Of a DNA stretch of 64,000 bases, positions 1 to 64,000 are shown in pieces. The first letter of the stretch is position 1. Every line of letters starts with the position of its first letter. Source of the DNA: Georgenia ruanii (GTDB lineage Bacteria > Actinomycetota > Actinomycetes > Actinomycetales > Actinomycetaceae); contig NZ_VUKE01000003.1 in assembly GCF_009193175.1 (NCBI RefSeq), positions 124,001 through 188,000 on the forward strand, given 5' to 3'. The position numbers and the translations under genes are program-made. A model generated the notes under the pieces. That model ran no database searches. It worked only from the letters and a program-made list of their open reading frames with translations, and was not told the DNA's origin.

Positions 1-141
1 GGCCCAGTCTGCCATCGGAGCGAACAGTGCACCGGTTGTGCAGCGCTGCTCTGCAACGTGAGCACCGCTCTTGACACGCAGGCGGGCAGGAGAGGACAGT
101 GATCGCAATCGAGAACACCGCTCTCTTCAGTAGAGGTTGGC

Positions 142-1101
142 ATGTCGTTGCACGTCGTCATCGGGGCCGGGCCGGTGGGCTCCGCGCTTGCCACGCTGCT
201 GGCCGGGCAGGAGCACGACGTCCGTGTCGTCACCCGCTCCGGGCGCGGTCCGGTGCACCCCCGCATCGCCCGGGTGAGCGCCGACGTCGCCGTCCCCGGC
301 GCGCTCATGCCCCACGTCGCGGGCGCGGTCGCGCTGTACAACTGCGCCAACCCGGCGAGCTACCAGGCGTGGGCGCGGGACTGGCCCCCGCTGGCCGCCG
401 GCATGCTGCGGGCGGCCGAGGACAGCGGCGCGGTCCTTGTCACCATGGGCAACCTCTACGGTTACGGCCCCGTCAGCGGCCCGATCACGGCCGACCACCC
501 CCTCGCCGCCACCACCCGCAAGGGTCGCCTCCGGGCGAGGCTGTGGGAGCAGGCGCTCGACGCCCACCACGCGGGTCGTCTGCGGGCGGTGGAGATCCGT
601 GCCTCGGACTACCTCGGGCCCGCCGTCACGCCCGCCACCGGGCTCCTCGCCCATTACGCCGGGCCGGTGCTCAGCGGCCGGCCGACGTGGGTGCTCGGCG
701 ACCCGGACGCCCCCCACAGCTGGACGTACGTGCCCGACGCCGCGCGCACGCTCGCCGCCGCGGCGGCGGACGAGCGGGCCTGGGGCCAGGCCTGGCACGT
801 GCCGACCAACCGCCCCGTCCCGGTGCGCGCCGTCCTCGAGGAGCTCGCCCGGATCGCCGGCCGGCCGGCGCCGCGGATCCGTCGTCTGCCGCGGGTGGCG
901 GTGACCGCGCTCTCGCCGGTCGTCCCGGTCCTTCGCGAGCTCCGCGAGCTGCTCTACCAGTTCGAGCGGCCCTTCGAGATGGACGCCGCGGCCACGGTCG
1001 CCGCCCTGAGGGTCGAGCCGACGCCATGGTCGGAGATCCTCGCCGCGACGGCTGCGGACTGGGCCGGGCGGCTGGCGCCGGCCGGCCACGTGACTGCGTA
1101 G
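142..1101 (+). CDS. NAD(P)-dependent epimerase/dehydratase family protein
   Basis: A 319-residue extended short-chain dehydrogenase-like protein. The N-terminus carries the Rossmann dinucleotide motif GAGPVG at residues 8-13, preceded by a short hydrophobic strand. The central region has GNLYGYGP where sugar epimerases have the Ser/Tyr catalytic segment, and the middle contains SDYLGP, typical of atypical epimerase-like reductases. The ATG is preceded by an AGAGG-like ribosome site. Substrate cannot be read from the sequence. It stands alone, followed on the same strand by a tiny acidic gene. The family assignment is firm; the reaction is unknown. Confidence 0.85.
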   Translation: MSLHVVIGAGPVGSALATLLAGQEHDVRVVTRSGRGPVHPRIARVSADVAVPGALMPHVAGAVALYNCANPASYQAWARDWPPLAAGMLRAAEDSGAVLVTMGNLYGYGPVSGPITADHPLAATTRKGRLRARLWEQALDAHHAGRLRAVEIRASDYLGPAVTPATGLLAHYAGPVLSGRPTWVLGDPDAPHSWTYVPDAARTLAAAAADERAWGQAWHVPTNRPVPVRAVLEELARIAGRPAPRIRRLPRVAVTALSPVVPVLRELRELLYQFERPFEMDAAATVAALRVEPTPWSEILAATAADWAGRLAPAGHVTA

Positions 1102-1173
1102 CCCCCAGGCACCCGGCCCGGACCATGCTCACTAGGCTGGGGGGCACGAGGCGACGACGGCGAGGAGGTCGCC

Positions 1174-1347
1174 ATGGTGCCGGAACCGCAACCCCCGCGC
1201 GTCGCGGGACGCGACGAGGCGCACCTGCGCCACGATCCGCACTTCGACGAGCCGGTCCTGCTCGAGGAGGACGAGACGGTGCCTCCGCGGCCCGAGGAGG
1301 AGGCCGCGGACCTGCTGCGCTCCGAGCCGGACGAGAACCCCCGCTGA
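1174..1347 (+). CDS. small acidic hypothetical protein (57 aa)
   Basis: A 57-codon gene with a strong ribosome site (GAGGAGGT) about six bases before the ATG. The product is Pro- and Glu-rich, with a Pro-rich start, an EEDE stretch and a C-terminal run of acidic residues. It has no membrane segment, cysteines or recognised domain, and is probably cytoplasmic and disordered. The good ribosome site and the position in the same direction after the epimerase are the main support. Function unknown. Confidence 0.55.
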   Translation: MVPEPQPPRVAGRDEAHLRHDPHFDEPVLLEEDETVPPRPEEEAADLLRSEPDENPR

Positions 1348-1362
1348 CCCCCCACCCCGTAC

Positions 1363-1406
1363 GACCAGGACGCCATTCTGGTCGCAGCCAGAACGTCATT
1401 TTGGCC
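1363..1406. repeat. pair of near-identical imperfect palindromes between convergent genes
   Basis: Two ~20-base units, 1363-1383 and 1387-1406, are separated by three bases. The first has perfect 6-base arms (GACCAG...CTGGTC) around a 9-base centre. The second shares the core CCAG-ACG-CATT-TGG with only a few substitutions. They lie between the ends of a rightward and a leftward gene, so they could act as a bidirectional terminator, a protein-binding site or a repetitive extragenic element. No T-tract follows. Confidence 0.5.
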
Positions 1407-1426
1407 GTGGGGAAGTTGTGGGGAGG

Positions 1427-3064
1427 TCAGGCCGGCTGCTGCGTGCCCACCTCGGCGCGGAACGCCTCCCCGCGGGCCAGCTCGTGCAGCCGCTCCAGTC
1501 GCGGGGAAAAGCCCTTCGAGCGCTCGACGAGCTCCTCGAAGCGCTCGGGCGGCAGGCCCAGGTCCGGGGCCAGCTCGGCGAGCGTCTCCCACAGCCCCGC
1601 CTGGCCGTTGACCGCCCCGCGCATGAGCTCGAGCTCGAGCAGGGGGGTGAGCGGGGACCGGGTGAGGACCCGGCCGTTGAGCTTGAGCCGGCCGACGCGC
1701 TCGGCCACCCACGCCGCCGCCTGCCGGTAGGGCCGCTGGCGCAGGTCGAGCGCCTCGATGATCGCGCGCAGCGCCTCCCGGGCCGCGGTGATCTCGTCGG
1801 CCAGGGCCGCCAGGTCGGGTCCCATTGCCGTGTCCGCGTACGCGTGCGCCATGTGCTGGATCCGGTCGGCGCCCCCGGTGGCCCCGGTGAGGTGGTCCGA
1901 CAGGTACAGGCCCAGCAGGTGGGCGTCGATGTGCGAAGGCACGCGGGCGGCCATGACGTCTCCAGGGGTCGGACTCTCGCGGTGGCGGCCGCCGGTCTCG
2001 CGGACGTCGCGGAACTGCCGGTCGCCTGGGCGCATGGTGGGGCTGGGCGTGCCGTCGCGGTCGGCGATGCCCTCGAGCATCTCGCGGAGGGTCTCCTCGG
2101 CGTCGTGCCGGGGCGCCCAGCCCAGCTGGGCGCGCACCCGGGCGGTGTCCATGAGCGGCACGCCCATGGCCATGTCGAGCCACCCGGCGTCGGAGGCCAG
2201 GACCCGGGAGCGCCACGCCAGGTCGACGACGGGGCGGACGAGCCGCGGCGGCACCTCGACCAGGCGGCCGTGGTCGAGGACCCGGGCGAGGTCGTCGGCC
2301 CGCAGCACCGGGTCGGTGGCGACGTTGAACGCCCCGCGGGCCCGGCGCAGCACCGCGAGCAGGTACGCCCGGGCGGCGTCGTCGGCGTGGACCACCTGCA
2401 GGCGCAGCCCGGCCGGCAGCGCCAGCACCGGCAGCGTGCCGGGGCGCAGCAGCCCCGCCGGCACCCAGGGGCCGAGGAAGTACCGGGCGATCTGCGCGCC
2501 GGCCACGGCCTGGAAGACCAGGGCGGTGCGCATCCGGGCGACGGCGATCTCGGGGTGCTCGGCCTCGAACGCGTCGAGGATGCGCTCCTCGGCGGCCTTG
2601 TCCACGCTGTAGTGCGAGGAGCGGATGCCGCCGGTGGCCCAGGACTCCTCGCGCGGGACGTCGTCGTCCACCGGGGAGTAGGACGCCACCGAGCAGGCGG
2701 CCACCAGCTGGCCGACGCCCGCCCGCGCGCACGCCGCGGCGACCCGGCGGGTGCCCTCGACGTTGACCCGCCGCAACTCGTCGCGGTCGTGGTTGGGCTG
2801 GAGCACCCAGGCCAGGTGGACGACGGCGTCCGCGCCCGCGAACGCGCGGGCGAGGCGGGCGACCACCGCCTCCTCCGCGGCGTCGTTCATCGCCAGGGCG
2901 CCGACGTCGGCGCTGACCCACTCCGCCGCGTCGTACGGGGCCGCCCGCCGGTCCGGGGGCCGGCGGGCCACGCCCACCACCGACGTCACCGCCGGCTCGG
3001 CCGCCAGGGCCCGCAGCACCGCCGTGCCGACGTTGCCGCTGGCCCCGACGACGGCGACCCTCAT
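1427..3064 (-). CDS. NAD-dependent epimerase/dehydratase read through into a conserved C-terminal module
   Basis: The frame is open for 545 residues. Residues 1 to about 345 form an NAD-epimerase: the start MRVAVVGASGNVG gives the Rossmann motif, and SxxYxxxK-like SSHYSVDK is the catalytic pair. The ATG overlaps the upstream dehydrogenase stop by four bases, so it is translationally coupled. From residue 371 (position 1954) the sequence becomes a separate-looking ~175-residue helical protein beginning MAARVPSHID, which has its own SD. No stop codon divides the two. This is either a true two-domain protein or two genes whose stop was lost in nature or in assembly. Substrate of the epimerase part is unknown. 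Confidence 0.75.
   Translation of the reverse strand: MRVAVVGASGNVGTAVLRALAAEPAVTSVVGVARRPPDRRAAPYDAAEWVSADVGALAMNDAAEEAVVARLARAFAGADAVVHLAWVLQPNHDRDELRRVNVEGTRRVAAACARAGVGQLVAACSVASYSPVDDDVPREESWATGGIRSSHYSVDKAAEERILDAFEAEHPEIAVARMRTALVFQAVAGAQIARYFLGPWVPAGLLRPGTLPVLALPAGLRLQVVHADDAARAYLLAVLRRARGAFNVATDPVLRADDLARVLDHGRLVEVPPRLVRPVVDLAWRSRVLASDAGWLDMAMGVPLMDTARVRAQLGWAPRHDAEETLREMLEGIADRDGTPSPTMRPGDRQFRDVRETGGRHRESPTPGDVMAARVPSHIDAHLLGLYLSDHLTGATGGADRIQHMAHAYADTAMGPDLAALADEITAAREALRAIIEALDLRQRPYRQAAAWVAERVGRLKLNGRVLTRSPLTPLLELELMRGAVNGQAGLWETLAELAPDLGLPPERFEELVERSKGFSPRLERLHELARGEAFRAEVGTQQPA
1952..1963 (-). promoter_or_regulatory. internal ribosome binding site and ATG inside the epimerase frame
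   Basis: On the minus strand GGAGA (1959-1963) lies four bases upstream of an ATG at 1954 that is in frame with the preceding epimerase. It would start a 175-residue product (1427-1954) looking like a complete, independently folding protein. This suggests that the C-terminal module is, or was, translated as its own gene. Confidence 0.5.
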
Positions 3065-4377
3065 GGCCGGTCCACCGCCGGTCCTGCCCCCTCGGGGGCC
3101 CCGGGCGCGACGTCGGCGGCGGTGTTCGCGGCGATCTCGGCGTCGGTGGCCGGCGTGTGCAGCGCGCGGGTGGCCGGGATGGTCGGGTCGAGGACGATCT
3201 TGATCGCGCCGTCCTGCTTCTTCTGGAAGGTCTCGTACGCCGCCGGGGCGTCCTCGAGCGACAGCCGGTGGGTGCGGAGGTCCAGCACGCCGAGCGGGTC
3301 GGCCGAGTCGCTCACCAGCGGCACGAGGTCGTCGACCCAGCGGCGCACGTTGGCCTGCCCCATCCGCAGGTTCACCTGCTTGTCGAACAGCTCCATCATC
3401 GGCATGGGGTCGACCGCGCCGCCGTAGACGCCGGAGAGGGAGACCGTCCCCCCGCGCCGGACCGTGGAGATGGCCAGGTGCAGCGCGCCGAGGCGGTCCA
3501 CGCCGAGGTTCTTGATCATCGGGCGGGCCAGCGCGTCGGGCAGCAGGCCGGCGCCCTTCTGGACCGCCTCGGCGACGCTCGAGCCGAGCGAGCCGTGGGC
3601 CTCCATCCCGACCGCGTCGATGACGCTGTCCGGGCCGCGCCCGCCCGTCAGGCCGCGGACGGTCTCGGGCAGGTCCTCGACGTCGCGCAGGTCGAGGGTG
3701 TCGATGCCGTGGCGACGGGCCATCGCGAGCCGCTCGGGCACGAGGTCGACGCCGATGACCTCGGCCGCCCCGCGATGGCGGGCGATCCGGGCGGACATCT
3801 GCCCGATCGGGCCGAGCCCGAGCACGACGACGGAGCCGCCGTCGGGGATGTCGGCGTACTCGACCGCCTGCCAGGCGGTGGGCAGGACGTCGGAGAGGTA
3901 GAGGTAGCGCTCGTCCGGCTCGCCGTCGTCGGGGACGGGGATCGGGCCGTAGTGCGCCTGGGGCACGCGGAGGTACTCCGCCTGGCCGCCGGGGACCTGG
4001 CCGTAGAGCTTGGTGTAGCCGAACAGGGCGGCGCCCTTGTCCTGCTCGCGCACCTGGGTGGTCTCGCACTGGCTCTGCAGCCCGTGGGCGCACATCCAGC
4101 AGCTGCCGCAGGAGACGTTGAACGGGATGACGACCCGGTCGCCGGGCTTGATGTGCGTGACCTCCGGGCCGACCTCTTGGACGATGCCCATCGGCTCGTG
4201 GCCGAGGACGTCGCCGGGGTCGAGGAACGCCCCCAGCACGCTGTAGAGGTGGAGGTCCGAGCCGCAGATGGCGGTCGAGGTGATCTTGACGATGGCGTCG
4301 GTAGGTTCGGCGATCTCCGGGTCCGGGACGTCCTCGACGCGGACGTCCTCCTTGCCCTGCCAGGTCAGTGCGCGCAC
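3061..4377 (-). CDS. zinc-dependent alcohol/formaldehyde dehydrogenase-type MDR protein
   Basis: A 438-residue medium-chain dehydrogenase of the glutathione-independent formaldehyde dehydrogenase-like branch. Catalytic zinc ligands are visible at Cys38 (CGSDLH) and His60-Glu61 (GHE). Structural zinc cysteines are C90, C93, C96 and C104. A Rossmann motif GLGPIG follows near the middle. A GTG start is chosen because GGAGACC lies five bases upstream and the first residues match family N-termini. A disordered Ala/Pro tail of about 40 residues follows the fold. It overlaps the epimerase start by four bases, implying one operon. Substrate unknown, probably an aldehyde or alcohol with NAD. Confidence 0.88.
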   Translation of the reverse strand: MRALTWQGKEDVRVEDVPDPEIAEPTDAIVKITSTAICGSDLHLYSVLGAFLDPGDVLGHEPMGIVQEVGPEVTHIKPGDRVVIPFNVSCGSCWMCAHGLQSQCETTQVREQDKGAALFGYTKLYGQVPGGQAEYLRVPQAHYGPIPVPDDGEPDERYLYLSDVLPTAWQAVEYADIPDGGSVVVLGLGPIGQMSARIARHRGAAEVIGVDLVPERLAMARRHGIDTLDLRDVEDLPETVRGLTGGRGPDSVIDAVGMEAHGSLGSSVAEAVQKGAGLLPDALARPMIKNLGVDRLGALHLAISTVRRGGTVSLSGVYGGAVDPMPMMELFDKQVNLRMGQANVRRWVDDLVPLVSDSADPLGVLDLRTHRLSLEDAPAAYETFQKKQDGAIKIVLDPTIPATRALHTPATDAEIAANTAADVAPGAPEGAGPAVDRP

Positions 4378-4450
4378 ATGGTCTCCCGTCGTCGGTGGTG
4401 CCGCCCGCGGGCCGCGGGCCAGGCGGGCGGCGACGTGGCTGCTCGGTCCG

Positions 4451-4609
4451 TCAGGCGTTGCCCGTGGACTGCTCCTCGTCGTCCTCGCCCTCGGCCTGCG
4501 AGGGCTGGTGGGACGCCTCGTGAGAGGTCAGGGACTCGGGGTCGGCGTCGGGGTCCTTGTCCGGGTCGTAGGGCTCCTCGGACGGGCTCACACCGGTGTT
4601 CTCGCTCAT
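4451..4609 (-). CDS. small acidic hypothetical protein (52 aa)
   Basis: A 52-codon gene upstream of the dehydrogenase, starting at an ATG with GGTGGA five bases before it. The product is strongly acidic and hydrophilic (DPDKDPDADP and EGEDDEE segments), with no cysteines or hydrophobic stretch, and is probably disordered. Neighbours on both sides run in the same direction. Similar tiny acidic proteins are common in actinobacteria without a known role. Function unknown. Confidence 0.5.
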   Translation of the reverse strand: MSENTGVSPSEEPYDPDKDPDADPESLTSHEASHQPSQAEGEDDEEQSTGNA

Positions 4610-4689
4610 GGATCCACCGTGGCACCGGCCCAGGGCGGTCGCATCCGGTGGCCCTCGGCCCTCGGCCCTCGGCCCTCGGCCGCGGCGGC

Positions 4690-5778
4690 TCAGGGGCGCG
4701 GGTCGCGCTCGGGTACGCGTTCGGGCTCGGGCTCGCGCTCGTCGTGCTCGTCCGCGAACTGCTCGCGCAGCTCGCGGCCGCGCTCGATGTCCTCCTCGGC
4801 CTTCTTGGCCTTCTTGTCGCTGGCGCGGGTGTCCCGCGGCGGCAGGCGGAGCGTCTCCTCCGCCTCGATGCCGCCCTGGAGCTCGCGGCCGCGCTCGAGC
4901 TCGGCGTCGAACTCCGCGCCGAAGAGCAGGGCGAGGTTGGTGATCCACAGCAGCAGCAGGAAGATGATGACACCGGCCAGGGCGCCGTAGGTCTTGCTGT
5001 AGCTGCCGAACTGCGAGGCGTAGAAGCCGAACACCAGGACGGCGAGGGCCGCGGTGACGATGGCGATGACGGCACCCAGGCTGATCCAGCGGAAGCGCGG
5101 CTGCTTGACGTTGGGCGTGAAGTGGTAGAGCAGGGCGACGACGACGATGGTCACGAGCAGCAGCGCCGGCCACTTCGCGATGTTCCACGCCGTCAGCGCG
5201 ACGTCGCCGAGCCCGATGATGTCGCCGATGGCCCGGGCGATCGGCCCGCTGACCACGAGCAGCACGGCGGCGATGGCCACGAGCACCAGCACCACGGCGG
5301 TGAGGGCGTACATGAAGGGCCGCAGCTTCCAGATCGGCCGGCCCTCGGGCACCTCGTACATGCGGTTCATCGCCCGGCCGAAGGCGTTGACGTAGTTCGA
5401 TGCGCTCCACAGGGCGATGAGGAGACCGATGACGAGCCCGGCGCCTGGGGCGGGGACGTGAGTGAGGGCGTCGATGACCGGACCGAGGGTTTGCATCGTC
5501 GTGTCGGGCACGACGTCAGCGAGCATGCTCTCCAGCGTCTTCGTCGTGGTTTCCGCCTGGCCGACGAGGCTGAGGATGGAGACGAGCGCGATGATCGCGG
5601 GGAACAGCGACAGCACCGCGTAGTACGTCAGGCCCGCGGCGAGGTCCGTGCAGTCGTCGGCCATGAACTCGCGGAAGGTGCGCTTGGTGACGTAGACCCA
5701 CGACGGCTTGCGGAGGTCGGTGGGGGAGTCGGGCTTCGCGGGATGCTCCTCGTGCGGGGCCTGACGGGCCGTGGCCAT
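4690..5778 (-). CDS. YihY/virulence factor BrkB family inner membrane protein
   Basis: A 362-residue polytopic membrane protein. After about 30 hydrophilic residues comes the family-typical block ending DLAAGLTYYAVLSLFPA, followed by about six hydrophobic segments and the ALWSASNY-AF-R-MNRMY block that marks the YihY family. The C-terminal 70 residues are highly charged (Arg/Glu), probably cytoplasmic. GAGGAG upstream of the ATG fixes the start. Members have been called ribonuclease BN in error; their role is not established. The charged tail is longer than usual. Confidence 0.88.
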   Translation of the reverse strand: MATARQAPHEEHPAKPDSPTDLRKPSWVYVTKRTFREFMADDCTDLAAGLTYYAVLSLFPAIIALVSILSLVGQAETTTKTLESMLADVVPDTTMQTLGPVIDALTHVPAPGAGLVIGLLIALWSASNYVNAFGRAMNRMYEVPEGRPIWKLRPFMYALTAVVLVLVAIAAVLLVVSGPIARAIGDIIGLGDVALTAWNIAKWPALLLVTIVVVALLYHFTPNVKQPRFRWISLGAVIAIVTAALAVLVFGFYASQFGSYSKTYGALAGVIIFLLLLWITNLALLFGAEFDAELERGRELQGGIEAEETLRLPPRDTRASDKKAKKAEEDIERGRELREQFADEHDEREPEPERVPERDPRP

Positions 5779-6000
5779 GGCGTCTCCTCGGGGGAAGGCC
5801 GGGCGGGGCGCCGGCGTGGGTGCCCGGTCCCTCGACGATCGCGCGGCGCGATGCCGTGGAGGCCGAGGCGGCCGGATGGCTCGGCCCCCAGGTTCTGCCG
5901 GGCCGGACCGGTCGGCAACTCGACGAAGCCGCGCGGGTGCACCGCCGTGGGCGCCGGACCCGAGCGCCCCGCCGGCACTTGAAGGATGTCGGCCCGGCCG

Positions 6001-6459
6001 TCAGGCGATCTGCAGCGTGGCGTCGCGCTCCACCCGGCGCAGCGGACGGACCCGCGGGGACGACGCGGCCTCGGGGAGGATCCGCCGGCCGGCGACCTCC
6101 TCGACGGGGATGCCCACCAGGAGCTGCCCTGCACCGAACCACAGCGGCGGCAGGCCCACGTTGACGAGGGGGTCGCCGACGAGCCGGGCCCGCCCGGTCA
6201 CGGTGACGTACCAGCCGGTGCCCATGACGGGGTCGAGCGCCTCGACGCCGAGCGTCATCACGGGCTCGTGCACCGCGGCCGCCAGTCGCTCGCCGTACCC
6301 GGTGCGGAAGACCATCTCGCGCTCGTGGACGACGAAGCGCACGGGCACCATGCGCGGGTGCTCGGCACCGGCGTAGCACACCCAGCCCAACCCGGCGGGC
6401 GGCAGCAGCCGCAGGCACTCGGCCCGCGAGAGCACGTCGAACTCGACCCCGGTGGGCAT
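6001..6459 (-). CDS. pyridoxamine 5'-phosphate oxidase-like flavin-binding protein
   Basis: A 152-residue protein of the PPOX/split-barrel group. The ATG at 6459 follows a GAAGGGG ribosome site. The order of elements fits the family: an N-terminal helix (SRAECLRLL), strands with VPVRFVV and MVFRTGYG, a WYVTVTGRA strand, then a C-terminal [10 protein letters not shown] segment. Such proteins usually bind FMN or F420, and the substrate differs widely between members. It is divergent from the glycosyltransferase at 6697, with about 240 bases of intergenic DNA between them. Confidence 0.82.
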
Positions 6460-6696
6460 TCCGGTTCCCCTTCCCCCGACGAGAAAACCGGTCGCGCCAC
6501 GGCGCATGCCAGGACAGGCACCCGTGCGTCGCGACACCACCAGTGTGGCACCGCCCACCGGCGGAAACCACGGGACGTCCGGCGCAATCCAGCCGGGCCG
6601 GGGCTCGGGATGCGGGCGCCCGGGGCTCGTGCCACGGTGGCGCCTACTCCGGGCCGGTATCCCGGCGCGTCCCGCCGCCGTTCGCGAGGGAGGGCG

Positions 6697-7653
6697 ATGC
6701 TGCAGCGCACCGTGGCCGAGGGGGTCCACCGCCTCGAGCATGCCCATGTCAGCCGCTCCCTCATCGAGGACGTCCGGGTCACGGTCGTCGTCGCCAGCCG
6801 CAACCGTCGCGAGGAGCTGCTGGCCAGCCTCGCCCGGCACCGGGCCCCGGTGGTCTACGTCGACAACGCCTCGACCGACGGCAGCGCGGAAGCGGTGCGG
6901 GCCGCGCATCCGGACGTCACCGTCGTCCGGCTACGGCGGAACATGGGCGCCTTCGCCCGCACCCTGGGCGTCGCCCGCGCCACGACGGAGTTCGTCGCGT
7001 TCGCCGACGACGACTCCTGGTGGGCGCCCGGCGCGTTGGGCGCCGCCGCGGCGACGCTGGCGGCGCACCCCCGCCTCGCGGTGGTCAACGCCCGCATCCT
7101 CGTCGGTCCGGAGGAGCGGCTGGACCCGGTGTGCGCGGAGATGGCGGCCTCGCCGCTGCCCCGGCCGGACGGGGTGCCGGGTGCGCCGCTGCTCGGCTTC
7201 GTCGCCTGTGGTGCCATGGTCCGCACGGACGCCTTCCTCATGGCGGGAGGGTTCGACCCGGTGGTGCGCTTCCCCGGCGAGGAGGAGCGCCTCGCCCTCG
7301 ACCTCGCCCGGCTCGGGTGGGCGATGAGCTATCTGGACGACGTCGTCGTCCACCACCACCCGTCACCTCGGCGGCACGCCCCGGACGAGCGGGTGCGCGC
7401 CATCACCCGTGCCTCGGTGCTCACCGGGGCCATGCGCCTGCCGTGGCGGCGGGCGGTCGCCCGGGGCTGGCGGGCGGCGCGGGCGGGGGCGCCCGCGCGG
7501 GCGGGGGTGCGCGACGCGCTGCGCGAGCTGCCCGCCGCCCGGCGTGCCCGCCACCGCACCACCGCCCACGTGCTGGAGCAGCTGGACCTGCTGGAGCGGG
7601 CCGCGCCAGCCGGGCCGGCGCCCGAACCGATGTCCGAAGGAGGACGCCGATGA
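6697..7653 (+). CDS. glycosyltransferase family 2 protein
   Basis: A 318-residue GT-A fold transferase. It starts at an ATG behind GAGGGAGGG. The [16 protein letters not shown] strand, DNASTDGS and the metal-binding DDD (FADDDSWW) are all present, followed by [23 protein letters not shown], which resembles the GT2 acceptor/catalytic-base region. It ends in a basic, helical C-terminal tail. The stop overlaps the start of the next gene (ATGA). It probably adds a sugar to a cell-surface or secondary-metabolite glycan made by the larger cluster that converges on it. Donor and acceptor are unknown. Confidence 0.87.
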
Positions 7654-8633
7654 GAACGCTGCAGGCGGTGCACAGGCCGGCCGGCGCGCCGGGCCGTGCG
7701 GTGGTGACCGGGGGCGCCGGGTTCCTCGGCAGCCACCTGTGCGAGACGCTCCTGGCCCGCGGTTGGCAGGTGGTGTGCCTGGACAACTTCCTCACCGGGA
7801 CCCCGCAGAACGTCGCGGGCCTGCTGGGGCACCCGGGCTTCGAGCTCGTGCACTGTGACGTCACCGAGAACACCCACGTGCGCGGCGACGTCGACCTCGT
7901 GCTGCACTTCGCCTCGCCGGCCTCGCCGGTGGACTACCTCGAGCTGCCCATCGAGACGCTGCGGGTGGGATCGGTCGGTACCGAGCGGGCGCTGCGGCTG
8001 GCCTGGGACAAGGGTGCCCGGTTCGTGCTGGCCTCGACGTCGGAGGTCTACGGCGACCCGCAGGTGCACCCGCAGGGCGAGGACTACTGGGGCCACGTCA
8101 ACCCGATCGGGCCGCGGGGGGTCTACGACGAGGCCAAGCGCTACGGCGAGGCGCTGGTCACGGCCTACCGGTCCGCGCACGGCGTCGACACCGGCATCGT
8201 GCGGATCTTCAACACCTACGGGCCGCGGATGCGCCCCCACGACGGGCGGGCGATCCCGACCTTCATCCGGCAGGCGCTGGCCGGCGAGCCGCTGACCGTG
8301 GCCGGCGACGGCAGCCAGACCCGGTCGGTGTGCTACGTCGACGACCTGGTGGCCGGGGTGCTCGCGATGGCCGCGAGCGACCACCCGGGCCCGATCAACA
8401 TCGGCAACCCGCACGAGCGCTCGGTGCGCGAGATCGCCGAGGACGTCATCGCCGCCACCGGCTCCGCCTCGCGGATCGAGCACGTCCCGCGCCCGGTGGA
8501 CGACCCGAAGGTGCGCCGCCCGGACACCACGCGGGCCCTGCACGTCCTCGGCTGGCGCCCGCGGGTGCCGTGGGAGGAGGGGCTGGCCCGGACGGTGGAG
8601 TGGTTCGCCCGGGCGCAGAGCGAGACGGCGTGA
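7650..8633 (+). CDS. UDP-glucuronate decarboxylase-like NAD-dependent sugar epimerase
   Basis: A 327-residue extended SDR. Its ATG overlaps the upstream transferase stop, with GAAGGAGG in front. The Rossmann motif GGAGFLGSH is followed by [20 protein letters not shown], and [11 protein letters not shown], whose Tyr and Lys are the catalytic pair. These are the hallmark blocks of UDP-glucuronate decarboxylase (UDP-xylose synthase), which converts UDP-glucuronate to UDP-xylose and CO2. It lacks an N-terminal membrane anchor, so it is cytosolic. It may supply xylose for the glycan built by the surrounding transferases. A different NDP-sugar substrate cannot be excluded. Confidence 0.85.
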
Positions 8634-8693
8634 CTCGCTGGACGAACCGGCAAGAGGACGCCCGAGGAGGCGCCCCGGAGACACAGGTGGGAC

Positions 8694-8855
8694 ATGGCAG
8701 CGCACGCGGGCGAGAGGGCCCAGAAGACGGGTGACTTCTACTGCGCGAAGTGCGACGAGAAGGTCCACGTCACGCAGGGCGACAAGATCCCCAAGTGCCC
8801 CAACGGGCACAGCGAGTTCGAGACCCGCCGCAACGAGCCGGGCACGAAGGGCTGA
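8694..8855 (+). CDS. small zinc-ribbon protein (53 aa)
   Basis: A 53-codon gene. The product has CAKC at residues 17-20 and CPNGH at 35-39, a compact zinc-ribbon arrangement with three cysteines plus a histidine as likely metal ligands. Purine-rich GGTGG lies just ahead of the ATG. It ends only five bases before the end of the convergent heptose operon. Such mini-ribbons may bind nucleic acid or another protein; no specific role can be given. Confidence 0.7.
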   Translation: MAAHAGERAQKTGDFYCAKCDEKVHVTQGDKIPKCPNGHSEFETRRNEPGTKG

Positions 8856-8860
8856 CGCCG

Positions 8861-9895
8861 TCAGGCCGCCACGGCGGCCAGGGCACGCTCGACGGCGGCC
8901 CACGCCTCGTCGGCACCGATGGCGGCCAGCGCGGGGTCGACGGTGGTGCCGTGGGGATCGCCGGCGCCGTCGCCGTGCCAGAGGACGGTGTGCAGGTGCG
9001 GGTCGACGGCCGGGCCCCACGCCGCGGGGGAGACCGGGCCGAAGAGCAGGACCGACGGCGTGCCGAGGGCGGTGGCCAGGTGGGCCACGCCGGTGTCGCC
9101 GCAGACCACGAGGCGGGCGCGGCCGACGACGTCGGCCAGGTCGGACAGGTCGAGCGTGCCGGTGAGGGAGCGGATGGGCGGGGTGGTCCGGGGCCCGTTG
9201 GCCGGCGCGGCCCCGGACGCCTCGACCGGGGTGCCCCCGGCCGACGCGCCCGCGAGAACCTCGCCGCAGACGTCGGCCTCGCCGGCCGAGCCGGTCAGGA
9301 GCACCTGGTGCCCCGCCGCGACGAGCCGGCGGGCGAGGGCGGACCACCGCCGGACCGGCCAGCGCCGCGCCGCGGACGCCGCGCCGGGGTGGAGCACCAC
9401 CGTGGTGCGCGGACCGGGCGGGACGGGCAGGCGCAGGTCCTCGGCGTCGCACGCGCCGCCGGCCGAACGGACCAGGCGGCACCAGCGCGTCACCTCGTGC
9501 TCTCCCGTCCGCCAGGGCGGGCCGTCGTGCCCGGCCTCGGCGTTGGCGAAGGCGACCAGGCGCGCGGGATGGGTGGCGGCCAGGACCCGGTGGCTCTGCG
9601 GCCCGCGGCCGTGCAGGTTCACCGCGACGTGCCCGGGGCGCAGCCCCGCGGGGTCGAGCCGGACACCGTCCAGGGTCTCGACGGCCGTCGTCGGCAGCAC
9701 GGCGTCGACGACCCCGAGGCCGCGCAGCCACCCGCCCACGCCGGCCGGGGCGGCCAGCACGATCCGGCGGCGCGGCCACGCCCGCCGCACCCCGCGCAGC
9801 GGCGCGATCCCGGTGAGGGCGTCGCCGAGGCCCAGGGCGCGCAGCACCAGGACGTCGCCGTCCGGCCCGCCCTGCCCGGCGGCCGCCGTCGTCAC
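8861..9895 (-). CDS. glycosyltransferase family 9 (heptosyltransferase-like)
   Basis: A 344-residue GT-B protein, last gene of the leftward operon. A GTG start at 9895 overlaps the upstream stop (GTGA). It begins the typical VLVLRALGLGDALTGIAPL block. [13 protein letters not shown] and GDTGVAHLATALGTPSVLLFGPVSP match the GT9 nucleotide-sugar site. GT9 enzymes move heptose from ADP-heptose, which agrees with the GmhA/HldE/GmhB genes upstream. Without lipopolysaccharide in Gram-positives the acceptor must be something else. It is one of two GT9 genes here. Confidence 0.88.
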   Translation of the reverse strand: MTTAAAGQGGPDGDVLVLRALGLGDALTGIAPLRGVRRAWPRRRIVLAAPAGVGGWLRGLGVVDAVLPTTAVETLDGVRLDPAGLRPGHVAVNLHGRGPQSHRVLAATHPARLVAFANAEAGHDGPPWRTGEHEVTRWCRLVRSAGGACDAEDLRLPVPPGPRTTVVLHPGAASAARRWPVRRWSALARRLVAAGHQVLLTGSAGEADVCGEVLAGASAGGTPVEASGAAPANGPRTTPPIRSLTGTLDLSDLADVVGRARLVVCGDTGVAHLATALGTPSVLLFGPVSPAAWGPAVDPHLHTVLWHGDGAGDPHGTTVDPALAAIGADEAWAAVERALAAVAA

Positions 9896-10617
9896 GGCCA
9901 GGAGGTCTCCCTGGACGCCATGACCAGCATCTCGCGGATCTCGCTGCCCACCGGCTGGCGCAGCGCGGTGATGACGGTGGCGGCGGTGTGCGCGGGATCG
10001 TTGAGGTCCTGGTCGGGCGCCGGGCGGAACCGCTCGTCGCGCCCGTCGAAGAACGCCGTGCGCATCCCGCCGGGCACGAGGCACGTCACGCCCACCCGGC
10101 CGGCGTACTCCGCGGCCAGCGCCTGGGAGAAGCCCCGGACGGCGAACTTCGACGCCGAGTAGGCGGTGGCGGCGTCGGCCCCGCGCAGCCCGAGGGTCGA
10201 GGAGACGGTGACGACCGTCCCGCGGCTCTGCTCGAGGGAGGGCAGGCAGGCGCGCACGACGGCGACCGTGCCGAAGAGGTTGACGCGCACCACCCGCTCC
10301 CACGCCTCCGGGTCGATCTCCGCCAGCGGCCCGCAGGCGTCGGTGCCCGCCGCCGTCACCACGGCCGACGGCGGCCCCACCCGCTCGACGAGGTCCGCCA
10401 CCGCCGCGGCGGCCACCGCCGAGTCGGCCAGGTCCACCGCGGCGAAGGCGACGCCGTCGGCGGGCGGCACCCGGTCCAGCACCGCCGGGGTGCCACCCGC
10501 CTGCCGCACGGCCTCGACGACGGCGGCACCGAGGCCGCTCGAGCCACCGGTGACGTAGACGGTGCCGATCGCCCGGGGGGCGAGGTCGGCGGCGGGACGG
10601 GTGCTCTGCTGGGTCAC
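9892..10617 (-). CDS. short-chain dehydrogenase/reductase in the heptose operon
   Basis: A 241-residue classical SDR. The cofactor motif TGGSSGLG lies near residue 20, the catalytic Ser is in VSSTLG, and the Tyr-Lys pair is YSASK. The GTG at 10617 is chosen because AAGGAGAACCGC stands directly before it. Its stop overlaps the following GT9 start. It could act on the sugar made by the operon, for example oxidising or epimerising a heptose. It is not the HldD family, which is an extended SDR. Substrate unknown. Confidence 0.85.
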   Translation of the reverse strand: MTQQSTRPAADLAPRAIGTVYVTGGSSGLGAAVVEAVRQAGGTPAVLDRVPPADGVAFAAVDLADSAVAAAAVADLVERVGPPSAVVTAAGTDACGPLAEIDPEAWERVVRVNLFGTVAVVRACLPSLEQSRGTVVTVSSTLGLRGADAATAYSASKFAVRGFSQALAAEYAGRVGVTCLVPGGMRTAFFDGRDERFRPAPDQDLNDPAHTAATVITALRQPVGSEIREMLVMASRETSWP

Positions 10618-10636
10618 GCGGTTCTCCTTCGGGGTC

Positions 10637-12124
10637 TCAGGACGCGCGCCCGACCGAGGCGGCCGAGCGCTCGATGATCGTGGTGGTGGACAGCCCACCC
10701 AGGTAGGGCAGGAGGACGACGCGGCCGCCGCCGGCGCGGACGACCTCCGCCTCGGGCAGCTGGGCGCCGCCGTAGTCGCCGCCCTTGGCCCACACGTCCG
10801 GGCGCAGGCGCCGCAGCGCCTCGCGGGGGTCGTCCTCGTCGAACACGACGACGGCGTCGACGCAGTCGAGGGCCTCGAGCACGCGGGCCCGGTCCGCGGC
10901 GCCGACCACCGGCCGGCCCGGGCCCTTCAGCCGGGCCACGGAGGCGTCGGAGTTCATGAGGACGACGAGGTGGTCGCCGAGGCGGCGGGCGGCCTGGAGG
11001 GTGGCGACGTGGCCGGCGTGGACGATGTCGAAGCACCCGCCGGTGGCCACGAGGGTGCCGCCGGCGGCGCGCAGCCGGGCGGCCAGCTCCTCCAGCGTGC
11101 GCGCGGGATGCCCGTGCGGCTCCGCCGCCGAGCGACCAACCAGCCATCCTGGCTGCGCGGCGGGGCGACCAGCCTGCCCGTCCGGCTGTGCCGGGGAGCG
11201 GTCCGGCTCGGCGTCGGCCGCGGCGAGGCGGGCGCGGTAGCCCTCGGCGCCGCCGGCGGCGACCCACGCCGAGGCGTCGGCGACGGCCCGCTCCACCGCT
11301 TCCGACGGCAGCGCCCCGCCGGCAAGGGCCACGGCGGCCGTCGCGGCGAACTGGTCCCCGGCCCCGCACGGGTCCCCGCCCGCGGCCACCACGGCGGGCA
11401 CGAACACCGGCTCGGTGCCGGCGGCGGCGAGGAAGGCCCCGGTCGCGCCGGCGGTCACGCACACCGCGCGCACGCCCCACGCCGCCGCCAGCCGGGCGGC
11501 GAGGACGTCGGGCGGGGCGTCCTCCGCGCACGCCGCCCGCGCCTCGGCAAGATTCGGCGTGGCCAGCGTCGCGCCCGCCACCGGCTCCCCGCCGCGCGGG
11601 TGCGGGTCCCACACCAGCGGCCGGGCGCGCGCGGCGGCCGCGAGCAGGTCGCGCAGCGACGCGTGGCGGGTGACCCCGGCGCCGTAGTCGGAGACGAGCA
11701 CCGCGTCGGCTGCCGCCAGCGTCGCGCGCACGGCCTCCCGCACGGCGGCGTCCAGCTCGCCCGGGGCGCCGGGGCCGCCGTCGTCGACCCGGACGAGGGA
11801 CTGCCCGCCGCTGCGGACCCGGGTCTTCGTCCTGGTGCCGCCCTGGTGCGCCAGGCGCACCAGGGTGAGGTCCCGCTCGAGCTGGGTGGCCAGGCGGGCG
11901 CCGGCGGCGTCGTCGGCCACCGGCGCGACGAGCGTGACCTGCGCGCCGGCGGCGCACAGCAGCGCCGCCAGCCCGGCCCCGCCCGGGCTCTCGCGCCGGC
12001 CGGTGACGTCGACCACCGGCACCGGGGCGTCGGGGCTGAGCCGCTCCACCCGCCCGTCCATGTCGGCGTCCAGGACGACGTCGCCGACCACCACCACGTG
12101 GGGGCGGGCGGTGGGCCGGGTCAC
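10637..12124 (-). CDS. hldE: bifunctional heptose 7-phosphate kinase / heptose 1-phosphate adenylyltransferase
   Basis: A 495-residue two-domain protein. Residues 1 to ~305 are a PfkB/ribokinase fold: ERLSPDAPVPVV is the HldE-specific start, SPGGAG the substrate region, and GGDPCGAGDQF the anion hole and catalytic Asp. After a Pro/Ala-rich linker of ~40 residues comes the adenylyltransferase: GGCFDIVHAGH with the HxGH motif, MNSDASVARLKG, KGGDY and STTTIIER. It phosphorylates D-glycero-D-manno-heptose 7-phosphate at C1 and later couples the 1-phosphate to ATP, giving ADP-heptose. The GTG start overlaps the gmhA stop. The long linker is unusual. Confidence 0.92.
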   Translation of the reverse strand: MTRPTARPHVVVVGDVVLDADMDGRVERLSPDAPVPVVDVTGRRESPGGAGLAALLCAAGAQVTLVAPVADDAAGARLATQLERDLTLVRLAHQGGTRTKTRVRSGGQSLVRVDDGGPGAPGELDAAVREAVRATLAAADAVLVSDYGAGVTRHASLRDLLAAAARARPLVWDPHPRGGEPVAGATLATPNLAEARAACAEDAPPDVLAARLAAAWGVRAVCVTAGATGAFLAAAGTEPVFVPAVVAAGGDPCGAGDQFAATAAVALAGGALPSEAVERAVADASAWVAAGGAEGYRARLAAADAEPDRSPAQPDGQAGRPAAQPGWLVGRSAAEPHGHPARTLEELAARLRAAGGTLVATGGCFDIVHAGHVATLQAARRLGDHLVVLMNSDASVARLKGPGRPVVGAADRARVLEALDCVDAVVVFDEDDPREALRRLRPDVWAKGGDYGGAQLPEAEVVRAGGGRVVLLPYLGGLSTTTIIERSAASVGRAS

Positions 12125-12765
12125 GCGATCGCCTCGCGCAGCGGCGGGCGGACGGCGCGCCGGGGCGCCTCGCGCCGCGCGGGCAGGGGCGGCGCGCCGG
12201 CCAGGTGCTCGTCCACGGCGGCGCACAGGGCGTGGATGGCGACGAGGTGGGCCGCCTGGATGGCCGCCGTCGAGGGCGCGTCCACGCACAGCGCGTCCTC
12301 GCACAGCGCCGCGAGCGGGTTGGGTGCCGGGCCGGTCAGCCCCCACACGTGCAGCCCCAGCTCACGGCCGCGCTCGGCCGCCCTGAGCACGTTGGGGCTG
12401 CGCCCGGAGGTGGACAGCAGCACGAGCACGTCGCCCGCGCGGCCGTGCCCCTCGACCTGCCGGGCGAACATCTCCTCCACGCCGTAGTCGTTGACCAGGG
12501 CGGTGACGCTCGAGCTCTCCGCGCACAGCGAGATCGCCGAGAACGGCCGGCGCTCGGCAACGAACCGGCCGACCAGCTCGGAGGTCAGGTGCTGGGCCTC
12601 CGCGGCGCTGCCCCCGTTGCCGGCGGCGAGCAGCCGGGCGCCGTCGCGCAGCCGGTGCGCGAGGTGGTGCCCCCAGGCCTCCACCGTGGCCGCGTCCCCC
12701 CGCAGGCTCGCCAGGGCCTGGCGCAGCTCGCGCTCGTGCTCGTCGATCCACACCTCGGCGGTCAT
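12121..12765 (-). CDS. gmhA: phosphoheptose (sedoheptulose 7-phosphate) isomerase
   Basis: A 214-residue SIS-domain protein. AAGNGGSAAEAQHLTSELVGR matches the GmhA sugar-phosphate loop, STSGRSPNV is the second phosphate-binding loop, and IQAAHLVAIHALC near the C-terminus carries the conserved His of the active site. It converts sedoheptulose 7-phosphate to D-glycero-D-manno-heptose 7-phosphate, the first step of the pathway completed by its neighbours. Start and stop both overlap adjacent genes (ATGA, GTGA), so expression is coupled. A Pro/Arg-rich tail of ~25 residues follows the fold. Confidence 0.92.
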   Translation of the reverse strand: MTAEVWIDEHERELRQALASLRGDAATVEAWGHHLAHRLRDGARLLAAGNGGSAAEAQHLTSELVGRFVAERRPFSAISLCAESSSVTALVNDYGVEEMFARQVEGHGRAGDVLVLLSTSGRSPNVLRAAERGRELGLHVWGLTGPAPNPLAALCEDALCVDAPSTAAIQAAHLVAIHALCAAVDEHLAGAPPLPARREAPRRAVRPPLREAIA

Positions 12766-13997
12766 GCGGTCGCCTCCTTCACGGCAAGCAGTGCGACGGT
12801 CTCGTAGGCGGCCTCGGTGCGCGCCGCCACCTGGTCCCACCCGTACAGCTCCACCGCCCGGCGGCGGGCCGCGGCGCCGTACTGCCGGCGTCGCGCCGGG
12901 TCGGCGAGCAGCGGGCCCAGGGCGGCGGCGAGCGCGGCGGGGTCGCGCGGGTGGACGAGCAGGCCCGTGACGCCGTCGCGGACGGTGTCGAGCAGGCCGC
13001 CCACGGCGCTGCCCACCAGCGGGCGCCCGCACGCCGCCGCCTCGAGCGGGACGATCCCGAACGGTTCGTACCAGGGGGTGGCGACGACGACGTCGGCCGA
13101 GCGGATGAGGGTCGGCATGGCGGCGTGGGCGACGGCGCCGAGCAGCCGGACCCGGTCGGCCACGCCGAGCCGCTCCGCCAGCGCGCGCAGGCGCCGGGCC
13201 TCGGGGTCGTCGTCGAGGCGCTCGGCCGCGGGCCCGCCGGCCACGACCAGCTCCGCCGTCGGCAGGGCCGCGAGGGCCTCGACGACGGTGGCGACGCCCT
13301 TGCGCTCGACCAGCCGGCCGATGGTCAGCAGCCGGTGCGGCTGGCGTCGCGGCAGCGGGTCTGCCGGGGTGAACCGGCCCGGGGCGCCGTCGGCGGGGGA
13401 GAAGTGCTGGACGTCGACACCGCACGGCACCACGCGCACCCGGCTCGCGCGCACCCCGAGGCGGCCGAGCTCGCTCACCTCGTCCGAGCAGGTGGCGACG
13501 ACCAGGTCGACGCGGCGGCCGAGGTCGGCCTCCAGGCGCACCCGGCCGGGTGGGGAGGTGTCCGCGGCGCCCTGGTGGCGGCGCTTGACCGAGCCGAGCG
13601 CGTGGTAGGTGTGCACCAGCGGCACCGGCACCGCGCGGGTCGCCTCGATCGCCGCGAGCCCCGACATCCAGAAGTGGGAGTGGACCACGTCGGGCGCGCG
13701 GCCGGTGGCCCACTCGCGTCCCATCCACCGGCCGAAGTCGGGCATGAAGGGCAGCAGCTCGTCCTTGGGCAGCGCCACCGGTGGGCCGGCCGGGACGTGC
13801 ACCACCTGCACCCCGGGCAGCATCTCCACGCGCACCGGCTGCGCCGGGTCGTCCCGCCGGGTGTAGACGGCCACCTCGTGCCCGGCGCGCGCCAGCTCCG
13901 AGGCGAGCGCCGCGACGTGCACGTTCTGCCCGCCGGCGTCCACCCCGCCCAGGGCGGCGAGCGGGCTCGCGTGCTCCGAGACCATCGCGATCCTCAT
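12762..13997 (-). CDS. glycosyltransferase family 4 (GT-B)
   Basis: A 411-residue retaining GT-B enzyme. The N-terminal domain starts RIAMVSEHASPL and has GGVDAGGQNVHV, as in sucrose-synthase/MshA-like GT4 proteins. The C-terminal domain has TIGRLVERKG and the EPFGIVPLEAAACG E-x7-E signature that holds the nucleotide sugar. Its start shares one base with the upstream stop (TGATG). It acts in the cytosol, probably adding one residue of the heptose-containing glycan. The sugar donor is undetermined. Confidence 0.88.
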   Translation of the reverse strand: MRIAMVSEHASPLAALGGVDAGGQNVHVAALASELARAGHEVAVYTRRDDPAQPVRVEMLPGVQVVHVPAGPPVALPKDELLPFMPDFGRWMGREWATGRAPDVVHSHFWMSGLAAIEATRAVPVPLVHTYHALGSVKRRHQGAADTSPPGRVRLEADLGRRVDLVVATCSDEVSELGRLGVRASRVRVVPCGVDVQHFSPADGAPGRFTPADPLPRRQPHRLLTIGRLVERKGVATVVEALAALPTAELVVAGGPAAERLDDDPEARRLRALAERLGVADRVRLLGAVAHAAMPTLIRSADVVVATPWYEPFGIVPLEAAACGRPLVGSAVGGLLDTVRDGVTGLLVHPRDPAALAAALGPLLADPARRRQYGAAARRRAVELYGWDQVAARTEAAYETVALLAVKEATA

Positions 13998-14953
13998 CAG
14001 ACCACCTCCTTCAGCACCCTCTGCCAGTCCGACAGGAACCGCTCGAGACCGAACCGGTCCAACGCGTGCGCGCGCGCCGCCAGGCCCCGTTCGCGGGCCT
14101 CGTCGGGGTCGGCCAGCCACCGCCGGGCGGTGGCGGCGAGCGTGTCCGGGGCGGAGCTGACCACCCCCGCGGCGGCGGGCACCGACTCCGGGGCGGCGGT
14201 GGTGGCCAGGGCCAGCACCGGCAGGCCGAGCAGCATCGCCTCGATGAGGGACAGCCCCAGCGAGGTCCACCGGTAGGGGTGGAGATAGGCCCGGTGCCGG
14301 GCGAGCGCGTCGTGCATGGCCGGCTGCGGGACGTCGTCGTGCAACAAGCCCGACAGCGTCGGCGCGCGTTCGGCCAGGGCGGCCATGCCCATGCCGTACA
14401 CCTCCACGGGCACGGTCTCGGCGAGGCGGAGCAGCACGTCGGTGCCGGCCACCCGCCAGCGGCGCACCGGCTCGTTGACGACGACGCCCAGGCGCTCGCG
14501 CTCGCCGGTGTAGCGGTAGCCCGGGTCGGGCACCCCGTGCTCGATGACGGTGGTCGGCGCGGCGCCGCAGTCCCACATGAGGGCGTTGAACGCGGTGACG
14601 TGCACGACCGGGATGTCGCCGCGCCCGGCCAGCGGGTGCACGGTGGCCGCGGCCCGCTCCGGCGGGGCGTTGTGCTCGACGTACACCGCCGGGACGTCCA
14701 CCCCCGCGCGCAGTCCTGTCCACTCCTCGAGCAGGTCGAGCTCGTGCGGGCGCTGGAGCACGACGACGTCGCAGCGCTCCTCGCGCAGCTGCGCCGGCGT
14801 GACCTCGCGGGCCCGCGAGGGCCAGGTCCACGTGTCCGCCCGGCCGCGTCCGTCCGGGCCGCGGCCGGGCACGACCGGCAGGAGGTAGTCCTCGCCGCCC
14901 CGGAGGAACGCCGTCGCCCACGAGCCGTGCACGTGCCAGATGAGGATCCTCAT
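13997..14953 (-). CDS. GT-B glycosyltransferase
   Basis: A 318-residue protein with a GT-B layout. It opens RILIWHVHGSW, has a short N-terminal domain, then a C-terminal domain with YLHPYRWTSLGLSLIEAMLLGLPV, the E-containing donor loop of GT4-like enzymes, and ends in a helical segment. It overlaps genes on both sides. Compared with typical GT4 proteins (about 380 residues) it is short in the N-terminal half. Donor and acceptor are unknown; the operon suggests a heptose or other glycan sugar. Confidence 0.82.
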   Translation of the reverse strand: MRILIWHVHGSWATAFLRGGEDYLLPVVPGRGPDGRGRADTWTWPSRAREVTPAQLREERCDVVVLQRPHELDLLEEWTGLRAGVDVPAVYVEHNAPPERAAATVHPLAGRGDIPVVHVTAFNALMWDCGAAPTTVIEHGVPDPGYRYTGERERLGVVVNEPVRRWRVAGTDVLLRLAETVPVEVYGMGMAALAERAPTLSGLLHDDVPQPAMHDALARHRAYLHPYRWTSLGLSLIEAMLLGLPVLALATTAAPESVPAAAGVVSSAPDTLAATARRWLADPDEARERGLAARAHALDRFGLERFLSDWQRVLKEVV

Positions 14954-16035
14954 GCCGGCACCCCCAGCGCGTGCGGCGCCAGGCTCCGCACGGCGTCGAC
15001 GACGGCGGACGGCGCCACCCCGGTCAGGCACGGGTGGCCGGGCACGGGGCACTCGCGGGCGCGGCTGCCCCGGCACGGCGCCGCCTGGTCGCCCAGCAGC
15101 GCCACCGCCACGCCGTAGGGCGCCCATCGCTCGGCGGGGACCACGGGGGAGAAGAGTGAGACCACCGGGGTGCCGACGGCGGCGGCGAGGTGGGCCGGGC
15201 CGGTGTTGCCGACGACGACGCACGCCGCGCCGGCCAGGACGGCGGCGAGCTCGGCCAGGCTGGTCCGCCCGGCGAGGTCGTGCAGCGGGGCGCCTGCGGC
15301 GTCCGCCTCGGGTACGGCGCCCGCACCCGTGGCGGGGGCGAGGTCGTCGGCGGTGCGGGCGACGGCGGCGGCGAGGTCGCGCTCGCCCGGGCCGCCGGTG
15401 AGCAGCACCGGCCAGCCGGCGGCGCGCAGGGCGGCGGCGATCCGGGCGGCGTGGGCCGGGGCGGGCGCGCGCGACGGCACGGAGGCGCCGGGGTGGAGCA
15501 CCACGTACGGGCCGGCAGGCACCAGGTGGGCGACGTCGGGCAGCGGGCCGCGCACGGCGAGCCGACCGTCGTCGCCGGCGGGCAGGGCGCCGCCCGCGGC
15601 GCGCGCCAGGTCGAGGGCGGCCTCGACCTCGTGCCCCGCGGGCCGGCGATGGCGCACGTCGAGCAGGGAGCCCGGGTAGTCCACGCTGGTGGCGGCGACG
15701 AAGGGGATCCCGGCGAGCCGGGCCAGCAGCGCCATCGGCAGCGGGCTCTGGTGGAAGGAGGTGAAGACCACGGCGCGGTCGTAGCGGCCGGCGGCCAGGT
15801 CGGCCACCAGCGCGCGGACCGCGGCGGCGTCGACCGGCGGCGGGGCGTACCCGCTCCACGGCGCGTCGAACACGAGCACCGCGTCCACGCCGGGCAGCAG
15901 CTCGCCGGCGGCCCGGCCGGCGGGGGAGACGAGCAGGTCCAGCCGGTCCGCCGTGGCGGCGAGGGCGCGCAGCGCCGGGCCGGTGAGCAGCACGTCACCG
16001 TCACTGTCCAGGCGCACCGCGAGCACGCGGCTCAT
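14950..16035 (-). CDS. glycosyltransferase family 9 (heptosyltransferase-like)
   Basis: A 361-residue GT9 protein. It starts VLAVRLDSDGDVLLTGPALRAL, contains LHPGASVPSRAPAP and GNTGPAHLAAAVGTPVVSLFSPVVP, and ends with a CRGSRARECP...C segment, where late cysteines are common in bacterial heptosyltransferases. In the family it transfers heptose from ADP-heptose to an acceptor. It is clearly different in sequence from the second GT9 at the end of the operon, suggesting two successive or distinct transfers. Confidence 0.88.
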   Translation of the reverse strand: MSRVLAVRLDSDGDVLLTGPALRALAATADRLDLLVSPAGRAAGELLPGVDAVLVFDAPWSGYAPPPVDAAAVRALVADLAAGRYDRAVVFTSFHQSPLPMALLARLAGIPFVAATSVDYPGSLLDVRHRRPAGHEVEAALDLARAAGGALPAGDDGRLAVRGPLPDVAHLVPAGPYVVLHPGASVPSRAPAPAHAARIAAALRAAGWPVLLTGGPGERDLAAAVARTADDLAPATGAGAVPEADAAGAPLHDLAGRTSLAELAAVLAGAACVVVGNTGPAHLAAAVGTPVVSLFSPVVPAERWAPYGVAVALLGDQAAPCRGSRARECPVPGHPCLTGVAPSAVVDAVRSLAPHALGVPA

Positions 16036-17567
16036 GCCGGCACCTCCGCGGCGAGGGCGAGCACGATCTCCGCGGCCGCGGCCAGGTCGGCGGCCACCAC
16101 CGGGGCGGCGGCGACCTCCTCCCGGCGGGTCACCGCCGTGGGCACGAGCACCGCCCGCGCCCCGGCGGCCAGCGCCGCCCCCACGTCGGCGCCGATGTCG
16201 CCGACCACCACGCACTCCCACGGCGCCACCCCCAGGGCGGCGGCGGCGCGCAGCACCAGCCCGGGCGCGGGCTTGCGGCAGAGGCACCGGTCGTCGGGCC
16301 CGTGCGGGCACACCTGCACCGTGCCGAACCCGCCGAGCAGGTCCGCCACCCGCGCGTTGACCGCCGCCACCTGCGCCCGGGTGAGCCGGCCCCGGGCCAC
16401 GCCGGACTGGTTGGTGACCAGCCCGACGGCCAGCCCGGCCGCCCGCAACCGGCGCAGCGCCGCGACGGCGCCGTCGACCGGCCGCACCTTGGCCGGGTCC
16501 CCGTTGTAGGGCTCGTCGTGGACCAGGGTGCCGTCCCGGTCGAAGAGCACGGCCCGCACCGGCGGCGGCCAGGCGGCGGCGCCGCGATACCGCAGCGAGC
16601 CCCGGGCCCGGTGGGCGACGGCGACCCACGGGATGACCGCGGAGGTCGCCGCCATGGTGGCCCACTCCCGGCGCCAGCCCTCCTCGCCCGCACGCGGTCC
16701 CGGCGCGATGCGGCGGGCGGCGAAGTCGACGGTGAGCCCGGCCCAGGCGGCCCCGGCCGCCGCGGCGAGCCGCGGGCGCCGCGCCGCCGCGGCCGCGCCC
16801 GCCGCGGCGCCGGCGGCCACGGTGACCACGTGCCAACGGAACCGGCCCCGGCCGGCCTGGGCCAGCGCGCGCCACGCCCGCCCGTGCAGGGCCCGCATGA
16901 GGGCGTCGGAGGCCGCGCCGGCCTGCATCCGCACGCTCACTCGCGCGTCGGCCGGGCGCACCGGGTGGGCGATCTCCCGCTCCCCGCGCGCCAGGCGCCA
17001 GCCCGCCTGGCGCAGCCGGAGCGCGAGGTCGGCGTCCTCGCGGAAGGCGCGGGGGAAGCGCTCGTCGAAGCCGTGCACCTCCACCAGCGCCTCGCGGCGG
17101 ACGGCCATGTCGGCGGTGATCCACCAGGCCGTCTCCAGCCCGGCGGTGTTGCGCTCCCAGTCGGTGGGGCGGCGGTGAGCCGGCAGCGGCACCCGCACCC
17201 GGCCCTGGACGCCGGCGACGTCCGGCGCCGCGGCGGCGAGGTCCGCCGCCAGGCGCGCCGACCAGTCGCGCGGCACCTCGACGTCGTCGTCGAGGAACGC
17301 CACCCACCGGGCGGCGGTCGTGCGCCACCCGGCGTTGCGGGCGGCCGCCGGGCCCCGCCCGCCGGAGCGGACCAGGCGCACCGGCCACGGCCGGGGCGGC
17401 AGGTCCAGCGGCGCCGCGTCGCCCAGCGGGCGGTCGTCGGCGACGACGACCTCAGCCGGCGGCAGATGACCCGGGTCATGCGCCTGGGCCGCGAGGCCGG
17501 TCAGGAGCGTGCGCAGCGAGGGGCGCCCCACGGTGGGAATGACGACGACGAGCTGCCCGCCCGTCAT
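16032..17567 (-). CDS. fusion of a family 2 glycosyltransferase and heptose 1,7-bisphosphate phosphatase
   Basis: A 511-residue protein with two parts. Residues 1 to ~320 are a GT2: VVVIPTVGRPS, VADDRP, FLDDDVEVP with the metal-binding DDD, and FDERFPRAFREDADLALRL; two weak hydrophobic stretches follow. Residues ~335-511 are a HAD phosphatase of GmhB type: LFDRDGTL (nucleophile Asp), VTNQSGVARG, CPHGPDDRCLCRKPAPG (zinc-site Cys/His) and VVGDIGADV. GmhB removes the C7 phosphate of heptose 1,7-bisphosphate. The join has no stop or internal SD that I can see. It places a pathway enzyme and a transferase in one chain. Confidence 0.88.
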   Translation of the reverse strand: MTGGQLVVVIPTVGRPSLRTLLTGLAAQAHDPGHLPPAEVVVADDRPLGDAAPLDLPPRPWPVRLVRSGGRGPAAARNAGWRTTAARWVAFLDDDVEVPRDWSARLAADLAAAAPDVAGVQGRVRVPLPAHRRPTDWERNTAGLETAWWITADMAVRREALVEVHGFDERFPRAFREDADLALRLRQAGWRLARGEREIAHPVRPADARVSVRMQAGAASDALMRALHGRAWRALAQAGRGRFRWHVVTVAAGAAAGAAAAARRPRLAAAAGAAWAGLTVDFAARRIAPGPRAGEEGWRREWATMAATSAVIPWVAVAHRARGSLRYRGAAAWPPPVRAVLFDRDGTLVHDEPYNGDPAKVRPVDGAVAALRRLRAAGLAVGLVTNQSGVARGRLTRAQVAAVNARVADLLGGFGTVQVCPHGPDDRCLCRKPAPGLVLRAAAALGVAPWECVVVGDIGADVGAALAAGARAVLVPTAVTRREEVAAAPVVAADLAAAAEIVLALAAEVPA

Positions 17568-19258
17568 CGGGCGCCCCCGATACCGACCGCCTCGGGCGCG
17601 GCGGCGGCGAACAGCGCCGCGCGGCGCACCAGGTGCGGCCCCATGACGAGGGCGTCGACCGGCGCCGAACCGAACAGCTCCAAGGCGTCGCGCGGGTCGT
17701 CGACCATGGGCCGCCCGGCGGTGTTGAGGGAGGTGTTGACGACCACCGGCAGCCCGGTGCGCCGCTCGAAGGCCCGCAGGGCGGCGCCCAGCCGGGGCTG
17801 GTCGGCGGGGTCCACCGTCTGGATCCGCGCGGTGCCGTCCACGTGCACCACCGCGGGGATCCGCTCGCGCCACTCCGGGCGCACCGTGTGGACGAAGAGC
17901 ATGTACGGGCTGGGCAGCGGCCCGTCGGTGAAGATCTCCGCGGCGCGGTCGGCGAGCACCATGGGGGCGACCGGCCGGAACTGCTCGCGGCCCTTGACCT
18001 CGTTGAGCCGCTCGAGGTTCGCCGCGACGCCCGGGTTGGCCAGCAGCGACCGCCGGCCCAGGGCCCGCGGCCCGAACTCGCTGCGCCCCTCGAACCAGGC
18101 CACCACGCCGTTGCCCGCGAGGACGTCGGCCACCTCCTCGGCCAGGTCGTCCGGGGTGGTGAAGGGCACCGCCGCGCCGCGCAGCCAGCCCGCGAGCTCG
18201 TCGTCGGACCAGCCGCGGCCCAGGCCCGCGCCGGGCATGGGCACCGGCTCCTCCCCGGCGCCGGCCGCGACCTGCAGCGCCGCGCCCAGCGCGGTGCCGG
18301 CGTCGCCCGCGGCGGGCTGGACCCACACCTCCTCGAAGGGGGTCTCGCGCCAGATGCGGGAGTTGGCCACGCAGTTCAGCGCGGTGCCCCCGGCCATGGT
18401 CAGCACCCGGTCCCCGGTCTGGGCGTGCACCCACCGGGCGAGGTCGACGAGGACCTCCTCCAGCCGTGCCTGCACCGAGCAGGCGAGGTCGGCCCACGCG
18501 CCACGCCAGGACTCCTCCTCCAGCCGGGCGTCGCGGTCGCGCGGCGGCGCCCAGCGCGCCCAGTCGGGGATGGGGGCGCGGAACCCGCCGTCGTCGGTGG
18601 CGCGGACGGTCTCGCGCAGCTCCTCCAGATGCCGGGGAGTGCCGTAGGAGGCCAGCGCCATGACCTTGTACTCGTCGGAGGAGCGCAGGAACCCCAGGTG
18701 CTCGGTGAGGGACTCGTAGAGCAGCCCGAGGGAGTGCGGCAGCTCCTGGCTGGCGAGGACCTCCAGCTCCGCGCCGACGTAGCGGCCCGCGAGGTGGGAG
18801 GCGTGCTCCCCGCGCCCGTCCAGCACCAGGACGCTGCTGCGCCGGTGCGGGGAGGCCAGCGCCCCGGAGGCGGCGTGGGCCACGTGGTGGGCGACGAAGC
18901 GCACGTTCGCCGGGTCCAGCCCCGGCAGCGCGGCGGCGAGGAACTGCGGCGCGCGCTCGGCGTAGGTCAGGCGCAGGTGGTCCCACGGGTCCTCCAGGCC
19001 CATCGCCGCGGCCGGGCGGGCCAGCGCCGGGTCGAAGGAGTAGGCGACGGCGTCGAGGTCCTCCGGGCGCAGCCCCGCCTGTCGCAGGCACCAGCGCATG
19101 GCCAGCTCCGGCAGCTCCCACGCGGCGAAGGGCACCGGCCGCTTGCCGTGCTTGCGTCGGCTGAAGCGCTCCTCCTCCGCGGCGGCCACCACCTGGCCGT
19201 CGACGACCAGCGCGGCCGAGGGATCGTGGAAGAGCGCGTTGACGCCGAGCACTCGCAT
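17564..19258 (-). CDS. O-carbamoyltransferase, NodU/CmcH family
   Basis: A 564-residue protein and first gene of the heptose operon. The N-terminal Kae1-like domain begins VLGVNALFHDPSAALV and has HHVAHAASGAL with the metal-binding histidines. The C-terminal YrdC-like domain has WFEGRSEFGPRALGRRSLLANP and KGREQFRPVAPMV. Family members make carbamoyl-AMP from carbamoyl phosphate and ATP, and pass the carbamoyl to a sugar hydroxyl, as in NodU and TobZ. The ATG follows GGAGGTCC. Downstream stop-start overlap links it to the GT2-GmhB gene, so the product glycan is probably carbamoylated. Confidence 0.92.
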   Translation of the reverse strand: MRVLGVNALFHDPSAALVVDGQVVAAAEEERFSRRKHGKRPVPFAAWELPELAMRWCLRQAGLRPEDLDAVAYSFDPALARPAAAMGLEDPWDHLRLTYAERAPQFLAAALPGLDPANVRFVAHHVAHAASGALASPHRRSSVLVLDGRGEHASHLAGRYVGAELEVLASQELPHSLGLLYESLTEHLGFLRSSDEYKVMALASYGTPRHLEELRETVRATDDGGFRAPIPDWARWAPPRDRDARLEEESWRGAWADLACSVQARLEEVLVDLARWVHAQTGDRVLTMAGGTALNCVANSRIWRETPFEEVWVQPAAGDAGTALGAALQVAAGAGEEPVPMPGAGLGRGWSDDELAGWLRGAAVPFTTPDDLAEEVADVLAGNGVVAWFEGRSEFGPRALGRRSLLANPGVAANLERLNEVKGREQFRPVAPMVLADRAAEIFTDGPLPSPYMLFVHTVRPEWRERIPAVVHVDGTARIQTVDPADQPRLGAALRAFERRTGLPVVVNTSLNTAGRPMVDDPRDALELFGSAPVDALVMGPHLVRRAALFAAAAPEAVGIGGAR

Positions 19259-19285
19259 GAGTGGCGGACCTCCGGGTCGTCGGTC

Positions 19286-19332
19286 AGAGTCGACGAGTCA
19301 CCTATGGGTGATTCACATCACACGCCGACTCT
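19286..19332. promoter_or_regulatory. nested inverted repeats in a divergent promoter region
   Basis: Between the carbamoyltransferase and aldehyde dehydrogenase starts lie outer arms AGAGTCG (19286-19292) and CGACTCT (19326-19332), enclosing the palindrome TCACC-TATG-GGTGA (19298-19311). Such an arrangement could be a regulator site controlling both directions. No regulator gene adjoins it and no clear -35/-10 pair could be assigned. Confidence 0.4.
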
Positions 19333-19377
19333 GGGGCAGAGAACCACTTCTCGCACTTCGAGGCAATGGGAGGCCGG

Positions 19378-20877
19378 ATGACCACGACGCCCGCCGTCCG
19401 CTCGCAGGAAATCGCCGAAAAACGGCCATATCGGCTCGGTTCGCATCACCTCGCCGGCCGCGACGTGCCGGCCGCGGGCACCCGCGAGGTGCGCCGCGCC
19501 GACCCGGCCACCGGCGCCCCCGCGGCGGTGGTCGTGCCGGCGACCGCGCAGGAGGTGGCGGCCGCCGTCGCCGCCGCCGACGAGGCGCGGGCCGGCTGGC
19601 GGCGCACCCCGCCGGGGGAGCGGGCGGCGGCGCTGCGCCGGGCGGCGGAGGCGGTGCGCGCGGCCGCCGAGGAGCTGGGTGCCGCGCTCGCGGCGAGCAC
19701 CGGACGGCTGCTCGGCCAGTCCACCGAGTCCGCCCTCGTGGCGGCCGACCTGCTCGAGGAGGCCGCCACCGCCGGGCTGGGGCCCGCCGGCCGCACCCTC
19801 GCCGGGGCGGCGTCCGCGCTCGACGTGGTGCGCCGCGAGCCGCACGGCGTCGTCGCCGTCATCACCCCGTGGAACGACCCCTACCCGGCGGCCGCCGGGC
19901 TGCTCGCCGCGGCGCTGGTCCCCGGCAACACCGTCGTCCACAAGCCCTCCGAGCGCAGCGCCGTGCCCGGCTGGCGCCTCGCCCGGCTGGTCGCGACGGC
20001 CCTGCCGCCGGGCGTGCTCGACGTCGTCAACGGCGACGGCGAGACCGGCGCGGCGCTCGCGGCCGACCCCCGGGTTGCGCTCGTCGCGCACGTCGGCTCC
20101 ACCGCGTCCGGACGGGCCATCGCCCAGGCCGTGGGGGCGCGCGGGGCCCGGCTGCTGCGCGAGAACGGCGGCAAGGACCCCCTCCTCGTCGACGCCGGGG
20201 TGGACCCGGCGTGGGCCGCCCGGCAGATCGCCACCGGCGCCTTCACCAACACCGGCCAGCTGTGCACCTCCGTGGAGCGGGTCTACGTGCACGAGTCCGT
20301 GGCCGACGACGTCCTCGCCGCCCTCGTCGAGGTGGCCGCCGGCATGCGGGTCGGGCCGCCCACCGAGGGGGAGACCGAGCTGGGCCCGCTCGTCGACGAC
20401 GCCCAGCTCGCCGTCGTCGACGCCCACGTGCGTGCCGCGCTCGCCGCCGGGGCGCGGTGCCTCGCGGGCGGGGCGCCGCTGGACCGCCCGGGCAGCTACT
20501 ACCCGCCGACCGTGCTGGACGGGTGCACCGACGACATGGATGTCATGCGCGAGGAGACCTTCGGCCCCGTGGCGGCGGTGACCCGGGTGGCCAGCTTCGA
20601 GGAGGGGCTGCGCCGGGCGGGCTCCGGGCGCTACGGGCTGGCCGCCACGGTGCTCACCCCGGACCTCGGGCACGCGCTGCGCGCGGCGGACGAGCTCGAG
20701 GTGGGCACCGTCAAGATCAACGCCGTCTTCGGCGGCGCGCCGGGCGGCTCGGCCGATCCGCGCCGGGACAGCGGAGCCGGCGCCGGGTACGGGCCGGACC
20801 TGCTCGCGGCGATGACCCAGCTCAAGGCCGTGCACCTGGAGGCGCTGCCGACGGGCGGGACATCGAGCGTGGCCTGA
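19378..20877 (+). CDS. NAD(P)-dependent aldehyde dehydrogenase
   Basis: A 499-residue enzyme of the ALDH superfamily. The general-base Glu262 lies in RENGGKDP and nucleophile Cys296 in NTGQLCTS. VITPWNDPYP and HKPSERSA are the cofactor-region blocks, and EETFGPVAAV is near the C-terminus. Two ATGs are possible; that at 19378 is chosen because GGGAGG stands directly before it, while the one at 19366 has no such site. It oxidises an aldehyde to an acid with NAD(P). The substrate is unknown. It is divergent from the heptose operon and may share its control region. Confidence 0.9.
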   Translation: MTTTPAVRSQEIAEKRPYRLGSHHLAGRDVPAAGTREVRRADPATGAPAAVVVPATAQEVAAAVAAADEARAGWRRTPPGERAAALRRAAEAVRAAAEELGAALAASTGRLLGQSTESALVAADLLEEAATAGLGPAGRTLAGAASALDVVRREPHGVVAVITPWNDPYPAAAGLLAAALVPGNTVVHKPSERSAVPGWRLARLVATALPPGVLDVVNGDGETGAALAADPRVALVAHVGSTASGRAIAQAVGARGARLLRENGGKDPLLVDAGVDPAWAARQIATGAFTNTGQLCTSVERVYVHESVADDVLAALVEVAAGMRVGPPTEGETELGPLVDDAQLAVVDAHVRAALAAGARCLAGGAPLDRPGSYYPPTVLDGCTDDMDVMREETFGPVAAVTRVASFEEGLRRAGSGRYGLAATVLTPDLGHALRAADELEVGTVKINAVFGGAPGGSADPRRDSGAGAGYGPDLLAAMTQLKAVHLEALPTGGTSSVA

Positions 20878-20921
20878 CCCGGCGCGCCGCCGGGGCGCCG
20901 CCCCGGCCCGCGGCAGCCTCG

Positions 20922-20971
20922 GCCGCGCCGGCACGCGGCCGGCTCAGCCGCGCCGGCACGCGGCCGGCTCA
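20922..20971. repeat. 25-bp tandem duplication between convergent genes
   Basis: Two exact 25-base copies (20922-20946, 20947-20971) follow the aldehyde dehydrogenase and run into the stop codon of the GntR gene. Each copy contains GCCGGC-ACGC-GGCCGGC-like complementary arms able to form a GC hairpin, so the pair may serve as a bidirectional terminator. There is no T-run. Confidence 0.55.
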
Positions 20972-21334
20972 GCCGCGAGCGCCCGCGCCCAGCCGCCGGA
21001 CCTCGTCCACCGCCTGGTCGAGCGTCAGCCCGAGCTCGGCCGTGCGGCGGAGGTACTGCCGCGCCGCCGCCCGGGCCTCGCGCTCGCGGTCGGCACCGCG
21101 GGCCGTCACGAAGGTCCCGCGCCGTCCGCGGCTGACGATGAGCCCGGCCTGCTCGAGCTCCCGGTAGGCCCGCGCCACGGTGTTGACCGCGAGGCCCAGG
21201 TCCTCCGCCATGCGGCGCATCGGCTGGAGCCGGTGCCCGGCCGGCAAGGTGCCGTCGTCGATCGCCGCCGCGAGCTGGGACCGGACCTGCTCGTAGGGCG
21301 GGACGTGCGAGGCGGCGTCGACGACGACGATCAC
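20969..21334 (-). CDS. GntR family transcriptional regulator, YtrA-like
   Basis: A 121-residue protein: residues ~10-78 are a GntR winged helix (YEQVRSQLAAAID, LQPMRRMAEDLGLAVNTVARAYRELEQ, GRRGTFV). A short helical tail without a ligand domain follows, as in the YtrA subfamily, which commonly controls adjacent ABC or membrane genes. The GTG start overlaps the stop of the upstream membrane-protein gene (GTGA), so the two are coupled. The likely target is the AT-rich inverted repeat ahead of that operon. Confidence 0.88.
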   Translation of the reverse strand: MIVVVDAASHVPPYEQVRSQLAAAIDDGTLPAGHRLQPMRRMAEDLGLAVNTVARAYRELEQAGLIVSRGRRGTFVTARGADREREARAAARQYLRRTAELGLTLDQAVDEVRRLGAGARG

Positions 21335-22263
21335 GACCGCACCCCCGGACCGGGGCCGCCCCAGAGCCGCTGCCGGAAGTACCGCTCCGGCCGCTGGGCC
21401 GCCGACACGGTCGCCGCGACCAGGACGACGACCAGCACGCCGAACAGCACGGCGGCCACCAGGCCGGCCACGAGCCCGACCGCCGGGTTCGCCGGCCAGC
21501 CGCCCTCGAGACCCGCGCCGACGACGCCGAGGAGCACGAGCGGGGCGACGACCCCGATCGTCAGTGGCACGGTCACCATGTCCCGCAGGGCGCGGGCGCG
21601 CAGCGCGTCGTCCCAGGCCAGCTCGAGCGTCGTCTCGGCGCGCTGTGGTCGCGCCAGGACGCGCCGCGCCAGGGCCTCGTCGAGGGCCGCCACGGCGGCA
21701 GGCGCGACCGCGGCGAGGACGAACGCCAGCGGCGGCGGGTCACCGAGGTCCACGGCGCCGGTCGCGTCGAGCACGACAAGAGCGAGGGACAGGGTGGCCG
21801 CGACACCCGCGGCCACCCAGGCGCCGACCCGCTCCATCGGCGGGACGTAGTCGCGGTGCGCCGGCGTCGACGCCCGCGCGATCCGCACCGCGGCGCGCGG
21901 CGCCCGCCCGAGGGTCCCGTACACGGCCGCCGCGGCGGCGCCGAGGGCGCGCCCACCGAGCACCGCCACGAGCACCCACATGAGGTCGTACTGCCCGGGC
22001 TCGCCGGCGGTCCCGAGCGGCGCGACCGCGAGGAGCGTCGCCAGCCCCGCCGCCGTGCCGGTGGCCGAGGCGACCAGCTCGCGGTGCGCCAGCCGTCGGA
22101 CGACGACGGCGCCGACCGGCGGGTCGAGCGCGAGATCGACCTTGCGTGCCACCCGGTGCGCCAGGCGCCGCCGTCCCCGGCCGGCCAGCGCGGTCAGGCC
22201 CGGGGCGGCAGCGGCGCCGAGGATCACGACGGCGAGCAGGAGGACGAGTGCGTGCCGATCCAT
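21331..22263 (-). CDS. multi-pass membrane protein co-transcribed with GntR regulator
   Basis: A 310-residue integral membrane protein. An N-terminal hydrophobic segment (LVLLLAVVILGAAAAPG) is followed by at least five more, the last being GLVAGLVAAVLFGVLVVVLVAA, then a short basic tail. A cytoplasmic stretch with many Arg/Asp lies in the middle. ATG at 22263 has AAGGGG upstream. I do not recognise the family. Pairing with a YtrA-type regulator suggests a stress-inducible envelope function, which is inference. Confidence 0.75.
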   Translation of the reverse strand: MDRHALVLLLAVVILGAAAAPGLTALAGRGRRRLAHRVARKVDLALDPPVGAVVVRRLAHRELVASATGTAAGLATLLAVAPLGTAGEPGQYDLMWVLVAVLGGRALGAAAAAVYGTLGRAPRAAVRIARASTPAHRDYVPPMERVGAWVAAGVAATLSLALVVLDATGAVDLGDPPPLAFVLAAVAPAAVAALDEALARRVLARPQRAETTLELAWDDALRARALRDMVTVPLTIGVVAPLVLLGVVGAGLEGGWPANPAVGLVAGLVAAVLFGVLVVVLVAATVSAAQRPERYFRQRLWGGPGPGVRS

Positions 22264-22277
22264 CAACAACCCCTTTC

Positions 22278-22317
22278 GTATCAGTCTTGGCTCAAGGTAG
22301 CACAACAATATTGATAC
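22278..22317 (-). promoter_or_regulatory. AT-rich inverted repeat upstream of membrane protein-GntR operon
   Basis: GTATCA (22278-22283) and TGATAC (22312-22317) form inverted arms 34 bases apart centre to centre. Between them lies the 8-base palindrome CAATATTG. The local A+T content is far above that of the surroundings, as expected for a promoter. It begins 14 bases ahead of the ATG and is the best candidate operator for the GntR protein encoded downstream. Confidence 0.45.
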
Positions 22318-22322
22318 AAAGA

Positions 22323-22352
22323 GCCCGGGTGCCCGGGTGCCCGGGTGCCCGG
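22323..22352. repeat. 8-bp microsatellite GCCCGGGT
   Basis: The unit GCCCGGGT is repeated three times and then partly a fourth time, directly after the AT-rich promoter region. The unit contains the self-complementary CCCGGG. Copy number may vary between strains. Confidence 0.6.
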
Positions 22353-22445
22353 ACGCCGGGCGAGCGCGCCCCACGCTCCGACGGCACTGGTCCCGTATGT
22401 CGGCGCAGGAGGGCCGGCGTACGGTCGAGCGCAGGAGGCGCCGCC

Positions 22446-22859
22446 ATGACCGCAACGACCGTCGCGCCGCCCGCACACGCGAGCGAGGACCCGCTGGCGC
22501 AGGCGCTCGAGCGGCTGAGGGACGCCCTGCGCGAGCTCGTCCAGAGCGCCATCCGCTACGCCGTCGTGAAGGTTGCCGGCCGGGTCGGGGAGGTCCTCGC
22601 GGACCTCGACGTCGGCGTGGTCCCGAAGGGCATGCTCGGCGGCGCGATCGTCGAGGGGGTGCAGGCCTTCGCCGCCGGCAAGAGCCCGGTGTGGGCGGCC
22701 GCCCGGGGGGCCTGGAAGGGTGCCGAGACCAAGACCAAGGTCCTCGTCGTCCTGACCGTGGTGCTGCTCGTGCTCCTGCTCCCGGTCGTCCTGGTCCTCC
22801 TCCTGCTCGCGCTCCTCGTGGCCGGGATCGTGGCCGCCATCCGCGCGGCCACCCGGTGA
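22446..22859 (+). CDS. small membrane-anchored hypothetical protein
   Basis: A 137-residue protein with an amphipathic N-terminal two thirds and a strongly hydrophobic C-terminal region: two adjacent segments of Val/Leu (from KVLVVLTVVL onward) end in a short basic tail. AGGAGG lies before the ATG. The layout suggests a cytoplasmic helical part held to the membrane by a C-terminal hairpin. It is alone between divergent and unrelated genes. No family recognised. Confidence 0.65.
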   Translation: MTATTVAPPAHASEDPLAQALERLRDALRELVQSAIRYAVVKVAGRVGEVLADLDVGVVPKGMLGGAIVEGVQAFAAGKSPVWAAARGAWKGAETKTKVLVVLTVVLLVLLLPVVLVLLLLALLVAGIVAAIRAATR

Positions 22860-23020
22860 GGTGAGCGGACGGCGTGCGGACCCCGCCCCTGCCCGGCGTC
22901 GTCCACGACCAGGGGCGTGCGGCCTGGTGCCCCGGCAGCGGCGCATCCCGGCCTCTCCCGCCCCCGGGCGCCGGGGCGCACCCGCTCGCGCGGCGCAAGT
23001 GCCCGTCGCAGACTGAGCCG

Positions 23021-24592
23021 ATGAGCGCCGCCGCCGCCGCGCCCCTCGCCCTGGTGACCGGAGCCACCGGGTACATCGGCGGACGGCTGGTGCCCGAGCT
23101 CCTCGACGCCGGCTACCGGGTGCGGGCCATGGCCCGCCACCCCGACCGGCTCGAGGGCCGCGACTGGCGCACGCGGGTGGAGGTCGTCGCCGCCGACGCG
23201 ACGAACCCGGAGGACCTCGCCCGCGCCCTCGCCGGTGTCGACGTCGCCTACTACCTCATCCACGCCCTCGGCACCGGCGCGGCCTTCGGCCGGCGCGACC
23301 GCGCCACCGCGCGCCGCTTCGCCGTCGCCGCCCGCGAGGCCGGCGTGCGGCGCATCGTCTACCTCGGCGGCCTGCACCCGGGGGAGGAGAGCCTCTCCCC
23401 GCACCTGGAGTCGCGCCGCGAGGTCGGCGAGATCCTCCTCGCCAGCGGGGTGCCCACCACCGTGCTCCAGGCCGCGGTGATCATCGGCTCGGGCAGCGCC
23501 TCGTTCGAGATGATGCGCTACCTCACCGAGCGGCTGCCGGCCATGGTGGCGCCGCGGTGGATCGGCAACCGCATCCAGCCCATCGCCGTCCGGGACGTGC
23601 TGCGCTATCTCGTCGGCTCGGCCGCGATGCCGCCGCAGGTGAGCCGGGCCTTCGACATCGGCGGCCCCGACGTCCTCACCTACCGCCAGATGATGCAGCG
23701 CTACGCCGCCGTGGCCGGCCTGCCGCCGCGGGTGATCCGCGCCGTCCCGGTGCTCACCCCGCGCCTGGCCAGCCTGTGGGTCGGGCTGGTCACGCCGGTT
23801 CCGTCCGGCATCGCGCGCCCGCTGGTCGGCTCGCTGGTCCACGAGGTCGTCGCCAAGGAGCACGACATCGCGGCCCACGTGCCCGACCCGCCGGAGGGCC
23901 TCGTCGGCTTCGACCGGGCCGTGGAGCTGGCGCTGGCCAAGATCCGCGAGTTCGACGTGCGCACCTCCTGGCGCTCGGCCTCCACCGAGGGCGCGCCGTC
24001 CGACCCGCTGCCGGAGGACCCCGCCTGGGCCGGCGGGAGCCTGGAGGTGGACGAGCGCGCCGGGGCCGTCGCCGCCGACCCGCAGGCGCTGTGGTCGGTC
24101 ATCGAGGGCATCGGCGGGGCGCACGGCTGGTACTCCTGGCGGCTGGGCTGGGTGGCCCGCGGGGTCATGGACCGCGTCTTCGGCGGCCCGGGACTGCGCC
24201 GCGGGCGCCGCGACCCGCACCACCTCGCCGTCGGCGACGCCCTGGACTGGTGGCGGGTGGAGAAGATCGAGCCCGGCCGGCTGCTGCGGCTGCGGGCCGA
24301 GATGCGCCTGCCCGGCCTGGCCTGGCTCGAGCTGGGCGTGGAGAGCGACGACGGCGCCACGGTGTTCCGGCAGCGGGCCATCTACCACCCGCGCGGCCTG
24401 CTCGGCCAGCTCTACTGGTGGGCGGTGTACCCCTTCCACGGGATCGTCTTCGGCGGCATGCAGCGCAACATCGCCCGGGCGGCCGAGGCCGAGGCCGCGG
24501 CCGGTGCGCCCGGGCCGACGGCGCCGGCCCCGGGCGGGGACCGGTCGCACGGGAGCGGCGCCGCGGGGAAATCACGCGGGGAAATCAGTTGA
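23021..24592 (+). CDS. SDR family NAD(P)-binding protein with DUF2867 domain
   Basis: A 523-residue two-domain protein. Residues 1 to ~300 are an atypical SDR: LVTGATGYIGGRLVPELL gives the cofactor motif, and YLGGLHPGEESLSPHLESR and the following helix match NmrA/TMR-like reductases. Residues ~330-495 fit the DUF2867 domain (WYSWRLGWVARG, GDALDWWRVEKIEPGRLLRLRAEMRLPG), which resembles a SRPBCC lipid pocket. The ribosome site is weak; the ATG at 23021 matches family starts. A Gly/Pro-rich tail is added. Function unknown. Confidence 0.85.
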   Translation: MSAAAAAPLALVTGATGYIGGRLVPELLDAGYRVRAMARHPDRLEGRDWRTRVEVVAADATNPEDLARALAGVDVAYYLIHALGTGAAFGRRDRATARRFAVAAREAGVRRIVYLGGLHPGEESLSPHLESRREVGEILLASGVPTTVLQAAVIIGSGSASFEMMRYLTERLPAMVAPRWIGNRIQPIAVRDVLRYLVGSAAMPPQVSRAFDIGGPDVLTYRQMMQRYAAVAGLPPRVIRAVPVLTPRLASLWVGLVTPVPSGIARPLVGSLVHEVVAKEHDIAAHVPDPPEGLVGFDRAVELALAKIREFDVRTSWRSASTEGAPSDPLPEDPAWAGGSLEVDERAGAVAADPQALWSVIEGIGGAHGWYSWRLGWVARGVMDRVFGGPGLRRGRRDPHHLAVGDALDWWRVEKIEPGRLLRLRAEMRLPGLAWLELGVESDDGATVFRQRAIYHPRGLLGQLYWWAVYPFHGIVFGGMQRNIARAAEAEAAAGAPGPTAPAPGGDRSHGSGAAGKSRGEIS

Positions 24593-24627
24593 CGGCCGGC
24601 TGCGCGGGCCACGCCAATAGGGGAGTG

Positions 24628-25185
24628 GTGACACCCCGGGCAGTCGTGCTGGTGGAGGGGAACAGCGACCGGACGGCGCTGCTCACCCTCGCCGCGCGCA
24701 CCGGCCGGGACCTCGCCGCCGACGGCGTCGAGGTCGTCGCGATGGGCGGTATCACCAACACGCGCGCGTTCGCCGCGCGCTACGGGCCCCGCGGGCTGGG
24801 CGTGCCGCTCGCGGGGCTCTACGACGCCCCCGAGGAGACCCACCTGCGCCGCGGCCTGGCGGCGGCCGGCCTGCCCGCCGCCCTCGAGCCCGGGGCGCTG
24901 CCCGCCCTGGGCTTCTTCGCGTGCACCGCGGACCTGGAGGACGAGCTCATCCGCGCCCTCGGCGTGGCGGCCGTCGAGGAGGTCATCGCGGCCGCGGGCG
25001 AGGCGCGCTCGCTGCGACTCCTCGCCGGCATGCCCGCCCAGCGCACCTGGACCCGCGAGGCGGTGCTGCGTCGCTTCCTCGGCGTCCGGTCGGGGCGCAA
25101 GGCGCGCTATGCCGCGCTGCTGGTGGCGGCGCTGGACCCGGGACGGGTGCCCGCCCCGCTCGCCGGGGTGCTCGCCCGGGTGTGA
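24628..25185 (+). CDS. stand-alone TOPRIM-domain protein, OLD nuclease-like
   Basis: A 185-residue protein beginning AVVLVEGNSDRTALL, the acidic TOPRIM start (Glu, then Asp), and continuing VVAMGGITNTRAF and GLYDAPEE, which provide the later acidic residues. Then come CTADLEDELIRALG and FLGVRSGRKARYA, conserved in actinobacterial OLD-type TOPRIM proteins without an ATPase. It may be a nuclease or nucleotidyl-transfer enzyme. Start uncertain: two adjacent GTG codons at 24625 and 24628 follow AGGGGA. Confidence 0.8.
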   Translation: MTPRAVVLVEGNSDRTALLTLAARTGRDLAADGVEVVAMGGITNTRAFAARYGPRGLGVPLAGLYDAPEETHLRRGLAAAGLPAALEPGALPALGFFACTADLEDELIRALGVAAVEEVIAAAGEARSLRLLAGMPAQRTWTREAVLRRFLGVRSGRKARYAALLVAALDPGRVPAPLAGVLARV

Positions 25186-25201
25186 GCGCGGCGGCCGACC
25201 G

Positions 25202-25738
25202 CTAGGGCCGGACCCGGCCGGCCTGGGAGGCGGGCGGCTGCGGCGACGGCGTCAGCGGGGCCACGGTGCCGGTGCGGTCGAACTCCTCGGCCATCGCCAG
25301 GAGGAAGGCGACCACCGCCGGCCGGCAGTGCTCGGGCACCGCGCCGGCGATCTCTCCCATGCGCTCGTGCATGTGCCCGAGCCGCTCGCGGACCTCGGCG
25401 TGCGCGTGCGCCGTCGCCCGCACCACCAGGGAGCGCCGGTCGCGCGGGTGCGGGGAGCGCACCAGGTGCCCGGAGGCGGTCAGCCGGTCGAGCAGCTTGG
25501 TCGTCGAGGCGGTGGAGATGTGCAGCCGCGAGGCGATCATGCGCGGCGTGGCGGGCGTCTCCGTCCGCTCGGCGGCGATGACGACCTGGAGGGCCTGCAG
25601 GTCGGTGACGTTCATGTCCATGTCGGCGCTCATCCGCCGGCGCATCTCCTCGTCGGCGCGCCGGAACCGCCGCAGCGCCCGCAGCACGGCGACGGTCTCC
25701 TCGCCGTCGGCGTACCAGTAGTGCGCGCGGTCGGCCAT
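25202..25738 (-). CDS. MarR family regulator divergent from the carotenoid operon
   Basis: A 178-residue winged-helix protein: TDLQALQVVIAA, TPRMIASRLHISTASTTKLLDRLTASG (recognition helix) and HPRDRRSLVVRAT (wing) are plain MarR elements, followed by a dimerisation helix and a Pro-rich tail. It is placed head-to-head with the crt operon, as CrtR is in Corynebacterium glutamicum, where a MarR protein represses crtE and responds to prenyl diphosphates. By analogy it probably represses this operon and itself via the palindrome at 25778-25792. Confidence 0.88.
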   Translation of the reverse strand: MADRAHYWYADGEETVAVLRALRRFRRADEEMRRRMSADMDMNVTDLQALQVVIAAERTETPATPRMIASRLHISTASTTKLLDRLTASGHLVRSPHPRDRRSLVVRATAHAHAEVRERLGHMHERMGEIAGAVPEHCRPAVVAFLLAMAEEFDRTGTVAPLTPSPQPPASQAGRVRP

Positions 25739-25777
25739 GCGGGCGAGGCTACCACCCGAAATCTCCCCTAGCGTTTA

Positions 25778-25792
25778 ACTAGCCTGGCTAGT
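25778..25792. promoter_or_regulatory. perfect palindrome, likely MarR operator of crt operon
   Basis: ACTAGCC-T-GGCTAGT is a perfect 7-base inverted repeat around one base, in the 88-base gap between the regulator and the Idi-like gene. It is A+T-richer than its surroundings and overlaps TAGTAAT, a possible -10 for the crt direction, and TAGTTAA on the other strand. Binding there would block both promoters. Confidence 0.65.
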
Positions 25793-25826
25793 AATCTCCT
25801 TCGCACCGGCCCACCCAGGAGGAGCC

Positions 25827-26279
25827 ATGACCACCACCGCTCCGCACCGCCAGGCGCCGCCGCCGGTGCCCGACCTTCGCGGCTTCGCCTGCTTCGTCAT
25901 CGACGGCGCCGGCCGGGTGCTGCTCGTGCGCCGCGCGTGGCCGGCGCTGTGGAGCCACGCCCTCGACGGCCGCGCCCGCCCTGCCGAGCCCATGACCCGG
26001 GCGGTGGCCCGGCACGGCCGCGACGACCTCGGCCTCGCCCTGGTCGAGCCCGTGTGCGTGCGGCCGGGCACCATCGCCACCCGCGGGGTCTACCTCGCCT
26101 CCGTCACCGGCCGACGCGACCCCGACCCCGCCCGAGTCCTCGCCCACCGCTGGGTCGACCCCGAGGAGCTGGGCCGGGCCGTCGTCGCCGCGCCCTGGGC
26201 GCTGAGCCCGGCGCTCGTCGAGCTCGTGCGCGGCCTGGGTGACCTGCCGGCCGGGGAGACCCTGGAGGTGGCGGGATGA
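25827..26279 (+). CDS. Idi-like Nudix protein with degenerate active site, first gene of crt operon
   Basis: A 150-residue Nudix fold most like type 1 isopentenyl-diphosphate isomerase: RGFACFVID, VLLVRRAWPALWSHALDG and a Nudix-like box G-x5-E-x7-RHGRDDLGL. Aligned by eye with E. coli Idi, the catalytic Cys of the SVCGHP segment is Asp, its metal-binding His is Arg, and the later E-x-E pair is not found. It is also shorter than the ~180 residues usual for Idi. AGGAGG precedes the ATG, and the stop overlaps crtE. It may be inactive, regulatory, or use different chemistry. Confidence 0.75.
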   Translation: MTTTAPHRQAPPPVPDLRGFACFVIDGAGRVLLVRRAWPALWSHALDGRARPAEPMTRAVARHGRDDLGLALVEPVCVRPGTIATRGVYLASVTGRRDPDPARVLAHRWVDPEELGRAVVAAPWALSPALVELVRGLGDLPAGETLEVAG

Positions 26280-27319
26280 CCCGCGCGGGCGACGGCGCGA
26301 TGACCGGCCCGGCGGACGCCGCCCTGCGCCGGTTCCTCACCACCCGCCGCGGCGGCGTGGACGCCCACGACGCCGAGCTGTGGACGGCGCTGGAGCGGGC
26401 GGCCGACGGCGGCAAGCGCGTCCGCCCCCGGCTCCTGCTGTCCGTCCACGCGGCCCTGGGCGGCACCGACGTCGCCGTGGCGGCGGAGGTGGCCGCCGCC
26501 ATGGAGCTGCTCCACACCGCCTTCGTCGTCCACGACGACGTCATCGACGGCGACCGCACGCGCCGGGGGCGCCCCAACGTCTCGGGCACCTTCACCGACC
26601 GGGCCCGCCGGGCCGGCGTGACGCCGGCGCGGGCGGAGCGCTACGGCGACGTCGCCGGCCTCCTCGCCGGCGACCTCGCCCTGGCCGGCGCGGTCCGCAC
26701 CGTCGCCCTGTGCGGCGCGCCGCCCGCCACGGTGCGCCGGCTGCTGGACCTGCTCGAGCGGGCGCTGCGCATCAGCGCCGCCGGAGAGCTGGCCGACGTG
26801 CGCCTCAGCCTGACCGGCGGGGCGGACCTGGCGGAGATCCTCACCATGGAGGAGCACAAGACCGCGGTGTACTCCTTCGAGCTGCCCCTGCAGGCCGGCG
26901 CCGTGCTCGCGGGGGCGGACGAGGCGGTCATCGCGCGTCTCGGCGAGCTCGGGCGCCTGCTCGGCGTCGCCTTCCAGCTGCGCGACGACCTCGACGGGGT
27001 CTTCGGGGAGGAGGCCGACACGGGCAAACCCGCCCTGTCGGACCTGCGCGAGGGCAAGTGCACCCCGCTGGTCGCCCACGCCCGCACCACCCCCTGGTGG
27101 CCCGAGCTCGCGGCCTACGTCGGCGACCCGCGCATCGACCCCACCGGCGCGGCCCGCGTGCGCGAGCTGCTCACCGCCTCCGGGTCGCGCCGGTTCATCG
27201 AGGACCTGGCGGCCAGCTATGGCGAGGTCGCCCGGGCGGTCGCCGAGCCGCTGGACCTCGGCGCCGACCTGGGCGGCTGGGTCGCCGCCACCACCGCCGG
27301 CCTGGCGCGGGCGGCATGA
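26276..27319 (+). CDS. crtE: geranylgeranyl diphosphate synthase
   Basis: A 347-residue trans-polyprenyl synthase. The first aspartate-rich motif DDVID is at residues 87-91 after HTAFVVH. GGKRVRPRL near residue 45 binds the diphosphate. The second motif is RDDLDG at 236-241, slightly off the DDxxD consensus as in many actinobacterial enzymes. It condenses IPP with allylic diphosphates to GGPP, the precursor for phytoene. The ATG at 26276 overlaps the previous stop; another in-frame ATG at 26300 is possible. The same GGPP pool could also serve the prenyltransferase cluster at 33 kb. Confidence 0.92.
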   Translation: MTRAGDGAMTGPADAALRRFLTTRRGGVDAHDAELWTALERAADGGKRVRPRLLLSVHAALGGTDVAVAAEVAAAMELLHTAFVVHDDVIDGDRTRRGRPNVSGTFTDRARRAGVTPARAERYGDVAGLLAGDLALAGAVRTVALCGAPPATVRRLLDLLERALRISAAGELADVRLSLTGGADLAEILTMEEHKTAVYSFELPLQAGAVLAGADEAVIARLGELGRLLGVAFQLRDDLDGVFGEEADTGKPALSDLREGKCTPLVAHARTTPWWPELAAYVGDPRIDPTGAARVRELLTASGSRRFIEDLAASYGEVARAVAEPLDLGADLGGWVAATTAGLARAA

Positions 27320-28191
27320 GCGCCCCCGCGGTGCGGCGCCGCCTCCTGACCGACCACGCCGCCCGGTACGACGCCGTGGCCCAGACCAGCGCCGCCGTCG
27401 TCATCGCCGGTTACTCCACGTCCTTCGGGTGGGCCACCCGGCTGCTCGCCGAGCCCGTGCGCACCCACGTCCGCAACGTCTACGCCCTGGTGCGGGTGGC
27501 CGACGAGATCGTCGACGAGCCGGGGGAGTGGCCGGCCGACCAGCGTGCGCACCTGCTCACCGTCCTGGAGGAGGAGACCTACCAGGCCCTGCGCACCGGC
27601 CACAGCGCCAACCTCGTCGTCCACGCCTTCGCGCTCACCGCTCGCCGGTGCGGCATCGGCCGCGACCTCGTCGAGCCGTTCTTCGGCTCCATGCGGGCCG
27701 ACCTGTCCGTCACCGCGCACGACGCCGGCTCCTTCGCGGAGTACGTGCACGGCTCGGCGGAGGTGGTCGGGTTGATGTGCCTGCGGGTGTTCCTCGCCGG
27801 CGATGAACGGGCGTACGCCGAGCTCGCCGACGGCGCCGCCCGGCTGGGAGCGGCATTCCAGAAGATCAACTTCCTGCGCGACCTCGCCGAGGACCACGAC
27901 CTGCGCGGCCGCAGCTACTTTCCCGGCGTGGACGTCGGCCGCCTCGACGACGCCTGCCGGGACGCGCTGCTCGACGACGTCGCCGCCGACCTGGCCGCCG
28001 CCCGCGCGGCCATCCCGCACCTGCCCGCGAGCAGCCGGCGCGCGGTGCGCGCCGCCCACGACCTCTTCGCCGAGCTCGCCCGGCGCCTGCGGGCGACCCC
28101 CGCCGCGACGCTGACCCGCACCCGGGTCCGGGTGCCCGGCCTCGTCAAGGCCCGCATCCTCGCCCGGGCCGTCCTGGAGGGACGCCGATGA
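27316..28191 (+). CDS. crtB: phytoene synthase
   Basis: A 291-residue squalene/phytoene synthase. YSTSFGWATRLL opens the substrate pocket, RVADEIVDEPG holds the first aspartate motif, and QKINFLRDLAEDHDLRGRSYFP holds the second together with family signature residues. It joins two GGPP head-to-head to give 15-cis-phytoene at the membrane face. ATGA overlaps on both sides make it part of one translational chain from the Idi-like gene to the elongase. Confidence 0.94.
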   Translation: MSAPAVRRRLLTDHAARYDAVAQTSAAVVIAGYSTSFGWATRLLAEPVRTHVRNVYALVRVADEIVDEPGEWPADQRAHLLTVLEEETYQALRTGHSANLVVHAFALTARRCGIGRDLVEPFFGSMRADLSVTAHDAGSFAEYVHGSAEVVGLMCLRVFLAGDERAYAELADGAARLGAAFQKINFLRDLAEDHDLRGRSYFPGVDVGRLDDACRDALLDDVAADLAAARAAIPHLPASSRRAVRAAHDLFAELARRLRATPAATLTRTRVRVPGLVKARILARAVLEGRR

Positions 28192-29759
28192 CCGCGCAAG
28201 CCCCCCGCGCCGTCGTCGTCGGCGGCGGCATCGCCGGCCTCGCCGGCGCGGCCCTGCTCGCCCGCGACGGCTACGCCGTCGACCTGCTCGAGCAGCGCGG
28301 CGAGCTGGGCGGGCGCGCCGGGTCGTGGAGCGCGGGCGGCTTCCGGTTCGACACCGGCCCGTCCTGGTACCTCATGCCGGAGGTGTTCGACCACTTCTTC
28401 CGGCAGCTGGGCACCAGCGCCGCCGAACAGCTCGACCTCGTGCCCCTCGACCCGGCGTACCGCGTCTTCTTCGAGGGGCAGGCCGAGCCGGTGGACATCG
28501 TCGCCGACGCCGCCGCGAACGTCGCCACCTTCGAGCGCCTGGAGCCGGGCGCCGGCGCCCAGCTCGAGCGCTACCTCGCCTCGGCCCGGCGCACCTACGA
28601 CCTGGCCCTGGACCGGTTCCTCTACACGAGCTTCACCTCGGTCCGGCCCTTCCTCGCGCCCGAGGTGCTGCGCCACGCCCACCGGCTGGCGCCGCTGCTG
28701 CTGCGCCCGCTGGAGGACCTCGCCGCCGCGCACGTCACCGACCCGCGGCTGCGCCAGATCCTCGGCTACCCGGCCGTCTTCCTCGGCTCCTCCCCGGACC
28801 GGGCCCCGAGCATGTACCACCTCATGAGCGCCCTCGACCTGACCGGGGGCGTGCTCTACCCCCGGGGCGGCTTCGCCCGGCTCATCGAGGTCGTCGCCGC
28901 GCTCGCGACAGCCCGGGGCGCGCGGCTGCACACCGGGTGCACCGCCACCGCCATCACCACCCGCGCCGGGGACGGGCGGCCCCGGGTCGCCGGCGTCCGG
29001 TACACGGGCCCCACCGGGGACGAGCTCGAGCTCGGCGCGGACGTCGTCGTCGGGGCCGCCGACCTCCACCACGTCGAGACCGCGCTGCTGCCCCCGTGGC
29101 TGCGGACCTACCCGCAGGAGTGGTGGGACCGGCGCACCTCCGGGCCCGGCGCGGTGCTCGTCCTGCTCGGCGTGCGGGGGCGGCTGCCCGGGCTGGCCCA
29201 CCACTCGCTGTTCTTCACCCGCGACTGGCGGGCGAACTTCGACGCCGTCTTCGGCGGTCGGGTGCCCGCCCCGGCCTCGGCGTACGTGTGCAAGCCGTCG
29301 GCGACGGACCCCTCCGTGGCCCCGCCGGGGGACGAGAACCTCTTCGTCCTGGTGCCCGTGCCCGCCGACGTCGGGATCGGCGGCGGCGGCATCGCCGGCC
29401 GGGGCGGGCCGGTGGTCGAGGCCATCGCCGACGCGGCCATCGACCAGATCGCCGACTGGGCCGGCGTGCCGGACCTGCGCGAGCGCGTCGTCGTGCGCCG
29501 CACCATCGGCCCCGCGGACTTCGCCGCCGGGCTCAACGCCTGGCGCGGGGGGATGCTCGGGCCGGCGCACACCCTGCGCCAGAGCGCGATGTTCCGGGCC
29601 GGCAACGCTTCGCGCAAGGTCGCCGGGCTGTACTACGCCGGGTCGAGCACCATCCCCGGCGTCGGGCTGCCGATGTGCCTCATCAGCGCCGAGATCATGG
29701 CCGCGCGGGTGCGCGCCGCGACGCGCCCGCCCGCCGCGCGGGCGGTGGTGGCACGATGA
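28188..29759 (+). CDS. crtI: phytoene desaturase (lycopene-forming)
   Basis: A 523-residue FAD enzyme. The N-terminal dinucleotide motif is VVVGGGIAGLAGAALLARDGYAV, followed by LEQRGELGGRAGSW and RFDTGPSWYLMPEVF. The C-terminal FAD-contact block YYAGSSTIPGVGLPMCLIS is intact. It performs the successive desaturations of phytoene to lycopene at the membrane. Length is normal for actinobacterial CrtI. It is coupled to crtB and the first cyclase gene by four-base overlaps. Confidence 0.95.
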   Translation: MTAQAPRAVVVGGGIAGLAGAALLARDGYAVDLLEQRGELGGRAGSWSAGGFRFDTGPSWYLMPEVFDHFFRQLGTSAAEQLDLVPLDPAYRVFFEGQAEPVDIVADAAANVATFERLEPGAGAQLERYLASARRTYDLALDRFLYTSFTSVRPFLAPEVLRHAHRLAPLLLRPLEDLAAAHVTDPRLRQILGYPAVFLGSSPDRAPSMYHLMSALDLTGGVLYPRGGFARLIEVVAALATARGARLHTGCTATAITTRAGDGRPRVAGVRYTGPTGDELELGADVVVGAADLHHVETALLPPWLRTYPQEWWDRRTSGPGAVLVLLGVRGRLPGLAHHSLFFTRDWRANFDAVFGGRVPAPASAYVCKPSATDPSVAPPGDENLFVLVPVPADVGIGGGGIAGRGGPVVEAIADAAIDQIADWAGVPDLRERVVVRRTIGPADFAAGLNAWRGGMLGPAHTLRQSAMFRAGNASRKVAGLYYAGSSTIPGVGLPMCLISAEIMAARVRAATRPPAARAVVAR

Positions 29760-30127
29760 CCGGCTGGCTCTACCTCGCCGCGCTGCTGGTGGCGCTGGGC
29801 TGCCTGGCGCTCCTCGACCGCCGGTGGCGGCTAGTGCTGTGGGCCGACGCCCGGCGCGGCGCCGTCGTCCTCCTGGCCGGCGCGGTGCTGTTCCTCCTGT
29901 GGGACGCCGCCGCCATCGCGGCGGGCGTCTACGAGCGCGGCGGCAGCGCCGCGATGACCGGCGTCCTCCTCGCGCCCGAGCTGCCGCTCGAGGAGCTGTT
30001 CTTCGTCGTGTTCCTGTGCTACCTCACCCTGGTGCTGCGGGGCCTGGTCGACGTCGTCGCGCGGGCGCGGGGCTCCCGGGCGCTGCCCGGCGCCGGGGCC
30101 GTACGGGCCGAGGAGGAGGTCCGGTGA
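29756..30127 (+). CDS. crtYe: lycopene cyclase subunit (CrtYc/CrtYe-type)
   Basis: A 123-residue membrane protein with three hydrophobic segments. APELPLEELFFVVFLCY carries the acidic P-x-E-E motif seen in heterodimeric lycopene cyclase subunits. It works with the following gene product; neither is active alone in known systems. Followed by an elongase, the pair is expected to cyclise the ends of flavuxanthin-type C50 carotenoids. The ring type (epsilon, gamma or beta) cannot be read from sequence. The symbol is by operon analogy with Corynebacterium. Confidence 0.85.
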   Translation: MTGWLYLAALLVALGCLALLDRRWRLVLWADARRGAVVLLAGAVLFLLWDAAAIAAGVYERGGSAAMTGVLLAPELPLEELFFVVFLCYLTLVLRGLVDVVARARGSRALPGAGAVRAEEEVR

Positions 30128-30447
30128 CGTACGTCGGGATCGCCGGCCTGTTCCTGCCGGCCGCGGCGGCGGTGGCGGCGGTGGCCACGTGGCGCCGCCG
30201 GCTCGGGCCGGCCTGGTGGGCGCGCACCGGCGTCGTCGCCGTCGTCCTGCTGGTCCTGACGGTCGTCTTCGACAGCGTCATGATCGCCGCCGACCTGTTC
30301 CGCTACGACCCCGCCGCCCTGGCCGGGCCGCGGCTGCTGCTCGCGCCCGTCGAGGACCTCGCCTGGCCGCTGGCCGCCGCCCTGCTGCTGCCCGCGCTCG
30401 CGGAGCTGCTGCGGCCGGCGACGGCCGCGGCAGAGGAGGAATCATGA
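30124..30447 (+). CDS. crtYf: lycopene cyclase subunit (CrtYd/CrtYf-type)
   Basis: A 107-residue membrane protein starting at a GTG that overlaps the preceding stop. It has three hydrophobic stretches, a conserved LTVVFDSVMIAADLF segment and APVEDLAWPLAAALLLP, the second-subunit counterpart of the acidic motif in its partner. With that partner it forms the heterodimeric cyclase. AGGAGGA near its end serves as ribosome site for the elongase gene. Confidence 0.85.
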   Translation: MTYVGIAGLFLPAAAAVAAVATWRRRLGPAWWARTGVVAVVLLVLTVVFDSVMIAADLFRYDPAALAGPRLLLAPVEDLAWPLAAALLLPALAELLRPATAAAEEES

Positions 30448-31358
30448 GCGGCGCCGAGGAGACCCGGGCGGACACGGCCCGCGCCGGCCAGGCCCCCCGG
30501 GCGGCGCTCCGGCAGCTGCTCGGCGCCTCGCGCCCGGTGAGCTGGATCAACACCGCCTACCCCTTCGCCGCCGCCTACCTCGCCTCCGGCGGCGGGGTCA
30601 CGGCGGCGTGGGTGGTCGGCACGGTGTACTTCCTCGTCCCGTACAACCTGCTCATGTACGGGGTCAACGACGTCTTCGACTACGAGTCCGACCTGCGCAA
30701 CCCGCGCAAGGGCGGCATCGAGGGCGTCGTCCTCGACCGCCGCCTGCACCGGCTCACCCTCCTTGCCGCCACGGTGACGAACGTGCCGTTCCTCGTCGCG
30801 CTCGTCGCGCTCGGCTCGCCGGCCTCGACGGCGGTGCTCGTGGTGAGCGTGTTCGCGGTCATCGCCTACTCGGCGCCCGGGCTGCGGTTCAAGGAGCGGC
30901 CGGGGCTGGACTCGATCACCTCGAGCACCCACTTCGTCAGCCCCGCCCTGTTCGGGCTCGCCCTGGTCGGCGCGCCGGCCACGACGACGGCGGCCGCGGC
31001 GCTGCTGGCGTTCTTCCTGTGGGGCATGGCGTCCCAGGCCTTCGGCGCGGTGCAGGACGTCGGCGCCGACCGGGCCGCCGGCATCGGCTCCGTGGCCACG
31101 TGGCTGGGCGCCGCGCGGACGGTCCGGGCCGCCATGGTCCTGTACGCCGCCGCCGGGCTCGTCCTGCTCGCCGCGGGCTGGCCGGCCCGGCTCGCCACGG
31201 TGCTCGTGGTGCCCTACATCGTCAGCATCGCCCCGTTCCGGTCCCTGCCGGACGAGCGCTGCGAGGAGGCGCACGCGGGCTGGCGCCGCTTCCTCTGGCT
31301 CAACCTCGTCACCGGCTTCTGCGTCACCCAGCTGCTCATCTGGGCAGCGCTGGCCTGA
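30444..31358 (+). CDS. crtEb: lycopene elongase / UbiA-type prenyltransferase
   Basis: A 304-residue polytopic UbiA protein. YGVNDVFDYESDLRNPRKGG is the first Asp-rich motif (N-D-x3-D-x3-D), and QDVGADRAAGIGSVAT the second. Family members at the end of crt operons add C5 units to both ends of lycopene, giving C50 flavuxanthin, which the cyclase pair turns into decaprenoxanthin- or sarcinaxanthin-like pigments. It is the last gene of the operon; the next gene is convergent. Confidence 0.9.
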   Translation: MSGAEETRADTARAGQAPRAALRQLLGASRPVSWINTAYPFAAAYLASGGGVTAAWVVGTVYFLVPYNLLMYGVNDVFDYESDLRNPRKGGIEGVVLDRRLHRLTLLAATVTNVPFLVALVALGSPASTAVLVVSVFAVIAYSAPGLRFKERPGLDSITSSTHFVSPALFGLALVGAPATTTAAAALLAFFLWGMASQAFGAVQDVGADRAAGIGSVATWLGAARTVRAAMVLYAAAGLVLLAAGWPARLATVLVVPYIVSIAPFRSLPDERCEEAHAGWRRFLWLNLVTGFCVTQLLIWAALA

Positions 31359-31530
31359 CGGGCGCGCCTACCGCCGTGGAAATTGGTCTTGGAGCCGCCC
31401 GGAGCCGCAGCGGCGCTGACAGGTCCACCGCATCTGGGTGCCGTCGGCGGTGAAGCGCCGCGGACCCCTGTACCGCGCGCCGCCGCGGTTGTCCCGGCAA
31501 GGCGAGGACGCGCCCGCGGGCGCCCGGCCC

Positions 31531-32016
31531 TCAGACCCGTTCCCACGCCTCCACGGGCCCGGGGACGACGACGAAGAGCGGGTGCACCGCCGGGGTCGCG
31601 GCGCGCTGCGCGGCGGCCCGTTCCGGGCTGCGGACGGCCAGCTTGGCGGCCAGGTGTCCCCACTCGTGCCCGACCTGCCCCTCGGTCACCGGTACACGCG
31701 GCACCGGCGGGGGCCCGACGCCGACGAGCCGGTCGGCCCCGTCGGCCCCGTCGGCGGGGGCGATCGCGGCGGGCCGGTCGATGCGCCCGGTGTCGAAGCG
31801 GTACCCGCGCCCCGCGGCCTCCTCGGCGACCACCACGAGATAGGCGCCGACGGCGGCGAGCGGGTCGGACTGGGCGCGAAAGCGCTCGAGCTGGCTGTGC
31901 CGGCGGTAGCCCCGGGTCCGGCCGGCGAGCACCGCCTGCGCCAGAAGGCTCTCGCGCCAGCACGCCGTCAGCCCCTGCCGGTCCAGGTAGCGCGGGTGCA
32001 GGGACCAGATCCTCAC
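31531..32016 (-). CDS. pyrimidine dimer DNA glycosylase, T4 endonuclease V-like
   Basis: A 161-residue protein starting MRIWSLHPRYLDRQGL, then CWRESLLAQAVLAG and TRGYRRHSQLERF, the conserved N-terminal half of the Pyr_excise family. T4 endonuclease V uses its N-terminal residue as nucleophile at UV-induced cyclobutane dimers, and the early residues fit that fold. The family is sometimes annotated only as DNA lyase, so activity is inferred. It sits directly beside the carotenoid operon and points towards it. Confidence 0.82.
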   Translation of the reverse strand: MRIWSLHPRYLDRQGLTACWRESLLAQAVLAGRTRGYRRHSQLERFRAQSDPLAAVGAYLVVVAEEAAGRGYRFDTGRIDRPAAIAPADGADGADRLVGVGPPPVPRVPVTEGQVGHEWGHLAAKLAVRSPERAAAQRAATPAVHPLFVVVPGPVEAWERV

Positions 32017-32060
32017 CGCCAGATCCTCCCACCCAGCCGTGCCGCCCGGGACAATGAGGC

Positions 32061-33203
32061 ATGCGTGCGCACACGGGCGGGCTCGCGAACCGGTCGCGGC
32101 TCGCCGTCGTCCTCGCCACCGTGCTGGCCCTGGCCGGCTGCGCCGGCAGCGGGGGCACCGAGCCGGGCCCGACGACGACGGCCCCGGCCCCCACCGCGGC
32201 GCCGCCCACCACGCCGACGCCGCCGACGCCTCCGGCCCCCGCCGCGCCCCGGGTCGTGGCCACCGACCTCGACGTGCCCTGGGGGCTCGCGTTCCTGCCC
32301 GACGGCTCGGCCCTGGTCACGCTGCGCGACCGCGGCGAGGTCCTCCACCTGGTCGGCGGCGAGCGGCCACACCCCCTCGGCACCGTGCCGGGCGTCGCCC
32401 CCGGCGGCGAGGGCGGCCTGCTCGGCATCGCGGTCTCCCCGACGTTCGCCCAGGACGGCCGGGTGTTCGTCTACCTCAGCGCCGCCCGCGAGAACCGGGT
32501 GCTGCGCATGCACCTCACCGGCGAGACGCTCACCCCGGACACCGTCATTCTCGGCGGCATCCCGCGCGGGAGCATCCACGACGGCGGCCGCCTCGCCTTC
32601 GGCCCCGACGGCTACCTCTACGTCACCACCGGCGAGGCCGGTACCCGCACCCCCGCGCAGGACCTGCACTCCCTCGGCGGCAAGATCCTCCGCATCGACC
32701 AGGACGGCCACCCCGCCCCGGGCAACCCGTTCCCCGGCTCGCCGGTGTGGACGCTGGGGCACCGCAACGTCCAGGGCATCGCCTGGGACGCCGACGGCCG
32801 CATGTACGCCAGCGAGTTCGGGCAGGACACCTGGGACGAGCTCAACCTCATCACGCCCGGGTCCAACTACGGCTGGCCGGTGGTCGAGGGCCGCGGCGGC
32901 GCCCCCAGGTTCGTCGACCCGCTCGTGCAGTGGCGCCCCGCCGAGGCCTCGCCCAGCGGCATCGCCGTGCTCGACGACGCCGTGTACGTCGCGGCGCTGC
33001 GGGGGCAGTCGCTGTGGCGGGTGCCGATCCACGGCGGCGTCGCCGGGCAGCCCGAGCGTCTGCTCGACGGCACGTACGGCCGGCTGCGGACGGTCGCGGT
33101 CGACCCCACCGGGAAGCTGTGGGTGCTGACCGACAACACCTTCCGCGGCCGGCCCCGGCCGGGCGACGACCGGATCGTCGTGCTCGACCCCGCGTCCCTC
33201 TGA
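32061..33203 (+). CDS. PQQ-dependent sugar dehydrogenase-like lipoprotein
   Basis: A 380-residue exported protein. The signal peptide ends in the lipobox LALAGC, followed by a Thr/Pro-rich linker of about 40 residues that would cross the wall. The beta-propeller follows: LDVPWGLAFLPDG, GEGGLLGIAVSP, GRLAFGPDGYLYVTTG, LGHRNVQGIAWD and SNYGWPVVEG are typical of soluble glucose/aldose dehydrogenases (GSDH family). It would oxidise a sugar outside the cell. No PQQ synthesis genes are nearby. Confidence 0.9.
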   Translation: MRAHTGGLANRSRLAVVLATVLALAGCAGSGGTEPGPTTTAPAPTAAPPTTPTPPTPPAPAAPRVVATDLDVPWGLAFLPDGSALVTLRDRGEVLHLVGGERPHPLGTVPGVAPGGEGGLLGIAVSPTFAQDGRVFVYLSAARENRVLRMHLTGETLTPDTVILGGIPRGSIHDGGRLAFGPDGYLYVTTGEAGTRTPAQDLHSLGGKILRIDQDGHPAPGNPFPGSPVWTLGHRNVQGIAWDADGRMYASEFGQDTWDELNLITPGSNYGWPVVEGRGGAPRFVDPLVQWRPAEASPSGIAVLDDAVYVAALRGQSLWRVPIHGGVAGQPERLLDGTYGRLRTVAVDPTGKLWVLTDNTFRGRPRPGDDRIVVLDPASL

Positions 33204-33251
33204 CGCGGCCGCCCCTTCCCGCCGGGGCGCGGCGGTGCCAGGGTTGCCGCC

Positions 33252-34055
33252 ATGGCCACGACGCTGGCGCTGCTGCGGGCGTGCCACCTCGCGCCCACGC
33301 TGGCGGTGACCGCGGTGGTGGCCGTGCTCGTCGTCGTTGCCGGGCTGCCCCCGGTCACCGGCGTGGTGCTCACCGCCGCGGTGCTCGCCGGGCAGCTGTC
33401 CATCGGCTGGTCCAACGACCTGCTGGACGCCGACCGCGACGCCCTGGTCGGCCGCACCGACAAGCCGGTCGCCACCGGCGCGCTGCCCCGCGCCGTCGTG
33501 CGCCGCGCGCTCGCGGTCGTCCTGGCGGTGTGCGCGGTGGCCTCGCTGGCCGCCGGGCTGCTGTCCGGGCTGGTCCACCTCGTGCTCGGCGTCGGCTCGG
33601 GCTGGGCGTACAACCTCGGCCTCAAGCGCACCGTGTGGTCGTTCCTGCCCTATGCCGTGGCCTTCGGCGCGCTGCCGGTGCTGGTGTGGCTGGCCGGCGA
33701 CCCGGCCCGGCTGCCGCCGGCGTGGATGGTCGCGGCGGGCAGCCTGCTCGGCCTGGGCGCGCACCTGCTCAACGTGCTGCCCGACCTGGCCGACGACGCC
33801 GCCACCGGGGTGCGCGGGTTGCCGCACCGCCTGGGCGCCCGGGCCAGCGGGCTCCTGGCGGTCGGCTGCCTGGTGGCCGCCACCGCCGTCATCGTCCTCG
33901 GCCCCGCCGGGCCGACGCCGGGCTGGGCGTGGGCGGTGCTCGCCGGGGGCGTCGCGGGCGCCGCCGGCGCGCTGCGCCTCGGGGGCAAGGCCCCGTTCCG
34001 GGCCGCGATGGTCCTCGCCGTGGTCGACGTCGTCATGCTCGCCGCCCGCGGATGA
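33252..34055 (+). CDS. UbiA family prenyltransferase of a phenolic-lipid cluster
   Basis: A 267-residue membrane protein with about eight hydrophobic segments. [15 protein letters not shown] is the first Asp-rich motif, and [13 protein letters not shown] the second, both facing the cytosol in the family. It transfers a prenyl group from a diphosphate to an aromatic or quinone acceptor. Immediately downstream are a type III polyketide synthase, a methyltransferase and a monooxygenase, so the acceptor is probably the polyketide-derived phenol. This matches the gene content of the agq cluster of Actinoplanes missouriensis. Confidence 0.87.
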
Positions 34056-34134
34056 TGGCCCGGGGCCCGGCCCCCCGCCGGGTGTGACTCGCGTTCGCGG
34101 CGCGCCCGGCGCCCCGCGCCCATACGCTGCCGGG

Positions 34135-35217
34135 ATGACGCACCTCGTGGCGGTCGAGGCGGTGCTGCCCGAGCACCGCTACGCCCAGGGCGATGTCACC
34201 GACGCCGTCGCCGCGATGATCGGCGCCGAGGGCCCCACCCACGCGCTGCTGCGCCGGGTGCACGCCAGCGCCGGCGTCGACCACCGCCACCTCGCCCTGC
34301 CGCTGGAGCGCTATGCCGCCCTCGCGGGCTTCACCGCCGCCAACGACGCCTTCATCGAGGCGGCCGTGGACCTGGGCACGCGCGCCCTCACCGGCGCCCT
34401 CGACCGGGCCGGGCTGGCCCCGGGCGACGTCGATCTCATCGTCTCGACGACGATCACCGGCCTGGCGGTGCCCTCCCTCGAGGCCCGCATCGCCGCCCGG
34501 GTGGGGCTGCGCGGGGACGTCGTGCGGGTGCCGATGCTGGGGCTGGGCTGCATGGCCGGGGCGGCCGGCACGGCCCGCCTGCACGACTACCTCCTCGGCC
34601 ACCCGCGCGCCGTGGCCGCGCTGGTCGCCGTCGAGCTGTGCTCGCTCACCATCCAGCGCCAGGACACCTCCCCGGCCAACCTGGTGGCCTCCGGGCTGTT
34701 CGGCGACGGCGCCGGCGCGCTCCTCGCCGTCGGGGCCGAGCACCCGCTCGCCGCGCCCGGCGAACGCGCCGCCGGGGCGCCCGTCCCGGCGGTGCGGGCC
34801 AGCCGCAGCCACCTCTACCCGGGCACCGAGGCGGTGATGGGCTGGGACGTGGGCGGCAGCGGCTTCAAGATCGTCCTCGGCGCGGAGGTCCCCGCGCTCG
34901 TGCGCGACCGGGTGGGCGCCGACGTCGCCGCCTTCCTGGGCGAGCACGGGCTCGGCGTGGACGACGTCGGCTGGTGGGTGTGCCACCCGGGCGGGCCGAA
35001 GGTCATCGACTCCCTCGCCGAGACCCTCGGCGTCGACGCCGACGCGCTCGCCCTGACCACCGAGTCCCTGCGCCGGGTGGGCAACCTGTCCTCCGCGTCG
35101 GTGCTGCACATCCTGCGCGACACCCTCGACCACCGCCCGCCCGAGCCCGGCTCGCCGGGCGTGATGATGGCGATGGGCCCGGGCTTCAGCGCCGAGCTCG
35201 TCCTGCTGCAGGCATGA
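34135..35217 (+). CDS. type III polyketide synthase (chalcone/alkylresorcinol synthase family)
   Basis: A 360-residue thiolase-fold enzyme with the full catalytic triad: Cys139 in GLGCMAG, His284 in VCHPGGPKV and Asn317 in RVGNLSSAS. It also has GFKIVL and the C-terminal [11 protein letters not shown] loop. It extends a fatty or other acyl-CoA with malonyl-CoA and cyclises the chain. With the three flanking genes, an alkylresorcinol or alkylpyrone product is likely, by analogy with SrsA and AgqA. The next gene starts inside its stop codon. Confidence 0.93.
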
Positions 35218-35777
35218 CGTCGGCCGCGTGGTTCACCGCGCTCGTGCTGCTCGTCGGGCTCGAGCGGCTGGCCGAGCTCGTCGTTGCCACCCGCAACGCC
35301 CGGTGGAGCTTCGCCCGCGGCGGGGTGGAGACCGGGCGCGGGCACTACCCCGTCATGGTGGCCCTGCACACCGCGCTGCTCGTGGGCGCGGTGGCCGAGG
35401 TGTGGTGGCGCCATCCCGGCTTCGTCCCGGCGCTGGGCTGGTCCATGCTGGCGCTGACCCTCGCCGCCCAGGGGCTGCGCTGGTGGTGCATCGCCACCCT
35501 CGGGCCCCGCTGGAACACCCGGATCATCGTCGTGCCCGGCCTGCCGCTGGTGGGGCGGGGCCCGTACCGGTGGTTCCGCCACCCCAACTACGTCGCGGTG
35601 GTCGTGGAGGGCTTCGCGCTGCCGCTCGTCCACTCGGCCTGGGTCACCGCCGCCGTGTTCACCGCCGCGAACGCCGTGCTGCTCACCGTCCGGGTCCGCG
35701 CCGAGAACCGGGCGCTGGGCGCCGCGGCCCCCGCGGCGGCACCCGGCGGCCCGGCCCCGGCGCGGGGGCCGGCGTGA
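35214..35777 (+). CDS. isoprenylcysteine carboxyl methyltransferase-family O-methyltransferase
   Basis: A 187-residue membrane protein. Hydrophobic segments flank the ICMT core: [19 protein letters not shown] and then [18 protein letters not shown] with the conserved His-Pro-Asn and Glu that bind SAM. In srs and agq clusters the equivalent enzyme methylates a phenolic hydroxyl of the alkylresorcinol or hydroquinone rather than a protein. The ATG overlaps the synthase stop and its own stop overlaps the next GTG. The Ala/Pro tail is disordered. Confidence 0.87.
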
Positions 35778-36796
35778 CCCCCGACGTCGTCGTCGCCGGG
35801 GGCGGCCCGGCCGGCCTGGCCACCGCGCTGCACGCCGCCGCCGCGGGCCTGACCGTCGTCGTGCGCGAACCGCGGCCGGGCGCCATCGACAAGGCCTGCG
35901 GCGAGGGCCTCATGCCCGGCGCCGTCGACCGCCTCGCCCGGCTCGGGCTCGACCCGCCCGGCCAGCCGCTGCGCGGCATCCGGTACGTCGCCGGGACCAC
36001 CGCGGCCGAGGCGCGCTTCCCCGGCCCGCCCGGGCGCGGGGTGCGGCGCACCGCGCTGCACGAGGCCCTGCGCGCGGCGGTGGCCGCGGCCGGGGTGGTG
36101 GTGGAGGAGCGGCGGGTGAGCCAGGTGCGCCAGGACGACGACGGCGTCCTGGTCGACGGCACCCGGGCGCGCTACCTCGTGGCCGCCGACGGGCTGCACT
36201 CCCCGCTGCGCCGTGGCCTGGGCCTGGACGCCCCGGCGGCGGGCCGGCGCCGCTACGGGCTGCGCCGCCACGTCGCCGTCGCCCCCTGGACCGACCACGT
36301 GGAGGTCCACTGGGCCGAGCACGCCGAGGCGTACGTGACCCCAGTCGGGCCCGGCGAGGTCGGCGTCGCGCTCCTCACCACCCGGCGGGAGCCCTACGCC
36401 GCCCAGCTCGCGGCGTTCCCGGCGCTGCGCGAGCGGCTGGGGGAGCCGACCTCGACGGTGCGCGGGGCCGGGCCGCTGCACCAGCGGGCGCGGGCCCGGG
36501 TCGCGGGGCGGGTGCTGCTCGTCGGGGACGCGGCCGGGTACGTCGACGCGCTCACCGGCGAGGGCGTCTCCCTGGCCCTGGCGCAGGCGGAGGCGGCCGT
36601 CGCCGCGGTGGCCGCCGGCCGCCCGGCGGCGTACGAGGCGGACTGGCGCCGGATCGTCCGGCGCTACCGGCTGCTGACCCGGGTGCTGGTGACGGCGAGC
36701 GCCGTCGGGCCGGTGCGCCGGGCGATCGTGCCGGCCGCCCGGGCGCTGCCCGGCGTGTTCGCCGGCGCCGTCGCGCAGCTGGCCCGGCCGGCGTGA
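35774..36796 (+). CDS. FAD-dependent monooxygenase / geranylgeranyl reductase-like flavoprotein
   Basis: A 340-residue flavoprotein. VVVAGGGPAGLATALHAAAAG is the FAD motif, DKACGEGLMPGAV resembles the geranylgeranyl-reductase branch, VAADGLHSPLRRGLG is the DG motif, and LLVGDAAGYVDALTGEGVSLAL the GD motif. By gene content it corresponds to the aromatic hydroxylase SrsC/AgqC. The resemblance to geranylgeranyl reductases leaves reduction of a prenyl chain as an alternative. Last gene of a four-gene cluster. Confidence 0.87.
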   Translation: MTPDVVVAGGGPAGLATALHAAAAGLTVVVREPRPGAIDKACGEGLMPGAVDRLARLGLDPPGQPLRGIRYVAGTTAAEARFPGPPGRGVRRTALHEALRAAVAAAGVVVEERRVSQVRQDDDGVLVDGTRARYLVAADGLHSPLRRGLGLDAPAAGRRRYGLRRHVAVAPWTDHVEVHWAEHAEAYVTPVGPGEVGVALLTTRREPYAAQLAAFPALRERLGEPTSTVRGAGPLHQRARARVAGRVLLVGDAAGYVDALTGEGVSLALAQAEAAVAAVAAGRPAAYEADWRRIVRRYRLLTRVLVTASAVGPVRRAIVPAARALPGVFAGAVAQLARPA

Positions 36797-36798
36797 GC

Positions 36799-36827
36799 GG
36801 CGCCCGGCCCGCGCGGGCCGCGGCGCC
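36799..36827. terminator. GC hairpin after the phenolic-lipid operon
   Basis: CGGCCCGC/GCGGGCCG (36805-36820) is a perfect 16-base palindrome. It is extended outward by GGCGCC on both sides with a one-base bulge on the right. It starts two bases after the monooxygenase stop. There is no U-tract, so it would be an atypical GC-rich terminator. Confidence 0.45.
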
Positions 36828-37064
36828 CGGCCCGGCGTGACGGCCCGGCCGCGTTCCCGGGCGGGAACGGCAGTTTTCGCGGGGATCCGCGATGCCCGTT
36901 TCGCCGGCCGGCCGGCGGCGCTACGCTCGCGTCAACGGACCGCGGCCCCACGTTGCGGGGCACCTCGCGGCTCGTACAGTGGGAAGACCTGAGCATTCGC
37001 CCAACCGTGGCGGGTGGCTCGGCACCACGGTGCCGGGGGCGCGCCACACCGCGAGGTGATCAGC

Positions 37065-37112
37065 ATGGCAGCTGTCGCGACTCCGCCCGTCGAGCGCCGG
37101 AGGGTGCGCTGA
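37065..37112 (+). CDS. possible 15-codon leader peptide upstream of ctaD
   Basis: An ATG preceded by GAGGTGATC starts a 15-residue reading frame, [15 protein letters not shown], whose TGA shares its last base with the ctaD ATG (TGATG). The ctaD ribosome site GGAGGG lies inside it. This is the layout of translational coupling. The peptide is basic at its end and otherwise unremarkable. It could equally be a chance frame. Confidence 0.35.
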
Positions 37113-38908
37113 TGGCCACCATCACCGGTCCGCGGATCGAGGCCGTGCCGGGGCTCCCGCCCCAGCGGCAGAACCTGGGCAAGCTGCTCGTCAAGTGGGT
37201 CACCTCCACCGACCACAAGGTCGTCGGCTACCTGTACCTCACCACCTCGTTCATCTTCTTCATGATCGGCGGGGTGCTCGCGCTGCTCATCCGCATGGAG
37301 CTGTTCGAGCCCGGGCTCCAGATCGTGCAGTCGCACGAGCAGTACAACCAGCTCTTCACGATGCACGGCACGATCATGATGTTCCTGTTCGCGACGTCGC
37401 TGTTCAGCGGATTCGCGAACGTCATCATGCCGATCCAGATCGGCGCGCCGGACGTGGCCTTCCCCCGGCTGAACATGTTCGCCTACTGGCTGTACCTGTT
37501 CGGCGGCCTGCTCGTCGTCGGCGGGTTCCTCACCCCCAAGGGCGCCGCGTCCTTCGGGTGGACGGCGTACACCCCGCTCTCGACCGTCATGTTCTCCCCG
37601 GGGCTCGGCGGCGACCTGTGGGTGTTCGGGCTGGCGATGACCGGCTTCGGCACGATCTTCGGCGCGGTCAACTTCATCACCACGATCGTCACCCTGCGCG
37701 CCCCGGGCATGACCATGTTCCGGATGCCGATCTTCACCTGGAACACGCTCATCACCTCGCTGCTCGTGCTCATGGCCTTCCCGGTGCTGGCGGCGGCCCT
37801 GTTCGGGCTGGGCCTCGAGCGGGTGGTCGGCGCGCAGATCTACAACCCGGACTACGGCGGGGCGCTGCTGTGGCAGCACCTGTTCTGGTTCTTCGGGCAC
37901 CCGGAGGTCTACGTCATCGCCCTGCCGTTCTTCGGGATCATCACCGAGGTCCTGCCGGTGTTCTCCCGCAAGCCGGTCTTCGGGTACAAGGGCCTGGTCT
38001 TCGCCACGATCGCCATCGCCTCCTTGTCGATGACCGTGTGGGCGCACCACATGTTCACCACGGGCGCGGTGATGCTGAACTTCTTCTCGCTGCTGACCAT
38101 GGCGATCGCGGTGCCCACCGGGGTGAAGTTCTTCAACTGGATCGGCACCATGTGGCGCGGCAAGGTCACGTTCGAGTCGGCGATGCTCTTCGCGCTGGGC
38201 TTCCTGGTCACGTTCCTCTTCGGCGGCCTGACCGGGGTGATCCTGTCGAGCCCGACGATGGACTTCCAGGTCCAGGACACCTACTTCGTCGTCGCCCACT
38301 TCCACTACGTCGTCTTCGGCACCGTGGTGTTCGCGATGTACTCCGGCTTCTACTTCTGGTGGCCGAAGTTCACCGGCCGGATGCTCAACGAGAGGCTCGG
38401 CAAGATCAACTTCTGGCTGTTGTTCATCGGGTTCTGGATGACGTTCCTCGTCCAGCACTGGCTGGGCGTGCAGGGCATGCCGCGGCGGTACGCCGACTAC
38501 CTGCCGGAGGACGGGTTCACGCTCTACAACCAGATCTCGACCGTGGGGGCGTTCATCATCGCCCTGTCCACCCTGCCGTTCCTGTGGAACGTCTACATCA
38601 CGCAGCGTGGCCCGCGCACGGTGTTCGTCGCCGACCCGTGGGGGTTCGGCAACTCCCTCGAGTGGGCGACCGACTCGCCGTTCCCGCGGCACAACTTCCA
38701 CTTCCTGCCGCGCATCCGCTCCGAGCGCCCGGCCTTCGACCTGCACCACCCGGAGGTCGCCGCCCTGGACGTCACCCCGCCCAACCAGAACGTGCTCCAG
38801 TCCGCCTACGCCGGACCGGAGGCCAAGGGCCGGGCCGCGGTCGTGCGCGAGCGGGTCGAGCGCAAGCACCACGACGAGGGACCGCCCGGGACCGAGGGGC
38901 TCTCCTGA
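37112..38908 (+). CDS. ctaD: cytochrome c oxidase subunit I
   Basis: A 598-residue haem-copper oxidase catalytic subunit with twelve membrane segments. Visible ligands are MHGTIMMF (haem a His), WFFGHPEVY (CuB His with the cross-linked Tyr), WAHHMFTTG (CuB His pair), and HFHYVVFG (haem a3 and haem a His). It reduces O2 to water and pumps protons in the cytoplasmic membrane. The C-terminal ~70 residues are a hydrophilic actinobacterial extension. GGAGGG is seven bases before the ATG. No other subunit genes lie beside it. Confidence 0.97.
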
Positions 38909-38930
38909 CGGGACGGCCACGTCGGTGCGG

Positions 38931-38954
38931 GGACCCGGGCGTGCGCCCGGGTCC
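38931..38954. terminator. stem-loop terminator between ctaD and potC-like gene
   Basis: GGACCCGGGC and GCCCGGGTCC form a perfect 10-base stem with a 4-base loop (GTGC). It sits 22 bases past the ctaD stop and about 45 bases before the end of the convergent permease gene. There is no U-run. Symmetry would let it stop transcription from both sides. Confidence 0.6.
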
Positions 38955-39000
38955 TCGCGCGGGAGGGGGTCGCCCGCGCCCGCGCCGCCCGCCCGGGCGA

Positions 39001-39810
39001 TCACCGGAGGTGGATGCTGCGCGCGAGCCGCTGCGAGAGATAGACGGGAATCATCGAGAACGCGATGACCACGGTGGCGACGACGTTGAGGATCGACGCC
39101 TGGGTGGGGCGGGCCATGTTGTTGTACATCCAGATCGGCAGGGTCTCGACGCCCGGCGGCGCGGTGAAGATCGTCACGACGATCTCGTCGAAGCTCAGCG
39201 CGAAGGCGAGCAGTGCGCCGGCGACGAAGGCGGTGCGGAACGCCGGGAACGTGACGAGCCGGAAGGTCTGACCCAGGCCGGCGCCCAGGTCGGCCGAGGC
39301 CTCCTCCAGGCTCGGCGAGATCCGGCCGAGCCGGGCCTGGACGTTGTTGAACACCATGACGATGCAGAACGTCGCGTGGGCCACGACGAGACCGAAGAAC
39401 CCGAGCTGGATGCCGATCGGCTCGAGGACGTTCTTGTAGGTGTTGCTCAGGGCGACGCCGGTGACGATGCCGGGCAGCGCGATCGGCAGGACGAGCATGA
39501 GGTTGACGGAGCTTCTGCCGAAGAACTCATGACGCTGGAGCGCGAACGCGGCCAGCGTGCCGAGCACCATGGCCACGGCCGTGGCCCCCGCCGCGGTGAC
39601 GAGCGACGTGCCGAGCGCCGCCCGGACGCCGTCGTTGCCGAACGCCGCGCCCCACCAGCGCAGCGACCAGTCGTCGATGGGCCAGCCGGCGACTCGCGCG
39701 CCGTTGAACGAGTTGAGCACGACGAGCCCGAGCGGTGCGTAGAGGAAGAGCAGCACCACGGCCACCACGACCGCGAGAGCGATCTTGGCCGGACGGGAGA
39801 GCCTGAGCAT
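39001..39810 (-). CDS. polyamine-type ABC transporter permease (PotC-like)
   Basis: A 269-residue inner membrane permease with six hydrophobic segments, opening with FLYAPLGLVVLNSFN. EEASADLGAGLGQTFRLVTFPA is the EAA loop that contacts the ATPase. The N-terminus and loop fit the PotC branch of spermidine/putrescine systems. TAGGAG precedes the ATG. It is the last of a four-gene leftward transporter set, nine bases after the PotB-like gene. Substrate is inferred only from family. Confidence 0.88.
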   Translation of the reverse strand: MLRLSRPAKIALAVVVAVVLLFLYAPLGLVVLNSFNGARVAGWPIDDWSLRWWGAAFGNDGVRAALGTSLVTAAGATAVAMVLGTLAAFALQRHEFFGRSSVNLMLVLPIALPGIVTGVALSNTYKNVLEPIGIQLGFFGLVVAHATFCIVMVFNNVQARLGRISPSLEEASADLGAGLGQTFRLVTFPAFRTAFVAGALLAFALSFDEIVVTIFTAPPGVETLPIWMYNNMARPTQASILNVVATVVIAFSMIPVYLSQRLARSIHLR

Positions 39811-39819
39811 CGCGAGCTC

Positions 39820-40707
39820 CTACAGGTTCTTCAGGGCGCCCGTGCGGCGCACGGCGACGAGGTACAGGATGACGACGGCGATCGGCACGACCGACAGCGT
39901 GGCGGCCAGCGGCGGGTTGAGGTTGATGTTGGCCGCGATGACGCTGCCGATGAGCTGCGTCTTGCCGCCGACGAACTGGGCAGAGATGTAGTCCCCCAGG
40001 CTCAAGGAGAACGTGAACACCGATCCGGCCAGGATCGACGGCACGAGGAGGGGCAGGACGACGGTGCGCACGGTCGTCCACGTGCGCGCCCCCATGTCGG
40101 CCGCGGCGTCGAAGAGGTTCTCGGGGATCTGCTCGAGCGCGGTGTACACCGGGACCGCCATGTAGGGGAACCACAGGTACGCGAGGGTGATGACCACGGT
40201 GGCCTCGCTGTAGCCGGGCCCGTGCAGGCCCAGCGGCGCGAGCAGCCAGTTGACCGGGCCGCTCTCCCCGAAGCTGACGCGCATGGCGAAGACCTTGACG
40301 AGGTAGCCGCCCCAGAGCGGCAGGGTGATGGCCATGACGAGCACGGGGCGCCACGCGGGGGGCGCCACCTTCGCCAGGAACACCGCCAGGGGCAGCGCGA
40401 ACGCGGTGCACAACAGCGTGACCACCGCGGCGATGACGACCGTGCGCAGGGCGGTCGCGGTGTAGGCCGGGCTGCTGACCACGGTGGCGAAGTTGTCCAG
40501 GGTGAAGCCCGGCTCGACCTTCGAGGTGAAGGAGTTCGTCGTCCAGAAGGCCGTCGCCAGGAGCATCACCAGCGCGAAGATGTAGATCACGACCAGCCAG
40601 AGCAGAGGCGCGGTGAGCAGGCCGGCCAGGCGAAGGCCGGGCCTGCGGTAGAGCAGCGAGGAGAGCGGGGCGCGGCTGGGGCGCGGCGGGTGTGCGGCCG
40701 TCGTCAC
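39820..40707 (-). CDS. polyamine-type ABC transporter permease (PotB-like)
   Basis: A 295-residue permease. A cytoplasmic start of ~35 residues leads to the first membrane segment (LLWLVVIYIFALVMLL), then a loop of ~40 residues with TTNSFTSKVEPGFTLDNF typical of PotB. Later the EAA loop reads DAAADMGARTWTTVRTVVLP. The GTG at 40707 is chosen because AGGAAGG lies before it. With the PotC-like protein it forms the membrane channel. It lies between the binding-protein gene and potC. Confidence 0.88.
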   Translation of the reverse strand: MTTAAHPPRPSRAPLSSLLYRRPGLRLAGLLTAPLLWLVVIYIFALVMLLATAFWTTNSFTSKVEPGFTLDNFATVVSSPAYTATALRTVVIAAVVTLLCTAFALPLAVFLAKVAPPAWRPVLVMAITLPLWGGYLVKVFAMRVSFGESGPVNWLLAPLGLHGPGYSEATVVITLAYLWFPYMAVPVYTALEQIPENLFDAAADMGARTWTTVRTVVLPLLVPSILAGSVFTFSLSLGDYISAQFVGGKTQLIGSVIAANINLNPPLAATLSVVPIAVVILYLVAVRRTGALKNL

Positions 40708-40760
40708 GTGTGATCCTTCCTGTCGGCGGTGGGGTCCTGCCGGACCCCACCGCCGCGCGG

Positions 40761-41951
40761 TCAGCCCTTGACCGAGGCCCAGGCCTCGGTCCATTGCTGG
40801 TAGGTGGTGCAGGTGACGTCCTTGCGTCCGTCCAGGCACTGCTCGATCGGGGTCGTCCAGAACCACACGTTCTTGAAGTACTCCTCGTCGGTGGCGTGGT
40901 ACGTCTCGCAGTGCGCCGCGTTCTCCGGCGAGCCCTCGCAGGAGAGCGCATTGGCAGGGGCCATGCCGAAGTTCTGGGCGATGGCGGCGTCGACATCGGG
41001 CGAGGTCGCGTAGTCGATCCACTTGTAGGCGCAGTTCGGGTGCTGCGCCTTGGCCGAGACCATCCATGTGTCGGCCCAGCCCGTGGCGCCTTCCTCGGGA
41101 ACGGTGCCGGCGAAGCCGTCGCCGAGCTCGTTGAGGATCACCTGCCAGCTCGTGCCCAGCACGGAGGACCCGCTCTGGAAGGAGGAGACGTTGTTGGTGT
41201 AGAGCGCCCAGTACTCGCTGACCAGCTCGTTCTGCTGCTTCAGCAGGTCGACGGCCGCCTGCAGCTGCTCCTCGTCGAGGGCGTAGGGGTTCGTGATGCC
41301 CAGCTCCGGCTGGTGCGCCATGAGGTACAGGGCGGCGTCCGCGATGTAGATGGGGGAGTCGTAGGCGATGACCTTCCCGGCGTACGGGGAGTCCTTCTCC
41401 CAGACGACGTCCCAGCTCGTCGGCGCCTCGGTGACGACGTCGGTGTTGTACTGCAGGATGTTCGCCCCGCGGCCGAGCGGGATGCCGTACGTCTTGCCGT
41501 TGAGGCTGTTGTAGGTCTGCTCCTTCATCCCCTCGACGACATTGGCGAAGTTGGGGATGAGGTCGGTGTTGAGCGGGGCGGCGTCGCCGCCGACGATGAG
41601 GCGCAGGCTGGCGTCGCCTGAGGCGGAGATGACGTCGTAGTCGCCCGTGCGCATGAGGGACACCATCTGGTCGCTGGTCTCACCGATCTTGCGGTTGACC
41701 TTGCAGCCGGTCTCCTCGGTGAACGTCGTGACCCAGTCGACGTCGGGGTTGGTCGTGCCGTCCTCGACGTAGCCGGGCCAGGCGATGATGTTCAGCTCGT
41801 CCTCGGACTCACCCAGCTTCTCCAGGGCCGGGACGTCGGGGACCGTGAGGCCGCCGCTCGGGGAGTCCGAGGACGAGGACGACGACGAGCAGCCTGCCAG
41901 GCCCAGGACGACGGCCGCTGCCAGGGCGGGGACGATCGTGCGCACTTTCAT
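40761..41951 (-). CDS. polyamine-type ABC transporter substrate-binding lipoprotein (PotD-like)
   Basis: A 396-residue exported protein. The signal peptide ends in the lipobox LGLAGC, followed by a Ser-rich linker of nine residues. The mature part begins ELNIIAWPGYVEDG and contains TGCKVNRKIGETSDQMVSLM, blocks typical of spermidine/putrescine binding proteins. Several cysteines (CAYKWIDYA, CEGSPENAAHCE) suggest disulfides, more than in E. coli PotD. GGAG lies before the ATG. It captures the substrate outside the membrane. Confidence 0.9.
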   Translation of the reverse strand: MKVRTIVPALAAAVVLGLAGCSSSSSSSDSPSGGLTVPDVPALEKLGESEDELNIIAWPGYVEDGTTNPDVDWVTTFTEETGCKVNRKIGETSDQMVSLMRTGDYDVISASGDASLRLIVGGDAAPLNTDLIPNFANVVEGMKEQTYNSLNGKTYGIPLGRGANILQYNTDVVTEAPTSWDVVWEKDSPYAGKVIAYDSPIYIADAALYLMAHQPELGITNPYALDEEQLQAAVDLLKQQNELVSEYWALYTNNVSSFQSGSSVLGTSWQVILNELGDGFAGTVPEEGATGWADTWMVSAKAQHPNCAYKWIDYATSPDVDAAIAQNFGMAPANALSCEGSPENAAHCETYHATDEEYFKNVWFWTTPIEQCLDGRKDVTCTTYQQWTEAWASVKG

Positions 41952-42019
41952 AGGGGGCTCCGTTCGGTGGGACGGTGTCGGCGGGCGCCGGTCTCGGCCC
42001 GCCCGGTGCCTGACCGCGG

Positions 42020-43111
42020 TCAGGACGACGGGATGGTGGCCACGTGGTCGCTCGTCCAGACGGCGAGGACCTCCTCGCCGCGGGCGATCGGCGCCCGCGA
42101 GCCCGGCCGGTGGTCGTTGTGGACGGCCGCGATCAGCCGCAGACCTGAGCGGCTCTGCACGATGTACCGGGTGGAGGGACCGGTGTAGACGGTCTCGACG
42201 ACGGTGCCCGGGACGGCGGTCTCCGCCGGCGCGGCCGCGGTGCCGGCGGGCACGAGCCGCACGCGCTCGGGCCGGATGCTGATCGCCGCGTCGACCCCGA
42301 GCAGCTGACGCGCCTGCTCGGCGGGGATGAGGTTGGAGACCCCGAGGAAGCCGGCGACGAACTCCGTGGCCGGGAACTCGTACACGTCGCCGGGGCTGCC
42401 GACCTGCTCGATCCGGCCGTTGTCGAACACCGCCACCCGGTCGCTGAGGGTGAGGGCCTCCTCCTGGTCGTGGGTGACGAAGACGAAGGTGATGCCCACA
42501 TCGCGCTGGATCTGCTTGAGCTCGACCTGCATCTCCTCGCGCAGCTGCTTGTCCAGTGCCCCGAGCGGCTCGTCCAGGAGGAGCACCTTGGGCTCGAGGA
42601 TCAGGGCGCGGGCGAGGGCCACGCGCTGCCGCTGGCCGCCGGAGAGCTGGTGCGGCATGCGCTCGGCCAGGTGCGCCAGGCGCACCTTCTCGAGGGCCCT
42701 GGTCACGCGCTCGGCCCGCGCGGCCTTGCCGACCTTGCGGACCCGCAACCCGTAGGCGACGTTCGCCGCGATGCTCAGGTGGGGGAAGAGCGCGTAGTCC
42801 TGGAACACCGTGTTGACGTCACGGTCGAACGGCGCCGTCCGGGTGACGTCGGCGCCGTCGAGCAGGATGGTGCCGGCGGTGGGGCGCTCGAAGCCGGCGA
42901 TCATCCGGAGCACCGTCGTCTTCCCGGACCCCGAGGGGCCGAGCATCGAGAAGAACTCCCCGGCGGGGACGTCGAGATCGAGGTCGGCCACCGCGGTGAA
43001 GTCGCCGAAGCGCTTGTGCACGCCACGCAGCGCGACCGCGGCCGGCGCACCGGAGACGCCGGCCGGGCCGGGGCGGGCCTGCTCCGAGCGATCTGTGCTG
43101 GTCTGCGTCAT
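42020..43111 (-). CDS. polyamine-type ABC transporter ATP-binding protein (PotA-like)
   Basis: A 363-residue ATPase: Walker A GPSGSGKTT, Q-loop FQDYALFP, signature LSGGQRQR, Walker B VLLLDEPLGALD, then switch His in FVTHDQEEAL. After residue ~240 a TOBE domain follows (ISIRPERVRLVP), as in PotA/MalK-like subunits. It is the first gene of the leftward transporter set, with GAGGAG upstream. It powers import by the two permeases downstream. It is divergent from a FadR-type regulator. Confidence 0.93.
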   Translation of the reverse strand: MTQTSTDRSEQARPGPAGVSGAPAAVALRGVHKRFGDFTAVADLDLDVPAGEFFSMLGPSGSGKTTVLRMIAGFERPTAGTILLDGADVTRTAPFDRDVNTVFQDYALFPHLSIAANVAYGLRVRKVGKAARAERVTRALEKVRLAHLAERMPHQLSGGQRQRVALARALILEPKVLLLDEPLGALDKQLREEMQVELKQIQRDVGITFVFVTHDQEEALTLSDRVAVFDNGRIEQVGSPGDVYEFPATEFVAGFLGVSNLIPAEQARQLLGVDAAISIRPERVRLVPAGTAAAPAETAVPGTVVETVYTGPSTRYIVQSRSGLRLIAAVHNDHRPGSRAPIARGEEVLAVWTSDHVATIPSS

Positions 43112-43147
43112 ATCGGCCTCTCCTCACCGGCAGTCCGGGAAAACCAC

Positions 43148-43174
43148 AAAACATACAGTTCCATAGGTAATGTT
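43148..43174. promoter_or_regulatory. AT-rich inverted repeat between potA-like and FadR-type genes
   Basis: AAACAT (43148-43153) and ATGTTT (43169-43174) form inverted arms around 15 bases, in an A+T-rich patch within 111 bases between the two divergent starts. It is the natural candidate operator for the adjacent GntR/FadR-type regulator. GGTAATGTTT could also supply a -10 element for the rightward direction. Confidence 0.5.
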
Positions 43175-43222
43175 TCGCTCGCGTAAGGTAGCGGAACTGC
43201 ACGCGGGAGGGAAGGGGGCCTG

Positions 43223-44002
43223 GTGCGCCAGGACGACCCGGTTCGGGCCGAGGGCGTTCGCGGGCCCGCGCGGGGCCGGCCCTCCCGGGTCCACAACGCC
43301 GTCTTCCTGCCGCTCGGCGACGAGGGGCGCGCGGAGCTGGTCGAGCGGCGGATCGCCGACGCCATCACCGGAGGGGTGCTCGCCGCCGGTGAGCGCCTGC
43401 CGTCGGAGGCGGAGATGGCCCGCTCGATGCGCGTGGCCCTCATGACGGTGCGCGAGGCGCTCGTGGCCCTGCGCCGGCGCGGCCTGGTCGTCACCCGCCG
43501 GGGACGCAACGGCGGCAGCTTCGTCACCGCCCGTGCCGACCGGACGGAGCTGGCAACCCGCCGGCTCGGCGACATGACGCGCACGGCGCTGCGTGACCTC
43601 GCCGCCCACTACCTGGCGATCGGCGAGGCCTGCCTGCGCCTGGCTGCCGCCCGCGCGCACCCGAGCGAGGTAGACCTCCTGGTGGAACGGCTGGAGCACC
43701 TCGACCTCGTGGGCTGGAGCCGGACGCTCGACGAGCTGCGCGTCGAGGTGGCGGCGCTGAGCCAGTCGGCACGACTGACCCGCGAGTACATGACGCTCCA
43801 GGCCGAGATCTCCCCCCTGCTCGCCCTGGCCGACGACGTCGAGGAGTTTCGTGCCGGGCAGGCCGCGGCGCTCGAGCGGGTGCTGGCCGCCGTCCGTGCC
43901 GGCGACGCGCAGGCCGCAGTGTCGGCCTTCGACGCCGACGTGCAGCACAAGGTGGACTGGTTGGTGCGCCGGCACCGCGTCCTGCAGCAGGAGGGAGCGT
44001 AG
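43223..44002 (+). CDS. FadR-type GntR family transcriptional regulator
   Basis: A 259-residue regulator. The winged helix spans residues ~30-100: VERRIADAITGGVLAAGERLPSE, AEMARSMRVALMTVREALVALRRRGLV and RGGNGG-like RGRNGGSFV. An all-helical FCD-like ligand domain follows (residues ~110-250), with an Asp/His pattern weaker than in metal-binding FCD domains. The GTG start follows a G-rich GGAGGGAAGGGGG. It is divergent from the polyamine transporter and probably controls it and the cache-like gene behind it. Confidence 0.85.
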   Translation: MRQDDPVRAEGVRGPARGRPSRVHNAVFLPLGDEGRAELVERRIADAITGGVLAAGERLPSEAEMARSMRVALMTVREALVALRRRGLVVTRRGRNGGSFVTARADRTELATRRLGDMTRTALRDLAAHYLAIGEACLRLAAARAHPSEVDLLVERLEHLDLVGWSRTLDELRVEVAALSQSARLTREYMTLQAEISPLLALADDVEEFRAGQAAALERVLAAVRAGDAQAAVSAFDADVQHKVDWLVRRHRVLQQEGA

Positions 44003-44072
44003 GAGCACGTCATGCCGTACATTGCGCGGGCATAGCTTTCCGCTGGGGCGACGTCGCGCAGAGGAGAATCCC

Positions 44073-44795
44073 ATGGCACTCACCGCCCCCGTGGGAGGGG
44101 CCCGGCACGCCGACGCGCCCCGTGCCGTCGGCCTGGTCACCTCCTTCTTCGCCGCCGCGCTGGAGGCCGTCGAGTCCTGGCGTCACGAGCTCGCCGCGGA
44201 CCTTGCTGCGGCGGGCGGTGCCGGTCGACTCACCGTCGCGCAGACGGACGGGCTGGTCGAGCCCTACGCGCGCACCTGCTTCTCGGTGCCTGGGCTCCCC
44301 GTGTACGGCGCGGGGTTCGTGGCGGCACGAGGCCTCCTCCTCGACGCCAACAGCCACCTCGCCTGGTGGCAGGGCCCGCAGCAGTCCCAGCTCACCCTGG
44401 CCGCCCAGGCGATCGACAAGGAGCACATCGACTACAGCGGCCTCGAGTGGTACCGGGTGCCGATGAGCACCGGCGCCGCCCACATCGCCGGTCCCTACGT
44501 CGACTACCTGTGCAGCGACGAGTACACCGTCACCGCGGCGGTGCCCGTGCACCTCGACGGCGAGTTCGCCGGCGTCGCCGGCCTCGACCTCCTCGTCGAC
44601 GGCATCGAGCGGGAGCTCGTCCCGCTGCTCGAGGACGAGGAGGGCGACTTCACGATCGTCAACGGGCTCGACAGGGTGGTGCTGTCGACCGATCCCAGCC
44701 GGGCTACGGGAGACTCCCTGCGTAGCGACCCGACGCTCCTCACGCTGCGCCGGTTCCCCTGCCCCGACCTCTCCCTGGCCGTCCTCGCCGACTGA
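44073..44795 (+). CDS. soluble cache-like sensory domain protein
   Basis: A 240-residue protein without signal peptide or membrane segment. AWWQGPQ, DYSGLEWYRVP, GPYVDYLCSDEYTVTAAVPV and FAGVAGLDLLVDGIER match the strand pattern and ligand-site residues of dCACHE/PAS-like domains, which usually sit outside the membrane on chemoreceptors and kinases. Here it is free-standing and cytosolic. It follows the regulator in the same direction with GAGGAG before the ATG, suggesting a role as binder of the transported compound. Function unproven. Confidence 0.78.
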   Translation: MALTAPVGGARHADAPRAVGLVTSFFAAALEAVESWRHELAADLAAAGGAGRLTVAQTDGLVEPYARTCFSVPGLPVYGAGFVAARGLLLDANSHLAWWQGPQQSQLTLAAQAIDKEHIDYSGLEWYRVPMSTGAAHIAGPYVDYLCSDEYTVTAAVPVHLDGEFAGVAGLDLLVDGIERELVPLLEDEEGDFTIVNGLDRVVLSTDPSRATGDSLRSDPTLLTLRRFPCPDLSLAVLAD

Positions 44796-44962
44796 CCGTG
44801 GCAGGGGCCAGGCCCCGACTGGCGCCAGAGCGCTCCCGGTCGAACGCCGCGTGAGAGACCCGCTCGGCCTCGTTCACGACCTCGGGGGCCAGCGACGCGA
44901 GCGCGGTGATCCCGCCGACGAGCGGCCCGCAGACCGGGCCGCGGCCCACGACCCGCAGCTCC

Positions 44963-45586
44963 TCAGCTGACACCGATCTCGATCCCTGAGTCGGTCTCGG
45001 TGCCGGGCGTCGACGCGGTCACCGGGGCCTCGCCGGCACCGGCGGCCGCCGGGTCGAAGGTGCCCACCTTGCGGGCCAGGGTGAGGTGCCCGCCGAGGTA
45101 GCCGCCCCAGACCGACACCAGCCCGCCCGCCAGGCTGAGCGCGACGCCCTGGTCGTGGCGGCCGGCCCGTCGCGCCACCCAGGAGGCGGCGAAGCACGTC
45201 AGCGCCACCGAGTTGGCGGTCGCATGGGTGACGCCGACCCGCTGGCTGCGGGTGTCCGTCACGGCCCACTCGGCCAGCCCGGTGATGGCCGTCGGAACCG
45301 CCGTGAGGACGCCGAGGCCGAGCAGCCGCGACGCCGCGGGCCGGGCGGAGGGGCCGCCGGTCAGGTCGAGCGCCATGGAGCTCATCCACATCCCGAGCGG
45401 CAGGTCGGTGAGCAGCGGGTGCAGGGCGTGGCCGAGCCACCGGCCGTGGAGGAGGTCCCGGACCGAGGGGTTCGAGACCAGGCCGCCGGCGAGCGGCTGG
45501 AGGGCGCGGACCGCACCGTCGAGCTTGCGGTTCTCCTCGATGCCCCGGGTGACGCCGGCGAGCGGCGTCGTGCGATCGGTGCTCAT
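44963..45586 (-). CDS. DUF2231 family membrane protein
   Basis: A 207-residue protein. HALHPLLTDLPLGMWMSSMALDL is the DUF2231 core, where histidines on the first membrane segment may bind a cofactor. Three further hydrophobic segments follow, with WGGYLGGHLTLARKVG near the end. GGGAGG precedes the ATG. In other actinobacteria such genes sit beside Rieske or oxidoreductase genes; here none is adjacent. Function unknown. Confidence 0.85.
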   Translation of the reverse strand: MSTDRTTPLAGVTRGIEENRKLDGAVRALQPLAGGLVSNPSVRDLLHGRWLGHALHPLLTDLPLGMWMSSMALDLTGGPSARPAASRLLGLGVLTAVPTAITGLAEWAVTDTRSQRVGVTHATANSVALTCFAASWVARRAGRHDQGVALSLAGGLVSVWGGYLGGHLTLARKVGTFDPAAAGAGEAPVTASTPGTETDSGIEIGVS

Positions 45587-45689
45587 GTCACCTCCCAGTG
45601 CCGTGACCCAGCCAGGATGCGAGCCGCCCGCGCGGCCCGCATCCGGAGTGCCGTGCCGCCGGTCGGCGGTCCGCGCCGTCCGCGGCCGG

Positions 45690-46919
45690 TCAGCGCCGCC
45701 GCTCGAGCCACGCCGGCAGGTCGGCGACGCTGTCGAGGACGGCGTCCGGCTCGCCGTCGGCGTTCTCGAGCGTCTCGGGCAGGAACTTGCCCGTCCGCAC
45801 GAGCACCCCGGCCAGCCCCGCCCGCTGCGCCGCGAGGACGTCCGCGTCGACGTCGTCGCCCACCATGACGGCCTCCGCCGGCTCGATCCCGAGGCGGGCC
45901 AGCGCGGCGGTGAAGAGCCCGGCCGCGGGCTTGCCGACGACCTCCGCCGTCGTGCCCGACGCCGCCTCGAGGGCGGCGACGAACGCCCCGGCGTCGAGCG
46001 CGAGCCCGGCGTCGGTGCGCCAGAACATCGACCGGTGCATCGCCACCAGGCGGGCCCCGCGCAGCAGGTGGCCGAACGCCCGGTTGAGCGCGGGGTAGCC
46101 GAGCTCGGGGCCGGCGCCGCCGACGAGGACGACGTCGACCTGCTCCGCGTCCGGGCCGACCAGCATCACCCCGGTCAGGTCCGCCGTGACGTCCCCGCTG
46201 CTCAGCAGCAGGCACCGGGCGCCGGGGTGGTGCTCGGCGAGATAGGCCGCCGTGGCGACGGGGGCGGTGACGATCTCCTCGTCCGCGACGTCGAAGCCGG
46301 CCGCGCGCAGCGCCTCGCCCACCGCGGCGCGGGTGCGCGACGTCGTGCTGGTGACCAGGGCGAGCGGCACGCCGGAGGCGCGCAGCGCGGCGAAGGCCTC
46401 CACGGCGCCGGGCAGCGCCGTCCACGAGACGGTGAGGACGCCGTCGACGTCGAGCAGCACCGCCCGGAGCGGCGGCTGGGCGGAGCGCCGCAGGGCCTCG
46501 ATCGCCGCGTCGACCTCCTCCTCGGCGACCAGGCCCGCGAACGCGAGCCACTCGAGCGCGAGCTGCTCCATCCGGCGGTCCCGGAAGGCGAACCACGGCT
46601 CCTTGAGGTCGGGGTAGTCGTACATCCGGTCCCGGAACCGGCCGAACGCCCCGCGGCCCCGGATCGCCTGGCCGAGCTTCTCGCGCGCCTCGCGCGAGCT
46701 CACGGACGCGACGAAGTCCTCCATGATCTCGTAGGACTCGTGCGTGTCGATGGGCTCGACGGGCACCAGGCCGCGCTCGTCGAAGTCCTCCGCGCTGTCG
46801 TCGACCGAGCAGAACTCGATCGCGCCGGTGCGCGGGTCGATCCAGAACGAGGACTCGTCGTCGCGGTGGTCGCGGGCGGCGACGAGCTCGCCGAGGTCGA
46901 TGTGGGGGAGCGTCAGCAC
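45690..46919 (-). CDS. fusion of UPF0158 domain and HAD-IIA hydrolase
   Basis: A 409-residue protein. Residues 1-150 are a UPF0158 domain (SFWIDPRTGAIEF, FVASVSSREAREKL, PWFAFRDRRMEQLALEWL). Residues ~165-405 are a HAD phosphatase of the NagD/LHPP type: LLDVDGVL with the nucleophile Asp, VTSTTSRTRAAVGEAL, GKPAAGLF, and VGDDVDADVLAAQRAG. GTG at 46919 is chosen because GGAAGGG precedes it and residues match UPF0158 starts. The HAD part probably hydrolyses a small phosphate ester. The fusion joins two families normally separate. Confidence 0.83.
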   Translation of the reverse strand: MLTLPHIDLGELVAARDHRDDESSFWIDPRTGAIEFCSVDDSAEDFDERGLVPVEPIDTHESYEIMEDFVASVSSREAREKLGQAIRGRGAFGRFRDRMYDYPDLKEPWFAFRDRRMEQLALEWLAFAGLVAEEEVDAAIEALRRSAQPPLRAVLLDVDGVLTVSWTALPGAVEAFAALRASGVPLALVTSTTSRTRAAVGEALRAAGFDVADEEIVTAPVATAAYLAEHHPGARCLLLSSGDVTADLTGVMLVGPDAEQVDVVLVGGAGPELGYPALNRAFGHLLRGARLVAMHRSMFWRTDAGLALDAGAFVAALEAASGTTAEVVGKPAAGLFTAALARLGIEPAEAVMVGDDVDADVLAAQRAGLAGVLVRTGKFLPETLENADGEPDAVLDSVADLPAWLERRR

Positions 46920-46982
46920 GTCGATGTCCCTTCCTTGCCGTCGGGCACCAGGATGCACCGTGCCGCGGTGCATGGCGGCGCC

Positions 46983-48968
<1,986 letters not shown>

Positions 48969-49224
48969 GCGGGTCCTCTCGGTTCCTGTCGGAGCCGACC
49001 TTGACCACGCGGCTCCGGTGGCTCATGGTCCAGTGTGCCCGCGACCCGCCGGCGCTGCCCGCCCCGGCGCATGCTGCTCCCCCTGCGCTGGGATGGGCGG
49101 CCCGGCGAGAGCACCGGGGGGCCGGGCCTCCGACGTCCGGGCCAGCATGGCGAGGTCCGCGCCGACCGGCGCGAACGTCGCGCCGGCATCGAGGTAGACC
49201 CGCGAGACCACCGGATCGAACGCG

Positions 49225-49446
49225 TTGACCGTCGACCCCGTCGGCGAGCTCTCCCAGGCGCCCGGCCTGCGCCAGCCCAGCACCAGCGCCGTCATCCGGG
49301 GCCGGCGCCGCTGGGTCGCCCGGGTCAAGGGCCCGGACGACCGGCGCGTCACCCGGATCGTGCCCACACCGGAGGGAGTGGCCGAGCAGCGCGCGATCGC
49401 GGACGCGTGGGGGAGTCTGCTTGTGCGGGCGCTCGCCGAGCTCTAG
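49225..49446 (+). pseudogene. remnant of a MarR family regulator (C-terminal part)
   Basis: A 73-codon frame whose product reads like the second half of a MarR protein: LRQPSTSAVIR resembles the recognition helix and PDDRRVTRIVPTPEG the wing with the DxR motif, followed by the start of the dimerisation helix. The N-terminal half is missing (a stop lies at 49195 in the same frame), the only start is a TTG without ribosome site, and the helix is cut short. The rest of the 48969-49541 gap contains nothing else I can support. Confidence 0.5.
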
Positions 49447-49541
49447 CTCCCGCTCCGGGCCGGGCTCGGCCCCGAGCAGTCGCGACGTAGCGAGCGCCGC
49501 GCCTGGGCGTCTGCCCGGGGCTCCCGGCACCGACGGTGCCG

Positions 49542-51029
49542 TCACCGCTCCGCGGGCGCCCCCAGGGCGCACGTGGCCGGGCCCTCGAGCACGGTGCCGT
49601 CGGCGGCGAAGCGCGAGCCGTGCAGCGGGCAGTCCCAGGACATCTCGGCGTCGTTCCAGCTCACGACGCCGCCCAGGTGGGTGCAGGTGGCCGAGACCCG
49701 CCGGACGACGCCGTCGACGGTGCTCACCGCGACCAGCCGCCGCCCGCGCAGCTCGACCCTGCCCTGGCCCTCGGGCGGCACCACGGCGGTGCTGCGCACC
49801 CGGGGGCTGGCGTGGTCGGCGACGAGGCGGACCGCGAGCCCGGCGTTGAGCCGCACCGCGCGGTCCAGCCCGGTCACCGCGTTCGGCCGCCACGTGCGCA
49901 CCGCCCGGGCCCAGGGCATGTGCCCCTCGAGGACGGCGCTCGAGAGCGCCAGCGCGGCGGCGACCCCCATGGCCAGCCCCCACTTGTCGAACCCGGTCGC
50001 CACGAACAACCGGTCCGAGCCGGGCATCAGCGGGCCGACCGACGGCAGCTCGTCGGTGCCCCGGTAGTCCTGCGCCGACCACCGGTGCGTGACCGTGGCG
50101 CCGGGGAAGTGCGTGGTCGCCCACCGGGTCAGCTCGGCCACGTGCTCCCGGGCGGAGACGGCCCGGCCGCCGGGGTGGCTGCCGCCGGCGACGACGAGCC
50201 GCTCGCCGCCGGTGACCTGGGCGGTGCGCAGGGAGTGCGACGGCGCGTCGGCGGCGATGGCCATGACCTGGGGGAGCGGGCCGGGCACCGCCAGCGCCAG
50301 GGCGTGGGTGCGCGACGGCGCGAGCCGGGCGAAGAACCCGCCGCGGTCGAGCACGGGGGTGCCGGTGGCCAGCACCACGCGGTCGGCGCGGACCTCGCCG
50401 TCGGCCAGGCGCAGGCGGGCCGGCCGGTCGCCGCGCACGCCCAGCACCCGGGAGTGCTCGAAGATCTCCCCGCCGTGGCGCTCGAGGTCGCGGGCGAGGG
50501 CCACGAGGAGGTCCCCGGCGTTGAGCTGTGCCTGGTTCGCCAGGCGCACCGCGCCGCGCGTGGGGAACGGCAGGCCGGGGTCCTCCACCCACTCGACGGG
50601 CAACCCCGCCTCGCGGGCGGCGTCCTGCACGGCCCCGACGACGTCGCGGCCCTCCTCGGTCTGGGCGAAGGTGAGGTCCGGGCGGCGCTGGACGGGCACG
50701 TCGTGCTCGGCGCAGTAGCGCAGCAGCCACTGCTGGCCCTCGGTGTTGGCCTCGACATAGGCCCCGAGCGTGCGCCGGGAGTGCCGGCGCGCGATCCGGG
50801 CGAGCTTGGTGCCCTGGAGCACGGTGATCTTGCCGGTGGTGTTGCCTGTGGTCACCGCGCCGAGGGTGCGCGCCTCGAGGACGGCGACCGAGCACCCGGC
50901 CCGGGCGAGCAGCAGCGCGGTGGTCAGCCCGGTGAGCCCGCCGCCGACGACCACCACCCCGAACCCGCGCCCGCCGGGCACCCGCGGGAAGGTGGGAAGG
51001 TCGGGCCGGTCCAGCCACAGCGAGGTCAT
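49542..51029 (-). CDS. FAD-dependent oxidoreductase with C-terminal Rieske domain
   Basis: A 495-residue protein. Residues ~20-400 are a DAO-type FAD domain: VVVVGGGLTGLTTALLLARAG, NTTGKITVLQGTK, VATGFDKWGLAMG. The last ~90 residues are a Rieske domain with CTHLGG and CPLHGSRF supplying Cys-His pairs for a 2Fe-2S cluster. The family oxidises amine- or amino-acid-like substrates, with electrons passing through the cluster. The ATG at 51029 is chosen over longer frames because the FAD motif then begins at the usual distance. Substrate unknown. Confidence 0.9.
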   Translation of the reverse strand: MTSLWLDRPDLPTFPRVPGGRGFGVVVVGGGLTGLTTALLLARAGCSVAVLEARTLGAVTTGNTTGKITVLQGTKLARIARRHSRRTLGAYVEANTEGQQWLLRYCAEHDVPVQRRPDLTFAQTEEGRDVVGAVQDAAREAGLPVEWVEDPGLPFPTRGAVRLANQAQLNAGDLLVALARDLERHGGEIFEHSRVLGVRGDRPARLRLADGEVRADRVVLATGTPVLDRGGFFARLAPSRTHALALAVPGPLPQVMAIAADAPSHSLRTAQVTGGERLVVAGGSHPGGRAVSAREHVAELTRWATTHFPGATVTHRWSAQDYRGTDELPSVGPLMPGSDRLFVATGFDKWGLAMGVAAALALSSAVLEGHMPWARAVRTWRPNAVTGLDRAVRLNAGLAVRLVADHASPRVRSTAVVPPEGQGRVELRGRRLVAVSTVDGVVRRVSATCTHLGGVVSWNDAEMSWDCPLHGSRFAADGTVLEGPATCALGAPAER

Positions 51030-51183
51030 CGTGCGCTCCGTTCCGCCGTCGGTCGCGGGCCCGCGACCCACCGTAGGGCCGGCGCCGAGGGGCCGCATCC
51101 GAGTCGGACCGGCGAACGTGGGGCCCGTCACGGCTGACGATGATCGCGCCAGGAGCGGCGCGATAGCACGCCAAATACGGTGC

Positions 51184-51204
51184 GTCTTCCGGTCGCGGGA
51201 AGAC
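51184..51204. promoter_or_regulatory. short inverted repeat upstream of sugar-binding protein gene
   Basis: GTCTTCC and GGAAGAC form a 7-base stem with a 7-base loop, about 85 bases before the binding-protein start, near a run of seven A (51223-51229). In the 260-base gap between divergent genes this may be a regulator site. It is not placed like a terminator for either gene. Confidence 0.35.
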
Positions 51205-51289
51205 AGGAAGCCGTTTACGGTCAAAAAAATCCGCAGCGAAGCGGTCTGGAATTGGCGCCGGTGGGCGCGCGTGACGGGGGGGGGTTGCA

Positions 51290-52684
51290 GTGGTGAGGCG
51301 TGCGGTGCGCGTGTCGGCGATGGCGGCGGTGACGGGACTGGTGCTCGCGGCCTGCGCCCAGGGCACCGGAGGTGGCGGCGGTGACGCGGCGGAGGACGAG
51401 ACGACCTACGACTCGGCGGCGACGCTCAGCGGCAGCCTCGACGTCATGGGGTTCGGCACCGACGACGAGGTGGCCACCGCCCGCGTCCAGCACGCCGAGG
51501 AGGCCCTCGGCGACGTCGAGGTCTCCCTCACCCAGGGCGACCTCGACATCCAGCAGTTCCTCTCCGCCGTCGCCGCCGGCGACCCGCCCGAGCTCATCTA
51601 CGCCACCCGGGACCAGATCGGCACCTTCGCCTCCCGCGGGGCCATCATCCCGCTGACCCGCTGCGTCGACGGCGAGGGCATCCGCACCGAGGACTTCCGC
51701 GACTTCGCCCTCGACCAGGTCACCTTCGACGGCGAGGTCTACGGCATCCCGGAGTTCAGCACCATCGCGGTGACCATGGCCAACGCCGACCTGCTCGCCG
51801 CCGCCGGCCTGAGCGTCGCGGACGTCGACGGCTCGAGCTGGGAGGCCGTCTCCGCCGCGAACCGGGCCATGCACCAGGCCGACGGCGGCTCGCCGTCCGT
51901 CATCGGCTACGACTCGAAGATGCCCGAGTTCTTCCCGCTGTGGGCCCACGCGAACGGCGCGGACCTGCTCTCGGCGGACGGGCGCACGGCCCAGCTCGAC
52001 GACCCCAAGGTGGTCGAGGCGCTCGAGTGGGCGGTGAGCGTCTACGACGACCAGGGCGGCTTCGCGGGTGTGAAGGCGCTCAAGGACTCCGCCGACTTCT
52101 TCGGCTCCGGCAACCAGTTCGCCGCCGGCACCCTCGGCGCCATGCCGATGGAGCAGTGGTACATCAACGTCCTCAACGACGTCTCCCCGGACGCCCCGAT
52201 GGCCTTCGACACCCTCAAGGACCGGCAGGGCCAGCCGTTCGCCTTCGCGGGCGGGTCCGCCTGGGCCATCCCCGCGGGCACCGACAACCCCGCCGCGGCC
52301 TGCCGGTGGGCCCGGGCGATGACCGAGGTCGACGCCTGGACGGCGGCCGCCGAGGCGCGCAAGTCCGTCCGCGACGCCGAGGGCAAGCCGTTCACCGGCC
52401 TGCTGACCGGCAACGAAGCCGCCGACGAGGCCGTGCGCGAGCTCGTCCAGCCCAGCGGCAACGAGAGCTGGGACAGCGCCGTGGCGGCGATGTACGAGGC
52501 GAACGAGAACGCCGTCTCCCTCCCCGCCAACCCCGCCGACGCGGAGTTCAAGACCGCCTGGGAGGACGCCGTCAACCGGGTCCTCAACGGAAGGGCCGAG
52601 CCGCAGGCCTCCCTCGAGCAGGCGCAGGAGGAGGCGCAGGCTGCCCTCGACAAGGCCTGGGCGGACTGGGACCAGAAGGACTAG
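51290..52684 (+). CDS. sugar ABC transporter substrate-binding lipoprotein
   Basis: A 464-residue family 1 (MalE/UgpB-type) binding protein. The signal peptide ends in the lipobox VLAAC, followed by a Gly-rich linker. The mature fold includes DVMGFGTDDE, PPELIYATRDQIG and YGIPEFSTIAVTMAN, then GTLGAMPMEQWYINVL, typical of carbohydrate binders. Two adjacent GTG codons could start it, behind a long G-run. It feeds the two permeases immediately downstream. No ATPase gene is present, so a shared MsiK-like ATPase elsewhere is likely. Confidence 0.9.
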   Translation: MVRRAVRVSAMAAVTGLVLAACAQGTGGGGGDAAEDETTYDSAATLSGSLDVMGFGTDDEVATARVQHAEEALGDVEVSLTQGDLDIQQFLSAVAAGDPPELIYATRDQIGTFASRGAIIPLTRCVDGEGIRTEDFRDFALDQVTFDGEVYGIPEFSTIAVTMANADLLAAAGLSVADVDGSSWEAVSAANRAMHQADGGSPSVIGYDSKMPEFFPLWAHANGADLLSADGRTAQLDDPKVVEALEWAVSVYDDQGGFAGVKALKDSADFFGSGNQFAAGTLGAMPMEQWYINVLNDVSPDAPMAFDTLKDRQGQPFAFAGGSAWAIPAGTDNPAAACRWARAMTEVDAWTAAAEARKSVRDAEGKPFTGLLTGNEAADEAVRELVQPSGNESWDSAVAAMYEANENAVSLPANPADAEFKTAWEDAVNRVLNGRAEPQASLEQAQEEAQAALDKAWADWDQKD

Positions 52685-52686
52685 CG

Positions 52687-53646
52687 GTGGCCATCGCGAC
52701 CGTCGCCCGCACCCGCCGCCGGAACCCACTCGCCCGGCGGGAGCGGCCCCCGCGCACGGCGAGCCAGCGGCGGGACACCCGGGCGGCGTTGGTGTTCATC
52801 AGCCCGTGGATCGTGGGCTTCCTGGTCTTCACCGCCTGGCCGCTGCTCTACAGCGCCTACCTGTCCTTCACCGACTACGACGTCATCAACGACCCGAGCT
52901 TCGTCGGGTGGGAGAACTACCGGCAGCTGTTCGAGGACCCGAAGATCGCCCGGTCCCTGGGCAACACGCTGTTCTACACGATGGTGCAGGTGCCCCTGTA
53001 CGTCCTGGTCTCGCTGGGGGTGGCGGTGCTGCTCAACCAGGCGGGGCGGGCGGCGGGGTTCTTCCGCACCGCCTTCTATCTGCCCAACATGACCCCGCCG
53101 GTGGCCGTCGGCGTGATGCTCCTGCTGGTGTTCAACGGCCAGAACGGGCTCATCAACGAGGCGCTGGGGTGGTTCGGGATCACCGGGCCGAACTGGACCA
53201 CGGACGGGGCGTGGGTCAAGCCCTCGATCATCCTCATGAGCCTGTGGTCCGTGGGCGGCTCGGTGATCATCCTGCTCGCCGCACTGCGTGACGTGCCCCC
53301 GGACCTCTACGACGCCGCGCGGGTGGACGGGGCGGGCCGCTGGCACCGCTTCCGGCACATCACCGTGCCGATGATCTCCGGCGCCCTGTTCTTCGTCACC
53401 ATCGTCAACACCATCGCCGCGTTCCAGACCTTCACCGAGACCTACACGGCGTTCTGGGGAGCGGGGTACAAGAACGAGGCGGCCCTGTTCTACGTCATCT
53501 ACCTGTTCCAGCAGGCCTTCGAGTTCCTCAACATGGGCTACGCCTCGGCCATGGCCTGGGTGCTGTTCGTCATCGTCCTCGCCATCACGCTCGTCCAGCT
53601 GAAGGTCTCCAAACGGTTCGTGTACCTGGAGGGGGAGCAACGGTGA
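52687..53646 (+). CDS. sugar ABC transporter permease (MalF-like)
   Basis: A 319-residue permease starting at a GTG three bases after the binding-protein stop. A basic N-terminus of ~35 residues leads to the first membrane segment (LVFISPWIVGFLVFTAWPLLYSAYLSF). NYRQLFEDPKIARSLGNTLFYT is the common MalF-type loop, and PPDLYDAARVDGAGRWHRFRHITVP the EAA loop for the ATPase. With its partner it forms the sugar channel. Confidence 0.92.
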   Translation: MAIATVARTRRRNPLARRERPPRTASQRRDTRAALVFISPWIVGFLVFTAWPLLYSAYLSFTDYDVINDPSFVGWENYRQLFEDPKIARSLGNTLFYTMVQVPLYVLVSLGVAVLLNQAGRAAGFFRTAFYLPNMTPPVAVGVMLLLVFNGQNGLINEALGWFGITGPNWTTDGAWVKPSIILMSLWSVGGSVIILLAALRDVPPDLYDAARVDGAGRWHRFRHITVPMISGALFFVTIVNTIAAFQTFTETYTAFWGAGYKNEAALFYVIYLFQQAFEFLNMGYASAMAWVLFVIVLAITLVQLKVSKRFVYLEGEQR

Positions 53647-54665
53647 GCGCGACCTCCACCCGCCAGGCCGCCGAGACGGCGCCGCCGGGGACCGCTCAGA
53701 CCTCGACCCCGACGCCGGCCACGGCGGCGGCGGAGACCTCAACCCCGACGACCGCACTCACCCCGCTAGTGAGCGGCACCGGCCATCCCGGCCCGCCGGC
53801 CCGGCCTGCCGGCCGGGCAGAGGCACGACCACGGCGCCGGGTGACGGTGAGCCGCGTCGTCGTCCTCGCGGCGCTGGTCGCCCTCACGGTCGTGTTCATC
53901 TACCCGTTCGTGTGGCTGGTGAGCGCGTCCTTCAAGCCCCAGGGCGAGGTCTTCGACAACAGGCTGATCCCCGAGACGTTCACCGTCGAGAACTACCTCA
54001 GCGTCTGGCACGAGGCGCCGATGCTGCTGTGGCTGGGCAACACCGTGCTCGTCACCGTGCTCGCGGCGGTGACGGTGACCTTCTCCAGCGCGCTGGTGGC
54101 GTGGGGGTTCGCCTACTTCCGGTTCCCCGGCCGCGGAATGCTGTTCGGGGTCGTGCTGGCCACGATGATGCTGCCCGGCGCCGTGACGATGGTGCCGACC
54201 TTCCTCATCTGGAACACCCTCGGCCAGGTCGACACGCTGACCCCGTTGTGGGCGGGCAACATGTTCGGCAGCGCGTTCTACATCTTCCTGCTACGCCAGT
54301 TCTTCCTCAGTCTGCCCCGGGACGTGTTCGAGGCGGCCAAGCTCGACGGCGCCGGCAACTGGACCATGTTCCGGCGCATCGCGCTGCCTCTGACCCGGCC
54401 GGCGCTCATCGTCACGCTGATCTTCGAGTTCCAGGCGGCGTGGACGGATCTCATGCGCCCGCTCATCTACCTGCGCGACTCGGAGAAGTTCACCATCCCG
54501 CGCGGGCTCAAGGCCGTGCTCGACCAGTTCGGCTTCGGCGGGAACTGGCACTGGGAGATCGTCGTGACGGCCTCGGTCATCACCACGGTGCCGATGATCA
54601 TCCTGTTCTTCCTTGGCCAGCGGCACTTCACCGAGGGCATCGCGACCACGGGCGTCAAGGGCTGA
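53643..54665 (+). CDS. sugar ABC transporter permease (MalG-like)
   Basis: A 340-residue permease overlapping the previous stop (GTGA). The first ~65 residues are a disordered Thr/Pro/Ala stretch, unusual for the family. Membrane segments follow, starting VVLAALVALTVVFIYPFVWLV. SFKPQGEVF and the EAA loop VFEAAKLDGAGNWTMFRRIALP are plain MalG features. It ends with the family-typical ITTGVKG-like IATTGVKG. Confidence 0.92.
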   Translation: MSATSTRQAAETAPPGTAQTSTPTPATAAAETSTPTTALTPLVSGTGHPGPPARPAGRAEARPRRRVTVSRVVVLAALVALTVVFIYPFVWLVSASFKPQGEVFDNRLIPETFTVENYLSVWHEAPMLLWLGNTVLVTVLAAVTVTFSSALVAWGFAYFRFPGRGMLFGVVLATMMLPGAVTMVPTFLIWNTLGQVDTLTPLWAGNMFGSAFYIFLLRQFFLSLPRDVFEAAKLDGAGNWTMFRRIALPLTRPALIVTLIFEFQAAWTDLMRPLIYLRDSEKFTIPRGLKAVLDQFGFGGNWHWEIVVTASVITTVPMIILFFLGQRHFTEGIATTGVKG

Positions 54666-54757
54666 CGCGCCACCGCCCCGCGCGGTCGGGCCGCCACCAA
54701 GATGCGCCGCCGCCCGCGCTGCACGACCCTGTTGGGCACCCGCGACCGGGCGGGCGG

Positions 54758-54779
54758 GACCGGACGCCGACGTCCGGTC
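54758..54779. promoter_or_regulatory. perfect hairpin upstream of metallothionein-like gene
   Basis: GACCGGAC and GTCCGGTC form an 8-base perfect stem with loop GCCGAC. It lies about 90 bases after the permease operon and 32 bases before the metallothionein-like ATG, so it may end the former or regulate the latter. No U-run follows. Confidence 0.45.
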
Positions 54780-54811
54780 GGCGCCCGGTCCTGGAGCCCG
54801 AGGAGGCCGGC

Positions 54812-55045
54812 ATGGCGCGATGCGAGACCTGCGGCAACGACTACGACAAGCTCATCACCGTGACCCGGGGCGACCGCACCGGTTACTTCGACAGCTTCGA
54901 GTGCGCCGCCCAGGCGATGGCGCCGATGTGCGCCTGGTGCCGGGTGCGGATCCTCGGGCACGGTGTGGAGGCCGAGGGCGACATCTACTGCTGCGCGAAC
55001 TGCGCCCGGCGCAGCGGTGAGCGGGGGATCACCGACCGCGCCTGA
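54812..55045 (+). CDS. prokaryotic metallothionein-like zinc-binding protein
   Basis: A 77-residue cysteine-rich protein: CETC at the start, FEC at about residue 31, CAWC at 40-43 and YCCANC near 59-64, with a His in LGHGVEAEG between. The spacing fits small proteins annotated as bacterial metallothioneins or zinc-ribbon proteins, beginning M-x-x-CETCGNDYDK. GAGGAGG precedes the ATG. It would bind zinc or a similar metal in the cytosol. No metal regulator is adjacent. Confidence 0.8.
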   Translation: MARCETCGNDYDKLITVTRGDRTGYFDSFECAAQAMAPMCAWCRVRILGHGVEAEGDIYCCANCARRSGERGITDRA

Positions 55046-55139
55046 TCCCCTTCGCGGCCGTGCACCCCCGCTTCCCGCCGCCTACCGTGGACGGGGGCTG
55101 GGCCGCGTGCCCGCCGATCGCCGTCGACGAGGGGGAGTC

Positions 55140-55328
55140 GTGACCGCCGACAGCAAGCCGTTCGCCGTCGTCACCGGTGCCCCCCGAGGCATCGGGTTCG
55201 AGCGCGCCCGCCAGACCGGGCCGGGTTCGGGTGGCTCCGGCGAGGCGGCCCGGTCCGGGGGCGCCGGCGGGGCGGGCCCGTCCGGGGGCGCCGGCGGGGC
55301 GGGCCAGGGCGGGGCGCACCAGGGGTGA
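55140..55328 (+). pseudogene. truncated short-chain dehydrogenase fragment with Gly-rich tail
   Basis: A GTG behind GAGGGGGAGT opens a 62-codon frame. The first ~25 residues are the start of an SDR (FAVVTGAPRGIGFERARQ, with the T-G-x3-G-x-G cofactor motif). The chain then turns into Gly/Ala/Ser repeats encoded by a duplicated 27-base unit and stops. All catalytic residues are absent. The good ribosome site suggests it may still be translated. It looks like a gene whose body was deleted and replaced by expanded repeats. Confidence 0.6.
55251..55304. repeat. 27-bp tandem repeat inside the SDR remnant
   Basis: Two copies (55251-55277 and 55278-55304) differ at one base. The 27-base period equals nine codons, so the frame is preserved and encodes two blocks of small residues. 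The unit is almost pure G/C. Confidence 0.6.
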
Positions 55329-55390
55329 CCGGTGCGTCCGCCGCTCGGTCGGCCCGGGCCCCGGCACGTCGCGGCGTCGAGAATCTCCCC

Positions 55391-56611
55391 ATGGCACACG
55401 GGCACTGGAGGGACGTGGCTCACGCGGTGGGCCTGCTGGCCGCCGACGGCGCCGTCTCCTCGACGATCTTCGCGGAGATGTCGGCGCTGGCCAGCCGCAC
55501 CGGGGCGATCAACCTTGGGCAGGGCTTCCCCGACGTCGACGGACCGGCCCATCTCAAGGACGCGGCGGTGGCCGCGATCGAGGCCGGGCACAACCAGTAC
55601 CCGCCGGGGCCAGGCATCCCGGCGCTGCTCGATGCGGTCGCCGCGCACCAGCGGCGTCACTACGGCCTCGAGGCGGATCCCCGGACCGAGGTGCTGGTGA
55701 CGGCCGGGGCCACCGAGGCGATCACCGCGACGGTCCTGGCGCTCGCCGGCCCGGGCGACGAGGTCGTCACCCTCGAGCCCTACTACGACTCCTACACCGC
55801 GGCCATCGCGCTGAGCGGCGCCACCCACCGGACGATCGCGTTGCGCCCGACGTCGGAGGGGTTCCGGCTCGACCCCGCCGACCTCGACGGCGCGGTGACC
55901 CCTCGCACCCGTCTCGTCCTCGTCAACTCGCCGCACAACCCCACCGGCACGGTGCTCACCCGGGACGAGCTCGGGGCCATCGCGCGCGCCGCGGTGCGCC
56001 ACGACGCCCTGGTCGTCACCGACGAGGTCTACGAGCACCTCACCTACGAGGGCGTCGAGCACGTCCCGATGGCGACCCTGCCCGGCATGGCGGAGCGCAC
56101 CATCACGATCTCGTCGGCCGGGAAGAGCCTCTCCTTCACCGGGTGGAAGGTGGGTTGGCTCCACGCCCGCGCCGACCTGGTCGCCGCCGTGCGCACGGTC
56201 AAGCAGTTCCTCACCTACGTGGCCTCCGGACCGTTCCAGCACGCCGTGGCCGTCGGGCTGGCCGACGAGGACGGGCGCACCGGCGAGTACGTCGCCGGCC
56301 TCGCGCGCTCGCTCCAGCGCCGCCGGGACGTGCTGTGCGAGGCCCTGGTCGCCGCCGGGTTCGCGCCGGTCGTGCCGCGCGGGACGTACTTCGTCGTGGC
56401 CGACGGCGCCGGGCTGGGGTACGCGGACGCCGTCGACCTGTGCCGCGACCTGCCCGACCGGGCCGGGGTGGTGGGCATCCCGGTGAGCGCGTTCTGCGCG
56501 CCGGGAGGCGCCGTCGCCGAGAAGCTGCGCTCCTGGGTGCGGTTCACCTACGTCAAGCAGGAGGCCACCCTCGCCGAGGCGGCGCGGGGCCTCGCCCGGC
56601 TGCGCCGCTGA
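55391..56611 (+). CDS. class I/II pyridoxal-phosphate aminotransferase
   Basis: A 406-residue fold type I enzyme. NLGQGFPD, NQYPPGPG, NSPHNPTG (Asn contacting the cofactor), VVTDEVYEHL, and SSAGKSLSFTGWKVGW with the PLP-binding Lys are all in place. The group resembles methionine/kynurenine aminotransferases (YbdL/KAT-like). The ATG at 55391 fits family N-termini. A GTG at 55325 overlapping the SDR-remnant stop would add 22 residues. It transfers an amino group to a keto acid; the substrate is not certain. Confidence 0.9.
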   Translation: MAHGHWRDVAHAVGLLAADGAVSSTIFAEMSALASRTGAINLGQGFPDVDGPAHLKDAAVAAIEAGHNQYPPGPGIPALLDAVAAHQRRHYGLEADPRTEVLVTAGATEAITATVLALAGPGDEVVTLEPYYDSYTAAIALSGATHRTIALRPTSEGFRLDPADLDGAVTPRTRLVLVNSPHNPTGTVLTRDELGAIARAAVRHDALVVTDEVYEHLTYEGVEHVPMATLPGMAERTITISSAGKSLSFTGWKVGWLHARADLVAAVRTVKQFLTYVASGPFQHAVAVGLADEDGRTGEYVAGLARSLQRRRDVLCEALVAAGFAPVVPRGTYFVVADGAGLGYADAVDLCRDLPDRAGVVGIPVSAFCAPGGAVAEKLRSWVRFTYVKQEATLAEAARGLARLRR

Positions 56612-56625
56612 CACCCCGGCGCCAG

Positions 56626-56659
56626 GTCGTCGGGATGGTCGCCGTCGTCGGGATGGTCG
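56626..56659. repeat. 16-bp direct repeat, 18-bp period
   Basis: GTCGTCGGGATGGTCG occurs at 56626-56641 and again at 56644-56659, in the 88-base gap between the convergent aminotransferase and osmoprotectant ATPase genes. It may be a simple slippage product. Confidence 0.45.
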
Positions 56660-56699
56660 TCGGGGGGAACCTGCGCCGGGCGGCAGGGCGGGGCGAAGC

Positions 56700-57695
56700 C
56701 TAGGCGGGCGCCGCCGCCTCCTCCCGGACCGAGCGACGCAGGGCCGCGTGCAGACCGGCGAGGGTCAGGGTGCCCGCGGGTGCGCCGTCGTCGCCGTCGA
56801 CCGCGACGACGCCGTCCGGGCTGGTGGCCAGCGCCGCGAACGCCTCCTCCAGGCTGTCGCCCACCCGCAAGGCGCGGGCCGGGGCGGGTGCGCTGCCCGG
56901 GGTGAGGTCCGCGGGGGAGAGAGTCGTCAGCGAGAGGAGGCGAACGGCGCTCGAGGCACCGATGAACTTCTCGACGAAGGGGGACGCCGGGCGGGTGAGC
57001 ACCCGGATCGGGCTGTCCACCTGCTCGAGGCGGCCGCCCTGGCTGAAGACCGCCACGCGATCGCCCAGGAGAACCGCCTCGTCGATGTCGTGCGTGACGA
57101 ACAGGACGGTGGTGCCCAGCTCGTCGTGGATGCGGCTGAACTCCTCCTGCAGCGCCCGCCGTCCCTCGGGGTCGACGGCGCCGAACGGCTCGTCCATGAG
57201 CATGACCCGCGGGTTGGCGGCCAGCGCCCGGGCCACCCCGACCCGCTGGCGCTGCCCGCCGGAGAGCTCGTGCGGGTAGCGCGGCCCGTGGACCGTGGGG
57301 TCGAGGCCGACCAGGCGGAGCAGCTCGGCCACCCGGTCCTGGGTGCGGCGGCGGTCCCAGCCCAGCAGCCCGGGGACGGTGGCGACGTTCTGGGCGACGG
57401 TACGGTGCGGGAAGAGGCCGATGTCCTGGATGACGTAGCCGATGCCGCGGCGCAGCAGCACCGGGTCCTGGGTGGCGACGTCGCGGCCGTCGACGAGCAC
57501 CCGGCCGGCGGTGGGCTCCACGAGCCGGTTGACCATGCGCAGGAGGGTGGACTTGCCCGAGCCCGACGGGCCCACGAGCGTGAGAAGCTCGTGCTCGCGG
57601 ACGTCGAGATCGAGATCGCCGACCGCGACCGTCCCGTCGGGATAGGTCTTGGCGGTGCCCTCGAAGCGGATGAGGGGCTCGGCGCTGGACGGCAT
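56700..57695 (-). CDS. osmoprotectant (glycine betaine/choline) ABC transporter ATPase, OpuCA-like
   Basis: A 331-residue ATPase: Walker A GPSGSGKST, Q-loop VIQDIGLFPHRTV, signature LSGGQRQRVG, Walker B VMLMDEPFGAVD, switch His in VTHDIDEAV. The last ~60 residues resemble one CBS-like unit (LRVGDSLEEAFAAL), shorter than the paired CBS domains of OpuCA. It is divergent from the two permease genes with only 53 bases between starts, so the promoters must overlap. It drives uptake of compatible solutes. Confidence 0.9.
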   Translation of the reverse strand: MPSSAEPLIRFEGTAKTYPDGTVAVGDLDLDVREHELLTLVGPSGSGKSTLLRMVNRLVEPTAGRVLVDGRDVATQDPVLLRRGIGYVIQDIGLFPHRTVAQNVATVPGLLGWDRRRTQDRVAELLRLVGLDPTVHGPRYPHELSGGQRQRVGVARALAANPRVMLMDEPFGAVDPEGRRALQEEFSRIHDELGTTVLFVTHDIDEAVLLGDRVAVFSQGGRLEQVDSPIRVLTRPASPFVEKFIGASSAVRLLSLTTLSPADLTPGSAPAPARALRVGDSLEEAFAALATSPDGVVAVDGDDGAPAGTLTLAGLHAALRRSVREEAAAPA

Positions 57696-57748
57696 CCTCT
57701 GACGCTACCGGGACGCGGCGCACGGGGCGCACAGGTAGCGTCACCCCG

Positions 57749-58426
57749 GTGAGAACGATGTCGACCGCCGCCGTGGCGAACCCGTGGTTCTCCTGGAGCT
57801 ACCTCCAGAACAACTGGGCGGACATCACCAAGTACACCAGTCAGCACGTGAGCCTCACGGTCGAGGCGATGGTGTTCGCCCTGGTCATCGCCCTGCCGCT
57901 GGCGCTGCTCGCCCGGCGCGTCCCGGCGTTGGGCACGGCCGCCGTCGGCGGGTCCGCGGTGCTCTACACGGTTCCCTCGCTGGCGCTGTTCGGCCTGCTG
58001 GTGCCGTTCACCGGGATCGGTCGCACGACGGTGCTCATCGGGCTGACGGCCTATGCCCTGCTCGTGCTGGTGCGCAACGCGATCGTCGGCCTGCAGGGCG
58101 TGCCGGCGGAGGTCAGCGACGCCGCGCGTGGCATGGGCTACTCCTCGACGCGCCGCCTGCTCACGGTGGAGCTGCCGCTGGCCCTGCCCGCCATCATCAC
58201 GGGCGTGCGGCTGGCGACGGTGTCGACGGTGGCGCTCGTGACCGTCGGCGTGGTGGTCGGCTACGGCGGGCTGGGGCAGCTCATGTACCGCGGGTTCAAC
58301 TCCGGCTACCGGGCGGAGATCATGACGGCGGCCGTGCTGTGCCTGCTCATCGCCCTGGCGGCGGACCTGCTGCTGCTCGCCGTGGGTCGGGCCATGACGC
58401 CCTGGGTGCGACGGAGGCAGGCATGA
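57749..58426 (+). CDS. osmoprotectant ABC transporter permease, OpuCB-like
   Basis: A 225-residue permease with about six membrane segments. NWADITKYTSQHVSLTVEAM leads into the first, and VSDAARGMGYSSTRRLLTVELPLALP is the EAA loop. A GTG at 57749 or ATG at 57758 could start it; neither has a clear ribosome site, so a leaderless transcript is possible. It overlaps the second permease gene (ATGA). Confidence 0.9.
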   Translation: MRTMSTAAVANPWFSWSYLQNNWADITKYTSQHVSLTVEAMVFALVIALPLALLARRVPALGTAAVGGSAVLYTVPSLALFGLLVPFTGIGRTTVLIGLTAYALLVLVRNAIVGLQGVPAEVSDAARGMGYSSTRRLLTVELPLALPAIITGVRLATVSTVALVTVGVVVGYGGLGQLMYRGFNSGYRAEIMTAAVLCLLIALAADLLLLAVGRAMTPWVRRRQA

Positions 58427-59136
58427 ACGGCGTCATCGGGGACGCGCTGCGCTACCTCAACGACCCGCTGAGCTGGATGGGCCCCACGGGCATCCTGGCG
58501 CTGCTGCGCGACCACCTGTGGATGACCCTCGTCGCCGTGGTGCTCGCCGCCGTCGTCGCGCTGCCGCTGGGGCTGTGGCTGGGACACACCGGGCGCCGCG
58601 GGACGCTGGTGGTCGCCGTCGCGAACCTGACCCGGGCAATCCCGACGCTGGCGCTGCTGTTCGTCTTCACCGCCGGGCTCGGGCTCGGGCAGCTCCCGAC
58701 CATCCTCGCGGTGGCCATCTTCGCGGTGCCGCCCATCTTGTCGAACTCCTACACCGGCATCCAGGACGTCTCGCCGGCCGCGCGTGAGGCCGGGGCCGGG
58801 ATGGGCATGTCCCCCACGCGGCTGCTGACCGCCGTCGAGCTCCCGCTCGCCATGCCGCTCATCGCCGCCGGCCTGCGCACCGCCGTGGTGCAGGTCGTCG
58901 CGACGGTGACGCTCGCCTCGCTCGTCGGCGGCGGGGGCCTCGGACTCATCATCTCCAACGGCATCGCCACCCAGCGGTACGGCCAGGCGCTGGCCGGCGC
59001 GCTCCTCGTGGTCGTGGTCTGCCTGGGGCTGGAGGGACTGCTGGCGGTGGCGCAGCGGGTGCTGACCCCGGCGCCGCTGCGGGCCGCGTCCGGCGAGGGG
59101 CTCCGCCGGACGCGGCGCGACGCCGTGGACGCCTGA
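58423..59136 (+). CDS. osmoprotectant ABC transporter permease, OpuCD-like
   Basis: A 237-residue permease similar in plan to its neighbour. HLWMTLVAVVLAAVVALPLG is the first membrane segment, SPAAREAGAGMGMSPTRLLTAVELPLAMP the EAA loop, and GGGGLGLIISNG a family-typical later stretch. The two permeases presumably pair as a heterodimer. Downstream, an HNH endonuclease gene on the other strand separates it from the binding-protein gene. Confidence 0.9.
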   Translation: MNGVIGDALRYLNDPLSWMGPTGILALLRDHLWMTLVAVVLAAVVALPLGLWLGHTGRRGTLVVAVANLTRAIPTLALLFVFTAGLGLGQLPTILAVAIFAVPPILSNSYTGIQDVSPAAREAGAGMGMSPTRLLTAVELPLAMPLIAAGLRTAVVQVVATVTLASLVGGGGLGLIISNGIATQRYGQALAGALLVVVVCLGLEGLLAVAQRVLTPAPLRAASGEGLRRTRRDAVDA

Positions 59137-59147
59137 GGTCGGCGTCC

Positions 59148-61097
59148 TTAGAAGGGCGGCGGGTCGTCTGGCGGGTCGAGCGGGGTGACGGTGCCGTCCG
59201 GGGCCAGGTCGTACCGGTGGCCCGTCGGGGTGGTCCACACGAAGGTGCCGGGGGTGGGCTGGTCGAGCTTGAAGGCGCCGGAGGACTTGAGCGGGTGCTC
59301 GCGGCCGCAGAGCAGCTCGGTGTTCCAGTCGGCGGTGGCGCCGCCCTGGGACCACGGCACCGTGTGGTCGATCTGGCAGCTGCCGGGCGGGACCTGGCAG
59401 GTGGTGAAGACGCAGCCGCGGTCGCGTGCGGCGAGGTGGCGGACGAGGTCCGCGGGCGGGCGGTACGTGGTGCGCCCGACGTCGAGCACGGCGCCGGAGA
59501 GCGGGTCGGTGACGATGCGGCGCCAGGTGCCACCGGCCGCCAGGGCGCGGGCGACCGACGGGGTGATCGGGCCGTAGCCGTCGAGCTCGGCGACCTCGGC
59601 GGTGGGCAGGTCGCACGCGGGCACCAGGTCGGTGGGCCGCCCGTGGGGTGGCAGCTCGCCCGGCGGAGTGTTGTCGGGCGGCAGCTCGCCCGGCGCAGTG
59701 CCGTGGGCTGGCAGCTCGCCCGGCGCAGCGTTGTCGGGCGGATTGCCTGGTGGGGCATCGCTGGGCGGAGCACTTCCTGGTGGAGCACCAGCGGGCGGGT
59801 CGCCTCCTGGTGGGCCACTGCCCGGCGGCGGCGAACCGGGCAGGGCCGTCGTCGCGACGGCAGAGCCCTCGCTCACCGAGGCACGGGCACCGACGCGCTC
59901 GAGGCTCCCGCCGCAGTCGTCGTCCTCCGGTGGCAGGGCCACCGACAGGGGCACGGTGAGCCGTACCCGGACGTGGGCGGGCGACAACCGCATCGCCGGG
60001 CCAGGCCAGCCGGGGAAGGGGTCCGCGCCGCGGGCGGGCGCCGCGGGGCCGTCGGCCGACACGGTCGCCGCTCCGGAGGCACCCGCGGGGGACGAGGCAG
60101 GGCCGCCCGCCTCGTTCGGTGGGGTCCCCGCCCACCCGGTGACCAGGGCGTGCTGGGCGAGCGTGACCAGGGTGTCGAAGCGCAGCTGGTCGGTGCTGCG
60201 CGAATCCCCGGCACCCTTCGCGGCCCGCGCGCCGGCCTCGGCGGCCAGGTCCAGCGCGATGAGCTCCTGCGCCGGGCCGACCAGGCGCATGGCGGCCTGC
60301 CCGTCGGGCAGCGGGGTCAGCCGCTGCACGTGCCGCCGCGCGGAAGCTCGATGCTGACGCTGGTCGGCGTCGTGGTGGTCGACGGCGATGAGGGCCTTGT
60401 TGAGGTCCCGGACCACCTGAGGGTGGGAGCGCAAGGGGGCGCGGGGAAGCACCTCTTCCTGCACGGCCCATGCAACGGGAGCCGGCTGGTGGTCGAGCGT
60501 GGTGATGATCGTCGCGGCCTTGCGCCAGTCGAGCAGGCCCGCCTCGAGCGCCTCCGCCGTCGGGGCCATGACGCCGTCGAAGGCGCCGCCGACGGAGATG
60601 AGGCGGCGGCTCTCGGCGCGGGTGAGGCCCATCCGCATCGACAGCTCCTCGGCGGCGACGTTGACGTCCCTCCGGCTGGGGTCTGGGTCGTGCAGGAACG
60701 GGAACATGACGTCCCGGGAGGCCAGCTGGGCGGCCGCCTCGGCGGTACGGGCGGCGGACCACGCCTCCATCCGGTGGTAGCCGGCGATCACCTCGACGGC
60801 GACGTAGTCGTCCACCGTCGTGGGGTCGATGCTCTCCAGCACGGCCGCCAGGCGCGGGCCCGGAGGCATCTCGCGCAGGGCGGCGACCGCCTTCCGGTCC
60901 GCCCCGGGCGGCCCGTCGACATGGAACAGCGGCGCGATGTCACGCGCCAGCGGCTTGAGGTGCGACTGGTCGAGGACCTCGCTGCTGCGAGAGAGGTCGG
61001 GGTGCTTCTCGCAGACCCCGAGGGAGCAGTGCAGGCAGACCTCGTTGTCTGCCGCGCCGTCCTCGTCGGGCTGGCGATCCTCCGTTGGCTCGTCCAT
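59148..61097 (-). CDS. HNH endonuclease of the DUF222 family
   Basis: A 649-residue protein. The first ~40 residues hold CLHCSLGVCEKH, a possible metal site. DUF222 follows (ELSMRMGLTRAESRRLISVGG, LEAGLLDWRKAATI, ARRHVQRLTPLPDG). Then comes a ~65-residue Pro/Gly-rich low-complexity stretch. The C-terminal HNH nuclease is CVFTTCQVPPGSCQIDHTVPW and WNTELLCGREHPLKS. These genes are numerous in actinobacteria and behave like mobile or repeated elements. It lies antisense inside the osmoprotectant locus and is longer than most relatives (~450-500 residues). Confidence 0.9.
   Translation of the reverse strand: MDEPTEDRQPDEDGAADNEVCLHCSLGVCEKHPDLSRSSEVLDQSHLKPLARDIAPLFHVDGPPGADRKAVAALREMPPGPRLAAVLESIDPTTVDDYVAVEVIAGYHRMEAWSAARTAEAAAQLASRDVMFPFLHDPDPSRRDVNVAAEELSMRMGLTRAESRRLISVGGAFDGVMAPTAEALEAGLLDWRKAATIITTLDHQPAPVAWAVQEEVLPRAPLRSHPQVVRDLNKALIAVDHHDADQRQHRASARRHVQRLTPLPDGQAAMRLVGPAQELIALDLAAEAGARAAKGAGDSRSTDQLRFDTLVTLAQHALVTGWAGTPPNEAGGPASSPAGASGAATVSADGPAAPARGADPFPGWPGPAMRLSPAHVRVRLTVPLSVALPPEDDDCGGSLERVGARASVSEGSAVATTALPGSPPPGSGPPGGDPPAGAPPGSAPPSDAPPGNPPDNAAPGELPAHGTAPGELPPDNTPPGELPPHGRPTDLVPACDLPTAEVAELDGYGPITPSVARALAAGGTWRRIVTDPLSGAVLDVGRTTYRPPADLVRHLAARDRGCVFTTCQVPPGSCQIDHTVPWSQGGATADWNTELLCGREHPLKSSGAFKLDQPTPGTFVWTTPTGHRYDLAPDGTVTPLDPPDDPPPF
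59641..59730. repeat. 30-bp repeat, three units, coding Pro/Gly-rich blocks
   Basis: Three 30-base units (from 59641, 59671 and 59701) share the 15-base core GCAGCTCGCCCGGCG and vary outside it. They lie in the HNH gene and encode on the minus strand ten-residue blocks of the type APGELPxxxT. Shorter related blocks continue to about 59830. Confidence 0.65.
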
Positions 61098-61345
61098 GCG
61101 TCCAACATACGTTCGACCACCGACATCCGCTGGAGGCCTGTGGACAGCGCTCCGGCCGGTCCGGATCGGTGGGTGCGGGGCCGGCGTGCCCCTCGGACGG
61201 TCCTTCTGCCCGGTGCGGAGCGGGCGTGGTGGAGTCGGCCGAATTGGCTCTTTCGCCCCAATCGGGTTGCGGATGGGGTCCTCGTCACGGTCGAATGACC
61301 CCCGTCGTCGTCGCCGGGTGCGGCGTGCCCACAACGGAGGTCCCC

Positions 61346-62359
61346 ATGCGCAGGACACGCATCATCGCCGCCCTGGCCGCCCTCGCGGCCCTCACGCTCG
61401 CCGGGTGCGGCGCGCCGGGTTCGTCCGGTGGTGGTGGCAGCGCCGCGCCGTCGGGCTCGGCGTCCGGCTCCTCCACGCTCGCCGCCTGCAAGCCGGTGGC
61501 CGGTGACCAGCTCGTGGTGCTCGAGGACGACAAGCACCTGCAGACGGTGGACAACATCATCCCGGCCGTCAACGCCAAGGAAGCCCAGCCGGCGATGATC
61601 GCGGCCCTCGACGCCGTCTCCGCCACGCTCGACACCCCCGCGCTCATCGCCCTGAACAAGCAGGTCGACGTCGAGCGCACCACGTCGAGCCAGGCCGCGC
61701 AGCAGTACTACAAGGACGCCGGCATCACGGTCAGCGAGAAGGGGTCGGGCAAGGTCGTCGTCGGCGCCGGCAACTTCTCCGAGTCCGCCACCCTCGCCGA
61801 GCTGTACGCCCTGGCCCTGCGCGATGCGGGCTACGACGCCGAGGTCCGCACGATCGGCAACCGCGAGACGTACGAGCCCGCGCTGGAGTCCGGCGAGCTC
61901 ACCGTGGTGCCCGAGTACGCCGGCACCCTGACAGAGTTCCTCAACAAGAAGATCAACGGCCCCGACGCCACCACCAACAACCCCCAGGCCAGTGCGGACC
62001 TGGACAGCACGGTCAAGAACCTCCAGACGCTCGGCGAGAAGGTCGGGCTGACCTTCGGCGCGGCGTCGAAGGCGGCGGACGAGAACGCCTTCGCGGTCAC
62101 CACGGCCTTCGCCAAGGAGCACGACGTCAAGACGCTGTCCGACCTTGCCGGTGCGTGCGGCGGACTCGTCCTGGGCGGGCCGGCCGAGTGCCCGGACCGG
62201 CCGTTCTGCGAGCCCGGCCTCAAGCAGACCTACGGCTTGGACGTCACCCAGTTCGTCTCGCTCGATGCCGGCGGGCCCCTGACGAAGCAGGCGCTGAAGT
62301 CGGGTCAGATCACCTTCGGGCTGGTCTTCTCCTCCGACGCGGCGCTCGCCCAGGGCTGA
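61346..62359 (+). CDS. osmoprotectant-binding lipoprotein, OpuCC-like, with circularly permuted order
   Basis: A 337-residue lipoprotein (lipobox TLAGC, Cys21; Ser/Gly linker to ~residue 45). Its segments are rotated. In ordinary OpuBC/OpuCC proteins KVVVGxxNFxE is N-terminal and LVVLEDDK...NxxPxV...LxxVSAxL...LNxxVDV is C-terminal. Here the latter comes first (residues ~55-128), then GSGKVVVGAGNFSES starts at ~134, and the chain ends at GLVFSSDAALAQG, exactly where LVVLEDDK would normally follow. GGAGG precedes the ATG. It should bind glycine betaine, choline or similar for the permeases at 57.7-59.1 kb. Confidence 0.9.
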   Translation: MRRTRIIAALAALAALTLAGCGAPGSSGGGGSAAPSGSASGSSTLAACKPVAGDQLVVLEDDKHLQTVDNIIPAVNAKEAQPAMIAALDAVSATLDTPALIALNKQVDVERTTSSQAAQQYYKDAGITVSEKGSGKVVVGAGNFSESATLAELYALALRDAGYDAEVRTIGNRETYEPALESGELTVVPEYAGTLTEFLNKKINGPDATTNNPQASADLDSTVKNLQTLGEKVGLTFGAASKAADENAFAVTTAFAKEHDVKTLSDLAGACGGLVLGGPAECPDRPFCEPGLKQTYGLDVTQFVSLDAGGPLTKQALKSGQITFGLVFSSDAALAQG

Positions 62360-62401
62360 CCCCGCGCGGGCAGAGGGACGGCGCGTCGCGCGGGCAGAGG
62401 C

Positions 62402-62443
62402 GCGGCGTGCCGTGCCGGTAGCAAGGCCGGCACGGCACGCCGC
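62402..62443. terminator. strong bidirectional stem-loop terminator
   Basis: A perfect 17-base stem (62402-62418 with 62427-62443) closes on an 8-base loop (TAGCAAGG). It lies between the ends of the convergent binding-protein and ABC-2 permease genes, 12 bases before the latter's stop, as expected of a shared terminator. Confidence 0.85.
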
Positions 62444-62454
62444 CCCTTCACCGC

Positions 62455-63270
62455 TCAGATGCTGTGCCGCATCTGACGGATGCCCACCCAGAGCCCGACG
62501 ACGGCGGTGAGCACCGCGGCCAGCGCGCCGTGCCACACGGCCGGGTCGCCGAACGCGCCGTTGAACAGCGCCCGTTCCGCCTCGACCATGTACTTCAGCG
62601 GGTTGAAGGCGGAGAGGACCTGCATCCACCGCGGCCCGTTCTCCAGCGGCAGCAGCATCCCCGAGAGCAGCATCAGCGGGAACAGCAGGCCCTGCTGCAC
62701 GGTCCAGAACATCCAGTCCCGCTCCCGGGAGGCGATGCCCAGCGCGTAGCTCAGCGCCCCGAGGCCGAGCCCGAACACCGCGAGCACGACGAGCCCGGCG
62801 ACCATCCCGGGCAGCGAGGGACGGAACCCCCAGAGCGCCGCGATCGCCGTGATGACCACCGCCTGCAGCACCAGCGGGACCATCTCCTTGCACGCCCGGC
62901 CCACCAGCAGCGCCGAGCGGGCGACCGGGGCGACGAGCATCCGCTCGTGCGCGCCGCTCTGGATCTCGTAGAGCAGGTTCGACCCCGTCATGGCGGTGCC
63001 GAACAGTGCGATCATCACGATGATCCCGGGGATGAACCACTGGAACGCCTGCCCGATGGGCGCGCCGGTCATGCCGCCGAGCAGCGGGGCGTAGAGCGCG
63101 ACGAACATCAGCGGCTGCATGAGCGAGAAGACGATGTTGAGCGGGTCGCGCAGCAGCGGGTGGATCTCGCGGACGAACACGCTGCGCGAGTCGCGCAGCA
63201 CGCCCGACGGACGGGGGCCGGCCTGGTCCGGGCCGGACGGGCGGGGGTCGGAATGAGTCGCGGTGGTCAT
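62455..63270 (-). CDS. ABC-2 type transporter permease (drug-exporter type)
   Basis: A 271-residue membrane protein. A hydrophilic start of ~25 residues is followed by REIHPLLRDPLNIVFSLMQPLMFVALYAPLLGG, then five more hydrophobic segments and PLMLLSGMLLPLENGPRWMQVLSAFNPLKYMVEAERALF, the ABC-2 C-terminal block. It resembles DrrB-like daunorubicin exporters. The ATG overlaps the stop of the ATPase gene. With that ATPase it would export a lipid-like or toxic compound. Confidence 0.9.
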   Translation of the reverse strand: MTTATHSDPRPSGPDQAGPRPSGVLRDSRSVFVREIHPLLRDPLNIVFSLMQPLMFVALYAPLLGGMTGAPIGQAFQWFIPGIIVMIALFGTAMTGSNLLYEIQSGAHERMLVAPVARSALLVGRACKEMVPLVLQAVVITAIAALWGFRPSLPGMVAGLVVLAVFGLGLGALSYALGIASRERDWMFWTVQQGLLFPLMLLSGMLLPLENGPRWMQVLSAFNPLKYMVEAERALFNGAFGDPAVWHGALAAVLTAVVGLWVGIRQMRHSI

Positions 63271-64000
63271 CGGATCGCTCCTGCGGTCTCGGGGGTGGGG
63301 ACGTCGCTGTCCTGGCCCTCCTCGCGCAGGCTGCGCCCGGTCAGGCCGAGGAAGACGTCGTCGAGGGTCGGGCGGGCGAGCTCGGCGGCGAGGACCCGGT
63401 GCCCGGCCGCGTGCAGCGCGGTGATCAGCCCGGGGAGCACCCGGTCCCCGGAGTCCAGGCGGACGACGACGCGGGTGCCCTCCGTGGTCGGGTTCGCCTC
63501 GATCTCGGGCTCGCCCACGCCGGCGCGGGCGGCGGCGCGGCGGACGACGGCGTCGGCCCCGTCCCACGGCCCGGCGAGCGTCAGGGTGATCCGGTCGCCG
63601 GCGAGGTCCGCCTTGAGCCGCGGGGCGGTGTCGTCGGCGATGATCCGGCCCTGGTCGACCACCATGACCCGCTCGGCGAACTGGTCGGCCTCGTCGAGGT
63701 AGTGGGTGGTCAGCAGCAGGGTCATGCCGTAGCGGCGGCGCAGGTCGAGGATGTGCTCCCACAGGTGGGCGCGCGACTGGGGGTCCAGGCCGGTGGACGG
63801 CTCGTCGAGGAAGAGCAGCCGCGGGGCGGGGACGAGCCCGAGCGCGATGTCGACCCGGCGCTTCTGGCCGCCGGAGAGTTGCATGGTCTTGCGGTCCGCG
63901 ACCTCGCCGAGGTCGAGGGCCTCGATCAGCTCGTCCACCCGCCGCCGGGTCTTGGCCCGGCCGAGCCCGTACAGGGCGCCCTGGCTCGTCAGCTCGTCGC
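63267..64000 (-). CDS. ABC transporter ATP-binding protein (DrrA-like), 5' end outside window
   Basis: 244 codons are visible before the frame leaves the right edge. The signature LSGGQKRRVDIALGL, Walker B LLFLDEPSTGLDP and switch His in TTHYLDEADQ are present; Walker A lies beyond position 64000. The C-terminal ~100 residues form the DrrA-type extension that stabilises the complex (PTLDDVFLGLTGRSLRE). Stop-start overlap pairs it with the permease downstream. Confidence 0.92.
   Translation of the reverse strand, partial: DELTSQGALYGLGRAKTRRRVDELIEALDLGEVADRKTMQLSGGQKRRVDIALGLVPAPRLLFLDEPSTGLDPQSRAHLWEHILDLRRRYGMTLLLTTHYLDEADQFAERVMVVDQGRIIADDTAPRLKADLAGDRITLTLAGPWDGADAVVRRAAARAGVGEPEIEANPTTEGTRVVVRLDSGDRVLPGLITALHAAGHRVLAAELARPTLDDVFLGLTGRSLREEGQDSDVPTPETAGAIR

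Follow-up and report, generated by a model that had tools for sequence, protein, structure and literature searches.

A conserved circular permutation in the binding lipoprotein of an actinobacterial ABC importer, likely shifting its membrane anchor from lobe 1 to lobe 2

The gene at 61346-62359 of the window, the 64,000-nucleotide stretch of Georgenia ruanii DNA analysed here, encodes a real, old, and conserved circular permutation of a lipid-anchored importer protein. The explanation we favour, and hold with considerable confidence as a whole, is that the binding protein of an ABC importer was permuted once in the ancestor of an actinobacterial clade. Fold and clam-shell closing would be unchanged, and the permuted protein would dock on the same two permeases, while its membrane tether would leave from lobe 2 rather than from lobe 1. 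A disulfide between Cys48 and Cys271 would stand in for the lost covalent link by fastening the free terminus at the lobe 2 base. Apart from the relocation of the tether to lobe 2, the protein most likely functions as its normal-order relatives do. The gene, its neighbours, and its parts are as follows.

56700-57695, minus strand: importer ATPase, divergent (PF00005)
57749-58426, plus strand: permease 1, with a possible ATG at 57758 (PF00528)
58423-59136, plus strand: permease 2 (PF00528)
59148-61100, minus strand: DUF222 gene, lying between permease 2 and the binding protein (PF02720, 50.7 bits)
61346-62359, plus strand: permuted OpuAC-family (PF04069) lipoprotein of 337 aa, from PF04069 matches and near full-length collinear relatives
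61346-61408, plus strand: signal peptide and lipobox LAGC with predicted lipidated Cys21, from the sequence pattern
61409-61486, plus strand: linker rich in Gly, Ser, and Ala, of low predicted confidence (block means 48 and 55, residues 21-40)
61487-61489, plus strand: Cys48, adjoining the new N-terminus and proposed to form a disulfide with Cys271
61505-61729, plus strand: moved segment, residues 54-128 (PF04069, 1sw1, and structure model; lobes via EgtUC)
61730-61750, plus strand: short junction between the former C- and N-termini, 6-10 residues long across 119 proteins
61751-62056, plus strand: N-terminal part of lobe 1, residues 136-237 (PF04069/1sw1 alignment, EgtUC mapping)
62057-62083, plus strand: hinge 1, residues about 238-246, mapped through EgtUC
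62084-62356, plus strand: lobe 2, residues 247-337, with the new C-terminus SSDAALAQG (PF04069/1sw1 alignment, EgtUC mapping)
62156-62158, plus strand: Cys271, directly ahead of a lobe 2 strand, from counts in permuted and normal-order proteins
62189-62209, plus strand: Cys282 and Cys288 (ECPDRPFC), the older pair common to normal-order sisters, from presence counts

A preliminary description of this stretch had given the open reading frame, its coordinates, and several motifs, all of which are as described, and had placed the usual C-terminal segment ahead of the N-terminal one. That order is upheld by two sets of swapped matches. The window protein scores 131.8 bits in total against the OpuAC profile PF04069 (curated cut-off 21.2), and its domain order is not collinear with the profile: positions 2-184 correspond to residues 136-335, and positions 187-256 to residues 55-123, earlier in the protein. 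Scoring each piece separately returned identical profile limits. A single cut at 184/187 divides the profile into two halves that have changed places with hardly anything lost. Archaeoglobus ProX (1sw1), the best-scoring solved relative by sequence, is likewise matched in two swapped pieces (residues 133-331 to chain positions 4-193, and 56-127 to 201-273). Against the OsmF equivalog NF049931, the protein reaches 70.1 bits, below the 400-bit cut-off. Since family profiles assume one segment order, permuted proteins are easily mis-annotated.

The preliminary description had also proposed a survey of segment order among homologues, which found the permuted form to be widespread in public genomes. 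The order is common to at least 119 distinct proteins from several actinobacterial orders. Of the 59 genomes searched, 14 (own genome counted) yield near full-length collinear matches, including 9/9 of the genus. In a collection of named genomes, the best 80 of 569 relatives are all full-length and permuted, the main groups being Micromonosporaceae (26), Cellulomonadaceae (21), Promicromonosporaceae (15), Demequinaceae (4), and Georgenia (3); two loci titled as other phyla (L066 and L094) may be mis-binned. One match spans the junction in 15/296 genomes sampled from the class and 57/396 from the order (own genome counted), and, under a stricter cut-off, in 2/396 from the phylum. A score gap separates the two forms in the class and order samples, with permuted proteins at 331-610 bits and the rest at 281 or less. 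Identity in the permuted protein is 95% with G. thermotolerans, the nearest named relative, and a dN/dS of 0.14 between the two indicates that the protein is under purifying selection. Ratios against four more distant relatives (L038, L039, L041, and L061; 0.31 to 0.63) were left unused because dS barely grows with distance and looks saturated.

It had been recognised from the outset that a sequencing or assembly error might have joined the parts anew. Such an error is practically inconceivable and is excluded, as chance is, by the homologues, since 119 distinct proteins from many genomes have the identical order; that order also occurs in two single-contig genomes (G149 and G495).

Phylogenetic analysis, together with profile order and homologues, bore out the circular permutation. 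In a quick tree of re-ordered segments, 43 permuted proteins group together against 58 normal-order ones (SH-aLRT 97), and in a more careful tree 18 permuted representatives form one clade (support 98/99). The diverged protein L020 (G010:C1:2526735-2527727) sits on a long branch at an uncertain place inside the permuted group. Under midpoint rooting, permuted proteins are nested in a larger clade with normal-order proteins carrying Cys282 and Cys288, which makes a derived origin of the permuted order the simplest reading.

Circular permutations usually arise when a gene is duplicated in tandem and the outer parts are then lost, and it is this origin that we assume here. The preliminary description had likewise proposed duplication and trimming, for which the loci gave no support: no remnant of the old C-terminal segment was found past the stop codon in the 77 loci with enough sequence (of 80, the best of 569 relatives), searching 1.5 kb downstream for open reading frames of 25 aa or more. 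Elsewhere in the same genome (C22:171823-173732), two normal-order OpuAC/ProX-type binding proteins (L002 and L004) lie adjacent on one strand. Tandem copies such as these are the usual raw material of permutation by duplication.

The genomic setting is that of an importer. The window protein has the lipobox and the nearby ATPase and permease genes of an ABC importer binding lipoprotein, and a lipobox-like motif is present in 119/119 permuted proteins. The order of divergent ATPase, two permeases, and binding protein is found in 76 of 80 permuted loci (the best 80 of 569). The four without it are L047, L049, where the contig begins, and L055 and L094. The latter two encode permuted binding proteins in metagenome bins, and the fetched flank holds no importer gene. 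Normal-order relatives have an identical layout in 18 of the 20 loci checked, the exceptions being L232, at a contig edge, and L248, which is otherwise arranged. No second match was found in 15/15 permuted genomes of the class sample (E 1e-20) or in 56/57 of the order sample (E 1e-40; exception G010), counts obtained by scoring just the top few candidates of each genome. With a laxer cut-off in 59 genomes, the extra matches in permuted genomes, G010 aside, were short ones to the signal region (G001, G005, and G006). As the operon is mostly kept and a second match is lacking, the permuted protein seems to have taken over the locus of the normal one.

The gene at 59148-61100, whose HNH match (PF01844, 20.6) falls just below the cut-off of 21.4, is not part of the transporter. 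Among the best 80 of 569 loci, two from Georgenia (L037 and L039) have a DUF222-like gene in the same place; the remaining 78 showed none. Downstream of the binding protein, an ABC-2 type exporter pair occupies 62455-63998 on the minus strand; the C-terminal part of its ATPase resembles DrrA, with a match that falls just short of the cut-off.

One could imagine that the protein left its neighbouring permeases and now serves as a sensor or as another kind of binding lipoprotein. In the window, the DUF222 gene stands between it and the permeases, and in three of the 80 loci no transporter gene was detected nearby, L049 being the one where the contig begins. Against this, the binding protein still stands behind two permeases in 76 of the 80 (both counts from the best 80 of 569), and we consider such a departure very unlikely.

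Lobes and hinges were mapped through EgtUC, a protein fused to its permease, with its numbering taken as chain position plus 229 and checked on F293, N339, Y341, Y419, and Y443. In the excerpted text of the EgtUC report, domain D1 comprises residues 233-331 plus 445-506 and D2 residues 341-432, joined by two hinge strands of about 10 residues each (PMC9732360). By this mapping, lobe 1 of the window protein consists of residues 71-128 plus 136-237 and lobe 2 of residues 247-334 plus the strand at about 56-58, and the moved segment holds the last strand of lobe 2 (about 56-60), hinge 2 (about 59-70), and the C-terminal part of lobe 1. The cut falls in a lobe 2 loop between the last helix and the last strand. 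With the break confined to lobe 2, neither inter-lobe hinge is lost, and the former ends, as mapped by alignment, appear to meet in lobe 1 through a short linker. A cut at the hinge, with the loss of one inter-lobe link, was also considered and is ruled out by the EgtUC lobe limits mapped onto the protein.

The same mapping bears on the anchor. In normal-order proteins, the anchored N-terminus leads into the first strand of lobe 1, whereas in permuted proteins it leads into a strand of lobe 2. The suggestion in the preliminary description that the lipid anchor would sit on another face agrees with this placement, and the permutation likely shifts the membrane anchor from lobe 1 to lobe 2. The median distance from the lipobox to the first profile segment is 28 residues in the 119 permuted proteins; among the normal-order proteins, 69 of 70 have a lipobox-like motif, and their median is 20.

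Structure prediction with AlphaFold2 gave a pLDDT of 89.7 and a pTM of 0.82 for the window protein, confident over residues 51 to 330 (block means 89-99). A Demequina relative obtained 89.4 and 0.81, with an equal order of elements except for one short helix. The best matches in a sequential Foldseek search were EgtUC, ProX, and OpuAC structures. The first ten cover part of the fold (147-238 columns, target TM 0.38-0.56); this is expected of a permutation, where a sequential alignment can take up just one of the two swapped pieces, without proving it.

The ligand pocket is less conventional than the family name suggests. The preliminary description had assigned an OpuC-type osmoprotectant ligand, which the mapped residues do not favour. 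The EgtUC cage residues F293, Y341, Y419, and Y443 correspond to Y191, N247, F328, and D69, so the window protein lacks the four-aromatic cage of the cluster F-III quaternary-amine binders (OpuBC/OpuCC/ProX/EgtU). With two of the four aromatics replaced, a classical trimethylammonium ligand is doubtful, and 'osmoprotectant-binding' is a family label only. Y191 is kept in 119/119 permuted proteins, and both Y191 and Arg285 are identical in every permuted and normal-order protein counted. Position 328 is F in 95 permuted proteins, L in 20, T in 3, and Y in 1; it varies among normal-order sisters, as does position 307. N247 (118/119) and D69 (117/119) are nearly constant in the sisters too, so the two cage aromatics were probably lost before the permutation.

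Two cysteines distinguish the permuted form. Cys48 is present in 119/119 permuted proteins, five to seven residues from the moved segment, and has a counterpart in 0/70 normal-order proteins; Cys271 is equally constant (119/119), with a counterpart in 2/70 (L033 and L219). Cys282 and Cys288 occur together in 118/119 permuted and 36/70 normal-order proteins, and both are missing from the remaining one and 34. The exceptional permuted protein is L020, the most diverged, which has lost Cys282 and Cys288 and kept Cys48 and Cys271. The both-or-neither pattern, along with this loss of one pair alone, suggests disulfides 48-271 and 282-288. Cys48 and Cys271 look like a permutation-specific disulfide pinning the new N-terminus. 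Because the pair and the permutation both mark one clade, their co-occurrence counts as one event rather than many. In the AlphaFold2 model of the window protein, residues 47 and 272 form isolated bridge residues; they were discounted as support for a disulfide, since the model of the Demequina relative has none there.

A second permuted form was detected in the same phylum. The protein L131 (G129) begins with lobe 2 from the strand LILGG, continues with the old C-terminal segment and then lobe 1, and ends in SIADLANPAS. A junction match to this form was obtained in 4/394 genomes of the class (L131 in G129, L251 in G186, L252 in G1070, and L253 in G343), and all four loci adjoin ATPase and permease genes; among 60 relatives of G129, the form was found in G129 alone. 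The four proteins constitute one clade (100/99) far from that of the window protein, with the cut near PF04069 position 114. A common origin of both permutations was tried by forced joining and rejected (AU p 9.6e-79).

Bacillus subtilis OpuAC (2b4l) adds a third case. A normal-order OpuAC-type protein from the window's own genome aligns to 2b4l with residues 146-283 on chain positions 5-139 and residues 50-143 on 171-265. Split at residue 145, this normal-order protein gives two halves that match profile positions 2-108 and 118-257. These alignments place the OpuAC cut near positions 108-118, about where that of the second clade is; the window protein, cut at 184/187, does not share it. The ends of the window's clade, the L131 clade, and B. 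subtilis OpuAC all lie inside lobe 2.

The three cases invite a bolder reading, which we advance tentatively and at somewhat below an even chance: natural permutation would have recurred in the window's clade, the L131 clade, and OpuAC, each time taking the lipidated N-terminus away from lobe 1 and placing it at the lobe 2 base, with the Cys48-Cys271 lock in the window's clade and with the tether site itself under selection. The permutation may instead have been neutral, a change in a tolerated surface loop of lobe 2 that drift fixed once, leaving the anchor shift and the cysteines irrelevant to transport. A cut distant from the mapped pocket residues fits such neutrality, as do the residues that permuted proteins share with normal-order sisters (D69, E146, Y191, T194, N247, and R285), the mostly unaltered operon, and the one origin of the window's form. 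The conservation of the cysteine pair throughout the permuted proteins speaks against it, as do pocket positions 307 and 328, which differ between permuted proteins and many sisters. That the ends of a second lineage and of B. subtilis OpuAC are also in lobe 2 hints at a favoured solution, yet lobe 2 loops may simply be tolerant places for ends. We regard neutral fixation as a live possibility that falls a little short of probable.

If the bolder reading is true, the exit point of the membrane tether would be a selected property of lipid-anchored importers. One phylum contains two independent permutations with different cuts among close normal-order relatives, and a natural permutation is a valuable test case when the permuted and the normal form both persist in orthologous operons. 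Such permuted and normal pairs offer a direct test of anchor position against docking and transport in a Gram-positive binding protein, and the conserved cysteine pair predicts how a permuted protein repairs its loose new end.

Natural permutation of a binding protein, even within the glycine-betaine-binding family, is already known from two sources. In the excerpted text of the CPSARST paper, circular-permutation relations are given among the glycine-betaine-binding proteins 2b4l, 1r9l, and 1sw1 (PMC2395249). The glucose-binding lipoprotein MglB-2 (Tp0684) of Treponema is permuted as well, and the available passages on it discuss tethering as a possible reason (PMC4990184). Among the matches listed from the open-licence literature, no report was found of the 184/187 cut, the actinobacterial clade, the cysteine pair, or the second permutation.

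The closest parallel by family is B. subtilis OpuAC, which belongs to the same Pfam family, is circularly permuted, and has its new ends in lobe 2; it differs from the window protein in its place of cut and its subfamily. Tp0684 is also a tethered binding lipoprotein with a natural circular permutation and homologues of equal topology. As portrayed in those passages, it has an unrelated type I sugar-binding fold with an added fourth cross-over and a crystal structure (PMC4990184). EgtUC and Archaeoglobus ProX (cluster F-III) are among the closest solved relatives by sequence and fold and have the two lobes and two hinge strands mapped onto the window protein, but their segment order is normal and, according to the EgtUC excerpt, their aromatic cage is full (PMC9732360). 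The normal-order relatives with Cys282 and Cys288 (36/70, e.g., L127-L130 and L021-L024) are in the normal order and have no counterpart of Cys48, and they share with the permuted proteins that older cysteine pair, several pocket residues, and, in 18 of 20 loci, the operon.
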